Positions 1-64,000 of a stretch of 64,000 nucleotides of DNA are shown here, piece after piece. How positions within the stretch are numbered: position 1 is the stretch's first letter; the number at the start of each line of letters is the position of its first letter. The position numbers were made by a program, and so were the translations under genes. Source of the stretch: Marisa cornuarietis (taxonomy: Eukaryota > Mollusca > Gastropoda > Architaenioglossa > Ampullariidae). The notes below the pieces were generated by a model. It saw only the letters and a program-made list of their open reading frames with translations, did no database searches and was not told where the DNA came from. The DNA is taken from positions 2,542,001-2,606,000 of the forward strand of contig SMMW01000559.1 in assembly GCA_004794655.1 (NCBI GenBank). The letters run 5' to 3'.

Positions 1-216
1 GTAAAAATAACCAAAAATCTTCTAAAATCATTTATGGCGTACAATTAGAGCTATTGTGCTAAACAATATAAAAACAATAATTATAAATGGCATTCACAAA
101 GTGAAAAAATATTAATGGAGCAGTTTTTATTAATTGAAAAACGCAAGTAGAGAAAGACACGCATCTGCAATCTCAGTTTATAAATATTAAAATAAAATTC
201 CACGGCCAGAGCGTGA

Positions 217-298
217 GTCGTCGTGGCCGAGTGGTTAAGGCGATGGACTCGAAATCCATTGGGGTCTCCCCGCACAGGTTCGAATCCTGTCGGCGACG
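217..298 (+). tRNA. tRNA-Ser (anticodon CGA)
   Basis: Decodes UCG serine codons. The acceptor strand 217-223 (GTCGTCG) pairs with 291-297 (CGGCGAC), with one G-U pair and discriminator G298. The D-arm has the A-box sequence TGGCCGAGTGGTTAAGG. The anticodon arm TGGACTCGAAATCCA gives a CGA anticodon in the loop CTCGAAA. A long variable arm (GGGGTCTCCCC) marks it as a class II tRNA, and the T-arm ACAGG-TTCGAAT-CCTGT supplies the B box. No intron and no encoded CCA, as usual for eukaryotes. All stems are intact, so it looks functional rather than a SINE head. Confidence 0.95.
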
Positions 299-1605
299 CA
301 TATATTTTTAGGGTTCGAGGTGGCTATGAATCGCTCACACTAACTTCTGCTTTTAGATGAAGTCTATCGGGTATGTACGGTTTTTGACGATGGAGACAAA
401 TTAGTAAACTAATAATTGTCACTTCTAGTCGCATTTGTTGGAGTTCAAAGTAATGCGCACTCTAGCTTTACTTGTTTTGACGCGTAAGGGAAATATTATA
501 TATTATAACATCTATTAAAACTGAAGAATGTTGTTTGAGGGAATAAAAAACGAATGAATAAACGAATGGATGAAGTATTACAAACAAATGAAGAACGGTG
601 TTGTAGAAGCAGTTCTACACGTGCTGAGGCTGCTAGGCATGCATACCTTTCCACGTTCCCCCTGCCCCCTGTTCAGCTAGTGTCTGGCAGATAAACCCTC
701 TTATGCTGGGTCAGATATTTAGTTAAACAGATTTCAGTCAGTAACGTTCTCACCTTCCTCCACTTCCTAATAAAATATTTTTGCAGTCTAGTTACATGAA
801 CAGTCCAAACGCTCACACATAACCAGCTCTTCTTGTAACAGTGAAGCTTTTATTCTTTTACACACGTGTCTTCACGTGTCGTACATGCAACGAACACCAG
901 CTATCTAGAATCTCTTAGCGCAGCTCACCACCCCCACTCACCCTCATAACCCTCTGCCCCTAGCTAGTGTGCCGTACATCCCAAACCTTTTGTCCTTCAA
1001 GTACTCGACATCTGACATGATTTGCGAAAAACATCTTTTGTCGCTTCTCTCTGGAGGCGTCTTCCGCCGACAGATGAAAAACGCCGGCTTTTCAAGACAA
1101 CCCTAAGCTGTTAAATCCACGGTAGGGACCTTCTAGCTGTTAGTGTCGGCTGCCAAGTATGCTCGTCCCGGGAGTCGTGTCCGACAGACAGCCGCATTCC
1201 CTGTGCATCCGCACACTTCCATCACCAGGCAGCAAATTAATGCTCACAGATTATGTCAACATTTTTATTCTGGTCAAAATGCAAGTTATTCTTTTTGACA
1301 AAAATGGCGCACCGAATAGTGCTTTGGTGCAGTGCTACGTGTACTGAGGTATTAAGGAGGTACGGGAGAACAAAAGACACATTTTAGCAGAAACTCATAT
1401 GATCAGCTTAATCCAATTTTGTTATTCTTTAATTATTGAGCGCTCTCTCTCTCTCTCTCTCTCTCACACTCACACACACACACAGGTCGAAGAAGATATG
1501 AGGTTTTGTAATAATTTTTACAAGGCAGCAGATAAGAAAAAAAAACTTTAATAGTCGATTTAATCTCTGTGGGTCATCCTTTCGTTACTGACGTCACTCT
1601 CTCGC

Positions 1606-1647
<42 letters not shown>

Positions 1648-4240
1648 GGAATAAGATTTTTTTTCAAGCAATCCGGTTTTCAAAAGCAAAGGATTTCTGA
1701 TGTTTGAAATATAACACAAAAAGTCTTCACAGCTTACAAGAGTAAATTGTTCGACATATGACATTACTATATTATGAATCATCGGAATGTTGGACAGAGA
1801 TGGATTGACCCCCACGATGCACGAATGGTGACAACACCTGAACAAAGACTCCTACAGGGATCAGATACTAATAAGTCTGTGGTTGATTTGTCAACGAATA
1901 CAACTGTGGAATCTGTCTCATTACTTTGAAGTCGTCGGCGATCTTCATTTATTAGGAAGAAGAATTCTAAAGGAAGGCAGGGTCCAGGTACGACTGTGCT
2001 CAAGTAATACATTTTCCTGTCACCTTCGACTGATAGGAACTATTTTGTCGGCACATGGAATTTACATCAAAGAAAGTAACTTCTGTTACAGTCGAGGTGA
2101 AAGTACTTAGTGTTACTCTGCAATGAAGAGAATATTGCTAGCAGCAACTGGAAAACTGTTGTAGTGGCAATACTAACAATAGTATAATCAACAACATAAT
2201 CAAGACACAAGAAATCAACAATGACGCATTTCAGTCACCAATACTTTATTTATTTTTTTATTAATTTTTAAGGATTAACAACGTTCGTTCATCTCTACTG
2301 GAAGTGAAATAATTAGATGATTTGTACAACGCATATGCTTAAAAAACAGGAAAATCTCCCCCTCTCTCTCTCTCTCTCTCTTTCTCTCTCACCTTATCGT
2401 ACATCTTTGCACACAAAATTATACAGTATAGCAAGAATAATTCAACCCAGTAAAAACAAGCATAAATTAAAAAAGAAGATATTGATGATGGATGGATGAA
2501 GGAAGGGAGGGATACATCTTTTACAGCGCTTACAGAGTGTTGCCGCTTCCGAGTTTATCTTCTTATTAACAGTAGAACGCTCTTTTTTTTTTGGGGGGGG
2601 GCGCTTATGATTGATGATTAATGCAAATAATAGTAATAAACGGCCAGGTGTTGTATACAAAATGCTTCTAAATTTACATGAAAGAGAAATCCTGGTCTAA
2701 TTATATCAGTACTGTCCAGACAATCCAGCAAGATCTTGGCCTAAGTGGAATATGGATAAACTAGAAAAACATGAACATATATAGTGATTAATTTAAGAAG
2801 ATAATAGATAAGTCCCTCCAGTGCCAGTATATCCAGAGCTGCTTAGAAGAATTAGACTCACAATAAATATACTCAAATAATAGAATGTTTAAAAGTACCT
2901 TTTCACAACAACCCTATTTAAAAAAACAAAAACACTTTCTCTCCATTATTATTTCCCTTTAAAATTTAGGACACTGAACAACTACTGAATAAATGTGGAA
3001 ACAATGAGATTCCTAGAAATGAAAGGGTCTGAAGACTCTGTAACACTAAGGATGTAGAGGATGAATTTCATTGTCTATTCAACACTGCCAAAAAAAATTG
3101 CTGACAACCAAAAAATAATTTATCAATATACTCAGTTTTTTTGCCTATACGTTCCATTCTATATATACATATATAGGCAGATTTGAGTGAGTATGTAGCA
3201 CTAATTATTTACTAAAACATGTTTCCTCTGTAAGCGTTGTGTCATAGCTAAAACTAGAACTCGGGTGGAAGGGGGGAAAGGTTAGATCGGGAGAAGCGGG
3301 GAAGGGGAGATGAAAGGGAGCGAATACCTACCGCCCGACTGCTGTCTGAAGGAATGTCGCCGTGACGCAAACACACCATTCTGTGGTTATGGCCCCTGGC
3401 ATGTGCCGCCGCATGTTGGTAGTGTTTGATGGATGGGTCACGTGACGTCGGCTCATCAAATAATATCTACATCTTATTCTTCTATCCTCGATGACGGCCT
3501 GCGGCTGCTGGACTCCTTCATTCACAAGCAAGGTGCCTACGTCATAGTTGGTAGACGATGAAGGCGCGGGGCTCTTCAAGAAGGGTGCGCACCCTACAAG
3601 AAAGGGCGATTGAGGAAAATGGTACTAGGGTGCAGCTACCCGAGTGGACGCCAATGTTTGCACAAAATTGTCAATTGTATTTCGTTGAAAGAAAGAAAGA
3701 AAGAAAGAAAAGGGGTGGGAACAGCAGCGGGAGGCAGAAAGCTGATGACAAAGGTTGACAGAAAAAAAACATCACTCTGTCAACCTCCCTCATCTCTCTC
3801 TTTCTCACCCTTATAATCCACCATTATCTCACATTAACTCATTCTCTCGTGCGCACGCGCACACATACGCAAGCAATCACACAGGCGCAAAAGAGAGAAA
3901 GAGAGAGAAAAGGTGGATTGGGGGAGATAGAGGACAGATGAGACAGACAGACTGTACACACAGAGAGACAGACGGTAGCAGAAAGAGACAGAGAGAGAGA
4001 AAAAAGTAGTTAAGGAAAGTAAGTTTGTTTTCTCACTTTCCTCGCGACAAAGGCACGGCAACTTACACATGTAATGGGCATTACATCTCATTCCCAGCAG
4101 CTTAGCCAGAGCTGGAGGCGCTTCTCTTCGCGCCATAGAGATTGCTGCACGGCGCATCTCTCCTCTTCTTGCCCAGCCCGGCGTGAAATAGACGAAGAGT
4201 TGCAGCGCCATCTATATGGTAATAGCATCTCTTCCGCGAC
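299..4240. other. gene-free stretch with simple repeats
   Basis: I see no coding gene here. Short open frames are scattered and lack any recognisable domain. It holds (CT)n/(CA)n at about 1443-1486, (GAT)n at 1611-1647, (CT)n at 2357-2390, short AAAG tracts near 3690-3712, and purine-rich GAGA tracts at 3890-4010. Composition is AT-rich up to 3.2 kb and more mixed afterwards. Confidence 0.6.
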
Positions 4241-4338
4241 CGTGCCGCAGCACTAGGGGGACTCAGCGACCCACGGCACGGGAGCAAGATGAAGGCGATA
4301 GGCCTGCCAGCCCCTGTCTCTTTTCGCATGTATGAAGT

Positions 4339-4403
4339 AATTAAATTTGAATTAATCAGCTCCGTAGTTAACGCCATGAACACGTGGGATAATTGAGTTT
4401 TCG
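4339..4403 (+). promoter_or_regulatory. duplicated conserved element, upstream copy (element A)
   Basis: It matches element B at 34982-35046 without gaps. A 22-bp block (AATTAAATTTG...TTAATCAGC) is identical, then come 15 bp of diverged spacer, ATGAACACG identical, 5 bp mostly diverged, TAATT identical, 2 bp different, and GTTTTCG identical. By my count about 50 of 65 positions match, and 43 of them fall in the four perfect blocks. The first block is an imperfect palindrome of TTAAT/ATTAA homeodomain-type half sites. It lies about 14.2 kb upstream of the unc-4 start codon, in the same orientation as copy B. Reading it as an enhancer is inference. Confidence 0.65.
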
Positions 4404-4760
4404 GTGTTTAGATCGGAGCGGGCTCCAAAAGATGACATATGTAATATCAGGCTAATCACTGGCTTATTGAACGGGCGCCGGCATTGCCTCGTAAACTTGC
4501 TGCTCTCCCTTTTCCCATCCCGGCCTCGTCTCGGGCTGGCCGAGAGTCTCGGAGGACGCACGAGATTACATCAGTCGCGTAGAGGGCGCGCTGGGCGGCT
4601 TACAGCGCGGAGTTGTGCTGCCCGCTTTTCATTAACAACGCCGATTGCTGACAAATGGCCGGCTCCTTCATTGATTCTGGTACCGATTACAAGGACAGGC
4701 TCCGTCATTTTCTGGTCTCAGCGCCTATGAATTTGCTGCCAGGAGATTCTTCCCCGGCAT
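4404..4760. promoter_or_regulatory. candidate conserved noncoding block next to element A
   Basis: This is non-repetitive, moderately GC-rich sequence directly following element A. It has short AT-rich core motifs (GCTAATCAC near 4450, CATTAAC near 4630, TTCATTGATTC near 4666) embedded in CpG-containing DNA, and no coding signature. The texture is that of a noncoding regulatory element, but I cannot show conservation from one sequence. Confidence 0.3.
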
Positions 4761-7514
<2,754 letters not shown>

Positions 7515-7712
7515 TTAAGATTGTAGGTACCAATGTACGTTTTGTGAGGGTAGTGTCCACGTCTCTCTCTCTCTCTGATTTATTGTCCCCAACCATCTAC
7601 AAAGTCAAGTACCTATTCCCAACAGCTGGGTTGACATTGTCGGGTTGTGGGGGAGAATTCACTATGCGACACGAGTATCGGGTAGTGCTTTAACTTCTCG
7701 GCTATCCGTTTC
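7515..7712 (-). mobile_element. decayed tRNA-head SINE (family 1)
   Basis: On the minus strand it begins with a degraded A-box region (GGATAGCCGAGAAGTTAAAGC). It continues with a tail resembling the better copies at 54548-54826 and 24905-25135, including counterparts of AAATGGGTACCTGACT and GAGGGTTGGGGA. A CT run interrupts the body. It is old and diverged, with no clear target-site duplication. Confidence 0.6.
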
Positions 7713-8271
7713 TCCGAAAATATGAAACGATGTTAAGCAAGCGCAAATTTTAAAGCGACTAAAAAAATGTGGGAAAATAGTTTTAAACGAAAAATAAGAG
7801 TTTATCAAAACATAGGAAACGCAGCAGCACAGAGGTGGATCCTAACTCCAGATAATGGCGTGAAAATAGCAGGACATGCGCACTGTCGCGCGATGGATCA
7901 TGGGTAAGGTTACCGGCTGATTTATCGCCTCGATGCTGCAAATGCTAGATATTATTCAGACCTTCTTCCCAGACAGAAGCTAAGGTATCAAAGCCTGCAG
8001 GCAACATACTGTCAGCTCAGCATACAAGGGCTTGTCCTGTCAAAGTGCCGACACTTGGGGTCAGTTTTCCGTCGCAGTAATCAGCGATAGGATGCAGACC
8101 CTCCTCTGTTAACAATCGGTATATTTGGTGGCAAATGAGGTGTTAAAAGGTCATTAGCACTTGTGCCTTTTGGGGGCGTTCCGGTTTCTAGAGGTGTGAC
8201 AAGAGCATCTGTAATCTTTTTACATGTTATACATACACAGAAAAACACATGCATCTGCACATACATGAGGA

Positions 8272-8273
<2 letters not shown>

Positions 8274-8368
<95 letters not shown>
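8274..8368. repeat. (CA)n microsatellite, 95 bp
   Basis: Perfect CA dinucleotide array. Confidence 0.97.
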
Positions 8369-8370
<2 letters not shown>

Positions 8371-9465
8371 AAAATACTCAAGCGAAGCCGATTAAAAGTA
8401 TGTACAAATATTGTTATTACACAGTGATGAGCACGAAGATCCAGCTTAAAATATTGAAGTAGTGAAATATAGTCTCAATACAAGTTTGGTGGTACAAATA
8501 TCTTCTCAGTGTCTTGCTGGAAAACGGCGAAAGCACTTCAGCAAAGTCCCTGTCTTTATTTCATTGATTATAATAGAGTATTAGGTCTACGAATGTACCA
8601 GAGAAATTCCGTTTAGAAGACAACAATTTTACGCGTGCCCATTTCTTAATTGTTCACACACCACGCCTTTTATTGTAAATCAGCCATCGACGAGCCATCG
8701 CACTTTAGTCAACCATAAAACAGTCAAGAATAATGGAATGATTGATTCGAATGCTCTTGACTATAACATCAGTCGCCGCAGGGGGGTTGTGGGAAGTGAC
8801 CGCAAAGGTTTGTCGGAGTGTGGAGTGTTTTCCCATGGTCGCCGTTGTCACCAGTATCTGATGCTTGATGCTTGGACATCATTCCACCTTGTTTGACGAG
8901 GGAGGGTGGCGTGGGAAGAGGACACGATGCAAGGATGGGAGATGAAATCGCTAAGTGAAAGCTGATTGTTCGATATTCCAGCTTTCGCGACACAAGGAAG
9001 GGTATGCCTTCTTTCATCCTGTCTTGCGCCCTCGATCAGTGGGTGTAAAAATGTATGAACGCATGTAAAAGCATGTGGGCAGATGCAAGAGCGTACGAAC
9101 GTGTGAAATACATAAAAATCCAAGTATGCGGTTTTAAGCAAACTAGGAAACTAGTAGCGCAGACTCCAAAAGTAGATGGGATGAAGTCCAAGTACCTAAT
9201 TGTGTTTGCATTCTTTGTTTTCAATTACAAATCTCACTTACATGTGTAGGTAAGCTCAATTCAGTATATTAAAAATACAGAACACAGGATAAGAAATTCG
9301 CGCGCGCATGTGTGGGGGTAGGGGGCAGGTTATGTTGATCCAGAGCATTTTTTATGTTTATTTTCTACGTTTCCGCTTCTGTCTCCAGATTTAAAAAGTG
9401 TACAGACGCAAAATAAATTTTGACAGCATAACTACAGACACTATCCTATGAGAGCGAAGGACAGG

Positions 9466-9468
<3 letters not shown>

Positions 9469-9548
<80 letters not shown>
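9469..9548. repeat. (GATT)n microsatellite, 20 units
   Basis: Perfect tetranucleotide array of about 80 bp. It reads as repeated NQSI on the minus strand, which is not a gene. Confidence 0.97.
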
Positions 9549-10108
9549 TCCAAAGTCATGACCCTCCAGAAAAGGATGCTTTCGCAAAACAGGGATAATA
9601 CTATTACAATCAAAAATAATAAACAAATATATAAATATGGGAGAAGGGGAGGGCAGTATGGAAATTGGGGGGGGGGAGGCAGAAAGTAAACAAGTGAGAA
9701 ATGGTCAGAGAAAGAGAAGAGGCCAACTCTGAAAACACCACAATTTTCATTTCCCCCCTTCACTTTAAAACCCAATACTTCCATTGTCAAGCATTTTAAC
9801 CCGTCATCCCAGGGGGACATCAATAGTACAAGTGTTTCACTCGTGTCACAGCGACGCTTCGCATGAATAAACTTGACTTCAATAAAGTGATAGATCGAAA
9901 GTTAATCGAAAATAAAATCCCAGATGGACAAGTTAGCGGCAGGGATGAACCCAAGCAAACTGAATACCCTTGCATTTTATTAAAGACAAACACAATTTTG
10001 TCCAAAATAATAAGTGTTTTTGCTTCATTACTGTCTAAAAGACTACGTTAAGGTTTGTAACGTCTCCCTCTTTGCCATCAACGTTCGGAGTTCTCTGTCA
10101 CTTTCTCT

Positions 10109-10290
10109 TTGAACTGCGGCTTCGCTCGAAGATCGGATGTGTATGTCTTTGGACTGCTGGCTGTTTGCCGCGAACAACTCTCGCGAAGTTGTAGGCTGGC
10201 AGGTTTCGGTGAACCGTTTAAGAGTTTAACACCTGAAATCGCGATTACATTCTTAAAGTCAATAACAGGCTTAATAAATTTGTTAGTTAG
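10109..10290 (+). repeat. interspersed repeat, copy 1 (inverted copy at about 46270-46400)
   Basis: The segment from GGACTGCTGGCTGTTTGCCG through GAAGTTGTAGGCTGGCAGG to ATTCTTAAAGTCAA aligns with the reverse complement of about 46283-46385. The two copies share the conceptual peptide pattern LLAVCR....RSCRL.G.GE on opposite strands. A family of unknown class, possibly a short nonautonomous DNA element or an old retroposon fragment. Confidence 0.6.
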
Positions 10291-10489
10291 CTAGTTACTT
10301 TTTCTCAGCCTCCACTTCCTATGACTTAGATCCAATAAACTGAAAACACAACAAACCATAAAGTTTGAGCTTTTGTACCTCCGTGAACACGAGAGTCAGC
10401 GTTGTCTCTTCTTCTTTATGTTTTTAGTTAAACCAGAAGTGAATTGGTGCTTTGTTCTCGATCTAAAAGTTAACGCGGCAAGCAGTCCA

Positions 10490-10689
10490 AATATCGAAAT
10501 CAGTGCTCGAAACTTTCAAGACTGGCCTTAAAACACATCTCTTTTAGAAAACCTATACTCAGACATGTTTGCTACGGAGAACTTTGCTGAAATGTTTAAC
10601 TGTGTGCTTCGTTTTAAGTCAAAATGTCATTTTGCTTCTAGTCCTCTAAACATAGCACACTGAGGTTGCCTCCATACGGGGAAGTGCGC

Positions 10690-10725
<36 letters not shown>

Positions 10726-10735
10726 GCTACAGAAC
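10490..10735 (+). mobile_element. LINE 3' end with (TTA)n tail
   Basis: Near 10515 the frame reads FKTGLKTHLF followed by a stop, the typical last residues of a non-LTR retrotransposon reverse transcriptase ORF. About 170 bp of 3' UTR follows, ending GGGAAGTGCGCTTTA and a (TTA)n array (about 10690-10724), the usual tail of L2/CR1-like elements. It is strongly 5'-truncated. Clade assignment is inference. Confidence 0.7.
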
Positions 10736-12080
10736 TATAAAAAAAACAGAGTTAAACAATCTTACCAGACACATAAAATTAACACAAAAAATGTGGTTAT
10801 GGTTCTGCTACCAAAAACTATCTCGCATCTAAGTTTGCGGTTTTTCTGTTGCTGTGTGATGAGCAGCTTTTTCATGTTATTTGAGGATTCCTTAATATTA
10901 ATTCGAGCCATATCTTTCGACAGATGGCCAGTGACAGACTATCGGCTTCATCGCTTGCCGAATTTATATCCATATTCATTATCAGTTCGCCTGGCTACGA
11001 TTTAACAGCCTTGAAGTCGGAACAGGTCAAAGGGGCATGGAGGCCATCTTATCTGTCCGCGGCTCGCTGACTTCTGAAGCTACCACTCGAGTAATCGTTC
11101 TTGCTAGAGGGCCATGATGGGCGTCTGGCAAGATCGAATCATCAGAATCTTTGATAATACGGTACGGTACAGCTTTTACGAAAAGAAAGAAAGAAAGAAA
11201 GAAAGAAAAAAAGAAACAAAGTGGTGATGTAAGAGGAAAGAGAGACAAAACTAAAAAGAAGAGAAGAAGAAAACCACTATCATTCTCCGATTTCCATTTT
11301 TAGCGGTCTAAGCTTCGTCGAATTTCATCTTCACAGTTCTTTAGAGCAGGAGTGAAGATACCATCGGTGACAGTTGGGCAATGTCGTCGGCGATCACAGT
11401 CAAACTTCCTTCAAATTACTGCACGCCAGCGGTTTGTAAAATTAGCTCTTCTGATTTGACTGCTGCACGACCGATAGCATCTGATTTAAACGAGCTTCAG
11501 AAAATGCAATGCTAACGAGTCCAGAATAAATCAGTTAGCACTCTCTATTTTAACGAATTGCCGTGCTCACGATTCGCGATCGGAAGGCGAGATAATTCTG
11601 AGGATAGAAACAAATTTCGAACGAAAGCAATGGTCCTTTTTTTTCCAGAAAAGTTTCATTAGAAAAAGTTTTTGAAATAAGAACGAAGGAAGAAATAGTT
11701 GATTTGACAAAAACAGGGACAACCTAAATCAAGAATCCTTAGGCTTCTGTAAAATGTGTCAGTGAAAGTCGTCCAACTTGGCTGAGAATTGCCTGGTGAA
11801 ACTCGAGAATCCTTTCCGCTCGGTAAAGATTTTACACGGAGGGAGTATAATAGGTAATCGGTTAATAAGGCACAACTGACAGGTCATGTACAGGTGCTAA
11901 TAGGCTCAGTTGATGAAAGCGGTGAATACTTATTCGAGGAAACCTCATCTCTTTGTTATCTGGCTTCGTATTACTTTTGCAAGAGGATGAATCTGAACGG
12001 TTTCGTATGGGTACAGGTGACAGATATACGACAACCATGTAAGGGACCTAATCTTGATGGTCATTACAGCAGAAATATTT

Positions 12081-12089
12081 CTGCTGTTG

Positions 12090-12167
<78 letters not shown>

Positions 12168-12241
12168 ATGAGGAGGAGGAGGAGGAGGAGGAGGAGGAGG
12201 AGGAAGACGACGACAACGACGATGATGATGATCATCATCAT
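12081..12241. repeat. compound trinucleotide array (GCT)n(GAT)n(GAG)n(GAC)n(GAT)n
   Basis: Successive runs of GCT, GAT and GAG, then mixed GAC/GAT and finally CAT triplets, all in one phase. The phase is open in several frames, giving artefactual polyAla-polyAsp-polyGlu peptides. Confidence 0.95.
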
Positions 12242-13058
12242 CTGGTAGTAGTACTTGTTTGTGTAGATTGTGCTTTCGTAATCTTCGTCTCCTTAGTGGT
12301 CCTGGCTGCCGCCCGTACCAGCTGAACTCGCGGATTAACGATGCAGAGGGGGATACGGATTCAGGATGAGAGCGAAAGGGAGGGAGAGGGAGAGAGAGAG
12401 AGAGTTGCTGCTGACGAGCTTTCCCGCTAGTTTGACCTTTGATCCTTGCTGCATCAGATAAAGACGCTGGACTGGCTGTAGGACCCCTAAGCACAGTCCT
12501 GCGCTTGAGTTTTCCCAGAGTCCCATCGCGGTCTCCAGGGCAGAAAAGCCGGGCATCGAGGCCAAGGGATAAAAAGTACCCGAGGAACTATACACCCGAG
12601 CCTTCCCTTGAGGACAGACAGCACGTGGAGACATGAAAGGAGCCTCCTTCTGGCCTAGCAGCCAATGAACGCAGCTTGCGGCGTCGCGCGGGTTTTTGTG
12701 AAAAGGCAGACGACGAAGATCCGATGCGGATAAGAGTCGAGCTTTAGGTCATCGACGCCATTATCGAAGGGATGATCGCTGCGGAGACGCTGAACAAAAG
12801 ATTTTTTTCCTGGGAACTTGCCCCTTCTGTGACGACAATTAGCAGGCAGTGAAGCCGCGTTGCTGGACTGCTGGGTTGACTGTTGATCGGTGTGCACATC
12901 ACATGCTAATGACCCAGATGGGTGGCGGTTTCAATCAAGGATGTTGATAAGGCTGGAGAACGGGGGTTAGGGAACCCCTTTTCCGGACTGCTGAACTGCG
13001 CTGATGCTACTTGACTCTTCTATCTTTACCTATGCACATACATGAATGGATGCACATA

Positions 13059-13060
<2 letters not shown>

Positions 13061-13138
<78 letters not shown>
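13061..13138. repeat. (CT)n(CA)n microsatellite
   Basis: About 20 bp of CT followed by 58 bp of CA. Confidence 0.95.
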
Positions 13139-13143
<5 letters not shown>

Positions 13144-15701
13144 ATGCCAGCAAGTGACAGAGCACGTGGCAAATAGTATGGTCCGGTAAGGCGCAAGGTG
13201 CCTGTCGATTTGTTCATCATTGTCTACCCGCATCTATCAACACGCAGACCCGTCAGCTTCCGTTGGCTCTCTGCATGTCATTATCCATCAGAAGGCCCTC
13301 GTGTCATTTCAGGCTCCGTCAGTGTCCTTGCATGGCCATCGCCGGGCCATAGAGCTACAGCTACAGCTCTACTTCTTCAGCGAGAGCGAAAGGAGCTGTT
13401 TACGTCTTCGTCAGCGACGTGTCAGAATCTGAACAACTCATCCTTGTCTGTCGAGCTTTGATGCACACGACTGATTGTTATGGGAGTCACCTGCTGAGAC
13501 GTCACCCAAGTATGCTGGACACGATACTACAATGATAAACCCCCATAACATCTCTTCACATCCTCTTCTAATCACTCCTTCTGTCGCTGTCGGTCATTTT
13601 ATCGCCATTCATCTGCCAAATATAGTGCTACCCGGAAGCATACTGGACGAAGGACAAGTTTGATATGAATTCGCCGGACAATGCAGTGAGGGAGAACCGA
13701 AGACATTTGGACACAGGCGCTCGTGAACTGATGATTCAAAAGTCAGATAATTGAATTATTTGATTTACGTTTTGCCAGACGGTACTACAGTACTGCACTG
13801 ACTTAAGTAAGGTAAATAATTTTAATGTATACATTGTCCGTGTGACTAAACACAAAGGCTTCCCTTCCTTCACCAAAAAATTTAAAAATAAAACTCCAAC
13901 AAACCCCATTCCCAAAAATAAATTCAAATAAAAAAACGACACAAAAAGGAATTCTGTTTCTTGGGGGAGATAACCTGTAACGGTGGACAGCTGTCTCCTG
14001 GTTCTGCAACCATCGAAACGTTTAGGTGCGTGAGAAACTATTGGAAGAAAACTACGAGGACAATGTCAAAATCACAGCAAGAATTACTGACTTTCCCATC
14101 CAACAAGTCTTTAACTGATTCACTAATTCTCGTGCCTATCGGACAGGGAACAATGACCGTTCGAAACAAAGACTTAGAAATACAATAAAATTGATATACA
14201 AATAAACCAGTTGTACCCTAATGAAAGAATAGCACTTCCATATCTTTTAGTGGTTAAAAGAGCTGACAATAGCTACTACCTGCAGTGTGGGAAGAAGAAA
14301 TGAATGTACCCGTGCACACACAATACACCTGCTCAGGGTCCATAACGAAGTGAGCATACCTCCAATGCTGCCATGATTGCTTTTATTTCACTCTTTCGGC
14401 GTTCATTTTGTGGACGGCATGTCATGCAGCAAACTCGAGCAAACAGTCTATTCTGTCTGCAGATGCAATCCCAAAAAGAACAGAGATTGTGTTTTGCCAA
14501 ACTTTTTCTCGTCCCTTTGTGTAGCGCTTCTATACAGTCGCTGAAATGACTTCGGTTGAGAGGTTGAAAATGAATGGCGGCTGGTCCTTATTTAATTGCC
14601 TTGCACAATGTTCTTAAAATATTCATTTACATGTTCGCGCGGCAGGAAGTCTTGTAAAGAGTTCAACGGCGAAGCGCCATTTTCACCAGTGTTGTCGGCC
14701 GTTGATGTTTTATAAGACAAAGGGGAGAAAACCCACCTGAAAGCAGCCACCATTGGTACTTGTTGCAGGACGAGGGGCAGATCGACAAGCACATGATTGT
14801 TGTCGACAAAATGTTCGATGCATCATAGAGGCTCTTCGACAATAGGAATCGTTAAAAGGTGGAGAAAGGGGGAAGTCTCGTAAATCGACTTATTTCTCGT
14901 TTTGTTTTGTGTTCGGTGCTATTTGCTCGTGCGTACATGTCCTGGAGCAACTCCCAACAACTGTCAACAAACACTACCAACTATGACAGCTGACACACAA
15001 ACAGGAATAATTTCACTGTTTCAGCTCGATCTCTTTGTTCTATTAAACTACGGCGGTGCCTCGTTCGACTATCCGAATGTTACTAATTAAAAAGTTCTCA
15101 TATAAGAAACTAATAAACTGAAGGAAAAGTGTAATAACAAAGTACAAAGAACAGTTGGGGGAAAAGGTAATAACAAAATAAACGTTAACTAAACACAGCA
15201 GCAACTGTTGATACAAAAGAAAGAAGGCAAGTAATAAACAAGGAAAGAAAGAAAGAACGTGCAGATAGAAAGAAAGAAGAGGGCACAATTAGTCTCAAAT
15301 GAGGTGGCTTCATTCAATATAAGAAACTGATCCGAGAGAAAAATTGTCCGTTGAACATGAGCAGTTCTCTTCCTGCGTTTTGCAAAAAGGTCAAGATCTT
15401 GTTTCATGGGATTTCACAAAAGCACACTAACAACACTTCATTAGCATATGCTAAAAAAAAATTACATTGCTTGTGGACTTTAGTAATGTCACTAGTTAAT
15501 ATTAAGGTCAGTTCAAGCGTTATTTTCTAAATTTAAAACAACCTGTAAAAATTTACTACGCATTTCGTAACAGGTAATATTCTGTCGATGTGTAACTCAG
15601 ATTATCTTTTCATAGAGAGAATCAGGCTCAACGTATTTTAATGTCCATTCATAAATTGCTTATAGATTTGAGAGAATATGTGTAAGAAAGAAGTGTGCTC
15701 T

Positions 15702-16190
15702 TGTCATGAACCAGCTGGTCCAAGGCCAAAGCAAAATGGTCGAGTTCTAAATTTAATTAAAGAAGGACCGAGATTGCCCTTCGGCAATACTAAGCAGTCG
15801 AGTGGACAATAGGGCTAAGGGTGTTTTTACAACCAGTGGTCTGCTCCTGGTCAGTAGGGCCTTTGAACTAGCTGGTTATGTTAGGGAGGCCACCGAGTAT
15901 CGCCTAGGGGGTAGATCGCTAATTGAAAACCCAGCGCACTTAGCCGAGACAATAGTCTTCAGGGAGACGTAAGGCCAAATGCAGAATCACTATTTTCCCT
16001 GTTCCCGTTACTTGGTGCCTTTTGTTGTTTTCTATCTTTGTTTTCTGTTTGTCGTCAGTACTGTCATTTATTCTTCCGTCCCTCGTGTTCTATCCATTTA
16101 GTCCATGTCTCTTCCCCGTTTTCAGCGCTAAGAATATGCTCTGTATGAGTGTGAATATGCACCATAAAAATCTTCATTATTAAATGACAG
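15702..16190 (+). mobile_element. possible LTR-derived fragment
   Basis: It starts TGTCATGAACCAGCTGGTCC and continues with AAGGCCAAAGCAA, resembling the start of the solo LTR at 58603 (TGTCATGAACCAGCCGGGTTC, then AAGGCCAGAACAA). After about 80 bp similarity fades. No matching 3' end or target-site duplication was found, so the right boundary is arbitrary. Confidence 0.4.
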
Positions 16191-16289
16191 GCAAAGACAA
16201 GTTGTCATTCTTGAGAACAGGCACGAAACGCAGAAGGTCTTTTTTCAAAACTGTACAAGGGGAGACTCTGTCGTGTGCTCGTCTTGAAT

Positions 16290-16510
16290 AGGAAGCAGAA
16301 GGTCTCTGGTTCTAGGCCCATTCATGCCTGCAGCTGGGAAACTCTCCCTGCGCACCCAGCAGAAATGGGTACCTGTTAGCAGGGGAGATAAAGGCAGCGG
16401 AAGGAAAACTGAGCTGCGCCGTTAGTATGCTGTGCCCTAGACACGGTGGGCCACTAACATTCACTTTACCTACTGCCAGTAGGGCTCCGTGTCCCTTTAC
16501 CTTCACTGTT
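16290..16510 (+). mobile_element. SINE-like element (family 1 relative)
   Basis: Has a B-box-like GGTTCTAGGCC near 16309 and then the motif AAATGGGTACCTGTTAGCAG with GGGGAGATAAAGGCAGCGG. The same central motif recurs in the SINE at 54548-54826 (minus strand, AAATGGGTACCTGACT ... GGTAAGGCAGCGAGG). The A box is poor. Boundaries are approximate. Confidence 0.5.
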
Positions 16511-17938
16511 TAAGATCATTTAGCTTCTGATCAGAGAGTAACGTAGCGTAGTCAGTCATTGTTACATGATTTCGTCAAGGATAAGTCAGTGCACTGTGAT
16601 TGACTGGCTCGTTATCAGTATTCTACTTCCGGTTCACTGTTGGACACTTCACGGGAGCAGAATTATAAAGAGTGTTGGACAATGCTATCAACGGCACGTA
16701 TCTCGGTAGTTTCTTTTCTTGCAAGAATATGGTTTGTGCTCTGTAATGGATGGTTTCCAACTTAAGTCCCTCTGAAATCAGATGTCGTGCACAGACGTTA
16801 TTGTTTGTATACGGGAAGTAAACACTCGGTTCATGGGAAGTAAAGATTAAGTTCATGGGAAATTATTGATTCGGTGCGCAGGCGAAACGTCGCTGCCTGC
16901 AAACAAGAAACCGGTGCATTGAAACTGCAGGTGAGATGGAGAGAGGTGAAACGCAAAAGTGAACTTCCACGAAGTTAAAAAAAAAGAAGAAAAAGGTGGG
17001 GTAGGGGCTTGTGGAGGGAAAGACGGAAAGACAATGTTGTCTCTTGTTACTTTTTCTTCTCTTGGAGTATTTCGTCCAGCGCATTTACCTGTAAATCCCC
17101 ATCTTCTTCAACAAAAAACACCTTAGATAAGGCATAACAAAACAAATACCAATGCAAATGCTTTGCAGCTGTTTTGACACATTGGTCCAGCTCGTTCATT
17201 TGTAATCCGAAAAGACGATATAAGGATTACAAGAAATAATAAGTAATTCATATCATGTTGATCACCATAGAAATATGGTTTTTATGTTATATGACATTGA
17301 AGGTGCTTGTAATGACAATTTGTTTGGAGAGAGAGTCGACAATCTGGAAGAATAGCGTGTCTGTAAATGCACAGTGTTTTTCACACCATCTTGTGTATCT
17401 CCTTGGCTTGTAGCGACGAAGCAGTGGCACAGCAGAAAGAGAAATATAGGAGATTCATTTCATAGATTCAAATCTAGTTTAACTGCTATTAAATGTCATG
17501 AACTTCTAGATTATTCTCCTCTCTGACGCTGTTGAAACTAAGCATGTGTGCGTGTGCGCACGCGCGTGCGTGCGATCTCTCGTTCTTTCAATTTATATCA
17601 CTCATTGTTTCTCTCTGATTCCTACTGCGTATGTGTGTATGTCTCTCTCTGTGTGAGTGCGTGCGTGCGTGGGCACGTGGGGTGGAGGGATGGATGCCTC
17701 TCTCTCTTTCACTAACATAGTTTCGCTCTCTCCCCGTCAGTCCTCTATTGTGCTGATGTCTGCTGATATAATTATTGTTTTACTAAGTCGGCGAAATGAA
17801 CCTGGGGTGAGTGACAGATTTTTCCCTAAGATTGTTGACAATATGAGCAACGAAGGCCATCCACGTCCCTGGCCCCGTTGCCCGTGCACAGCGTGGCCCG
17901 AGAGCGTTTGCTGAAAATCAATCAATTGTGTACCTGTC
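16511..17938. other. gene-free stretch upstream of the unc-4 promoter
   Basis: No gene is recognised. There are short GT/GC alternating tracts near 17544-17572 and 17655-17680, and CT-rich runs near 17580-17710. I see nothing else. Confidence 0.5.
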
Positions 17939-17959
17939 ACCGCGCGAGATCCTTCTAGC

Positions 17960-18060
17960 CGCCCCGCGCTGGGCGGGGCTTAACGTTGATTGCCGCTTCT
18001 TTAAACGGCGATTGGACGCTCGCCATTGGCGCGGAGCTGCTGTGGGCGGGGCGTCAAGGT
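17960..18060 (+). promoter_or_regulatory. unc-4: GC-box/CCAAT-box cluster, likely unc-4 promoter
   Basis: Two GC boxes (GGGCGGGGC at about 17971-17979 and 18044-18052) bracket two inverted CCAAT boxes (ATTGG at 18011-18015 and 18025-18029). No TATA box is visible. The cluster is about 0.5 kb upstream of the start codon, in a CpG-containing island against AT-rich flanks, as expected for a TATA-less developmental promoter. The transcription start cannot be placed from the sequence. Confidence 0.55.
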
Positions 18061-18568
18061 GCACTGTTAAAGCACTGAGAGGAGACAAGGGGAGGGCCTG
18101 TGTCCGGGAAACAGTATCGCACTTAACTGCACCTCCGTCGCTCGTCTGATGTCACGCGGAGTGGCGTCAACCACCGAGGAGCACAAACTTGTAACGGTCA
18201 CACTTTTAGCGTCGTATTTCTCGGTCTTGCAGAGCCGATAACTTCAGCGCAAGCAGGACTAGCAAGTTTTCAAGGCTGTCTCCAGGGCAGCTTAATGTAA
18301 AAGGAAAACAGATCGAGTCTTGGTAACAGGCCTACAAAGAAATTAGGCGATTACTGCTCAAACCTAACTGAGATTCTTGTTGGACATTTTGTCGACATGT
18401 GGTATGTCCTGAGATGCAGTTCTTGCCAAGAAAAACCACGCTGACATTTACTACAGCCAAGTTTTCCGAGCAGAAACAGACGACACCCTTTGTGAGGTCC
18501 TTTCTGCTGTAGCCAAAGGCCTCCATTGTTGTTGTCTTTTTCTTTTCTTTTTTTTTAAAGCCTACACT

Positions 18569-18932
18569 ATGAACATCCTGGCCACTGCCTACCCCAGTTC
18601 GTACCCCGGGTACGCAACTTTCGCCACGTTCACCCACTTCTCCAACACCCTCGCCGCTGGCTTTCCCACCTTCCACACACCTGTGGAAGAGCAGGTGTCG
18701 GCCTTGGATTGCTCTTTGCGCCCGTCGCGCTTCCAGGATCACCAACATCAACATCCGCATCACCTTCACCACCAGAATCACCGTCATCATCACTTCAGTG
18801 ACGTCTCCTTCTCTGTCGACCGCATCCTCGCAACAGGCGTTGACAACTCTTCCGCCGCCGCCTCCCCCTCTGATGACGTCACTGACGACTCATCCATAGG
18901 AGTAGGCGTGGAGGGTGGCAGAAGTGGTAAAG
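18569..18932 (+). CDS. unc-4: unc-4 coding exon 1
   Basis: Encodes residues 1-121 and the first base of codon 122. The start ATG opens [19 protein letters not shown] histidine-rich run (residues 57-75, including [14 protein letters not shown]) precedes an eh1-like repressor motif FSVDRIL at 81-87, which matches the position of an N-terminal eh1 motif in vertebrate UNCX. The donor AAG|GTGAGA at 18932/18933 leaves phase 1 and restores an Ala codon with exon 2. A competing donor at 18927 (GTG|GTAAAG) would break the frame. A strong pyrimidine tract ending TTTTAAAG at 18560 directly precedes the ATG, so the exon may begin at 18561 after a 5' UTR intron. Confidence 0.88.
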
Positions 18933-21088
18933 GTGAGAATAGAGAAGATTCTTTTTTCTTTAAATGGCCTGTGAAGTTTATCCAATTATTTCAGTCGTAA
19001 CGATCCAAGAATATTGATAGCGGTTATTTTCTTAACACCTTTTTTCTTCGAAGTGATTTCAGTTATTATTTCATAAGCTGGAAGCAATTTACTATTAACA
19101 GACATAATCGTATAATCCAAATATTTCAAAATAAGTTAATACAAACATAAACTCTGCCTCAAATTGCATTGGGAACCATTACATTGGATGAAAATGAGTG
19201 GGTAATAGATTTAAACGTGTGACTCGTTTTTTTTCCGTTGGTCATAAATGTGGAAAAAATTATGTAATTTAATATTTGTGCGTGTGATCGTCGGTATATA
19301 AATATCGTGTTGTGTGTGATTCACAATAGGCAGAAAGAGTTTTCGAGTATTTTATTTAAATAAGTGGTCTTACAAACAAAATTGCAAATGGTGAGTTAGT
19401 AAAGAAAGCAAGAAAGAATTGAAGGAAGGAAGGAGGAAAAAAAGGTAAACAGTACCTTTTGTTTTACTTAAAGCAAACGAGATCCTTCTTCTTTATGTTT
19501 GACCACCTGCAGACGTGACCATGGCGCAGTACTATTTGTCTCTCACCCGTAACTTTGCAGCTTGTGTAGTGTCGAATTATATTCTGCCCGCACACGCAGG
19601 GAACAGATGCGCTGTCTCGCTGGCTATTGCTAACATCTCTATCAGTCAGCTAAAATTCTTATAAAGCAGTGACATTTTAACTGAGTGCTAGCCCGCTTGC
19701 AGCCAGCTAACACGACTTTGTACCCGACTCCTGGAAAGTTCGACTAAGGTTACAGTATGCAGGAATATCACAGCATCGAGTTAGTTGTCATCAGCAAAGA
19801 CTCTTCCTCATTTTGCTAAGTTTGCCGCCTACCACCTCATCTGATGTATAATATCTAATGCCATGTCTAATGTCCAGCATTGTGCTCTAACTACACATCT
19901 CAACGCATCAAATAACTTCAAATCACGATCTCCTGTCTACGCACAAAAGCTGTCTACTTGCTACAGACTAGTGTAAAAAATAGTTGCCTAGGTTACTTGA
20001 TTATACCAAGATTGTAGTGAGACTAGATTTTGTGGCCAAGGTGTCGCTCAAATCGCTAAGAGGATCGTAACCATAGATGACCCCACGACTTAAATGCTTA
20101 GGTGACAAGTGTAATGCTTGCCTATATTGAGGCACTGAGGCACTCATGCCATTCCTGGTTCACTGTTGGACATATTGATCATAGGTTGTAGTCACTAGTC
20201 ACTAGTATCACGCACTTGATTTCCGAGCGGAAGGACGAGCGCTTGACCCTCACTTGGACCGATGCGAAAAAACTCACTCTTTATATGCATCATGGGACAG
20301 GTACCTGATATTTAAGGGAAACTTAAAGGCAGTGGAGAGAGAGAGAGAGAGAGTTGGAATCCCCTTTGCACAAGCTGGGCACGATCAACCACTCACATTT
20401 TACAGTTCTTATAGCCAATAGGATATACCAGGACCTTTACCTATGATGGTTAACACGTACTTGATGATTTGGATGATTTATATATATTTTTAAGATTTTA
20501 TATTTATATTCAAGTGGATTATTGATATGTATGTGTGTATTATACATTTTTTGTTGCATGGGGTTTAAGGTGTGGCATGTGATAGATGTCAAAATAATGT
20601 TCTACGGCATTCGGTGCTTATCTACAAAATTTGAACCAGAGGTATAGGCCGTTTCATAAAGTGAAAAGATTATATTCAATTTCAAGTACAAAACGAAAAG
20701 TTGTATTTCTATACGACGTAGAATATTGGAATGAATGCAGCAGTGTTGACAATATGATGGCAAAGGCACCAGTGGCGTTGAACGGGGAAAACAATTTATT
20801 TTCATGTATCTTTTGCTTTTTTTTTTTTTGCTACACGTGTTCAAGGTATTTCATATTCTTTTTGTAAAGTTTAGTGATTCAGCTTTGAGAACTAGTATTT
20901 CAGCCAGAAGTTTCACACTAACAGAATGCTTGACATGTTCTGATCGCAAAATGTGATATAGAAAAACATTCAACTCAAAGAGGAAACAAGTTTTACTTGA
21001 ATATGTGCCAAGACTACTCTTCCATTTCCATGCTAAACCTGTCATTCCTAGTTACCTGAAACGCATGTCTTTCACATAAACACCCACA

Positions 21089-21156
<68 letters not shown>

Positions 21157-22402
21157 TGCGCAATTACGTGTGTAGAGTAACATGAAGGTGGGAGAACGAG
21201 AGGCAAAAAGAAAGAAAGAAAGGGGAAGGTAGAAAAGAGAGATGGAAGAAAAAGGATTAACAGTAGCTGCAAGTGTTAGACCATGTCAGAGAATACATCT
21301 CTAGAACAGTAGCTGCAAATGCTAGATCATGGCAGGGAATGCATCTCTGTAAAAATGATGCAGTGAGCGATGCAGGGTGAGAACCTGCACAACCCAAGTC
21401 TTAAATCACGCCGCTGCCAGGCGCGCCGGACACGCCATCGTGCGCTGACGTCGCAAGCCGCGCGTGCGAATGAACAGCGCCAAGATGCTGCCGGCCGTCA
21501 CGGCGCTCACAGATTGACTCGTCTAGATAAGCTGCCATCTCACGTCTGCTGAAAGAAAGAAAGAAAGAAAAAAAGAAAGAAAGATGTAACCGCCATTAAA
21601 CTTTTAAAAAAATGCGTTTTAGTCCTAAAGGTTCAGGAATTATTTTATTACTTATTTTGGAACAATCAGCACTCAGCAGTCGTTAATGTTATTGTTTACT
21701 CGTTCATAAATTATTAATAAGTGATAAAATATTGTAACCTGAAGTAAGTTTTTTTATATATGTATCTATGCGTGTATCTATCAATGTATCTATGTAGGTA
21801 CTTGTATTGCTAATATTCTGGATACGGAGGAATACCTTAGCTGTCCTGTCCTTTGAGCCCTGCAGGGTGCAAGCAGGTCAGGTCAGAGGTGAATGATGAG
21901 AGTGAGTAGGAAAAGAAAGGCGTTGGGGGTATAGTTTTCGCTTCGCGCTGCACGTGGTGCACAATGCACTTCTGAATATTATTGTTCTCAATAGAAAAAA
22001 CGGCAAATGAATGTGCAAAGGAGAGATGAAATGCAAATGTGGTAAAAGATCTGGGTTCTGCACTACATGAGCAAGTGCTCCTCCCCTTGTGTGTGTTACC
22101 CCGAACGGAAGATGGAGGCATGGAGGGCTTCTCAATCAAAGGAACTCATCTGTCCTTTCTGTCGGAGTTCTAGAAATAATAGTCTCAAAGGTTCGTGGAG
22201 GGTTCACAGCCCGGCGTTGCTGCACTTTGTCTTACAGGACGCAGCTCTGAGAGGTCAAACATATTATTGTTGAGCTGAGGTTCTGCCTAACATGGCCTAA
22301 AGAGATTGGCAAGTGCATGATCCTTTCGTGAAGACTTATAGGACAGGCGGGAAAAGAGCTGTGTGTGTGTGCGTGCGTGCGTGCGTGCGTTTGTGTCTGC
22401 GC

Positions 22403-22436
<34 letters not shown>

Positions 22437-25400
22437 TAGTTTATGTAGGCCATTTGGGTTCAAATTAGCTACAGTCATTAAAGACGTTGACAGTGGAACT
22501 GTACAAGCGTCCAAACGAACATAAATAAATCTTACGCTGCAAAACTGAACAAATATTTACAATCTTATTTTAAGGCTTTTACTTATGTATATAGTGACGT
22601 TAAAGATAGAGTGCCCGTAGGTCTTACACAGAAGATAAACCTTTAGGAATCGGAAAAAGCTCGGGATATATTTGCGACGTCAAGTGGAGTATTACTAAGG
22701 GTGTGTCTTCGACATGGTGACCATGACACTGCTCGCGTTTCAGGTTTACATAATGTTTCTTAAAATGCAAAATACCATGAAGTGGTAACCGGTTACACCT
22801 CAGTGGTGTGTTAAGTGGGTTAAGACTGACGCTCCAATTAACTCAGGATAGTAATCGCAGTATACAGGAAATCAGGGTAATAAATCGTGACAGTTTTGAC
22901 GAAACACTCGTTTAGTATTTCGTTGTGGCGAAAAGGGTTGCCAACTGCCTGTGTTTCCCACACATAACCAAAACCATAACCACCCAATACAATTCGAACT
23001 TAGGAAACCCAGCTAGATGTACCCGCCTTGTCGTGTGATAGTTATGTTGTTTTGGTTATCTTACATATCTATAATCAGGTTGAGTGAATGACATGGTCTA
23101 GTGTTTGACCACAAATACAACTAACTTACAGTGGGTAATGAGCCGCATTCACCAAAGCTACATCATCATTTCCATCTCTTCCAACATTTGAAACTTAGTT
23201 ACAGAGTTATGTGCACCCTTTTTCATTTCCTCATATCGCTTCACTTCCTAGGTCTCTGATCCACAAAGAAGCATTGGCTTTACTGTTGTGGCGAATATTC
23301 TGAACATTGTTTCTACTGGGACATTTGTGAACCTGAAAAAACTTTCTTAGTTTCCGCAAGCGCTTTCCGTGTTTTTCCATACACCTAGCCGAATTCATGT
23401 GAAAATAACACCTGAGCAACTGTTTAGGTTCTATAGGTATTAGGTACAGATATTTGGCTCTACCAAAATCTTAGTATCTTTTCACATCCCTCATTTAAAA
23501 AAAACTTTTACTTTTACTTTATCCACTTTGACCATGAAGCCCCACTTGTTACTAAGTGCTTCTAGAAAATTGATTTTGTTCTGAAGGTCACCAGGTAAGT
23601 CAGCAACCATAGTAATATCATCTGTTTACACTAGAAGAACATCTACAACAATTGCTCTACATTGTGATAATTCTGAGAGAGAGAGAGAGAGAGAGTGTTC
23701 TCTGCGTCCAGACATGTGATGCAGCTTACAGTATAACTGTTTGATAAAGGTGTGCTCGATAAGGTAATATTTCCTGTATGTGGTATCTGTGAAAAGTAAA
23801 AAATAATTCCTGCAATTTCTTTATCGGTACGAGTCCGTGATTTGGACAAAGTTTTACACAAGATGGAGTAGGCAAATTTATTGTCACAGGATTTTCAGTG
23901 CTATAAGGCAAGGTCCGTGTTGAAAAACCAAAAGGCTTCTTAATTTTGTCTGACAGCACGGTCACAAACCCAGAATTCTGATTTCATGCCTCTCGTTACA
24001 ATCCTGTCTCCTTGGTTGGCGAGCAGTAAACAGTAAAAGGATCTTCGTATGACTCGACTAACACATTCCGGCACTCGCCATCTGGAATGTGAATTTATTA
24101 TTGCAGCCGATGTGAATACTAGATGTCTGCACGTTCTTGCCCCAAGGCCACCTCGCTCTCCCCCCCTCCCAAACACACCGTTCCCTCAAAGTAGATTGAT
24201 CTGCATGCAAAGGAGTTTGTAATGTGCTGTATATTTCAAAATAATAACAATTTAAAGGGACGTAAGATAACACTAATAAGTTCACAGCATATTATTTTCT
24301 CCATCCAGAACTGTGATGTTTCTTTTGCGTAAAGCTTGTTTAACATAAAAAAAATATTATTTCAGCATTTCCTTCCCTGTTGTCTGCATGGCTGCTCACG
24401 TTTCGTCTGTCTGTATGTCTATCTGATTATTTTTATCCCCCTCCCTTTCTCCAGTTTACGAACAGACGCTAACAACATACACACACTGCGGAAAATAAGG
24501 GACAGTAGATATTCTAGACATTGACAGAGGTACAAGCGGACTCGAAAATAAGGCTGACACAGCCAGATGTTAGAATATGCATCAGAAAATTAAACTGAAG
24601 TGTTCTCTAGACTTAAATGTGTTTGCCATGTCCGATTAAAAAAATGAAGGCATCATGGCTTTTTTAAGACTTCAAAGCTGTTGAGCAGAGTTAAACCTGC
24701 CAAAGGATTCAGAATACGGTGGAACATTTGTCAGAGGTTTCCTACATACAATGTGAAACAGCGCAGGCTAGAACCACTGTTAGAAAATAATTTGCCTAAA
24801 ACATTGAATACAAAAGCTAAAAAAATTCACGTTCAGTAAAAGAAGCATTTTATTCATTCAGTGAAGGTAAAGCACATCTCCTAGCATTTATATATATATA
24901 TACTGGTTGGAAGATGATGTGTTAGAGACCCGACTTTTTTCGGGGCCAGCTTTCTTGTGAGGGCAGTGTCCCTCTCCAATCCTTTTCGATGTTTTCCCTT
25001 TTCCCAACCCTCTATGGAAGCAGGTACCCATTCCCAATCGGTCGACTTGGGGAAACTTTGTGCGCGACACAGGCATCGAACCAAGGCGCCACCGGGTTCG
25101 AACACCACTGCTTTAACCACTCGGCTTCCTCTTATTCGGTATATTCTATCTGAAAAGTGTAGCGTCTGTCTGTAAGTGAATGTAACGCGCATGGCTAAAA
25201 TACCTTTGGAAAAAAAAACCCAAAGCAACACCTCGGGACAATTTTACGTGCAGTTTGCAGGTAAACCTGTGCCGGAGGCACACTCACTAAACTGATTTAT
25301 TCACTAAATATTCTTGATATAGGCGGCAGGGTGCGCCCCGCTGAATATTAATTAAATGACAACATCATTGCTGTCCTCTTGTGATGCTGATGAATGGTCC

Positions 25401-28400
25401 AGATAGAGCTGCGGTCCGTTTGATACGTCTACGTAGCGTGGGGCTAATGTTCTGCTTGGCTGGTTATCGTTTGCATCGACGGCTAATATTAGCTTTTTCC
25501 GTTTTTCTTCAGATTGCCATCATCCCTTTCACCCTTCTTTGTTATTGTAGTCATTGCTGAATATTTAACAGAACTCTTTTTAGGGAGAGGGCTGATGTGG
25601 GAGGTATGATTCACGCTAATTCCTGTCTCTCATTGTAAACAGTAGAGCATCGTTGCCATAAAATAATAATTTTAAGGTTTATGAGCAGCGCATACTGTAA
25701 TATTTAAATAGAATTTTATTATATTTTCAACTGGTTCCCTCGAGTTCTCGCTGCGTGCGTGCGTGCGTGCGTGCGCGTGCGTGCGTGCGTGCGTGTGTGT
25801 TAATCAGCAGTACTAGGACCTCCTCTCAGCTAGTAATTCGTATTTTAAAATACCCCAGCCTCCTTCAACCAACCAACCAACCAACCAACCAACCAACCAA
25901 CCAACCAACCAACCAACCATAACTAAATAAATAAATAATAAATTTTGTTGCAGCCGACAAAGGAGTGAGTGAAGGCAAAGAGGGTGGGTCCAAGCGGCGA
26001 CGCACGCGCACGAACTTCACGGGCTGGCAGCTGGAGCAGCTAGAAGCCGCTTTCCAGGACTCGCACTATCCTGACGTCTTCATGCGCGAGGCGCTTGCCC
26101 TCAAACTCGATCTCGTGGAGTCCCGCGTGCAGGTGAGCCAGAAAGTGCAAGACTGGGTGTGTCATCACAATCTTCCCTTTAAAAAATTAAATTATAAAAA
26201 TTATAAAAAAAGAGAACAGATGCACATAATTTGTGTTCCTGTATATACTTTCGTCATCACATTCCTGCTTCCCATGCGGTCGGTACGATTCTGTTTTGCT
26301 TTTAACTCTTTCTCATCCTCATCATGAAGCACTCATCCCCGCTGAATGACCACTGACTTCGTCTCTCATCACTATGGACAGCTCAACTGATATGTCATCA
26401 AAATATATGTCAATGAATTTTGCTAAACTCCTAATCGTCTTTGAGCTCTTCTTTTTAGTCTATCCGGGTCATTTACTTAAGAACATAAAAGATGTTTGTG
26501 TAGTTGTTTAGACAAGAACGAAAGATTGGACATTAAAAATTTCCCTATGAGCCACAATTGAAATACCTTCCAAATTGTATGTAACGTCCAACCAAAACGT
26601 TTCCTCACGAGGTTAGGGAGAGTGGTTTGTGGTTGATCATGCCTGACACCAGTTACTGCAAAAACTGACACAGCAACATGCTGGCGTCCCATAACATAGC
26701 AACACTGATTTATTTTAAAATTCAGAACGAGACACAGCAATGAATAATACATTGTTCTAAGCAGCCTTCAATTTCATCTTGTGACCCGATTCTTCAACCT
26801 ACCATGTTGTTTGCTGTCTTGAGGTTCCTGCCATTTGTCGCTGATGCTAGACATTCAGCCAGACTCTCTCCTTCGAGCAGTTTAAGCTGTTTCTCAAACC
26901 AAGGATCGGTAGTGTTTCTCGCCCCGCGCCCTCTGATCCTTCTAAATCCCATAACTCTCGCAAATCCCCAAATCCTTGCAAATCCATTGTGATGTTCAGG
27001 GAGTACGGAGCTGCCAGCTAGGTCAGATAATTAACTATACGCCCTGAACTTCCTGGAAGAGGAGCAAGGGGGAGAGGTATGGCGACGTCGTCGTCAGATG
27101 AGATGCCTTGGGACCCAAGGATCACCTCCTTCTGCACTTCATCTAGCGTCCGATGTGTCCCAGGGGGAGCGGAGGCAACGGGTGGGACATGCGAGAAAAT
27201 TGATTCTGAGGCCGCGCAACAGAACGGGAGGAAAAAGTCGGCGGATGGGAAATGGTCAGACCTGTCCCACGCGGCCAGTCGTTAAACACTGGGCAGGGGA
27301 TCCGGTGTCAGCGTCGCTGGGTGGCCGAACGCATGCCCTCGTGTCTTTTGTTCGCGGCGGCGCGAGTCACTTCGTCGGCTACTTCTACTGACAACGTTAG
27401 CGGCGACAACAGGCAAACAAAAGGAAAGGTGGGGGTTGCGGCGGTCTCCGGCCCTTGGACAGAAGGTCAGATGTGACGGCACATGCGCGAGCTACAAGGT
27501 GGCCAGCAGGTCCCGATCCCTTGTGGATCAATTGATTACTCAGGTCGCTGGAGAGACACTACCGAGGACGATGAATCGTCGTCACAACGGGAATCGCCCT
27601 CGCGAGCCCTCGCGAAAATTGACGACGTTAGCGGTAAGGAATAGCCGACGACGAACATCGTGGCCTCGTAAAGTCGTTCTTTTGGCTGCGCAGAACTCTG
27701 GCTTAAAAAAACTTCTTTTAAGAGTTTCCTTTCAAATGCTTATACATTACCTTCCTGGAAGTCGTATAGAAATTGGATATTCAAAGGAAACTACAAAAAC
27801 AGATTTTAAACTAGCTTTGCTATTTTCAACTAGATTTGCTAGCTCATGACATTAAAAAAAATTCAACACCTGCAGTTTACAGGTGTTACAAAAATTTGGA
27901 TTGGTCCGAAAAGAGATTTAACACTTCTGCTATTCTGACTGTATTCGTTACAAGCTGTAGTGACAAGGTGCACTTGTAGACTGTCGTTCTTATAGTGTAT
28001 TTATGTCTGTATATGAGGATGAAAGCTCACGTAGTGTGTGTGTGTGTGTGCGCGCGCGCGAGCGCAGGATCACGTGCATGCTTGTCTGTGTTTGTTTGTA
28101 GTGACAGGATTCTGAAACAAGGATGGATGGAATTGTCACAGAAATCCTTTCATGCCCTTGTGACATGTCCCGTTTACTTCTTGTAGCAGCCAAATTATCC
28201 TCACCAAACCGTAGTCTCCAACAAGCGCACTCATTCACCGCGTCCTCGTGCCCTGTTGTCGCGCTTTCGCCAGGCTTTCACCAGAAAGAGAAACGAACAG
28301 TTGCTTTTTTTTTAATTCCTTAACTACATTACTGCCAGGCATCACGGCAGAAACTCTGCATAAACATTTATCTTGTTTGCCAACCAAATGGCCCAACTGC

Positions 28401-30952
28401 AACACAGCGTCGCATAAAAGCCGTGTGTCAATAGATGCTTGTGTGGCAATTAAACGTGCGCCGGCTCAATAATGTTAGGAGCTATGTCAATCACAGACTT
28501 GCGGCCCGGCCATTGATCTCCACGCGTAAAGGGCCAGTGTGCATGCCCAAGAAAAGGGCACGTGCTACAGGGCCCCCGCCAGACAAGCGCTGATGTTCGG
28601 CCGGAGGCTTCGGTGCTGTCCTCCGCCATTTGCAAGCAGCGGGCTTGTTAATCTTTCGTCATATTTGCTTTTTTACTCTTCCTAATGGCAAAATGAATTT
28701 GAAATTAGTCTGGGTTACTCGTTTGTTGATAATGTGCCGCCCGGGGCGTTGTTGACGATCGTCGATTTCAGGGAGGGAGATTCTGTTTCGTAAATTCGCC
28801 ATCTTTGCCTTCAGCTAGGGATCCGGAATGCCGGTACACGATCGCATCAGCCTCATCGCTGCACGGGGGAGGCAATGTTCAATTTCCATACGTCAAACAA
28901 ATCAAATGCTAGCGACTAAACAACGGTGTGAGAACAGAGTAATTGTCATCAGTAAACGAGAGGAATCTCGGAACATTAAATGTTAATTAATATGACTTGT
29001 AGAACACCAAAATGATAACATGTTTGAATTGTTGAATATGGGAGGTAACGTTGATGGATACAAATGCTACTTTAAATGAGGTAACATGTTGAATAATTAC
29101 TATTACAGCACACGAAAAGTAACAAAATAAACAGGTTTCCCAGAGTTCATAATAAAATAAATGTGCTATAATTATGAGTGTGATAGGGGTTAATACGATT
29201 TGTTTTTATTCTGCTGTTATACCGACCTTGCAGGACAACCTTAAAAACGAGTCTCATTTCTTTTGTGAAAGATCGCTTGGCTGAAAATTCTAAAGAAAGA
29301 ATCCGTGAAGGTTAAAATAACATTGTAAAGAGTTTCTTTCTGTTTAAAAGAAAATAATATTAAGTGACACTTTAGAAGGGGGTTGAGACTGGTCATGTGT
29401 TCTGTTTAGGCTGATTAAGAGACAATGTTGACGAAATAAAAACACTCGTAATCTGGTTCTTACAAAACAAAATAGCAAAAATAACATAATATTTAAAAAA
29501 AAGCAGGTAAACAGGTAGATTCTAGGATAGGTCCTAGCAAACAGCAAGCGGCCCCGGTTCACAACATTTGAAATGCTGGCAGCTAGACGATGATGCGCAA
29601 ACAGGATAATGGCGGTCAGTATGCCAGGCAAAACTCGTATCCCATCCTGTGTCCAGAACATGTTTATATATTTAGTTCAGAACCCAACCTTATGTTTAAT
29701 TAAGAACATGATCACGTTTAGTTCAGAACACAGCCGTGTGTTTCGTTGAGAACATGATTATATGTTTAGTTCAGAACACAATGGTATGTTTCATTGTGAA
29801 CATGATTACATATTTAGTACAGAACACTTACATTTAGATATTTTTGTGCAGGTTTGGTTCCAGAACAGAAGAGCAAAATGGCGGAAGAAGGAAAATACGA
29901 GAAAGGGGCCTGGCAGGCCGGCTCACAACGCCCACCCGCAGACGTGCAGCGGCGAGCCTCTGGACCCCAGCGAGATCGAGCGACGTGAGCAGCTGCGACA
30001 AGAGAAGAAGCGACGTAAGCACGAAGAGCGACTACGGCGTCTCCATCACAGACGCAGCGGGCACGTGACAGCAAGCGAGGACAGCGGGGAGCACACTCTC
30101 TCACGTCTGGAGGACCAAGGCCTACCAGACTCCGATTTCGGGCAACCGGTGGCGAACGGGACCACCCGGGCGTCTTCACCGTGCAACTCCACAGATGCCT
30201 CGTCTAACGGTGCCAGCAGCGGAGAGGACACCGACTCGGGCAGCAAAGAGGCCAGGGAGGCCTCTACGGCAAAGGTTTGCCTGCCCGAGGCCGTCAGGAC
30301 TGCCAGCAAATGTCCCTTCTCCATCGAGAAACTGCTGGAGGTGCCGAGAGTTCCGCGCGGCAGGCGGCCCAACTCCAAGTACCCGCGTGTACAGGCGTGC
30401 AAGTCCCTGGGGCCGTTGGCCTTGGGCATGCTTCCGCTTTTCCAGATCACGCAGCCCGTTGGCTTCCTGGTTGAGCAGCTGCAGTCGGAGGAGGCGCGTG
30501 CTTCCTCTCCGCATGCCCAGCGTGGGGCTCACAGAGAGTCTGGAGAAAAGTTCCCGCACAGGCTCACCTCCACCGGCCAAGTGGTGGTGGCGCGGCGGGC
30601 GGTGTCCGAGCACTTGCCACGCACGGTGAGCAGCGGGAAGCTGGAGCGGCAGACTGAACAGTTGTGGAGGCGCGTACACCGCGAGGCCAGCGGATGCCGC
30701 GCGGAGTCCGCCGAGCAGGCGTCAGTGGAGGAGAAGAAACCGCCGCGCGACGCCGAGGACGACATCGACGTTGTCAGCGACGAGCAGGAAGAAGGCAAGG
30801 GGGATAACTCAAATATCAGCGAGGGAGCAAACTCGCTGACAGAAGCAGACGAGGAAGGGGGAAATGAATGCCACATGGATGCCGTGGATCAGACCGTGGA
30901 ACACAACGCTGTTGGAGGCGCATCCGAAGACTTGATAGAACACACAGACTAA
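18569..30952 (+). CDS. unc-4: Unc-4/UNCX-class homeobox transcription factor (three coding exons, 547 residues)
   Basis: join(18569-18932, 25954-26132, 29852-30952). A sequence-specific nuclear transcription factor; relatives in nematode, fly and vertebrates specify motor neurons and sclerotome and repress targets through Groucho/UNC-37. The homeodomain is at residues 136-195 (starts [42 protein letters not shown] with Gln50). It is followed by the Unc-4-specific extension [18 protein letters not shown] (200-217) and a basic charged stretch (about 224-250). Eh1-like motifs lie at 81-87 (FSVDRIL) and 337-343 (FSIEKLL). A second C-terminal motif, [12 protein letters not shown] (380-391), is also typical of UNCX proteins. 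The C-terminus is acidic. Splice sites AAG|GTGAGA, TTGCAG|CC, CAG|GTGAGC and GTGCAG|GT are consistent in phase (1, then 0). It is the only gene in the window apart from the tRNA. Confidence 0.95.
20210..20345 (+). mobile_element. decayed SINE-like fragment
   Basis: The motif CATCATGGGACAGGTACCTGATA followed by AACTTAAAGGCAGTGGAG resembles the central segment of the family-1 SINEs. An imperfect tRNA-like head (GAGCGGAAGGACGAGCGCTTGACC) precedes it. Weak and old. Confidence 0.35.
21092..21154. repeat. (CA)n microsatellite
   Basis: Perfect CA dinucleotide array inside unc-4 intron 1. Confidence 0.95.
21261..21352. repeat. two tandem copies of a 46-bp unit
   Basis: CAGTAGCTGCAAGTGTTAGA at 21261 and CAGTAGCTGCAAATGCTAGA at 21307 start two 46-bp units differing at a handful of positions, ending CATCTCTAGAA and CATCTCTGTAA. 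Confidence 0.8.
23180..23655 (-). pseudogene. LINE reverse transcriptase fragment, broken
   Basis: The minus strand conceptually reads [20 protein letters not shown], then a segment containing [17 protein letters not shown], and further on [12 protein letters not shown] and LLCGSET. These match the order of the [FY]ADD active site, the DLQ...LN.LE..C.KWGL.VN..KTK segment and the LLYGSE.W region of non-LTR retrotransposon reverse transcriptases. At least four in-frame stops interrupt it, including one directly before TDD. It is a dead, 5'-truncated insertion in unc-4 intron 1, transcribed opposite to the gene. Confidence 0.75.
24905..25135 (-). mobile_element. tRNA-head SINE (family 1)
   Basis: The minus-strand head GAAGCCGAGTGGTTAAAGCAG (A box) and GGGTTCGAACCCGG-like B-box region derive from a Leu/Ser-type tRNA. 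The body shares GAGGGTTGGGAAA and GAAAGCTGGCCCCGAAAAAAG with the SINE at 54548-54826. A TA-rich run (24894-24902) lies at its 3' end. No clear target-site duplication. Confidence 0.75.
25320..25520. promoter_or_regulatory. candidate intronic regulatory element
   Basis: Non-repetitive sequence about 0.5 kb upstream of exon 2 with ATTAATTAAATGACA near 25347, CTAATGTTC, GTTTGCATCG (octamer-like) and GGCTAATATTAGC. The core TAATTAAATGA is shared with the block at 41033 and, as TAATTAAAT, with 47231. Regulatory function is inference. Confidence 0.35.
25752..25800. repeat. (GTGC)n microsatellite
   Basis: Alternating purine-pyrimidine tetranucleotide array in intron 1. Confidence 0.93.
25866..25919. 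repeat. (CAAC)n microsatellite next to the exon 2 acceptor
   Basis: About 13 perfect CAAC units ending 34 bp before the exon 2 splice acceptor. It takes up the place where branch point and pyrimidine tract usually lie. Only an AT-rich stretch and TTTTGTTGCAG remain next to the exon. Confidence 0.95.
25954..26132 (+). CDS. unc-4: unc-4 coding exon 2 (first 46 homeodomain residues)
   Basis: Encodes residues 122-181. A short linker ([14 protein letters not shown]) leads into homeodomain positions 1-46, [17 protein letters not shown] to LVESRVQ. This covers the N-terminal arm, helices 1 and 2 and the start of helix 3. The acceptor is TTTTGTTGCAG at 25953 and the donor CAG|GTGAGC at 26132/26133, phase 0. 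Reading past the donor gives a run of unrelated residues and a stop, so it is a splice junction and not a terminal exon. Confidence 0.96.
28330..28730. promoter_or_regulatory. candidate intronic regulatory block
   Basis: About 400 bp of non-repetitive sequence with a high density of short transcription-factor-like motifs: CAATTAAACG near 28447, TGTCAATCACAG (PBX/Hox-like) near 28484, TTGTTAATC near 28645 and AAAATGAATTTGAAATT at 28690-28706. The last is nearly repeated at 50663-50680. GC is higher than in its flanks and there is no coding signature. Function is inference. Confidence 0.35.
29656..29830. repeat. tandem repeat of about 47 bp, four copies, abutting exon 3 acceptor
   Basis: Units start with GAACATG at 29656, 29704, 29750 and 29798 (spacings 48, 46, 48) and share TTTAGTTCAGAACAC. 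The last unit ends about 20 bp before the AG of the exon 3 acceptor. The frame leading into exon 3 is open through part of the repeat, which creates a false upstream Met at 29762. Confidence 0.9.
29852..30952 (+). CDS. unc-4: unc-4 coding exon 3 (rest of homeodomain and C-terminal domain)
   Basis: Encodes residues 182-547. It starts with homeodomain positions 47-60 ([14 protein letters not shown]) and continues [18 protein letters not shown] and an Arg/Lys/Glu-rich stretch. A Ser/Thr-rich linker leads to the eh1-like PFSIEKLL (336-343) and the UNCX-type [12 protein letters not shown] (380-391). The tail is acidic (many Asp/Glu after about residue 475) and ends EHTD before TAA at 30950-30952. 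Eh1 motifs in this family recruit Groucho/TLE co-repressors. The acceptor is TTTTTGTGCAG at 29851. The exon is GC-rich against an AT-rich background, which explains the many open frames in its other five frames. Confidence 0.95.
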   Translation, partial: VWFQNRRAKWRKKENTRKGPGRPAHNAHPQTCSGEPLDPSEIERREQLRQEKKRRKHEERLRRLHHRRSGHVTASEDSGEHTLSRLEDQGLPDSDFGQPVANGTTRASSPCNSTDASSNGASSGEDTDSGSKEAREASTAKVCLPEAVRTASKCPFSIEKLLEVPRVPRGRRPNSKYPRVQACKSLGPLALGMLPLFQITQPVGFLVEQLQSEEARASSPHAQRGAHRESGEKFPHRLTSTGQVVVARRAVSEHLPRTVSSGKLERQTEQLWRRVHREASGCRAESAEQASVEEKKPPRDAEDDIDVVSDEQEEGKGDNSNISEGANSLTEADEEGGNECHMDAVDQTVEHNAVGGASEDLIEHTD

Positions 30953-31300
30953 ACGAGTGACTGGTGGCAGGTCTTGCCTTCTGCCCAAGTTTTTCCGACG
31001 ATGGTGTGATGCGACATCAAGTCTGGTGACTTCTTGCATCTGAACCTACGACACTGTGGGTCGAAGTAACCTTCTGTGATGTCCTTGTGTGATAACTGTT
31101 TTTGATTAAAACAAAACTGAGAATATACATAGTAAAGAATATGCAACTTTATTCTACAGCTCGCAGAACAGAATTCTGCGTGGTCAAAGCTGTTCCAGAA
31201 TCTGTCAATGCAAGTGCTATGGGAGTAAATATCGAACTCTTTCTATTTGTAAAAAGCTATTGGTGTAAAAAACACTGAGATACAAATATGACTAGAAACA
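30953..31300 (+). other. unc-4: probable unc-4 3' UTR
   Basis: Sequence directly after the stop codon, with ATTAAA at 31105-31110 and AGTAAA at 31131-31136 as the nearest possible poly(A) signals. No canonical AATAAA is seen here. The end of the transcript is not determined. Confidence 0.35.
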
Positions 31301-32729
31301 CAGATTTATAGAAAATCACAGGATTTTGTTTTACTGGTAAAGTTGTTTTTCCTGAAAAATGGCCTCATACATACATACATACATACATACATACATACAT
31401 ACATACATACATTGACTGGTACCGATTGCCAAGCAGTTATTTTGGTCTGTTGGTACTGATCACTGGGGAAGACTAGTGGTTAAATGTAGCGGCTGACAAG
31501 GCTAGCCACTAGGTCTTATCTTGAGCGGTTATGAGGGGATCCTGCGTGGAACGGTGGGGAGGGAATTGGTGTTTTACACGGAGCTAGATACTTAGTTTGT
31601 ATCACAACAAAACAGTCAGCCCTGAAGGCGAGTGTCACGTGCAGAGAAGCATGGAACGACCAGTCTACTTCTTCACGGTTGCAAGCAAGACTTCAAGCAT
31701 ATTCCAACGATTTATAGCCGTTAACAATTTTATTTTAGGACCGAAACCTATTTACAGAAACTTTTTCTGAAAAATGTCCCGGAAATGGGCTGAAAACGGG
31801 GATGTCTAGCGCAAACAGACAAACTATTTTGATTGAAAACAAGTTTGGATTCAACTGCCACATTGTTTACATCTGTTCTGCTAATTGAACATTGCCGCAA
31901 AGACTCCACGATGAAGACTTTGATAACTTTAATGTTATTGTGGCTTTGATGAGAAAACCAGACATAACAATTAAAGTTTGTGGGTAAAGCAATACGAGTC
32001 ATTATGAAATTTTGTTATCCTCTTTGAGTTTTCTTCTTCATCTTCTGTTGAAACCGATTTGTCCTTTTGCTGCTCCAAAGCATGACTACGTGAGTGTTGG
32101 CGTGTCCTCTGTTGTATGCAAAAGAGCCTCCTGGGCATGCTTACCCTGAAAAGTTTGCATAAGAACACGCTTTGTTGTTTTTATGTACAACAAAATGGGA
32201 CTAAAGTGCTTATGCATGATGCCCCAGGCTGTGGCTTTATCACAGCGTGAATCAATCTTTCGTAATAATTGTTATTCTTTGTGATATTGTGGAAACATAT
32301 TTTTTCTCGTCTTTGTTCTTCCTTGCACAAAGAGGCATCAGTAAAATCTTTTTTTTCTACGTGATAGGTAATTTTTAAGGGTTGCAAATTTCATTTTTTC
32401 ATTGGTTCCTCGTATCTTTGTGTAACTGCACATTACTCAGCTACGTCCAACCTCATCTGGATGATTATTTTCTTTTTCACACCAAAAGGGAAGTTCTCAA
32501 CATGGCTTATACAAAAATGTACAAGAATCAGAATAAAGATTCTTTTTTGCTTGGATATAAATATTATGGAAATTTTATTGTTTTTCTGTTTGGACTGGTG
32601 CTCCGATAAATAAGGGATTGGTTATGACTAGTTGTCTAAGAAAGGTCGCAAAAGGCCGGTGATCGGTATTTATGAAAGGAACGATTTGCACATGCCTTCA
32701 TGCATATATGACCAAGGCGACATCCTCAA

Positions 32730-32814
<85 letters not shown>

Positions 32815-33624
32815 GAGAGAGTATATAAATGACGCAAGACTATAAAATATTAACTAGAACTATTGTAGATAATGTCGCACAGACAAACAAATGAACACGT
32901 TACAATAAACACCACCAACTGTCAACAATCATCATCAGATGAACTGCCTACTAGTCTATGGCAACCGATTCCCGACTCCATGTGGCGATGTAACCTGCCT
33001 TTCCAGAGCGACAGCAGATATCGTATATTTCTCACTGTTTCTCCTGCATCTCTTTGTTTCAGTAAATTATAATGGTACTTCATTCGACTATCTGCAGGTT
33101 ATTATTTAAAAGCTTTTTTCAACAAGAAGGTAATGAACTGGCTTTAATAAAAAAATATTTTAAGAACAGCTTGTGGGAAAACCAATAAAGAAAAACAAAC
33201 AAAAGAACAATACCATACGCTTCTACACACAAAAAAAGATAAGAAAGAAAAAAGGTATAAACGCAATTTGATGAAGATGTCAACACACACAGACAACCAC
33301 TATTGCACATACTTATAAAGAAAGTAAGAAAGAAATTTAACATCGGAATTTCTTTTCAACAAAATACATTGAAACGCTACATACGGGTTATTTGTTTACG
33401 TAAAACTGAATAACGCATGAACTGATTTCGATTCTGAGGGCTGAACTGTAGACTACTGATGCTACAAATTATCAGCTCACCTTCCTCCTCTTCACCTTGT
33501 TAACCCATCCTTTCTGTTTACAAATGTTATGAAAAAAAAAGCTCTGCCTTGAGTTTCTACATTGGCCTTGTCCTGTTCAGTTTAGTTCGGTTCGGTTCGG
33601 TTCGATTCTATTTGGTTGAGTAAA

Positions 33625-33664
<40 letters not shown>

Positions 33665-34559
33665 AGGGTTAATCAAATTATGTTAAAGTTTAAATGGTAG
33701 AAATAATCCATTAGTGTTAGCATAATTTTGACATCCTGTCTTTAAAGATAACCGCTTCCGCTGTGCAAAAAGGAAACAACTTGTTCAATAAAAGGCATGA
33801 TCACTTGGATGATTGCTTTTTCGTCAATTAGGTTTATCGTTACTTATTGATCTATGACTAAATTTTACTATTTTCCAATTTTTCCAGTAAATAACAGGAA
33901 GAAAACAAAACGCGTTTTGTATATCACGTGCTTTGAAACACACACACACACACATTTGTGTGACATGATTGACAGATCAATTTTTTATTATTGCAATTCG
34001 TAGTTATTTATAAAATATATAAATAAATTAAAGCAAAATCAGTAAACATAACTAATTCGACATTTGGTATACAACAAGCATTTGGACTTCCCTTTTTTTC
34101 TCCGATAAAACTGGAGTTTCGGTTGGTGACAAGAGATCTGTACACACCCCTCTGTTTTGTTTTGTTTTGTTTGTTTGTTTGTTTTTTCACTTCATGGTGA
34201 TCACCCATCCATTTCTGGTGTTGATGTTTGGATATTTCTGTCTGTGTTCTTTCATCCATATATATGCCATTTATTCGGCCCTTCAGCCTTTGGAAATAGT
34301 GCGTTCTACCCCTCTTCAAGCCCCAGGAAATGGCCTAACTAAAGACTGGAAAGGTCACCGGGTGTAAACCGGTACGGCTCACAACTCTACCCGAAGTGCT
34401 TATTCCACTCGCACAATGCTCACACGACACAAGGACCCCCACACTTACACATCTTCAGACAAATCATTCCAATAAATCAAACCGCAGAATGTACAAGTAG
34501 GTGGAGGTGGAAAGGGTGGGAGGAAATGGAACATTACTCTCGCGGGTAATTAAGACAAC
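31301..34559. other. gene-free stretch with microsatellites
   Basis: No gene is recognised. Contains (ATAC)n at 31367-31411, (CA)n at 32731-32808, (GCAC)n at 33625-33663, a short TTCGG run near 33585-33604, and a possible decayed SINE near 31465-31580 (GACTAGTGGTTAAATG head). Otherwise unique AT-rich sequence. Confidence 0.55.
32731..32808. repeat. (CA)n microsatellite
   Basis: Perfect CA array of 78 bp. Confidence 0.96.
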
Positions 34560-34980
34560 TGAAGAAATCAGGAGTCAGCGAAATCATGATAGGGACCGAC
34601 GAAACGGGACACGCCAGATCAAAGCTGCCGCCCCATAAAAGAGTGCCATCACGGGGAGAGATTTGCCGTGCCAAACCTTCTTCTTACAGTCGCCAGATAA
34701 AGATTCGCTACGCCTTCTGGCGGCAGCGTCCATCGATGTCGCCAGGGCCATCCTCCCTGACCTTCCCGTCCAATCAACGCGCGAATCCCCGGGATTAGGC
34801 GTGATGCAAAGTGGCAGCGAGCTTTGGTACCTAATGCAAGAAAATGGCCGTCATTTCCATTGAAATGGAGGCCGGCTATCAGAGATCACGCCTGCTCGAG
34901 CATTTAAGATCCTATCTGCACATCCAAGTGACGGGCGCGCAGGGGTCCGCGCGGCGCGCGCGGCGCACAAAGTAGGGGAG
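34560..34980. promoter_or_regulatory. candidate conserved noncoding block upstream of element B
   Basis: Non-repetitive and GC-moderate, with CCCCATAAAAG near 34632, AGATAAAG near 34695, GGTACCTAATGCAAG near 34826 and an inverted repeat TCCATT-GA-AATGGA at 34856-34869. It runs straight into element B. It is similar in texture to the block next to element A. Function is inference. Confidence 0.35.
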
Positions 34981-34981
34981 A

Positions 34982-35046
34982 AATTAAATTTGAATTAATC
35001 AGCAGTTGTTTTGATGCAATGAACACGGGGCGTAATTAGGTTTTCG
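34982..35046 (+). promoter_or_regulatory. duplicated conserved element, downstream copy (element B)
   Basis: Second copy of element A (4339-4403), same orientation, gap-free over 65 bp. Perfect blocks: 22 bp (AATTAAATTTG...TTAATCAGC), ATGAACACG, TAATT and GTTTTCG, with a 15-bp spacer that differs at 10 positions. It lies 4.0 kb after the unc-4 stop codon. It is followed by CCCACGTGATCAG and CCATATTTATGAATCG, also motif-like. Strong pairwise conservation against a diverged neighbourhood argues for selection; an enhancer role is inference. Confidence 0.65.
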
Positions 35047-35119
35047 CCCACGTGATCAGCGGGCTACTGCAGGTCGAGTCCCGCGACGCGCTGGCCGCCA
35101 TATTTATGAATCGCGAGGC

Positions 35120-36282
35120 AAGCGGACGAGCCTGTACAGAGGGCGAAGTCTTCCTCCCTTCCCCTCTGTTCTCCCCTTCCCCACAGCTGTGACACAGGCC
35201 CTCTGCCAGCTCCCCCCTTCCTTAGCTTCTGCCCAAATAGCTGCGGCAGTGAGCTGTGCCTTGTCTTTAAACATCACTACTTCTCGACAAGTCGACTGGC
35301 AAGACCTAAAGAAAGTTAATTAAAGTAGTAGAGGGGATGCAAGAAAAAAAGAAAATAAATAAATAAATGCAACGACGGCAATGAATAAGAAAGAAAAATG
35401 CAAAGGAATACATTTGGTTTAGGGTCTGGGCAACAGTCGATGCTCCATTCAATTCATTCAATTAGTGGTGTGTGTGTGTGTGTCTTAAAAAATGGACAGC
35501 CTCAAAGTTAGTAAGGTGACTTTACAAGCCCCGGCTCTTTTTTTTTAATCTTTTTAATCGATAGGGGTAGGGGCGTCCCAAAATATCTATATCACTGGCT
35601 TCATTAAAGGCAGTTCATTAACTGCGCCCCACTCCCCTCTGTTCAATGGGATCGTTCTCGATACCTCTGTTGAAGCACCCCATTTCTATAACTCAAGACT
35701 TCTGATATGTCATCTCCACACTCCACAAATCACACGTGCAACTGCTCTTAATGAGCAGTCGCACAGGAGCTGGAAAACTCCTCCGAATGCCCCATAAATT
35801 CAAGAATAACCGGTCTTGTCGCACTTTCATTCAAAATAAATAATTCAGGAGGTCACTCAATGAATTTGCTGCATCATTGCAATGTTCTATAATAGTTTAA
35901 TCTTCGACAAGAGCAGAGGACTTTGTATTATCTCTCCCCACCCCAACACCCTACCAAACAAAATTAAAACAAGCTAAACTAATCAAGCACAGCCGCGGGA
36001 CAAAAAAAGATTACCTATTGTGCAATATGAATGTCACCACACTCATTTCATAGCCCCCACCCAGCAATAATTGCTACCACGGTGTAGGCCGAATGAGCCT
36101 TCAGCTGCTGGTTTCACTCCTTCCTTCCTCATATCAAATTTAAGCCGAGTTTTGTATTTGGATGAAGTGTTGCTGAAATCCGCTCCAACGTTTATTACCT
36201 CCCTTACCCGTGAGTACATGACCGCAGTAAGGAGTATTGTTCAGTTGTTTTTTTTTAATATATTACTGCCATAAGCCAACCA

Positions 36283-36332
<50 letters not shown>

Positions 36333-37639
36333 AGATATACTGTATATAAAGATAGGAATGTGAGTGAATATGTCTGTATTATACCCTGAATATCTCAATA
36401 CCCTCTAGAGGGTGACAGACTAACAAAGAATGTTTAATCTTGAATCTTGACAGGCACTGATCTGTAGGAAACTGTGAACTCAAAAGAACTGACAATTAGG
36501 AATCTTCATGATATGTTGATATGTTGACCACACTGTTCAAAACGTTCGTTTGGCGTTTTTGACTTTTCTGAAATAAATTTTCAGAAGAAACCAAAATAAT
36601 CAGCCGAGTGGGACGGGCTTTGTTAGTTTGAATGCTTGCATGAAACGTTGACTTTTTATTTGACAAAGTATTGGTGCTTTAAATGTTTGAATGAGCCGCT
36701 GAAAGTGAGATGGTTTGGAAACTTTTCCCTCTTTCTAAAGGCGATTTCGCACTACGAGGGGTTAATAAGGTGAGAGGAAAACAAAGTACCCTGCGAACAA
36801 GTGTCACATTCAGACAAGCGAGTGTTAGCCACTGCACTAAGGACATTCCATGAGCCGCTGTACATGTACTTAAATATTATTAATATTTTCTGACATGTTC
36901 AACAACTTTGGTAAAGACGATGATGTAAGGATCGTCATTGTCCGCCACAGACATAGAATCCTCGTAATGGGATTTGAGCCTAAATTTGTTTATACATGCG
37001 GGGGAGATCATTGTATGTCTGTGATAAGGGCCTACCACTCTGTGTACTTCTGTATACAAGGTCTACCACCCGTTTGATGAAACCCCATTAGCTTATTGGC
37101 AGTTCAGTTGTATTGCTCTTATTGTTTAATCCTCCTGATATTTATTTTGCGTTAATTTGAAAAGAAAAGATAAAAAGAGACCGAGAAAAAGATCTTATTT
37201 TAGTTTTAAACTAAGCACAGGAGTTCACATGGAGTCCGCTGGCACATCTTTGTCTTTTGTTTGAAATATCACGTGCAGCGCAGTTACTGTAAAGCTTATA
37301 AAATGCTATTTAAAGAAAAACAAAATATATATATATATATATGTATATCACACATGAAAAATTATTCAAAAAGACGAAAATGGGAAAACGGAGACGGATC
37401 TGGAGCAGGGAACATATGGAGTTGGTTGAGGTATATTATGATCATTGATGTGTATTTCTATTTTCTTTGAGATTAGGGTGAATAAATTATGCATTGTGTT
37501 ATAGAGTATCGTGTTAAGTGGTTCAGATTGGTAATCCTCCCTCGTTGCCCCCCCCCCCATGTATATTTGTATACACACACATCCTCTCTCATTGCCCCCC
37601 CTCTCTCTCTATATATATATATATATACAGGCCATATAT
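35120..37639. other. gene-free stretch
   Basis: No gene is recognised. Contains short (GT)n at 35466-35482, (GT)n(GA)n at 36284-36329, (AT)n near 37326-37342, and a family-2 SINE listed separately. ORFs of 60-70 codons have no domain. Confidence 0.5.
36705..36845 (-). mobile_element. SINE (family 2), tRNA-like head and conserved 3' segment
   Basis: On the minus strand the head reads TTAGTGCAGTGGCTAACACTC. It is followed by GACACTTGTTCGCAGGGTAC, GTTTTCCTCTCACC and TAGTGCGAAATCGCCTTTAG. The same order occurs at 43560-43695 (minus), and its 3' segment occurs at 58913-58974 and near 57455-57500 (plus). Confidence 0.6.
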
Positions 37640-37960
37640 TCAGTCTATCATTGATTTACGATTCCATTCTATGGGATTCTAGTGGAGCTTCGATGAGGCC
37701 TCTTGTAAGCATTCAAAGGAGAACAATCCAATGGGTGCTACTCAAACCAAAAATAGGGTACATTGATTTCCTGTCCCTAGGGGTCCAGTCACTGATACGC
37801 AGAGTGAAATTCAATAAAAGTTTGTTTATAACATACTAACAGATAGAATGTCCTCTAGGCTATCTACACTATTTTCCACCAAAAATTCAAGAGGATTACT
37901 AAAACTCAATACACCAATACTTATACAATATGTAATGTCTTCATTTCTAGAACATTCCTG
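37640..37960 (+). pseudogene. possible LINE reverse transcriptase C-terminal relic
   Basis: One frame reads YDSILWDSSGASMRPLVSIQ and then RRTIQWVLLKPK, reminiscent of the Y.I.VWG......L..IQ.R..R.I region near the C-terminus of non-LTR reverse transcriptases. The frame breaks after about 37839. Based on a short motif only. Confidence 0.35.
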
Positions 37961-38121
37961 TAAAATATGATATTTATACATATGATGCAAAGCTCTTTCC
38001 GGTTGTGTGTAGTGTTTTACAGTAATGTACTGCATTTTATTACGTATTCCCCTTGCTAGGGCTAGATGAAAATAAAATTTTGGTAATGTTATCACCCTTG
38101 CGAATAAAGATTTGTTATTTG

Positions 38122-38123
<2 letters not shown>

Positions 38124-38186
<63 letters not shown>
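38124..38186. repeat. (CA)n microsatellite
   Basis: Perfect CA array. Confidence 0.96.
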
Positions 38187-38189
<3 letters not shown>

Positions 38190-40320
38190 TTATTCTCTTT
38201 CTTTAATTCCCTTCCTGCACTTAATGGGAAGGTGTCCAGAAAGCTTCCGTTACATTTTTCGTTTTAAAGATGACCATTTGTTTTACTGACATAAAGGGTT
38301 AACCTTTTTGTGATGCGCAGCTGATTATAAAGTGGGTTGCACTAGTTTGCTGACAAGTTTTTGCTTAGACTTAACAGATTCATTTTTCAAGGTTCAATTT
38401 TCATGCCGTTCAACTCATTTTAAAGTGACTTCCCAAGAATATGAGATAAAAACGCATTTCGCGCATTTCAGTGTTGGGGAAAGGGTGAACGATTTAAAAT
38501 AATTATATCGTTTGATTCCCAGTCAGAAGAGGTTTGCACCTCATTGTAGTTTAGTGAGATTTGTTCAGGCGGTACATTCGTGCCGAGGGAAACCCAGACA
38601 TCTTTGCTCTGCCCCCCCCCACACCCACACCCCCTGCTGCAGGCCGCCAGCAAGGAAAACGGTTTTGGCAGACAACAACAGCGTCTACCGACTCAAGCAG
38701 CCCTTCAGTCGAGGTCAAACGTGCGGTGACCTCGGCCAAATCCTGAGTATGGTCGCCAGCTCGCCGCAGGACAGAAAGATCCGAAGAGTTAGTGGACAGC
38801 TGGTAACTACTTAGTATGTATAGCTGGCAGGACAGTCACTAACTACTCAGTGAGAACGATTTTGAAGAATTATGCATGCATGTGAACGTCACCCCAAATT
38901 ATGGGTTTGACCTCTTCCGGTTTTGATGTTAGCTCATTGCTTGTTGTGATTGTTACCAAGCATGTCAAATATTGCTGTCAGTCAAGACAGTAGTTTTATT
39001 TTGAACAGTGCACTTTTTTTCTTGCTATTTTTACAGCTTGTGTCACAGTTATCCCTGTATTGTTCGACAAGTGTTCGTACACTTAATGACGACCTAACCA
39101 ATGAAGTTTTGAATTTAAAAAAATTTAAATCATTTTTGTGTATAATGCAAATTGCACAAAATGCGCCATTATTGCCACCAGTCTTAGCAAAAACCAATAC
39201 CGACAAAGCAAAATTAAATACTCTTAAACATTCGTCACTCCGTTCTAAACTGCTATACATCCATGCTTTATTAATAAACATGAAGAGGAAGATATGTTAA
39301 AGTGGAGATTAAATACCTTTCACATAAACACGACAGGAAGTCAGTTTTTGAGTACAGGGATAAAATTTAAGTACGTTTTAATCCTCTATCATTTTTATTA
39401 ACTGTCAAACTACAGAAAAAATTATCTTAACCAGAACAAAGTAAAAAGCAAGCGAAATAGAATCACAAACGAGACTTTACACAAACCGGAAGTTTCTAAC
39501 ACGATAATTTTATGCGCATATCTCTCGCGCACATAATTACCGGAAACGTCCATAGCTGGTGGAATATTCGCTAACTATTTAGTATAGATGGAGTGACATC
39601 CGCTAATTACCTGGGAGACAAAGGGACGCGATGGAGACTGAAATATCGTTATCTGTTCAGATAGGAATGGGAAATGTTTATTGAAGTGAGGTGTATGAAG
39701 GTGTTGCAATATAAATACAAATACAAAGCATCTTTATGAATCCTTTTCAATAAATTATTTATGTCCCAATGTTATTATTAAATAATACATCAGACATTAC
39801 ATGATACAGAGGTGTTGTTCTGCACACTACTAGTGCTGCGGATAGATAATTATGGCATCACTGTCATGCATCTGAAGATCATTTTGCTTTTATCTTACCT
39901 TTTCCTTCATCATCATCACCGCCACCACCACCACCACCATGACCACTACTTTAGCTCTGATATTGCGATATTGCCACCACCTCTCTGCATCGTTCATAAT
40001 TTTCTTTCATTCTCCATGATGCTCTGAATGACTGGTAGTCCATTATTGGGCGAGGTGTGCCCATTTCCTCTTTTGTCTGTGTGACTCAATGATGGTAACA
40101 ACCTGAGCTTTAGTTCTTGGAAATAATCCTGCCAACAAGTACTTTATTAGTTTTTGCCAGAAAATCCTACCCTCATTAAACCCGAACAGGGGGATACTGG
40201 TGACAGTTTAGATTTCCTCCCATTCAGCATTCGGCTGGAAATATCACCTGGACGCTTTAACACTCTAAAACACTTTCCAGCTTCTTCAAAATTACGTCCC
40301 CCCTCTTTTTTTTAGAAGTG
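38187..40320. other. gene-free stretch
   Basis: No gene is recognised. An open frame at 38950-39300 (116 codons, hydrophobic start) has no recognisable motif and a mirror open frame on the other strand. A CAT/CAC-rich patch lies at 39907-39940. Confidence 0.5.
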
Positions 40321-41020
<700 letters not shown>

Positions 41021-41320
41021 ATATCCTGCCTAATTAAATGATATCAAGCGTTGAATCAGCGCGCAAACAAGCCGGCCGTTTCTCCCATTGATCAGCAGGG
41101 CACGTCTTGGACCAATCAATGGCCAGCGCTACGCAGCGGGCGCCCTCTGGTGATGGCCGACGGAAAAGTAGATGTAATTGATTCCAGTCTACAAACACCA
41201 GGACACAGCAATCCCGCGCCAAATTCGCTTAGCGACAACACTAACTGCTGATCAACGATTACGCAGGTCGACGCTTCGCTAATCGCCGGCCATCTTCGAG
41301 AAAAAAAAGGGGGAATTAAG
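41021..41320. promoter_or_regulatory. candidate conserved noncoding block
   Basis: Non-repetitive with clustered homeodomain/PBC-type cores: CCTAATTAAATGATATC at 41029-41045, CATTGATCAG near 41088, ACCAATCAATGGCC near 41110, GTAATTGATTCC near 41174 and GCTAATCGCC near 41278. TAATTAAATGA is shared with the intron 1 block. No coding signature. Function is inference. Confidence 0.4.
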
Positions 41321-41664
41321 GGGAATATTGCCAGCGCTGCCGTATTCCCGGAGCTGGAGCTGCCTGCATGTCACCTTATCTCCTGTAGGATGGATTCACT
41401 TTCTCTCTCCAGTTTGTTCTGTGTTGGATACTGCGTTTGATGATGCGCTGGGTGAATATGGTTGAAAATGTGGGCGAGTGCACGTGCGTGCGTACGCGCG
41501 AGCATGCATTCAAGAAATCAATGCTTGAATTTCAGACCTCGGTTTGTGTGCGTTTGAAATGTCTGTATATTAGAGAAATGAAGTGCACGGTTAAGATGCA
41601 TATTAAAACGTAATAACACACACACACACACAGAGTTACACGCGCGCGTGCACACAGGGGAGAC

Positions 41665-41697
<33 letters not shown>

Positions 41698-41943
41698 AAA
41701 CGAACGAAAGAAAGAAAGAGAACGAACGAACAAAAGAAAGAAAGAGAACAAACGAACAAAAGAAAGAAAGAAAGAAAGAGAACAAACGAAAGAAAGAAAG
41801 AAAGAAAACAAATGAACGAAAGAAAGAAAGAAAGAGAACGAACGAACAAACGAAAGAAAGAAAACAAATGAAAGAAAGCAAGAAAGAAAGAAAACGAAAG
41901 AAAGAAAGAAAGAAAGAAAGAAAACAAATGAAAGAAAGAAAGA
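41665..41943. repeat. (AAAG)n-rich purine tract with AACG/AACA variants
   Basis: About 280 bp of almost pure purine on the plus strand, built from AAAG units broken by AACGAACG and AACAAACG blocks. This gives a higher-order pattern of roughly 30-50 bp. Confidence 0.93.
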
Positions 41944-42189
41944 GTGTTGTCGTCTATTGAGCATAAAAGACAGCAACACCGTTGTGGCTATCAGTAATCA
42001 ACACTAACAAGCTTAGGGGGAAAGTGAAGAGAGACGCAGTGCGTAGGTGAGCTGTAGTCACCGTGCACCACCTTTTGTTAGCATCCACCTCTCGATCCCC
42101 GGCGAAAAGACACTTCGCCGCCGTGCAATCGGCAAATATTTAACTGCCTTTAAGCCTCCCCACCCCACCCTACCCCACCCCTACAACCG

Positions 42190-42370
42190 TCACTCGCGAA
42201 GGCCGACCTCGTCAATGCAATCCGAGGCCGCCACCCGATGTCGACGACAAAGAGGCAGCTGATGTTTGCAGTAGCCCCGCCAAAGCGAGGACTAAGATTA
42301 GGCTCCTGCTTGGCGATGGGCGAGATAAATCAGAGTTAGTTAAACTGTGCATTGCCAGCGACTCACAAGA
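42190..42370. promoter_or_regulatory. candidate conserved noncoding block
   Basis: Non-repetitive, CpG-containing, with GACAAAGAGGCAGCTG (SOX-like plus E-box), CTAAGATTAGGCTCC and GAGATAAATCAGAG. Weak evidence, texture only. Confidence 0.25.
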
Positions 42371-45300
42371 GCTTGTTGGTGAGAAGTGCTGAATCAACAA
42401 TCATTATTTCAATCAATGTTTTCTGTACCGACAGGGATGAAGGATATTTTATTTGTTTGCTTTTCAATCTGCTCAACCTACGTAAGAGTGAAAAAAGGTG
42501 TAAACCCTTTTTATCGCCTTTTAACTCCGACGTCGATCAGATTCAAGCGATGATAAGTTATCGCGATAAACGGGTGGGTGGGTGGGGATGTAGGTGGGTG
42601 GGTGGGTGAATGGGAGTTATAGCAAACTCGTGCAAGGGATGGAAAGTTTGTTGCAATTTTTCTTTAGAGGAAAAAAAATGTTAGCTGAAAGTGAAATACA
42701 TAAAAGTCTCAAACTAGGCAACATCTGTAAGAGGCTGTCAAACAGTTCGTATGGCATGTGCTCCGTAAAAGCATGGAAAACGAAGTCCGTTTTTAACATA
42801 TTCCTGCTTCGTCTATTTTTTTTTAACTTTTCAGCTTTCAGTCGAGGCTGAGCATGTCTAGAGCACGTTAAACTTATTGCTTAATGAGTTGTATGCTTCG
42901 TATTAGAGTATAAACTTTATTTTTTTTAACTCGCTTTCTTATGGGCACTTGGTAGTACAGTTTTTTTGAAGGACCTTTCGGCAGGCCTAAATAGAAAGAC
43001 TTACAACCCTGAAACTGACGAAAATTGTTCTTACTGGCATTTCAGTTATTAACGATAGGGTTGCTAGACTGGAAAATTTCTTCGGCTATCATACAAGAGG
43101 CACTTGAATTCCGGGAAACAACTTTCGGGAAAAGAGATTACGGTACTAAATAAGCAACGGCAAAAAAGTATATTCAGATGGTTTTTTTATTTTTGTGGCA
43201 GGTCCGAACAATGAGTAGACTATCACTGGTTGGAGGCCTGCTCGAGCCTGTTGCTGGAATTCTCTTCCGCCTTCTCCAACTACCTGTCTAGCAGCGTTCC
43301 AGAAAAACAAAAAAACAAACAAACAAAACAAAAACAATATAACTAGAAGTCGTAGCCAGTTAGAATATTAGCGGGGAAGGGGCGCGGGAGGACTCAGGGT
43401 CTGGTGGTTAGTGCATAGGTCACCAGTCAAGTTCACCTGTGCCTGGAAAACTCCCTTTGGCAGCCACCTATAAGTGGTTCACTGTGTCTAGATCACGGTT
43501 TACTGAAGGTGAAGCCCAACCCTCTCTTCTTTCTGCCTGGTTGGTTGGAGGGTTTATTTACTAGGAAAGTGCTTCCACCTTGCGGCGATTTCGCACTATA
43601 GGTGCAAAGGTAGAGGGGGAGGAAACCGGAGTACCCTGAGAAAACCCCCGGCACCCAGCCCTGCGAACAGGTGTCCCATACAGAAGTGTCCTTCCTCCAC
43701 GTTTACTCTTGCTTCTCATTTTGTACTGAATGAATGTGATAAAAATGAAAAGTATCTTTGCATGATATGTCGGTAATAATGTCATGTACATGTTCAATAT
43801 TGTGGTTATTGAATTAAAAAAAGAAAGTGTCCAGAGACGAGATCTGAACCCTAAGCTGCTCACTGCAGTGGTGTTCTTTCTGCCTCCTCCCACTTTAACC
43901 GATAAGGTGCTCCTTTCCGTTGTGCTGAAAGGATGGAGTTTTCCAGGGAGAGACGAGACTCAAAACAGCGACCTGCATACCACCAGTCTACGGCCACCAC
44001 CCCCTTCCAGCATCCTCCAAACAGTCTACCGAGAAAAGTAGAATCATAGTACTTTCCTTATTCCATCCAATGTAGTCCACCTCCCACCTTTGCCACCCAC
44101 CCCATTAGGAGATCAGGTCGCCTGTGATCGATCCATGTCTAAAGCCTTCACTGTTTTAACTATATTTCTAGCATCCTTAAATACGCTGGTTATCAAACTG
44201 GGCTGCGCTTTGCCCAGGCTCCGTGTTCAAAAGGAACTCTTTGCGGCCACTACCGAGAGCGGTCTGGCACACAACAGACACCTTGTTATGCCAACACTCT
44301 TCTGCAGTCCCGGAGGTGAAGCCTCGCAAAGTGCATCGTCGTTTCGAATATGTCTCCCTTTTTTCTGTTTTGTTTGTTTTCCTTTTTGGTTTGTTTGTCG
44401 TGAAAAGTAAAAGGTCCACCCCTCTCTCCATGTGCAGAGGCACATAGCAAGCCCAGTAAGGTAATTATCCTAAATAGCTCTTATAGAACTCTAAAACATC
44501 CCTCTGTTTGCTGGAGAATTTCTTTATCAGAAAGCTAGCAGCAAAGCAAATACTCACAAAACGCAATCAAAGAATGTCCTGCATTTTGCTTAAAATTAAG
44601 TTAGTGATGCAGCGGAATCCTATGTTTCTGAGGAGGCTTTATTACAAAATAAAAACCATGTTTTCCTAAGCGGCCTGCTGTGTTTGCCGGTAACTTTTCC
44701 TTTCGCAAAATACTGTTTTCAGCGTAAGCACTTCAGACACCGGAAGTGGGGTACGCGATTGCGGTTCTTATTCCAAGTTTCTGTTGCTGTCTCTCGTTCT
44801 CTTCCTCCCTCTGCGACGAAGAGGCTTTATGGCGAAGACGACCGCCCATTGTTTTCCCCCAGGCAGGGGACTTAAACAATGTGCGTCAAGTATGTTGCTT
44901 AACTATTTACTTGGCGAAACCAGTGTGTGGAGCTGAACGTGTCCGGCGAGTGGAGAGCTAGGTTATCTGGGTGCTGGGGAAACACAACGCACGCTCCCGG
45001 AAGTTCGCCTCCTTTTTCAACGACCGGATAATTTGCATCTGGGAGAAGGCAAGGAAAGACGCCGTCGATGTTGTGGCTAGAGTTATCTTCTCATGAGCGT
45101 CGCAGTTTGAGGTTAGAACAGCAACCATGCTCGCCTGCTTTCTCTGATAATACTGAGCCACAACTGCGACCTCCTTCTTGTACGGTTCCCTGCCCCTGAG
45201 CTGCCCTGGTAACCGGGGCAGATTTAATCGACAAAAATCAAGAAATATTTATGTTTGATTAACACCAAATGAATGTCAAACCCACATTTTGCTCCGATCC

Positions 45301-45419
45301 TGATATTTGACGTTCAGGAAATTGTATGATTAAATTTCTCGGCAAAATACCCCCACCCACCTCCTGCGCCTCCCCCTTTCCCTCTCTCCATAATCAAAGG
45401 GAGAGTCACACAATATCAG
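42371..45419. other. gene-free stretch
   Basis: No gene is recognised. Contains a GGGT-rich run near 42570-42608, a possible SINE near 43395-43555 (GGTCTGGTGGTTAGTGCATAGG head), the family-2 SINE copy listed separately, and C-rich patches. Short open frames only. Confidence 0.5.
43560..43695 (-). mobile_element. SINE (family 2), 5'-truncated
   Basis: On the minus strand: GGGACACCTGTTCGCAGGGC, GGGTTTTCTCAGGGTACTCC, GGTTTCCTCCCCC, then ATAGTGCGAAATCGCC and AGGTGGAAGCACTTTCC. The central GGGTACTCCGGTTTCCTCC is also seen, decayed, near 53275-53300. The 3' segment matches 58913-58974. Confidence 0.65.
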
Positions 45420-45700
45420 GTTCGTGATGCGCGCGCAGGCGGAAGTCAGTCGGTTTCCCCACCAAAAGCTGCCTGTTGTAAAACCGCTGTCACAGGAAAT
45501 TGGCGCCATGACTGGAGTGTTTGTTGAAGCATTACCGAACCGTTTGGAGCTTCATGTGCCTACAAGCAGGAAGATAAAGACAACGGCCGCTACAATGTCG
45601 TGCTGTGATCAATGGTCGCCACGACTAGAGCTGCATCGCCCCATCTTATTGAATTAACCCGCCACCTCCGCGAATGAGGCCCGCGCAGCTACGCTTCTTC
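45420..45700. promoter_or_regulatory. candidate conserved noncoding block
   Basis: Non-repetitive, with GGAAATTGGCGCCATGAC near 45495, GATAAAGACAACG near 45572, GTGATCAATGG near 45605 and TTATTGAATTAACCC near 45646. Texture-based call only. Confidence 0.3.
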
Positions 45701-47199
45701 CGATAGAGCGGGTACGCACGCAGTAACACACACACACACACACAAGTATCAGAAGAGTTGTCTGGGCTGTTCGTGGAGACAGGCATCGCTTTTTTTCCCC
45801 CTCTTTCTTTGTTTATCTGTCAAAATACTGCTTTCTCGAACGGTTTTCTCCCTTGTCTTCACTTGTAGGCTGTTGAAGGGGTTGCCAATAAAGACATTCT
45901 ACTTGGGGAACAATCCACTTTATTCACGCAAGCGGCGTCTTGAAGCACAGCGAGGCCTATAGTGGGCCGACCGGAACACATATTGGCACTGACCAATTTA
46001 TCACGGATGTCTATCTCTGGACTGCTTGCAGACAAATGTTCTGCGTTAACTTCTAGAACGAGGCCAATTGCCCTTATTTGCTTCCGGTTTAACTACCAAC
46101 ACGAAGAAGAAGGGCACAGGACGCGAGCTCTTGTGCTGACGAAGGCAGAAAACCTCAAGGTTTAAGGTCTTTGGTAGTTTCAGTTTATTGGCTGTAAATC
46201 GTGAGAATTGGAGGCCGACGACTTTTGCCAAAAAATGAAAGAAAGAGAAAGCAGCTAAGTTATAAACTTATGCCAAGCATACTGTTGACTTTTAAGAATT
46301 TTGTCATGGATCCCGATTGTTCGCCGAGACCTGGCAGCCTACAACTTCGCCAACTTCGGTCTCGGCAGACCGCTAACAGTCCGTGTACATACAACAGTTT
46401 CGTGATAATAGAGTTGAAAGCTATATTGCACGCCCCCTCGTTTACAGTGAAGGAAGAACTAAGACTCTTCTCCTGTCGCAAATATCTCCTCTTTGCACAA
46501 AACCACGTGACTGTTTGCAGCTTGGATTCTGTAAGTAAATCCGCTGCTGCTGCCGCCAGTGATGTTGACTGTCTTCGAGAGGTCAAAGGGTGTCAGCAGT
46601 GACAACATTTGGGGAAAGGGGTGGGTGGGTATGTGAGGCGGTGATGCAACAAGTGTTTGAGGCCGTGCTGCCGGCGGGCCAGTGGCGATCGCGCTGTGTT
46701 TGGTTGTCCGGCCTGCTGGCTGGCCCACACACGCTGTTCGTGTCCTACAGGAGAGAAGCCGGGGATTTAACAGGCGTAAGCATCCAAGTGCAGTGTTGCT
46801 GGAAAAAGACTGTTGGGGATTGTCTGCACAGAAGCAAAACTTAGAGGGTCAGGAGTTAAAAGTTTGGGTGATTGATTACAATTTGTCTTATACATTATTA
46901 TCCTCGCAGAATATAACATTATACAGCCACAGTAGAGGAAGAAACAATGACGATGTCATGACGACGATGATGATGATGACGATGATGAAAGAAGTCGAGG
47001 CAATTGTGTCGTGATGCAAGGTCCTGTCAAACACAGTAGCTTCAATCTGTGCTTTGGCTCCGGGTTTTGATCACTGACCGAGCGACCAGCAGTCAAAGGG
47101 CGTTGTAGGGTCATTGTCCACGGGTCATTGTGAGTCTTCGGTCGCTCAGACAATCGTTCTGGACGCCTGCAACACTCTCTGGGTAGTCTCGAGACTCTG
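45701..47199. other. gene-free stretch
   Basis: No gene is recognised. Contains a short (CA)n near 45727-45743, the inverted copy of the 10109-10290 repeat, and a (GAT)/(GAC) patch near 46951-46988. Confidence 0.5.
46270..46400 (-). repeat. interspersed repeat, copy 2 (inverted relative to 10109-10290)
   Basis: The reverse complement reads GGACTGTTAGCGGTCTGCCG, then GCGAAGTTGTAGGCTGCCAGG and ATTCTTAAAAGTCAACAG, aligning with the plus strand at 10137-10270. Confidence 0.6.
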
Positions 47200-47345
47200 A
47201 GATCAGAGCAAACAGACGCTAATTCGTCCTAATTAAATCCGTGTGATGATGATTGTAATTAACGGCTCGGGTCAACATTTGCCGCCGCCCCTGACATGGC
47301 CGCGTATTTGCCTATCAATTAGTTACGCCTGGCTGTTTCCTTTCA
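47200..47345. promoter_or_regulatory. candidate conserved noncoding block with four homeodomain-type cores
   Basis: Within 130 bp: GCTAATTCG near 47218, CCTAATTAAATCC at 47228-47240, TTGTAATTAACGG near 47253 and ATCAATTAGTTACG near 47314. These are separated by GC-rich unique sequence including GTCAACATTTGCCGCC. No coding signature. Function is inference. Confidence 0.4.
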
Positions 47346-48770
47346 AAGCCATTCTCTCTCTCTCCCCTCCCCTCCACACACATTTTCTCTCGTCACCCCC
47401 CTTTCCCCTCCACTTTCTCTTGGTCGCCTAAAACCTCTGTTTCTAAGCACCTGAAGATTTTTAGCTTTTAGCTTGAGTCACAACTAAACATACTGATCAG
47501 TAATTATAATAACAATAATTTACCGTCAGAAACTCTAACATTGTCACTGGACATTTCTTGTTGTCGGAACTCTCAACTCTCTCAAAACTTCACTCAATAC
47601 CTACCATAGCTCAGTATTCAGCTGACCGTGACAACAACTCGCCGAGGGTCTCTGTCAATAAGCGTCTGTCCCATCTTCTCTTCCCACGAGCGTCCTAAGA
47701 AAATCGCTAGGAGGGTATGGACAGAGGATGGTGATCGAAAGAAGTCTTGTGTAGTCACTCAGGCGAAGGTCGTTGGTCACTGTGGGTAGGCTCCTATGGC
47801 GGTGGACAGTCCCTCCTCGTCTGACGGGTGTTCGATCGTTTAATTTCTTCTATACTCTCTCCTCGCCACTACACCCTGCTTCCCTGCTTCTTCTCTTTCT
47901 CCTCTCTTCCCATCAATTCTGTTTCTCCCACCTACTCTTTCAGACCTCCCACCTTTTAACTTTTTTCTCCTCATCAACCATTTCTCTGCTTTCTGCTCCT
48001 CTTATCAGCTTTTCTTTAAAGTGCACTTAGGGAAACTGTTGAATGGACGTAATCACGAGGCAGGTGTCATCTATAAAGTTAGTGGTTCGTGTCAAAAGCC
48101 TGTGTGAACAATTTGTAATTTGTCATTTTGGAAATTGGAACGATGAATGAAACAAGAAATAAGAAGAAAGCAACCTAGCAGGATAAAGAGAAGAAAGAGG
48201 TTAAACGCCTTTCGCACGTTAAGTATATAAGTAGTCTGCTATTGCAGTTGTATACACCGGTCATCATCATCATTAGTCCTTGTGGCGTCTGGCACGTGAG
48301 GAGACAGCAAAGGACCTCCATCTGGTTCTGTCTGCTGCTGTTCTGGGGGCTGTCTCGAGTGATAAGCTTCTGTTCTTGAGGTTCTTTCTCGATGGATCGC
48401 CTCCACATCTCTTTGGGCCTCTGTTCCTCTTTCCCTGTGGTGTCCACCGATATTTATCAATAAAAGTCTTAAAGAGGAAGTCTTGCGAATGTTCAAGCCT
48501 CTCTAAACGATATATATATATATATATTTCGTTTTTTATATATAGTTTTCTTTTCTGGTCGTTGTGAGCAGCCCACTGACATTTGTAACAGGAAGAGAAA
48601 CGGATTCCTTGTCAAACGACTTTTGACTAACACGCTGATGGCTGAGATGTGACATAATTTCTCAGCATCGACTCCAGCTGTTCTTTGCATTTGCGAAGAG
48701 AACATTGATGACAGTGAAAAAAGAATAAAAAGAAAAAAATCATGATCGATACAACTCGTTATGAGCACGG

Positions 48771-48857
<87 letters not shown>

Positions 48858-48859
48858 TC
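48771..48859. repeat. (TTTC)n microsatellite
   Basis: Perfect pyrimidine tetranucleotide array of about 89 bp. Confidence 0.97.
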
Positions 48860-50239
48860 CTACTGTTGTCACGTAATCTTGTATGTGCGCATCATTTCGT
48901 CACGCGTCCCCACGGCATCAGCATTGCTAAAGGTTAATGAGAGCCTTAAGAGAAAACAACGAAAAGGATATCGTAGTGAAATAGTCTCGATGCAGGCTAT
49001 CGGGGACTCGGCACGCTAAACGTGCATGATACTCTCAAATGAGACATCTTTCTTGCGCGGAGAGAAGAAAAGTCGATAATGAATTATGAAACTAATATGA
49101 AAGTCGCGCCCCCTCGCTGCCGAGGGCAACATGGTGGCTCCACCATTGCATGTTATCGCTGCTTTCATCTATTTGTTCCGTGCCGTGATTTTCAATTACC
49201 CGCCAGGATGCGCGCGCATGCGCGGGAGGAGAGGCGTGCAGGGCGTATGACTGCCCGGCCAGATGCTGCTTCCGGGTTAGTCTGGTCTCCTCCGTGGCCT
49301 GCACGACTCACCGACGTCGGTTGGACGGCTGACCGCGTCTGGCTGACCCTCCCTACAAGATGGACAGTGGCTGCAGCCATGCGTTGCTTCCCTCCCCCCC
49401 ACCACAGGTACACAATGTTAGGTCTACGTGTTTAGCTCACTTCCTTCTTGACCATTTAATTAACCGCCTGAACAATCCACGATTCACGTCATTGAAAAAA
49501 AATATTTTAATAAAGAGGAAAGTATTTAAAAGAAGCGGGATTATAACTGGTCTATATACGTCCTTCAAAAATGGTGGCATGAAGAAGCCATGCAGATGAT
49601 TCCATGTTAATCCTGCGTTTGATGTTATATCAAAGAAGATTGTGGTCCAAGATATACACAGGTCCCTGCTCCACATGTGGACCAGATCTGACATTTTTCG
49701 CTGGTTTGCAAGAATTTTTTTTTTTTTTTTACTTTCCTTACATAAATGCGTGCTCATTTTCTTGTTCCATTTTTAAATTTGAGAAGGGGGGAAAAAAAAA
49801 CCTCATCTCGGCTCCCCAAATCTTCCCGTTCCTGAGAGATGGTTTCCTCAAATAGGGGGCGTCACTCTAACAAGACATCTCACTTTCCCCGGTTCTGACC
49901 ACAGGTCGGCATTGCAACACGAAGCGACGGCATGAAGCTCTGTGGCGCCGACTTGTCTTTGCACTGCCATCCATTGGTCCTAACGTGCACTGTATGTTGT
50001 GTGTCACCAGTGAACAGGCACTGGGGAAAGAACAGAAGGCAGGAGAGGACGAGTACCAGACACGGAGAAATCGATATATAACTATACATTAACAGAAGAA
50101 AATGGGTTAAGACAATTAAAAAAGACCTAATTACACAATCTCATCAACTGGTTAGAAAATAAATAACAAGCAGATGTTCAACATTTTTCCGGATTTAAAA
50201 CTCAACAGACAGGGAAAAAACCTCATCAAACAAACGAAA

Positions 50240-50345
50240 GAATGAATCAATAAAGAAAGAAGGAATGAATCAATAAAGAAAGAAGGAATAAATCAATAAA
50301 GAAAGAAGGAATGAATCAATAAAGAAAGAAGGAATGAATAAAGAG
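50240..50345. repeat. 23-bp tandem repeat, about 4.5 copies
   Basis: Unit GAATGAATCAATAAAGAAAGA plus AG, repeated at 50240, 50263, 50286 and 50309 with one substitution in the third copy, then a partial unit. Confidence 0.93.
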
Positions 50346-50479
50346 AGAAAGAAACAACAAATAAACAAACACACACATTCACACATAGACATACAAGAAC
50401 AATAGCAAATAAACAGACATTCTCGACATGTCTTTCAGTTTACACAATCATAATTCTGCTCATGTAGAGTCGATACACA

Positions 50480-50830
50480 CTGAGTCATCGCTACAGGAGG
50501 AGAGCGGCTTCGGATGGCTCAACGCGACAAGATCTTCGTGAGTACCACTCAGCCCCAGGCGGCGCTTTTGCGACCATCTTGGGCCCAGGCCCCAGCGGTA
50601 ATGTGCGCGTTGCACGCAAGTCCCCCGAGAGATTGTGTGCCGGCTGATAGGAAACTAACTGGAAAATGAATTTTGAAATTGATATCATGTCTCAACATAT
50701 CATAAGATGGGCCTAAAGATTTATAGAGCGGGATGCTATCTCGAGTTTATTCAATTTGTTCCGAGGCGTGGTTTCTCCGCCAAATTGCCCGGTCCTCCCT
50801 CGCTAGCTGCAGGCTGCAAGAAGCCAGTGT
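50480..50830. promoter_or_regulatory. candidate conserved noncoding block
   Basis: Non-repetitive, with CAGCGGTAATGTGCGCG, AAAATGAATTTTGAAATT at 50663-50680 (near-identical to 28690-28706 in unc-4 intron 2), GATATCATG, GATTTATAGAG and TTATTCAATTTG. No coding signature. The shared motif strengthens the call slightly. Confidence 0.35.
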
Positions 50831-51307
50831 AAGAGGGAGGGTGTGTGTGGGTGGGTGGGTGGGTGTGCCCGAGAGGTTTTATTCTATTTAAAAAACAATC
50901 CACTCCAGCCTCCTAGTTTCGTGATTTAAAAAATCGTTTGCTTTCTGTGCCAGTTGTTGCGAGAGTTCGGGGTTTGAAAACAAAAGCTGTGAGACCTGAG
51001 AAGTAAGGCGAGACACCAGGAAATAAGGGAGGAACTGTAGGGAGTGTTGGATACACGACTTGGACTGAAAGGGGGAGGGGAGTTAAATTTCTTCCCTTTA
51101 TTCTACAGCTCAGCCTCTTTCTTCATACTGTCTGTCAGTCAGTCTGTCTGTACTTTTGTGGTTAAATACGTCGACTTCTTTTGGGCAAGAGGAAGATGTT
51201 AACACGTGTCCTGCCTATCCTGTAACTCTCGTTAATGAAGCATTCTCTCTCTCTCTGTCTCTTGTATTCGTTCTTGCGCAATCACATGCGTGCGTGCTTG
51301 TGTTGGG

Positions 51308-51351
<44 letters not shown>

Positions 51352-51717
51352 CTTTTCATTGGGGTATCTGTGTGTTTGTGTGTGGAGGTCTTAAGTTCAT
51401 AAAAATTCTGGAATATTATTGCCTGTTTAATTGAATCTTCTTTATTAATTTGAATTGATCGATCGATCTATTGATTGTAATCCCTACTGTTGTTATAAAA
51501 TAGATCCGTAACACTTTTTACCGTTTTCTAACTAAATGATGACTTAAATATTTGAGTTAGATAAGCCATTTATTATTCTCCTTGATGAGTGTTCGAACAG
51601 GAACACCCATTGGCGGATGTGAAAAATGCCCATGGCGCTCTGGTAATAACAATGGGTTCCTCAGTACCAGGACGACAATGACCAGCACCAAGCAGTGTGA
51701 CCACCGCCTGGCTGATA
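50831..51717. other. gene-free stretch
   Basis: No gene is recognised. Contains a GGGT run near 50840-50868, (GT)n at about 51311-51350 and a GATC run near 51457-51468. Confidence 0.5.
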
Positions 51718-51734
51718 ATGTGGAGACTGTGACC

Positions 51735-51744
51735 CCCGACAAAC

Positions 51745-51839
<95 letters not shown>

Positions 51840-51915
51840 CGTAATGCGCAGGTATCCATTCAGAAGAATGGTCATTGCGCAGCAAAAACAAAATAAATAA
51901 AAAATAAAAAAACAA
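51735..51915 (-). mobile_element. LINE 3' tail with (CAT)n end, flanked by 17-bp direct repeats
   Basis: On the minus strand: an A/T-rich segment, GTTTTTGCTGCGCAATGACC, ATTCTTCTGAATGGATACC, TGCGCATTAC, then a (CAT)n array (51746-51839 on the plus strand). The same tail occurs at 61840-62006 (plus) and 55722-55810 (minus). ATGTGGAGACTGTGACC occurs at 51718-51734 and 51916-51932, a likely target-site duplication, although the area already carries a related tandem unit. Confidence 0.75.
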
Positions 51916-52139
51916 ATGTGGAGACTGTGACCGCCGCCTAACTCCTAATGTGGAGACAGTGTTGATAACCAGGCAGGGTTACAACCTTTTAATTTGTTCT
52001 TCCGAACATCCACTAAAATAAAATAATATCGTAACAGAACAGCAAGTCAATGTATAACAACTGACATTTTTCACATACTGTGGAATGACTGTGTCTATGC
52101 ATTAGGCAAGGCAAGGTCGTGTGCTTTCGATTATCACTT

Positions 52140-52570
52140 ACTACTCGCCACTCAGTGACTCAACTAAACAACTAATGGATTACAAAGTCGTCACTGATGG
52201 TCACCCGCCACTCAGTGACTCAGTTGCACAATTTGCTGGATTACAATAAACGATCATTGATTGTCACTTTCCACTCAATAACTCAGCTAGACAACTGCTG
52301 GATTACAATTATCCATCTCTGATTGTCACTTGCCACTCTGTGACTCATGTGCACAACTAGTGGATTACAATTAGCCATCTCTGATTGTCACTTGCCACTC
52401 TGTGACTCATGTGCACAACTAGTGGATTACAATTAGCCATCACTGATTGTCACTCACCACTCAGTGACTCCACTGCACAATTGCTGGGTTACGATCAATC
52501 ATCGCTCAATGTCACTCGCCACCCAGTGACTCAATTATACAACTGCTGGATTACAATTAGCCCGTCATTG
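52140..52570. repeat. 62-bp minisatellite, seven copies
   Basis: The anchor CCACTCAGTGACTC or a variant recurs at 52148, 52208, 52271, 52333, 52395, 52457 and 52519 (spacing 60, 63, then 62 throughout). Each unit carries GGATTACAATTAGCCATC and GATTGTCACT. The fourth and fifth units are practically identical, a sign of recent unit duplication. Confidence 0.95.
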
Positions 52571-53301
52571 GAATTACAAACCCAAATCTGACTAATATTT
52601 TGTATGCAGTGTTTATCATTCTTTAAGTCTTCCTATCAGTTTGCGAGACACTGTGAGAGTGTTCGCTTCTCATCACGTGCAGGTCATGAGCGGCGGTTGA
52701 TTCACGTTCGGCTCACATGAGCTGAAATCATTGTCTTCTCCACCTGACGATAATTATTGGCGCAGTTCACTCATGCGCAATAATAAGAATCATGCAATGT
52801 ACATTTACTGCTGGCAGTAAACATTATTTATGTATAACGCATGAAAAAAGCTCGAGGACTCAACTCATGCACTTCATGAGTTTTTTTTTTTCTCTGATGA
52901 TGCCCTCTGAATGACGATACCGTGAAATTTGTCTGGTAGCCCTCAACTGATTTAAAAAATGTAGCTACATTCACGCTCCAATCTTTTGTTGTGTGCTGGT
53001 GCTTTATGTTTCCTATGTTTGTTACTATTTTAATGGATTTCAATATAGAGGTGTGTCTACGGTCTACTATGAGTGATACGAACTTTCGAGGCAAACCCTT
53101 GATTTTTTTCTGCTGATGTTGTCTGTCCCATGCATTATTTTCTGTGATCATTTTGGACGGTTGATGGTGCCATGGCTAAAGCGCCATCACGACTGTGAAA
53201 ATCGGATGCTGTGTGTTCATATTTTGGGTGCGACATACCTCTCTAAATATCACACCTGACCGTCGGTGGGTTTTTTTCCGAATACTCCAGTTTCCTCCAT
53301 C

Positions 53302-53392
<91 letters not shown>

Positions 53393-53949
53393 GGAGATAG
53401 AGCGAATAGTTATGATCTGAATAATGGTGAATGAATTTATAAAACGCATCTGATGGGCTGCTTCTGCGACTTCCCGCAAACACCTAGAGTCCGCTAATAT
53501 TGGCAGGGCAAATCATCATCATCATCATCATCCCTTTCTAATTTGCAGCGAAGGAAATTTGCATTGTAGCTTCGTTTGGTCTAATGGACAACCACAATAA
53601 AAATCGATGATTAATTTAAAAATAATTAAATACAATGAAAATATCACAACAAGGCTGTCCCTTCATTTAACTGGCTTGAAGCGACTGCTCTGTTTTGTGG
53701 TTGCTGTTGTTTCTTTGTTGTTGGGTTTTTTTTTTTGTCTCCTCTCTAGATCTACGTTGACTTGGGTGTTTTCATGGTGCTGGTGCTTCCTTGTGTTGGT
53801 GTTGCCTTGTGCTTTTTGTTACAATTCTGTTTTATTTGATCTGTGACAGCAACTAGACGTTTCCACCAGCGGACCCCGTCTTCTACTAATAGTCTCTGCA
53901 ACCTTTTGTTTCAATTACATTTTGTATGAGGATATTTTTCGCTTGATGA
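52571..53949. other. gene-free stretch
   Basis: No gene is recognised. Contains a decayed family-2 SINE near 53158-53302 (GCCATGGCTAAAGCGCC head, then AATACTCCAGTTTCCTCCATCC) that runs into (GT)n(GA)n at 53305-53390. Confidence 0.5.
53305..53390. repeat. (GT)n(GA)n microsatellite
   Basis: About 44 bp of GT followed by about 42 bp of GA at the end of a SINE-like sequence. Confidence 0.95.
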
Positions 53950-54240
53950 TTTCCATTTCTTTGCAATGATAACTTGTTGTTTCTGTTCTACACACCTTGT
54001 ACTCCACACATTTTCTCGTCTACGAGCCTCATCGTGCTTCATCACTACAGCTTCTGCTACCTGCTCACAATGTTGGATTTGTGCCTGTACAATATGTCGA
54101 CTTACTTTCTCGGTTCCAATGATAGGGTCCTTGTGTCCATAGCAGTCATTACTATTGTATTTTGTTTTTTAATGCACTTTGAACCTGCTTCTATGGTTTG
54201 GAAAGGCGCTATAATAATATTGAAAGTTATTTTATATAAA
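53950..54240 (+). mobile_element. probable LINE 3' end
   Basis: Ends AATGCACTTTGAACCTGC ... GGTTTGGAAAGGCGCTATAA then TAATATTG, the form of 3' terminus typical of L2/CR1-like LINEs. A 98-codon open frame over it (from 53974) is hydrophobic and shows no reverse transcriptase motif. The left boundary is uncertain. Confidence 0.5.
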
Positions 54241-54547
54241 ATATTATTTATCTTTCAACGATCGTGTTAAATAATTTTTCTGCGACTTGAGTTATTCTTT
54301 CTGTAACAAAAACTGTTTATAAGATTGTTTCTGTTAAGTAAAAAGAAAAAATAGGAATGCACCTTATTTTAATGCCATGTAGGCCAAATATCTTAAAACT
54401 GTTTAGATGAAAATTGTAGAAGGAAAGACGAGGCGACTTCGAAGTCTTCAAATGTAAGTAATCATCAAATGAAAGTGACAAAATGTAATTACAGCTCTTT
54501 TCTGCACTCAGAATAAGCTCGGTCCGCTTTGGCCTGTGCGGAGATAC

Positions 54548-54826
54548 AAAAAAAAAAAGGTAAAGGTCATCCCATAACCTTTTCAGGTCGTAGGGGAGTG
54601 AGGTGTTAAAGACCTCACTTTTCTCGGGGCCAGCTTTTACAGGAGTGTGGTGCCAATCTCCTCTCCCTCGCTGCCTTACCTTCCCCAACCCTCTATGGAG
54701 TCAGGTACCCATTTCCGTCAGCTGGGTCGACGGGGGGAAGTATGCTGCGCTTATCGGGAATTGAACCAGCGCGCTCTCGGTTCGGACGCCAGCGCTCTAA
54801 CCACTCGGCTATCCACTTCCCAATAC
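54548..54826 (-). mobile_element. full-length tRNA-derived SINE (family 1) with 10-bp target-site duplication
   Basis: Flanked by GCGGAGATAC at 54538-54547 and 54827-54836. On the minus strand it begins GGATAGCCGAGTGGTTAGAGC (A box of a Leu/Ser-type tRNA) and GCTGGTTCAATTCCC (B box). It continues with AAATGGGTACCTGACTCCAT, GAGGGTTGGGGAAGG and AAAGCTGGCCCCGAGAAAAG, and ends in a poly-T-like tail at 54548-54558. This is the best copy of the family in the window and fixes its length at about 280 bp. Confidence 0.88.
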
Positions 54827-54836
54827 GCGGAGATAC

Positions 54837-55082
54837 GCGAGATGCAGAAACAAAACACCACCAGAACATTTGTTGATCTACACAAATGCGTAGGCTGGCT
54901 GGATGGTAACGCCTATAGCATTCAGTTTAATGGCTTAGAAAATAGTAGTAAGTAAGCTGTCAGCTCATCGGACCATGATGGTTAGTGCGCGGAGCAGGAG
55001 CTCAGCAGTTCGAGGCCTTGTCAATGAAAAAACATATACTAAACGATGTTCATGAGATGATGGAGAAGGACTTTACTCCCCA

Positions 55083-55141
<59 letters not shown>

Positions 55142-57900
55142 TGGAGCAAGAGTTCTCTAAAAATTTAGTTTTTTTGCCTGCTTCTAGTGCGTGTGCGTAC
55201 GTGCGTGCGTGCGTACACACACACACACACACACATACAAACGCATATACATTGTCACGTGTTCTTTTCACAAAGTACAAAACAGTTGCCTAAACACTGT
55301 TCACATTCGTGTATTCTTGTTGGGCCTTAGACAAATAACAAAACACCACAGATGGTTCTTGACACAAGCCCTGGGGTTCACGACCGACCACAAAGCAAAC
55401 AGGAAAAATACACTGGCAAGCAAACACCTTGGCTACGGTACATAAGGCACCAAAATTTCTACAATTATAATACCTGCAGAATGCCAAATTAACGCAGAGG
55501 TCCCCTCGGCGGACTAACTTAAATGGGAATTGATTTACGTGCAATATCACAGTTTTTCCAAAAGAATTCGTAGGTCAGGGCTAGGCCTGATCGTCCACAC
55601 ATCAATTACAGAACTTGACGTTTCTGATGGAGGTCAGGATTGAACCTCAGTGTCCTTCATAAAAAACAACCACTAACGTGAAATTACTCACTAAATTTGT
55701 TTGACATTCGGGTCGGGACAGACGATGATGATGTCGATTTATATTGCGCAGGTATCCATTCAAAAGAATGCTGATTGCGCAGCAAAAACAGAAGAGAAAA
55801 AAAACAGGAAAGAGCGAGAGCTGCACACAGCAACCCAGTGATAGGCGGGATCCACACAGTTTCCTCATCTTTAAAATTTGTTAATTTTTTCCGTTCTTGC
55901 CGATTTTCTCTTTTTAGTATTTATCTTCTCAATCCGTTGCTCAAACACCTCTATTCTTACATAGAATATAAACTATAAATTTTACTTCACTTAGCGCAAT
56001 GAAGACACAATGTGCAAGGAGAGAGCACTACGACCTATTCACATACGCTACTCACGACTATCATTCTCGCGATCTTTCCTTCATTTCCATATTGTGGCAC
56101 GCGCTTCTTGCATTTTTCAGGGGACATAACTACGCTAATATTCAGCATTCTCGTGATTCGTCAGTTGTCTACCTTGAACCTCGTAAGCGTCCCTCTGGTG
56201 CGTGTTGCTCCCCTGTGCGTTCTGACATAAATGTAATAAAGTTTATGTACAGGTTGTATGCGATGCCTTTTGTTTAAGCAAACTTTGTACTTTGGGATAG
56301 ATAAAACATGGCATCAATATGAATTTACTGAATTGTTCGTAAAATCCACGTTACAGTGAACTGGATGCACTAATAAACTTACTTGTCATCATATAATTCG
56401 TTTGTCATCACATAGATCGCTTGTCACCGCGATACTGTCACCATGACTGATACACTAAAATTATTAGTAAGACCAATTATTTCACTACTTAGCCTCCACC
56501 GAGGTTTTGCGTTTTGTTGGTATGATGGGGGTTTTACGTGACCACAGATAATGCCATCGAACGAATTAACTGTTCATCTGTGAGGTGAGCATATAAAATA
56601 CTGTACTGATCAATGGCAGGTTATTGAAAATAGAGACAGAATGAAATTAATTTGAATGAGAATGAGAATATTGCAAGCACACCAGACAAAGCCCAGCCAA
56701 ACTGGGCCCACTGAATGTGCCGACCTCATTGTCCTGACTCAAAAGAAATTTAGTTGATGAATTGCATTTAAATTGTAAATACACGTAAATACTTAATTCT
56801 TGCAAGTCTCATCCTAATTGAACGTTTTGCAGTGAACTTAGCACAAGAAAAAAAAACCAAATAGGAGTGATTTATTATTCCATATATCAGCATTTGTCAA
56901 TTTTATCATTCACCGCATCTTAATTTAAATGTGTGGATCCCCGTAAGTTTATAAAAGACGTATAAGAGATTATGAACCACGGTGTTCATTGATTTCGCAT
57001 CAAATCAAGACATAAGTTTTATGATGCTATCTTTATCCTTATCTAACCTTGCATTTTTGTCAGTTACCCTTGAAATGTACCCAACTCACAGTGAGCTTCT
57101 TGTGTTGGGACGCTGCTTTGTAAAAATGCAGTGGATCGAAAACATGTAATAGCTGAAAAATTTGCAATGTTTTAACAAAATGTAATGTAATGGAAACTTT
57201 CAATGAAAAAATCCGATAGCACATAAATGGGTGATTACCCACCTTAACCCACCAAAAGTATCTAGAACTAAATAGAAGTCTAGAATAGGGCAACATAAGA
57301 GGTCTGGCAACCATTCCAGTACAAAAGAGAGCACCAGCAACAGTAACAGTAATCACTGAGCAGCGACCCTCCTCCCACACCTCCTCAAACCACCCCCCCT
57401 GCTCGCCCCGCCCATCCTTCACTCCCCATATTCCCCCAAATCTCCATTCCCCACAGCTCAAAATCGCCTTCAGGTGGAAGCTCTTTCCCTCCTAAAACCA
57501 AAATTGCTAATACAAAGAGAGGAACTTTTGTAGGCACTACCAACAGCCGGCATGGACAAAGCTACGGATGGTTGATGGGTAAACCCACAGACTTTAGATC
57601 ATAGAAGTCTGCGGGTAAACCGTGTCACACCGGGTCTTTCATAATCTTTCTTGATTATTTACTCGCTTGTTAATCAATGAATGAAACAATTTCTTTGTCA
57701 GTCAATTCAGGCGACGTAATAAAATTAACGACCATAACAAGTATATATATATATATTTTTATATATCCGTATGTCTTCAATTGCAAAAGCAAACACAATT
57801 CACTTTCATTTCAATGTTCTACTCGTCAGGAATAAGCCCCATCGTCATACTGAAAACTTTTATAAGGAGACTTACATTGTGAGTTCTCAATGGCTTGGAA
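54837..57900. other. gene-free stretch
   Basis: No gene is recognised. Contains a short tRNA-like SINE head near 54972-55025, (CA)n at 55084-55139 and 55216-55235, the LINE tail at 55722-55810, and a family-2 SINE 3' segment near 57455-57500 (AAATCGCC ... GGTGGAAGCTCTTTCCCTCC). Confidence 0.5.
55722..55810 (-). mobile_element. LINE 3' tail (same family as 61720-62006)
   Basis: On the minus strand: GTTTTTGCTGCGCAATCAGC, ATTCTTTTGAATGGATACC, TGCGCAATATAAATCGAC and a short CATCATCATC end. Only the tail is kept, with three triplets left of the microsatellite. Confidence 0.7.
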
Positions 57901-58058
57901 CACTCCCGCCTCTTCATTTAATTTAACTTTTCCCACGAACAATAGAAGAAGAAAGAAGACCACAGTCCAACCTCTAGCGGAGGTCTCATGCGACACACAA
58001 AGTAAAGGTCGACGTCAATTTTATGAAAACATATTATTTTTAAAAAAGGAAAGAAAAA

Positions 58059-58107
58059 TGAATGAATGAATGAATGAATGAATGAATGAATGAATGAATG
58101 AATGAAT
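58059..58107. repeat. (GAAT)n microsatellite
   Basis: About 12 perfect GAAT units. Confidence 0.95.
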
Positions 58108-58339
58108 GGGGCATGTATGTTTACCCAACAGATTTTTAGAAACTTCAAAACTTTGTGGACGGAAGAGGAGGAAAAATAGAACGGGAATGGTGCAACACAT
58201 GGGGGAAAAAAGCCTCCCTGACAGATTCTCCAATAATTTTATTAAGTTACTTAGGCAATGTTAGCTAATTCGGTAGACAGTAATTTTTCTTCCCGAGTAG
58301 GTCGCACCGTTTTCACTACTCTTCGTGACCTGTCGCTCG

Positions 58340-58340
<1 letters not shown>

Positions 58341-58387
<47 letters not shown>
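58341..58387. repeat. (GT)n microsatellite
   Basis: Perfect GT array. Confidence 0.95.
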
Positions 58388-58912
58388 TGGCGTGCGCGCG
58401 TGTGTGCGTAGGCGAATGCATATTACAACAGATAGAATGTGAATGACAATGACATTACCAAATGTCACTTATTATTTACGAGGTAATAGAAAAAAAAACC
58501 GCACAGTTTACTTTTTCACATCTAGCCGTCGTCTAAAGAGAGAAGAATACGTTAAATTCCTAGACAACCACAATAATGTTTTTAAAAGGAAGGTAGAAAT
58601 AGTGTCATGAACCAGCCGGGTTCAAGGCCAGAACAACGCGGCTGAAGCCAGGGTACCTTAATTATAGGGGACAGCGGTCAGTCAAAGGGCGATCTATTCT
58701 GTTCAATTTTATGTCTTGACAGGCCGCTGTAATAGAGGTAGTCAGTTTAGGTCCTTAGGACAGTGGGGTAGGGTTTGGAAGTTGAAGAATAGCGCGGGTG
58801 GTTGTAGTTTTGCTAGTAACATTGCGATAGCGTCAGGGCTGGGAAGAGTTAGTTTTGAGGGTCACGTGGGTAGCTGGGTATATAGTTTAGGGTAGGTGTG
58901 TACTCGTGGCGA

Positions 58913-58974
58913 GTGCGAAATCACCGAGAGGTGGAAGCACTTTCCCTTTCAAAACCAACAACAACAACAACAAC
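58913..58974 (+). mobile_element. 5'-truncated SINE (family 2) nested in the LTR, 12-bp target-site duplication
   Basis: A 62-bp insert GTGCGAAATCACCGAGAGGT ... GCACTTTCCC with a (CAA)n tail, bracketed by TACTCGTGGCGA at 58901-58912 and 58975-58986. This defines the 3' end of family 2 and shows that it moves by target-primed retroposition. Confidence 0.88.
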
Positions 58975-59187
58975 TACTCGTGGCGATCTAGTAGGGACTA
59001 CCGTCCCTGAGCGCCATCAGTTGTGACCAGTTAGTCTGCAGAAAGGAGGCCCGTTCTCCGTGAACGTGCAGCGCTACTGACTGGCACTTGCAGGCTGTGG
59101 CACCAAAGTGCAAGCAGGGGTCGCCGTGCTAGCAGACGAGAAGAAGGGTACACAACGTGGATTACCTGTACTGCAACACTGCCGTCC

Positions 59188-59407
59188 GTTGCCTGGGGCA
59201 ACCGCTGGAGGTAGTGGCCAACGCAATACATCTTCTGTGTGCCCTGGAATTCTTGGTCGTCTGGAGCCGGTGCCGGACAACTGTCGCCTAACAGTCTTCA
59301 CCGTACCTGTTGTTGTTGCCTGGGGCAACTTGATGCAATAGTGCAGGCGGGTTAGGGACGTCGTCTTGTCTTCTTCCTTGTGGCCACTGTTTGTTGCCTG
59401 GGGCAAC
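59188..59407. promoter_or_regulatory. three X-box-like palindromes within the LTR
   Basis: Identical 15-bp GTTGCC-TGG-GGCAAC at 59188-59202, 59315-59329 and 59393-59407. The half sites GTTGCC/GGCAAC with a short spacer fit the known X-box bound by RFX-family factors (half sites separated by 1-3 bp). Binding is inference. Confidence 0.5.
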
Positions 59408-59933
59408 TGTGCACAAGAGGGTTCGCCAGTGTGGACAAAGGGTGCTAGAGCCTTCCACGGGCGTCCACGACGGAGTGGTGAGAGGCAGATAGTCGCGGAG
59501 ACACTGCCTCATTTTCAGCTGTGTGCGACGTGAGCAGCGCACACGACTTGGGACTCAAGGTGAATCATTCGCCACGACACGGACCGCATTAGAGGGAAGT
59601 TTTTTCTTTATACACATGACTTTGGATAGGTCATCATTTATTGGCAAGGGCCATTCTGTTTTGTGTAATCGAAATTTATCAAATGTATAGTTAGACCTGA
59701 CCATTCATTCTATAATCTGTCTATTGTGTTAATAATAATTTGTTTGTGCTGTACAACGGTGTTGTCAGTGTGTTGGCACGCATGAGCGGAGACAGTGGTC
59801 TGTTTGCTTGTGCGAACTGTGAGTGAAAGGGTGGAGCAGGGTGGAAGTCGGGAGTGAGGCGAGCCACAGCTAGTGTCCCCTTTCCCCTCGGGCGTTTAGT
59901 CCGGCCTTCTCCCCACAGTTTCGTCACAAATAG

Positions 59934-60062
59934 AAAGAACGCTGAAATCAACGCACAAGGGTAGTAATGATTTATTCATATATACAAGAAATGTGTGAGC
60001 GTCGAGCCATGATGCACATTCAGAAAGGTTTCATTAATTCTTAATTCTTTCACTTACTTCTT

Positions 60063-60105
<43 letters not shown>

Positions 60106-61719
60106 ACGAAAGAAAGAAAGAAAGAAAGAAAGAAAGTGAGGGAGGACAGGGAGTTGTCACCCAGTCCGCTGGTGACCGATTGCTGGCGCGGTTTGGAAGG
60201 CAGGATGACGGCAGGATCGATAGAAAACACTCTGATCCTTCATGACTGACAAATCACACTTCATCTGCTTCACATATCATACGCCTGCAGGCGGTGTCCT
60301 GCTCCCTGGTCTGTAGCCATGGTGACCGCATCCTCTGTCTACCTGCTAGCCTCGATCAGTCTCAGTGTAATCAGTCAAAAAACACAGGTGCAGCATAGTG
60401 CAAATCAGGTAGGGAACACAAACAGAGATAGAATTTTGGACGAATGTGGTCGTCAGCTCTATGAGTAAAAACTTTGTCACTGATGATATGCCTTTGTCTA
60501 TTTTAAGCCGGCTGTGCAGATGAATAGACTTAACAGCAACTCCAGTTTGATGCGTACAGGTCCAAAAATCAAAGACATCTGCTGGCTGCATTGTATGGAA
60601 GGAAAGCTAGGATTAGGAGGAGACAAGGTGGGTATGGATGTCCGTGATGCAAGGTCGTCTGTTAACGATACACCGAACATTTGAACACCACACCTTTATA
60701 CCTGCTTGTCATCTCCTCGACACACGTTTCTCGTTTTCATCCAGTGTGCACGCTCTCAGTTTAGACTTAAAACATTTTTTTCAAGTGGCTGTGCGGCTGA
60801 ACAAAAGCAAGGTATTAATGAGAAGGGCGACCATGCTTATTAGTCAGCTTCACACCTTCATTACCAGAATTGATATCTTATAAACCTATTTGCATAACAC
60901 AAGCACAATATATTCAGAGTTTAAAAAAACCTGTGTACATATTAAAAAATATTTGAGGCATTAAACATGTAGGTATGCAAGCCTTAGCGAGGAACGACTG
61001 ACCAAGAAGAAAATATATTTGTTTTCCTACTGTGATTTTTACATTTTGTATAGATCGAATGATGATATTAAACAAGGTCGCTGTTTGTGCACTCTGGTAG
61101 TTGAGAACAAAAATAGAATGAAGATTAATTTGCTGTGAGCTCTGATGATGAGGCTGACAAGAGCACAGATGAGGCTGGCGGGACTCAGGTGGCGGAGACC
61201 AAACACCACAGGGCGACCTGCCGGAGCTCGCCGCACGCGACTTTTCCTGTAGTTTGTGGAAATATCAGGCTTCCCTCGTTTGTCTTCCTCACCCTAGACA
61301 GTAGCTAGCGCTTTCCCTTTCAATCGCTCTCACCCGCTGTTCAGGTCTGTCCGTCGGTCTGACCGTCAGACAATCATTCTCTCTTCTGTCTTTCCGTCTC
61401 GCACGCACGCACGCACGCACGCACGCATGCAGACGGTTCCAAAAGAAGGATGTGTTTGCTTTCTGTCTCATATCACTTCGATTCTGCATTGCTGGTCCTG
61501 CAGTTGCTATTTACCATTCATTCACCTGCCACATATTATCTACAGACCAGCAAATGTCGATACCTGTGACTCTTCCACCTTTATTCAAGCAGACAATATT
61601 CACCCTTTGGCCCCCAGATTTTGTTTTTCAGCTTACACAAGTCTGGTACAATAATTCTGTAATTTAGTTTACACAATCCTCCTCCTCCTCCTCTGCCATC
61701 GTCATTGTCCACCATCACC
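59934..61719. other. gene-free stretch
   Basis: No gene is recognised. Contains (AAAG)n at 60064-60136 and (GCAC)n at 61401-61427. Short open frames only. Confidence 0.5.
60064..60136. repeat. (AAAG)n microsatellite
   Basis: Purine tetranucleotide array with one interruption (AACG). Confidence 0.95.
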
Positions 61720-61929
61720 TCACCAACCACGTTTCGAAAAAAACTGAAGACCCATCTGTTTATTTAAGACGGACTTAAACTTAAACAACCAAGCAATACT
61801 TGTGTCTTTATTTTTTACTTTCCTGGTGTTTATCTATTTATTTACTTCTTTTTTCTTATTTTTTATTTATTTTGTTTTTGCTGCGCAATGAGCATTCTTC
61901 CGAATGGATACCTGCGCATTACAAATGGA

Positions 61930-62006
<77 letters not shown>
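61720..62006 (+). mobile_element. LINE 3' end with (CAT)n tail
   Basis: The frame near 61735 reads RKKLKTHLFI followed by a stop, the usual C-terminus of a LINE reverse transcriptase. About 130 bp of T-rich 3' UTR follows. Then comes the tail GTTTTTGCTGCGCAATGAGC, ATTCTTCCGAATGGATACC, TGCGCATTAC and (CAT)n at 61930-62006. The longest of three copies of this tail; it shows the direction and explains the (CAT)n/(GAT)n arrays at 51746 and 61930 as LINE 3' termini. Confidence 0.8.
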
Positions 62007-63422
62007 CGAGCACATGTATATAGCGCCTTTCTCCAGCAACAGACTTAAAGTGCTTGAAAGCAATCAGAGTTCACTAGGTTAGCGTGTTTCGCTTTTAAAA
62101 AGACAAGCTCCGGAAGGAAAAAGGCAGAAATCCAGTACACAGAGGAACTGAAGGAAGATGTAGATCCACAAGTTGATGACAATAAAACCAAAACAGATCG
62201 TAGACAAAACTACAACAGAGAGAGAGAGAGCTTCCCTATGCGGCCTGTTAGGCGAGGGGATATCATTCTCCAATAATTCTGCATTTCAGTTAACAGTGGC
62301 GTAGGAAGATACTCACTCTGGGAGGTGTGAGGGGGGAGGCAAACTCCATGCTGACAGTGAACAACGTTCACGCTCTTGGCTCCTCAGGGTTTTTTTTTTT
62401 TTTTTTTGAAAGGGCGGCTGCCCCTCTTACCCTCTTGATTCCTACGCCATTACTTAACACAAGTTTAACATAATTCTTTTGTAATTCAGTTTACAAAAGT
62501 TTGACACAGTAATTCTCTTCTTCCACTTCGTCATCGCAGTGCTATTTGATTTAGGAGACAAATCGTTTGCTTACGCCCAAAAATATTGCGAAACATCCTC
62601 AAGTACTTTCAGTACTCTCTATATATATATAACTTTAACAGTTATTCACGACTGCTAGTGATAAATATTTTATTTAGATAAAAGTCTTTGTTATTATTTT
62701 TGGTTTATTGTTTGTTGTTTTTTTTATTTTATGCGCACGACCCATGCATCATGCATCCAAGAGACAAAGTGTTTGCACCAGTTCTTTCCTTCTTTCCTCG
62801 CGGCTCTGCTGACAAAGTCCTCACAGACCAACTTAACACAAATCCATCGCATTTAATTCTTTCAAATAATTTCTGCATTAAACCACTTGTCTCAAGCACA
62901 TTAAGCGAAAAATACTGTAAGCCCACTCAAGTGCAGAGCAGCTGCACGTGTCGGCCAGATTTGTAGTCTGGCTCCAGGAACACACTGCACACAGAAAGTC
63001 GTCCTTGTCACGTGTCACAGGATCGAGTACTGAACCTTGTTTGTCGACGAACAAAACTGAAACACTCGCATTTTTTGGTAATATTAACCAATATTGTGAA
63101 CATTGTACTCCAAATCAGAATCTGTTGTTGCATGACGACGACGACGACGACGATGATGATGATGCTGAAGCTGCCGATTAAGTCAAAGCATAGGAACACT
63201 TTGATGTTAGCCAAGAAGCCGATAAGAGTGAGTGAGTGAGTGAGTGAGTGAGTGAGTGAGTTGAAGCTTTTTTGCATATTTTTTAGGTCACTGGCCCTGT
63301 CTAATTGAGGAGGAATCCTAAAGTTTCATCGTGTCTGGAAGAAGATCGCCAGAAGAATTTTTAAAAATAACTATACTAGTATAGCAGAGAGATGCGGAGG
63401 TGGGAAGGATGGAGAGAGAAAG

Positions 63423-63493
<71 letters not shown>

Positions 63494-64000
63494 GAGGCGG
63501 GGAAAGTGTCTGGCAAGTTTGGATGAAGGTCTCTGAAGAAGTATCCGTAGCGTGCATGCCTGCGAGCGAAGTGTCCGAGGCCAGGACTTCAGGAACCGGG
63601 TTGTGACACAGGGAAACCAACGATACCCAGTCTCTCCGAGTCCGGCACGTGGAGTAAAATCGGTGCAAGGAGGTCAGCAATCTATTTTTAGATGTCTTCT
63701 ATTTCCAGCGCCGAGAAAACATCGATTTCAGACGTGTGACCGTCTCAGAATCAGCAAAGAGATGAACGCAACGGCCCTCGCTAGAAGTCAGCAGCAGCTA
63801 CAAGTCGTCAGTCCGCAAAGAGTAAGCGAGGAAATAACTGATACTTTTTCCATTCCTGACATTTTTATAGGAACTTGTCGTACATTCGTGTCCCGCCATG
63901 TATCAAACACTCAAACAGCACTAACCACACTCATAACAAAGGTCCCTAAGCCTCACTAAACGTGTCACAACATTCACACAGCTTACAACTAACTTAATTA
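62007..64000. other. gene-free stretch to the window end
   Basis: No gene is recognised. Contains a poly-T run near 62389-62407, (GAC)n(GAT)n at about 63136-63163, (GTGA)n at about 63227-63260 and (CA)n at 63425-63490. A 135-codon open frame at 63552-63959 has no recognisable domain. Confidence 0.5.
63425..63490. repeat. (CA)n microsatellite
   Basis: Perfect CA array. Confidence 0.96.

What the first reader, a model, noticed from the sequence alone, without database searches (positions are those of the whole stretch)
4339..4403. A 65-bp element is duplicated on both sides of unc-4 with identical internal spacing (second copy 34982-35046)
Two same-strand copies 30.6 kb apart align without a gap. 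Blocks of 22, 9, 5 and 7 bp are perfect while the 15-bp spacer has largely diverged (5 of 15 match) and the flanks do not align. A recent transposon would be uniformly similar; alternating perfect and diverged blocks suggest selection on a multi-site protein-binding array. The first block holds TTAAT/ATTAA homeodomain-type half sites, so UNC-4 autoregulation or input from another homeodomain protein is possible (inference). I know of no described element with this sequence.
Basis: partly seen in the sequence, partly recalled or inferred. Interest (0 to 1): 0.88.

Follow-up and report, generated by a model that had tools for sequence, protein, structure and literature searches.

The report
Twin DNA elements bracket snail unc-4
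A 65-letter DNA element sits in the same direction on both sides of the nerve-cell control gene unc-4 in what is probably an apple-snail genome, with no other intact copy found in the 534-million-letter assembly, and the two are likely a matched pair of switches for that gene, although switch activity and conservation in other species remain untested.

Summary
Two same-strand copies (4339-4403, 34982-35046) match ungapped at 50 of 65 positions: blocks of 22, 9, 5 and 7 bp are perfect, and the differences are clumped (p about 0.001-0.01). Two whole-genome pattern searches, one for each half, each return exactly two perfect places in 534 Mb, and they are these two. Other hits are at control level, so this is not a dispersed repeat. 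The copies lie 14.2 kb upstream of the predicted start codon and 4.0 kb past the stop of a three-exon unc-4 gene. No intact copy was found near a second, divergent unc-4 gene of the same genome. The invariant 22-bp block contains TAAT-N7-TAAT with an A/T-rich spacer. That is the published cooperative dimer site of Gsx/Ind and, similarly, MSX2 and BARX1. The paired-like site TAAT-N3-ATTA, predicted for UNCX, is absent. Best reading: a matched pair of unc-4 cis-regulatory modules, likely read by an N7-dimer homeodomain protein. UNC-4 autoregulation is less likely. A boundary or looping pair, or a relic of an ancient unc-4 tandem duplication, is not excluded. Conservation across species could not be tested. 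New member of a known kind.

The parts
4339..4403 (+). element copy 1 (65 bp)
   Evidence: 50 of 65 positions identical to copy 2, ungapped; one of two exact genome-wide matches for both half-patterns
34982..35046 (+). element copy 2 (65 bp)
   Evidence: same calls as copy 1; same strand, 30,643 bp downstream
4339..4360 (+). invariant 22-bp block, copy 1
   Evidence: perfect match to 34982-35003
34982..35003 (+). invariant 22-bp block, copy 2
   Evidence: perfect match to 4339-4360
4340..4354 (-). TAATTCAAATTTAAT = TAAT-N7-TAAT, Gsx/Ind/MSX2/BARX1-type dimer site, copy 1
   Evidence: pattern scan; consensus from passages of PMC11260452 and PMC10325903; binding itself untested
34983..34997 (-). 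TAATTCAAATTTAAT = TAAT-N7-TAAT, copy 2
4376..4403 (+). second conserved half ATGAACACG-N5-TAATT-N2-GTTTTCG, copy 1
   Evidence: exact only here and at 35019-35046 in 534 Mb
35019..35046 (+). second conserved half, copy 2
4411..4424 (+). possible 3' continuation GATCGGAGCGGGCT, copy 1
   Evidence: gapped alignment (letters checked); weak on its own (7% of random flank pairs)
35054..35065 (+). possible 3' continuation GATCAGCGGGCT, copy 2
   Evidence: same caution
18569..18932 (+). unc-4 predicted coding exon 1 (MNILATAYPSS...VSFSVDRIL)
   Evidence: ORF and phase-compatible GT donor; N-terminus resembles Gigantopelta and Batillaria unc-4 by eye; no Pfam domain
25954..26132 (+). unc-4 exon 2, homeodomain profile positions 1-46
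   Evidence: PF00046 E 1.9e-13; 84% to the paralogue's exon 2
29852..30952 (+). unc-4 exon 3, homeodomain C-terminus to stop codon
   Evidence: PF00046 E 2.3e-5; exons 2 and 3 together 88% identical over the whole query to a Pomacea canaliculata homeobox protein

Best explanation
Two same-strand copies of one 65-bp element, with no other intact copy found in this 534-Mb assembly, flank the unc-4 homeobox gene and are likely a matched pair of cis-regulatory modules (enhancer cores) for unc-4. Shown: the pair, its rarity, its position 14.2 kb upstream of the predicted start codon and 4.0 kb past the stop, the clumped pattern of identity, and a TAAT-N7-TAAT site in the invariant block. Inferred: a homeodomain protein that dimerises on TAAT-N7-TAAT sites (Gsx/Ind first, MSX2- or BARX1-type second) would bind the 22-bp block cooperatively, and partner proteins would bind the 9-, 5- and 7-bp blocks at fixed spacing. 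Each copy would then drive overlapping unc-4 expression, one from upstream and one from downstream, like shadow enhancers. Selection on the spacing and blocks would keep both copies while the spacers drifted.
For: Both half-patterns return exactly two perfect places in 534 Mb, the two unc-4 flanks (6 hits at up to 2 mismatches, reversed-pattern control 4; 22 hits at up to 3 mismatches, control 29). Two random places in 534 Mb would lie within 31 kb with probability about 1e-4 (arithmetic). Identity is clumped: longest run p 0.009, runs p 0.0023, worst 15-bp stretch p 0.0011. The 43 bp after the first block match at 28 of 43, reached by 5.5e-5 of 200,000 random window pairs. The 15 differences are 6 transitions and 9 transversions, near the 1:2 of saturated change. 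The nearest recognised downstream gene is a galactosyltransferase at window-equivalent 72106-73476, 37 kb past copy 2. TAAT-N7-TAAT with a fully A/T last five spacer bases (AAATT) fits the published Gsx2 dimer rule; 0.6-1% of shuffled blocks contain it. A CACGTG E-box lies inside copy 1 (4381) and 2 bp after copy 2 (35049); 3.5% of 86-bp stretches of the window hold one.
Against: No chromatin, reporter or cross-species data. TAAT-N7-TAAT is not rare in the window (7 hits including the two copies). The block also contains ATTA-N9-TAAT, which fits the loose 9-bp class I wrote for VENTX spacing (orientation rule not checked), and at least one of the five dimer-arrangement classes I scored turns up in 4.8-7.9% of shuffled blocks, so the Gsx assignment is a lead. 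The clumping is weaker once the ascertained block is conceded (remaining 43 bp: longest run p 0.20, runs p 0.02). Small copy-and-paste without selection cannot be fully excluded, because non-aligning flanks are also expected if only about 65-86 bp was ever copied. Gsx in this genome could not be searched, nor was a repeat-pattern control of the pattern search answered. Pfam was run on 23 of the 104 window ORFs of 90 aa or more, so another gene nearby is not fully excluded.
Confidence: 0.55

Rival explanations
1. Matched boundary or tethering pair: the two copies bind the same architectural protein and pair with each other, looping unc-4 and its enhancers into one 31-kb domain, as nhomie and homie do round Drosophila eve.
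For: The copies bracket the whole predicted gene. In flies, boundaries flanking eve pair through shared binding sites (abstract of PMC13405320) and pairing is orientation-dependent (passages of PMC11305674).
Against: I ran no search for insulator-protein sites, so none is known here. The invariant block is homeodomain-like. 65 bp is short beside the 597-bp nhomie fragment used in the fly work. By the fly rule, self-type pairing is head-to-head, so same-strand copies would give a circle-loop, not the insulated stem-loop of eve.
Confidence: 0.12
2. Relic of tandem gene duplication: an ancestral unc-4 locus with its element was duplicated in tandem; the second gene moved away (now on C211) and its element stayed behind as copy 2, retained by the remaining gene.
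For: Same strand and gene-sized spacing. A second unc-4 gene exists at C211 and groups with second genes of Batillaria and Babylonia at 100/95. Two unc-4 genes of the bivalve Sinanodonta carry near-adjacent locus tags (035339, 035343) on contigs of the same listed length. A 12-bp trace of the block lies 21.6 kb before the paralogue's homeobox, as in copy 1 (21,551 and 21,645 bp).
Against: No gene remnant was recognised beside copy 2 (ORFs nearby have no Pfam match). The trace is near chance: 0.04 such matches expected in 60 kb, and local alignment at that pre-chosen site p 0.02-0.05. The two genes are on different contigs, and a clade joining bivalve second genes is neither supported nor rejected (p-AU 0.19). 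This explains origin, not function, and is compatible with the best explanation.
Confidence: 0.12
3. UNC-4 autoregulation: UNC-4 binds the TAAT half-sites of both copies.
For: Homeodomain half-sites are present in both copies.
Against: The cooperative site of paired-like factors, TAAT-N3-ATTA, where UNCX is among those predicted to bind cooperatively (PMC10325903 passages), is in neither copy.
Confidence: 0.08
4. Small duplicated insertion or old mobile-element fragment without function.
For: Two copies in one locus can arise by copy-and-paste; other repeat pairs exist in the window.
Against: No third intact copy found in 534 Mb; both copies flank the same gene; clumped identity.
Confidence: 0.1
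5. Transcribed structured RNA or short coding exon shared by the two sites.
For: One frame is open in both copies and ends at the same place (IKFELISS..A-MNT..N*); fold z-scores of -2.25 to -3.30 for three of four strands, -0.55 for the fourth.
Against: The predicted folds differ between the copies and use non-homologous arms (read). No Rfam family at either copy. Differences fall evenly on codon positions, 6/4/5, and there is no Pfam match.
Confidence: 0.03

Closest known systems
Conserved noncoding developmental enhancers of animals (e.g. the 25 bilaterian elements of Frith and Ni 2023, PMC10735318; abstract and matched passages seen)
   Same: Short noncoding segment near a developmental homeobox gene, with perfectly kept stretches.
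   Different: Here the comparison is between two copies in one locus, not between species. unc-4/Uncx has 0 occurrences in that paper's main text; its supplements were not seen.
Gsx/Ind cooperative dimer sites (PMC11260452, PMC10325903; matched passages seen)
   Same: Head-to-tail TAAT-N7-TAAT with an A/T-rich spacer.
   Different: Binding by the snail protein is untested. The site is only part of a larger fixed array, and MSX2 and BARX1 use a similar site.
Shadow enhancers (recalled, not from a call)
   Same: Two separate modules presumed to serve one gene.
   Different: As I recall, shadow enhancers usually share inputs without long sequence identity; these two share 22 bp perfectly and one fixed layout.
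nhomie/homie boundary pair of Drosophila eve (PMC13405320 abstract, PMC11305674 passages)
   Same: A pair bracketing a homeobox gene; shared sequence in both members.
   Different: No boundary evidence here, insulator-protein sites were not searched for, and the element is much shorter.

Membership tests
Conserved noncoding element (CNE) | noncoding | tested here: met
   codon-position pattern even (6/4/5), no Pfam match, no Rfam family at either copy; a shared open frame with a shared stop is the one result the other way
Conserved noncoding element (CNE) | lies by a developmental regulator gene | tested here: met
   flanks unc-4
Conserved noncoding element (CNE) | conserved between species | not testable with these tools
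   own genome has no relatives held; scans of viral contigs and prokaryote genomes gave 0 and say nothing about animals
Transposable element or dispersed repeat | many copies away from the locus | tested here: not met
   2 exact copies in 534 Mb for each half-pattern, rest at control level
Transposable element or dispersed repeat | roughly even divergence between copies | tested here: not met
   differences clumped, p 0.001-0.01
Gsx/Ind-type dimer site | TAAT-N7-TAAT head to tail | tested here: met
   minus strand 4354-4340 and 34997-34983
Gsx/Ind-type dimer site | A/T-rich last five spacer bases | tested here: met
   spacer TCAAATT, last five AAATT (rule)
Gsx/Ind-type dimer site | bound cooperatively by the protein | not testable with these tools
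   needs EMSA or CUT&RUN
Paired-like (UNCX) dimer site | TAAT-N3-ATTA | tested here: not met
   in the window only at 9596, 13748, 33670, 57717, 58234; in neither copy
Shadow enhancer pair | both modules drive overlapping expression of one gene | not testable with these tools
   needs reporters
Paired boundary elements (nhomie/homie type) | two elements bracket the gene and share sequence blocks | tested here: met
   positions and shared blocks
Paired boundary elements (nhomie/homie type) | shared site for an insulator protein | not tested
   no insulator-protein motif was searched for
Paired boundary elements (nhomie/homie type) | physical pairing and insulation | not testable with these tools
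   needs Micro-C
Structured RNA family | fold kept in both copies | tested here: not met
   predicted folds differ between the copies; no Rfam match at either copy

The most novel reading that the evidence does not exclude
The two copies work as one device: a gene is bracketed by a duplicated, spacing-locked array built round a Gsx/Ind-type dimer site, and the two arrays pair across 31 kb through the same proteins, so that neural patterning input both switches on unc-4 and closes the loop round it. The second array is the orphaned enhancer of a departed unc-4 twin, a regulatory fossil of an ancient tandem gene pair.
Probability: 0.07. Interest if true: 0.8.

Novelty: new member of a known kind. 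Interest (0 to 1): 0.5.

Why it matters
Pairs of regulatory modules for one gene are usually recognised by activity, not by sequence (recalled). A pair that shares a perfect 22-bp block and one fixed spacing plan, with no other intact copy found in the genome, would expose the grammar of a snail neural enhancer directly: constrained blocks stay, spacers drift. It also gives a concrete, cheap test of whether Gsx/Ind-type dimer sites feed unc-4 in a mollusc, and of whether a moved gene can leave its enhancer behind.

Tried and rejected
Transposon or dispersed repeat: rejected by two whole-genome pattern searches. Third copy in the window, in the 100 kb round the best off-target hit (C2), or in the 60 kb round the second unc-4 gene: best scores 28 of 50 fixed positions in each, apart from the two copies themselves. 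Off-target near-match on C2 (L004, one mismatch in 21): its second half is absent and no homeobox exon motif was found by pattern in the 100 kb round it. Structured RNA: folds differ between copies, no Rfam match at either. Coding exon: a shared open frame with a shared stop, but no codon-position bias and no Pfam match. Other genes in the window: Pfam run on 23 of 104 ORFs of 90 aa or more, only unc-4 exons matched. UNC-4 paired-like dimer: site absent. Literature: a 19-mer of the block is in 0 held papers; a 13-mer is in two papers on aptamers; among the listings of searches I saw no title or abstract opening that names such an element. Tree on full proteins left the C211 paralogue on a long branch; the homeodomain-plus tree joined it to Batillaria and Babylonia second genes. 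A positive control with a repeat pattern and a search for Gsx in the genome did not complete.

Full report
What is there. The window (64 kb) is part of contig C431 of an unnamed 534-Mb, 572-contig assembly. Its homeobox gene is unc-4: the translated exons 2 and 3 match a Pomacea canaliculata homeobox protein at 88% identity over the whole query, and the two group together at 100/99. The genome is therefore probably an ampullariid. One recent paper gives 174.0 Mb of repeats as 32.24% of the Marisa genome, about 540 Mb, which fits (passage of PMC13336756; the species itself is my inference). The predicted gene has three coding exons, 18569-18932, 25954-26132 and 29852-30952, in compatible phase, giving 547 residues. 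Pfam was run on 23 of the 104 window ORFs of 90 aa or more and matched only unc-4 exons. In the 20 kb fetched on each side, Pfam was run on two ORFs: one is a galactosyltransferase (window-equivalent 72106-73476, minus strand), the other, 309 aa long and upstream, has no match.

The pair. Copy 1 (4339-4403) ends 14.2 kb before the predicted start codon; copy 2 (34982-35046) begins 4.0 kb after the stop codon. They are on the same strand and align without a gap at 50 of 65 positions: perfect blocks of 22, 9, 5 and 7 bp, with a 15-bp spacer matching at 5. BLAST of the window against itself gives E 3e-7, and 8e-7 in 104 kb. Flanks are at the random level (24-34% ungapped identity against 25.5%). 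A gapped alignment runs on to GATC(GG)AGCGGGCT, ending at 4424/35065, but the 3' flank score is reached by 7% of random pairs, so I treat it as possible only.

More than chance, and not a repeat. The 21-mer of the first block has 6 places in the genome at up to 2 mismatches: 2 exact (these two), 1 with one mismatch, 3 with two; the same pattern read backwards has 4. The second half has 22 places at up to 3 mismatches: 2 exact (again these two), 3 with two mismatches, 17 with three; the reversed control has 29. Two separate half-patterns therefore each single out the two flanks of unc-4 in 534 Mb. The tool's notes say that counts of repeats are lower bounds, and a positive control with a known repeat did not complete (last try). 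A DNA search with 141 bases round copy 1 found only copy 1 itself, not even copy 2, so that mode is too insensitive to count. Two random places would lie within 31 kb with probability about 1e-4 (arithmetic). A composite scan with the 50 shared positions finds no third copy in the window or in 100 kb of C2 (best 28 of 50).

Is it selection? Shuffling the match vector with ends fixed gives p 0.009 for a run of 22, 0.0023 for so few runs and 0.0011 for so poor a 15-bp stretch. The 43 bp after the first block match at 28, reached by 5.5e-5 of random pairs; within them alone the clumping is weaker (runs p 0.02, longest run p 0.20). The 15 differences are 6 transitions and 9 transversions, close to saturation. 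This supports old copies with kept blocks. It does not exclude a small copy event followed by uneven drift, because non-aligning flanks are expected if only the element was ever copied. Conservation in other species would settle it and could not be tested; scans of viral contigs and prokaryote genomes gave 0 matches, as expected.

What reads it. On the minus strand the invariant block reads TAAT-TCAAATT-TAAT, that is TAAT-N7-TAAT. Passages of PMC11260452 state that Gsx2 forms cooperative dimers on two head-to-tail TAAT sites exactly 7 bp apart, that Gsx1 and Drosophila Ind do so on similarly arranged sites, and that A/T-rich spacers are preferred. Passages of PMC10325903 report a highly similar site for MSX2 and BARX1. 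The last five spacer bases here are AAATT. Only 0.6-1% of shuffled versions of the block contain the arrangement. But 4.8-7.9% contain at least one of the five dimer-arrangement classes I scored, the block itself also fits my loosely written 9-bp class (ATTA-N9-TAAT), and the window holds 7 N7 sites, so this is a good lead and not proof. Human and mouse UNCX are predicted to bind cooperatively, and the paired-like dimer is TAAT-N3-ATTA; that site is absent from both copies, which lowers the autoregulation idea. A CACGTG E-box lies inside copy 1 (4381) and 2 bp after copy 2 (35049); 3.5% of 86-bp stretches hold one.

The second unc-4 gene. The genome has another unc-4 gene on C211 (exon matches of 74% and 84%). 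Sixty kilobases round it hold no intact element (best 28 of 50), only a 12-bp trace, GAATTAATCAGC, 21,551 bp before its homeobox, close to copy 1's 21,645 bp. About 0.04 such matches are expected in 60 kb at that stringency; the local alignment p at that pre-chosen site is 0.02-0.05; and the 100 kb of C2 also holds one such match, which is how it was chosen. In a tree of 32 homeodomain-plus regions the paralogue joins second genes of Batillaria and Babylonia at 100/95, so the duplication predates their split; a wider clade with bivalve second genes is neither supported nor rejected (p-AU 0.19). A tandem duplication that left two same-strand elements, followed by departure of one gene, would explain the geometry. 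It is a hypothesis.

Other readings. Boundary pairing of the eve type (abstract of PMC13405320; passages of PMC11305674) fits the bracketing. By the fly rule, self-type pairing is head-to-head, so same-strand copies would give a circle-loop; insulator-protein sites were not searched for. RNA: three of four strands fold better than shuffles (z -2.25 to -3.30; the fourth -0.55) but the two copies fold differently, and the only Rfam match in the window is a tRNA at 217-298. Coding: a shared frame with a shared stop, but no codon-position bias and no Pfam match.

Verdict. A real, locus-specific pair of noncoding elements, most likely twin cis-regulatory modules of unc-4 with homeodomain input. It is a new member of a known kind, unusual in that the two modules share their sequence plan. 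A 19-mer of the block is in none of the held papers, a 13-mer only in two on aptamers, and the main text of the paper on 25 deeply conserved animal elements, PMC10735318, does not mention unc-4 or Uncx.

Noticed in passing
G000 C211:4041445-4047949 (L035, L037, L038-L043): A second, fast-diverging unc-4 gene; Batillaria and Babylonia have second genes that group with it (100/95), so several caenogastropods carry an old unc-4 pair.
   Followed up: yes
window 4442-4456: A second TAAT-N7-TAAT site (TAATATCAGGCTAAT) lies 38 bp beyond copy 1.
   Followed up: no
window 4381 and 35049: A CACGTG E-box lies inside copy 1 and 2 bp after copy 2, at different offsets, as if one site had moved round an otherwise fixed array.
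   Followed up: partly
window 4340-4396 and 34983-35039: One reading frame is open in both copies and stops at the same place with different stop codons (IKFELISSVVNAMNTWDN* and IKFELISSCFDAMNTGRN*).
   Followed up: yes
window 25800-25811: TTAATCAGCAGT, shared with copy 2 (34995), recurs about 140 bp upstream of unc-4 exon 2.
   Followed up: no
G000 C2:3100297-3100317 (L004): Best off-target match: AATTTAATTTGAATTAATCAGC followed by GTTAAC as in copy 1's spacer; no second half, and no homeobox exon motif found in the 100 kb round it.
   Followed up: partly
window 217-298: A tRNA gene (Rfam RF00005, 63.6 bits).
   Followed up: no
window-equivalent 72106-73476 (L020:8106-9476, minus strand): Galactosyltransferase gene (PF01762, E 4.5e-35), the nearest recognised gene downstream of unc-4.
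   Followed up: partly
window 51757-51919 and 61844-62006; 52143-52562: A 163-bp inverted pair, 93% complementary, holding a GAT/ATC microsatellite and GCGCAGGTATCCATTC, with a third relative at 55721; and tandem 62-bp units beside it.
   Followed up: no
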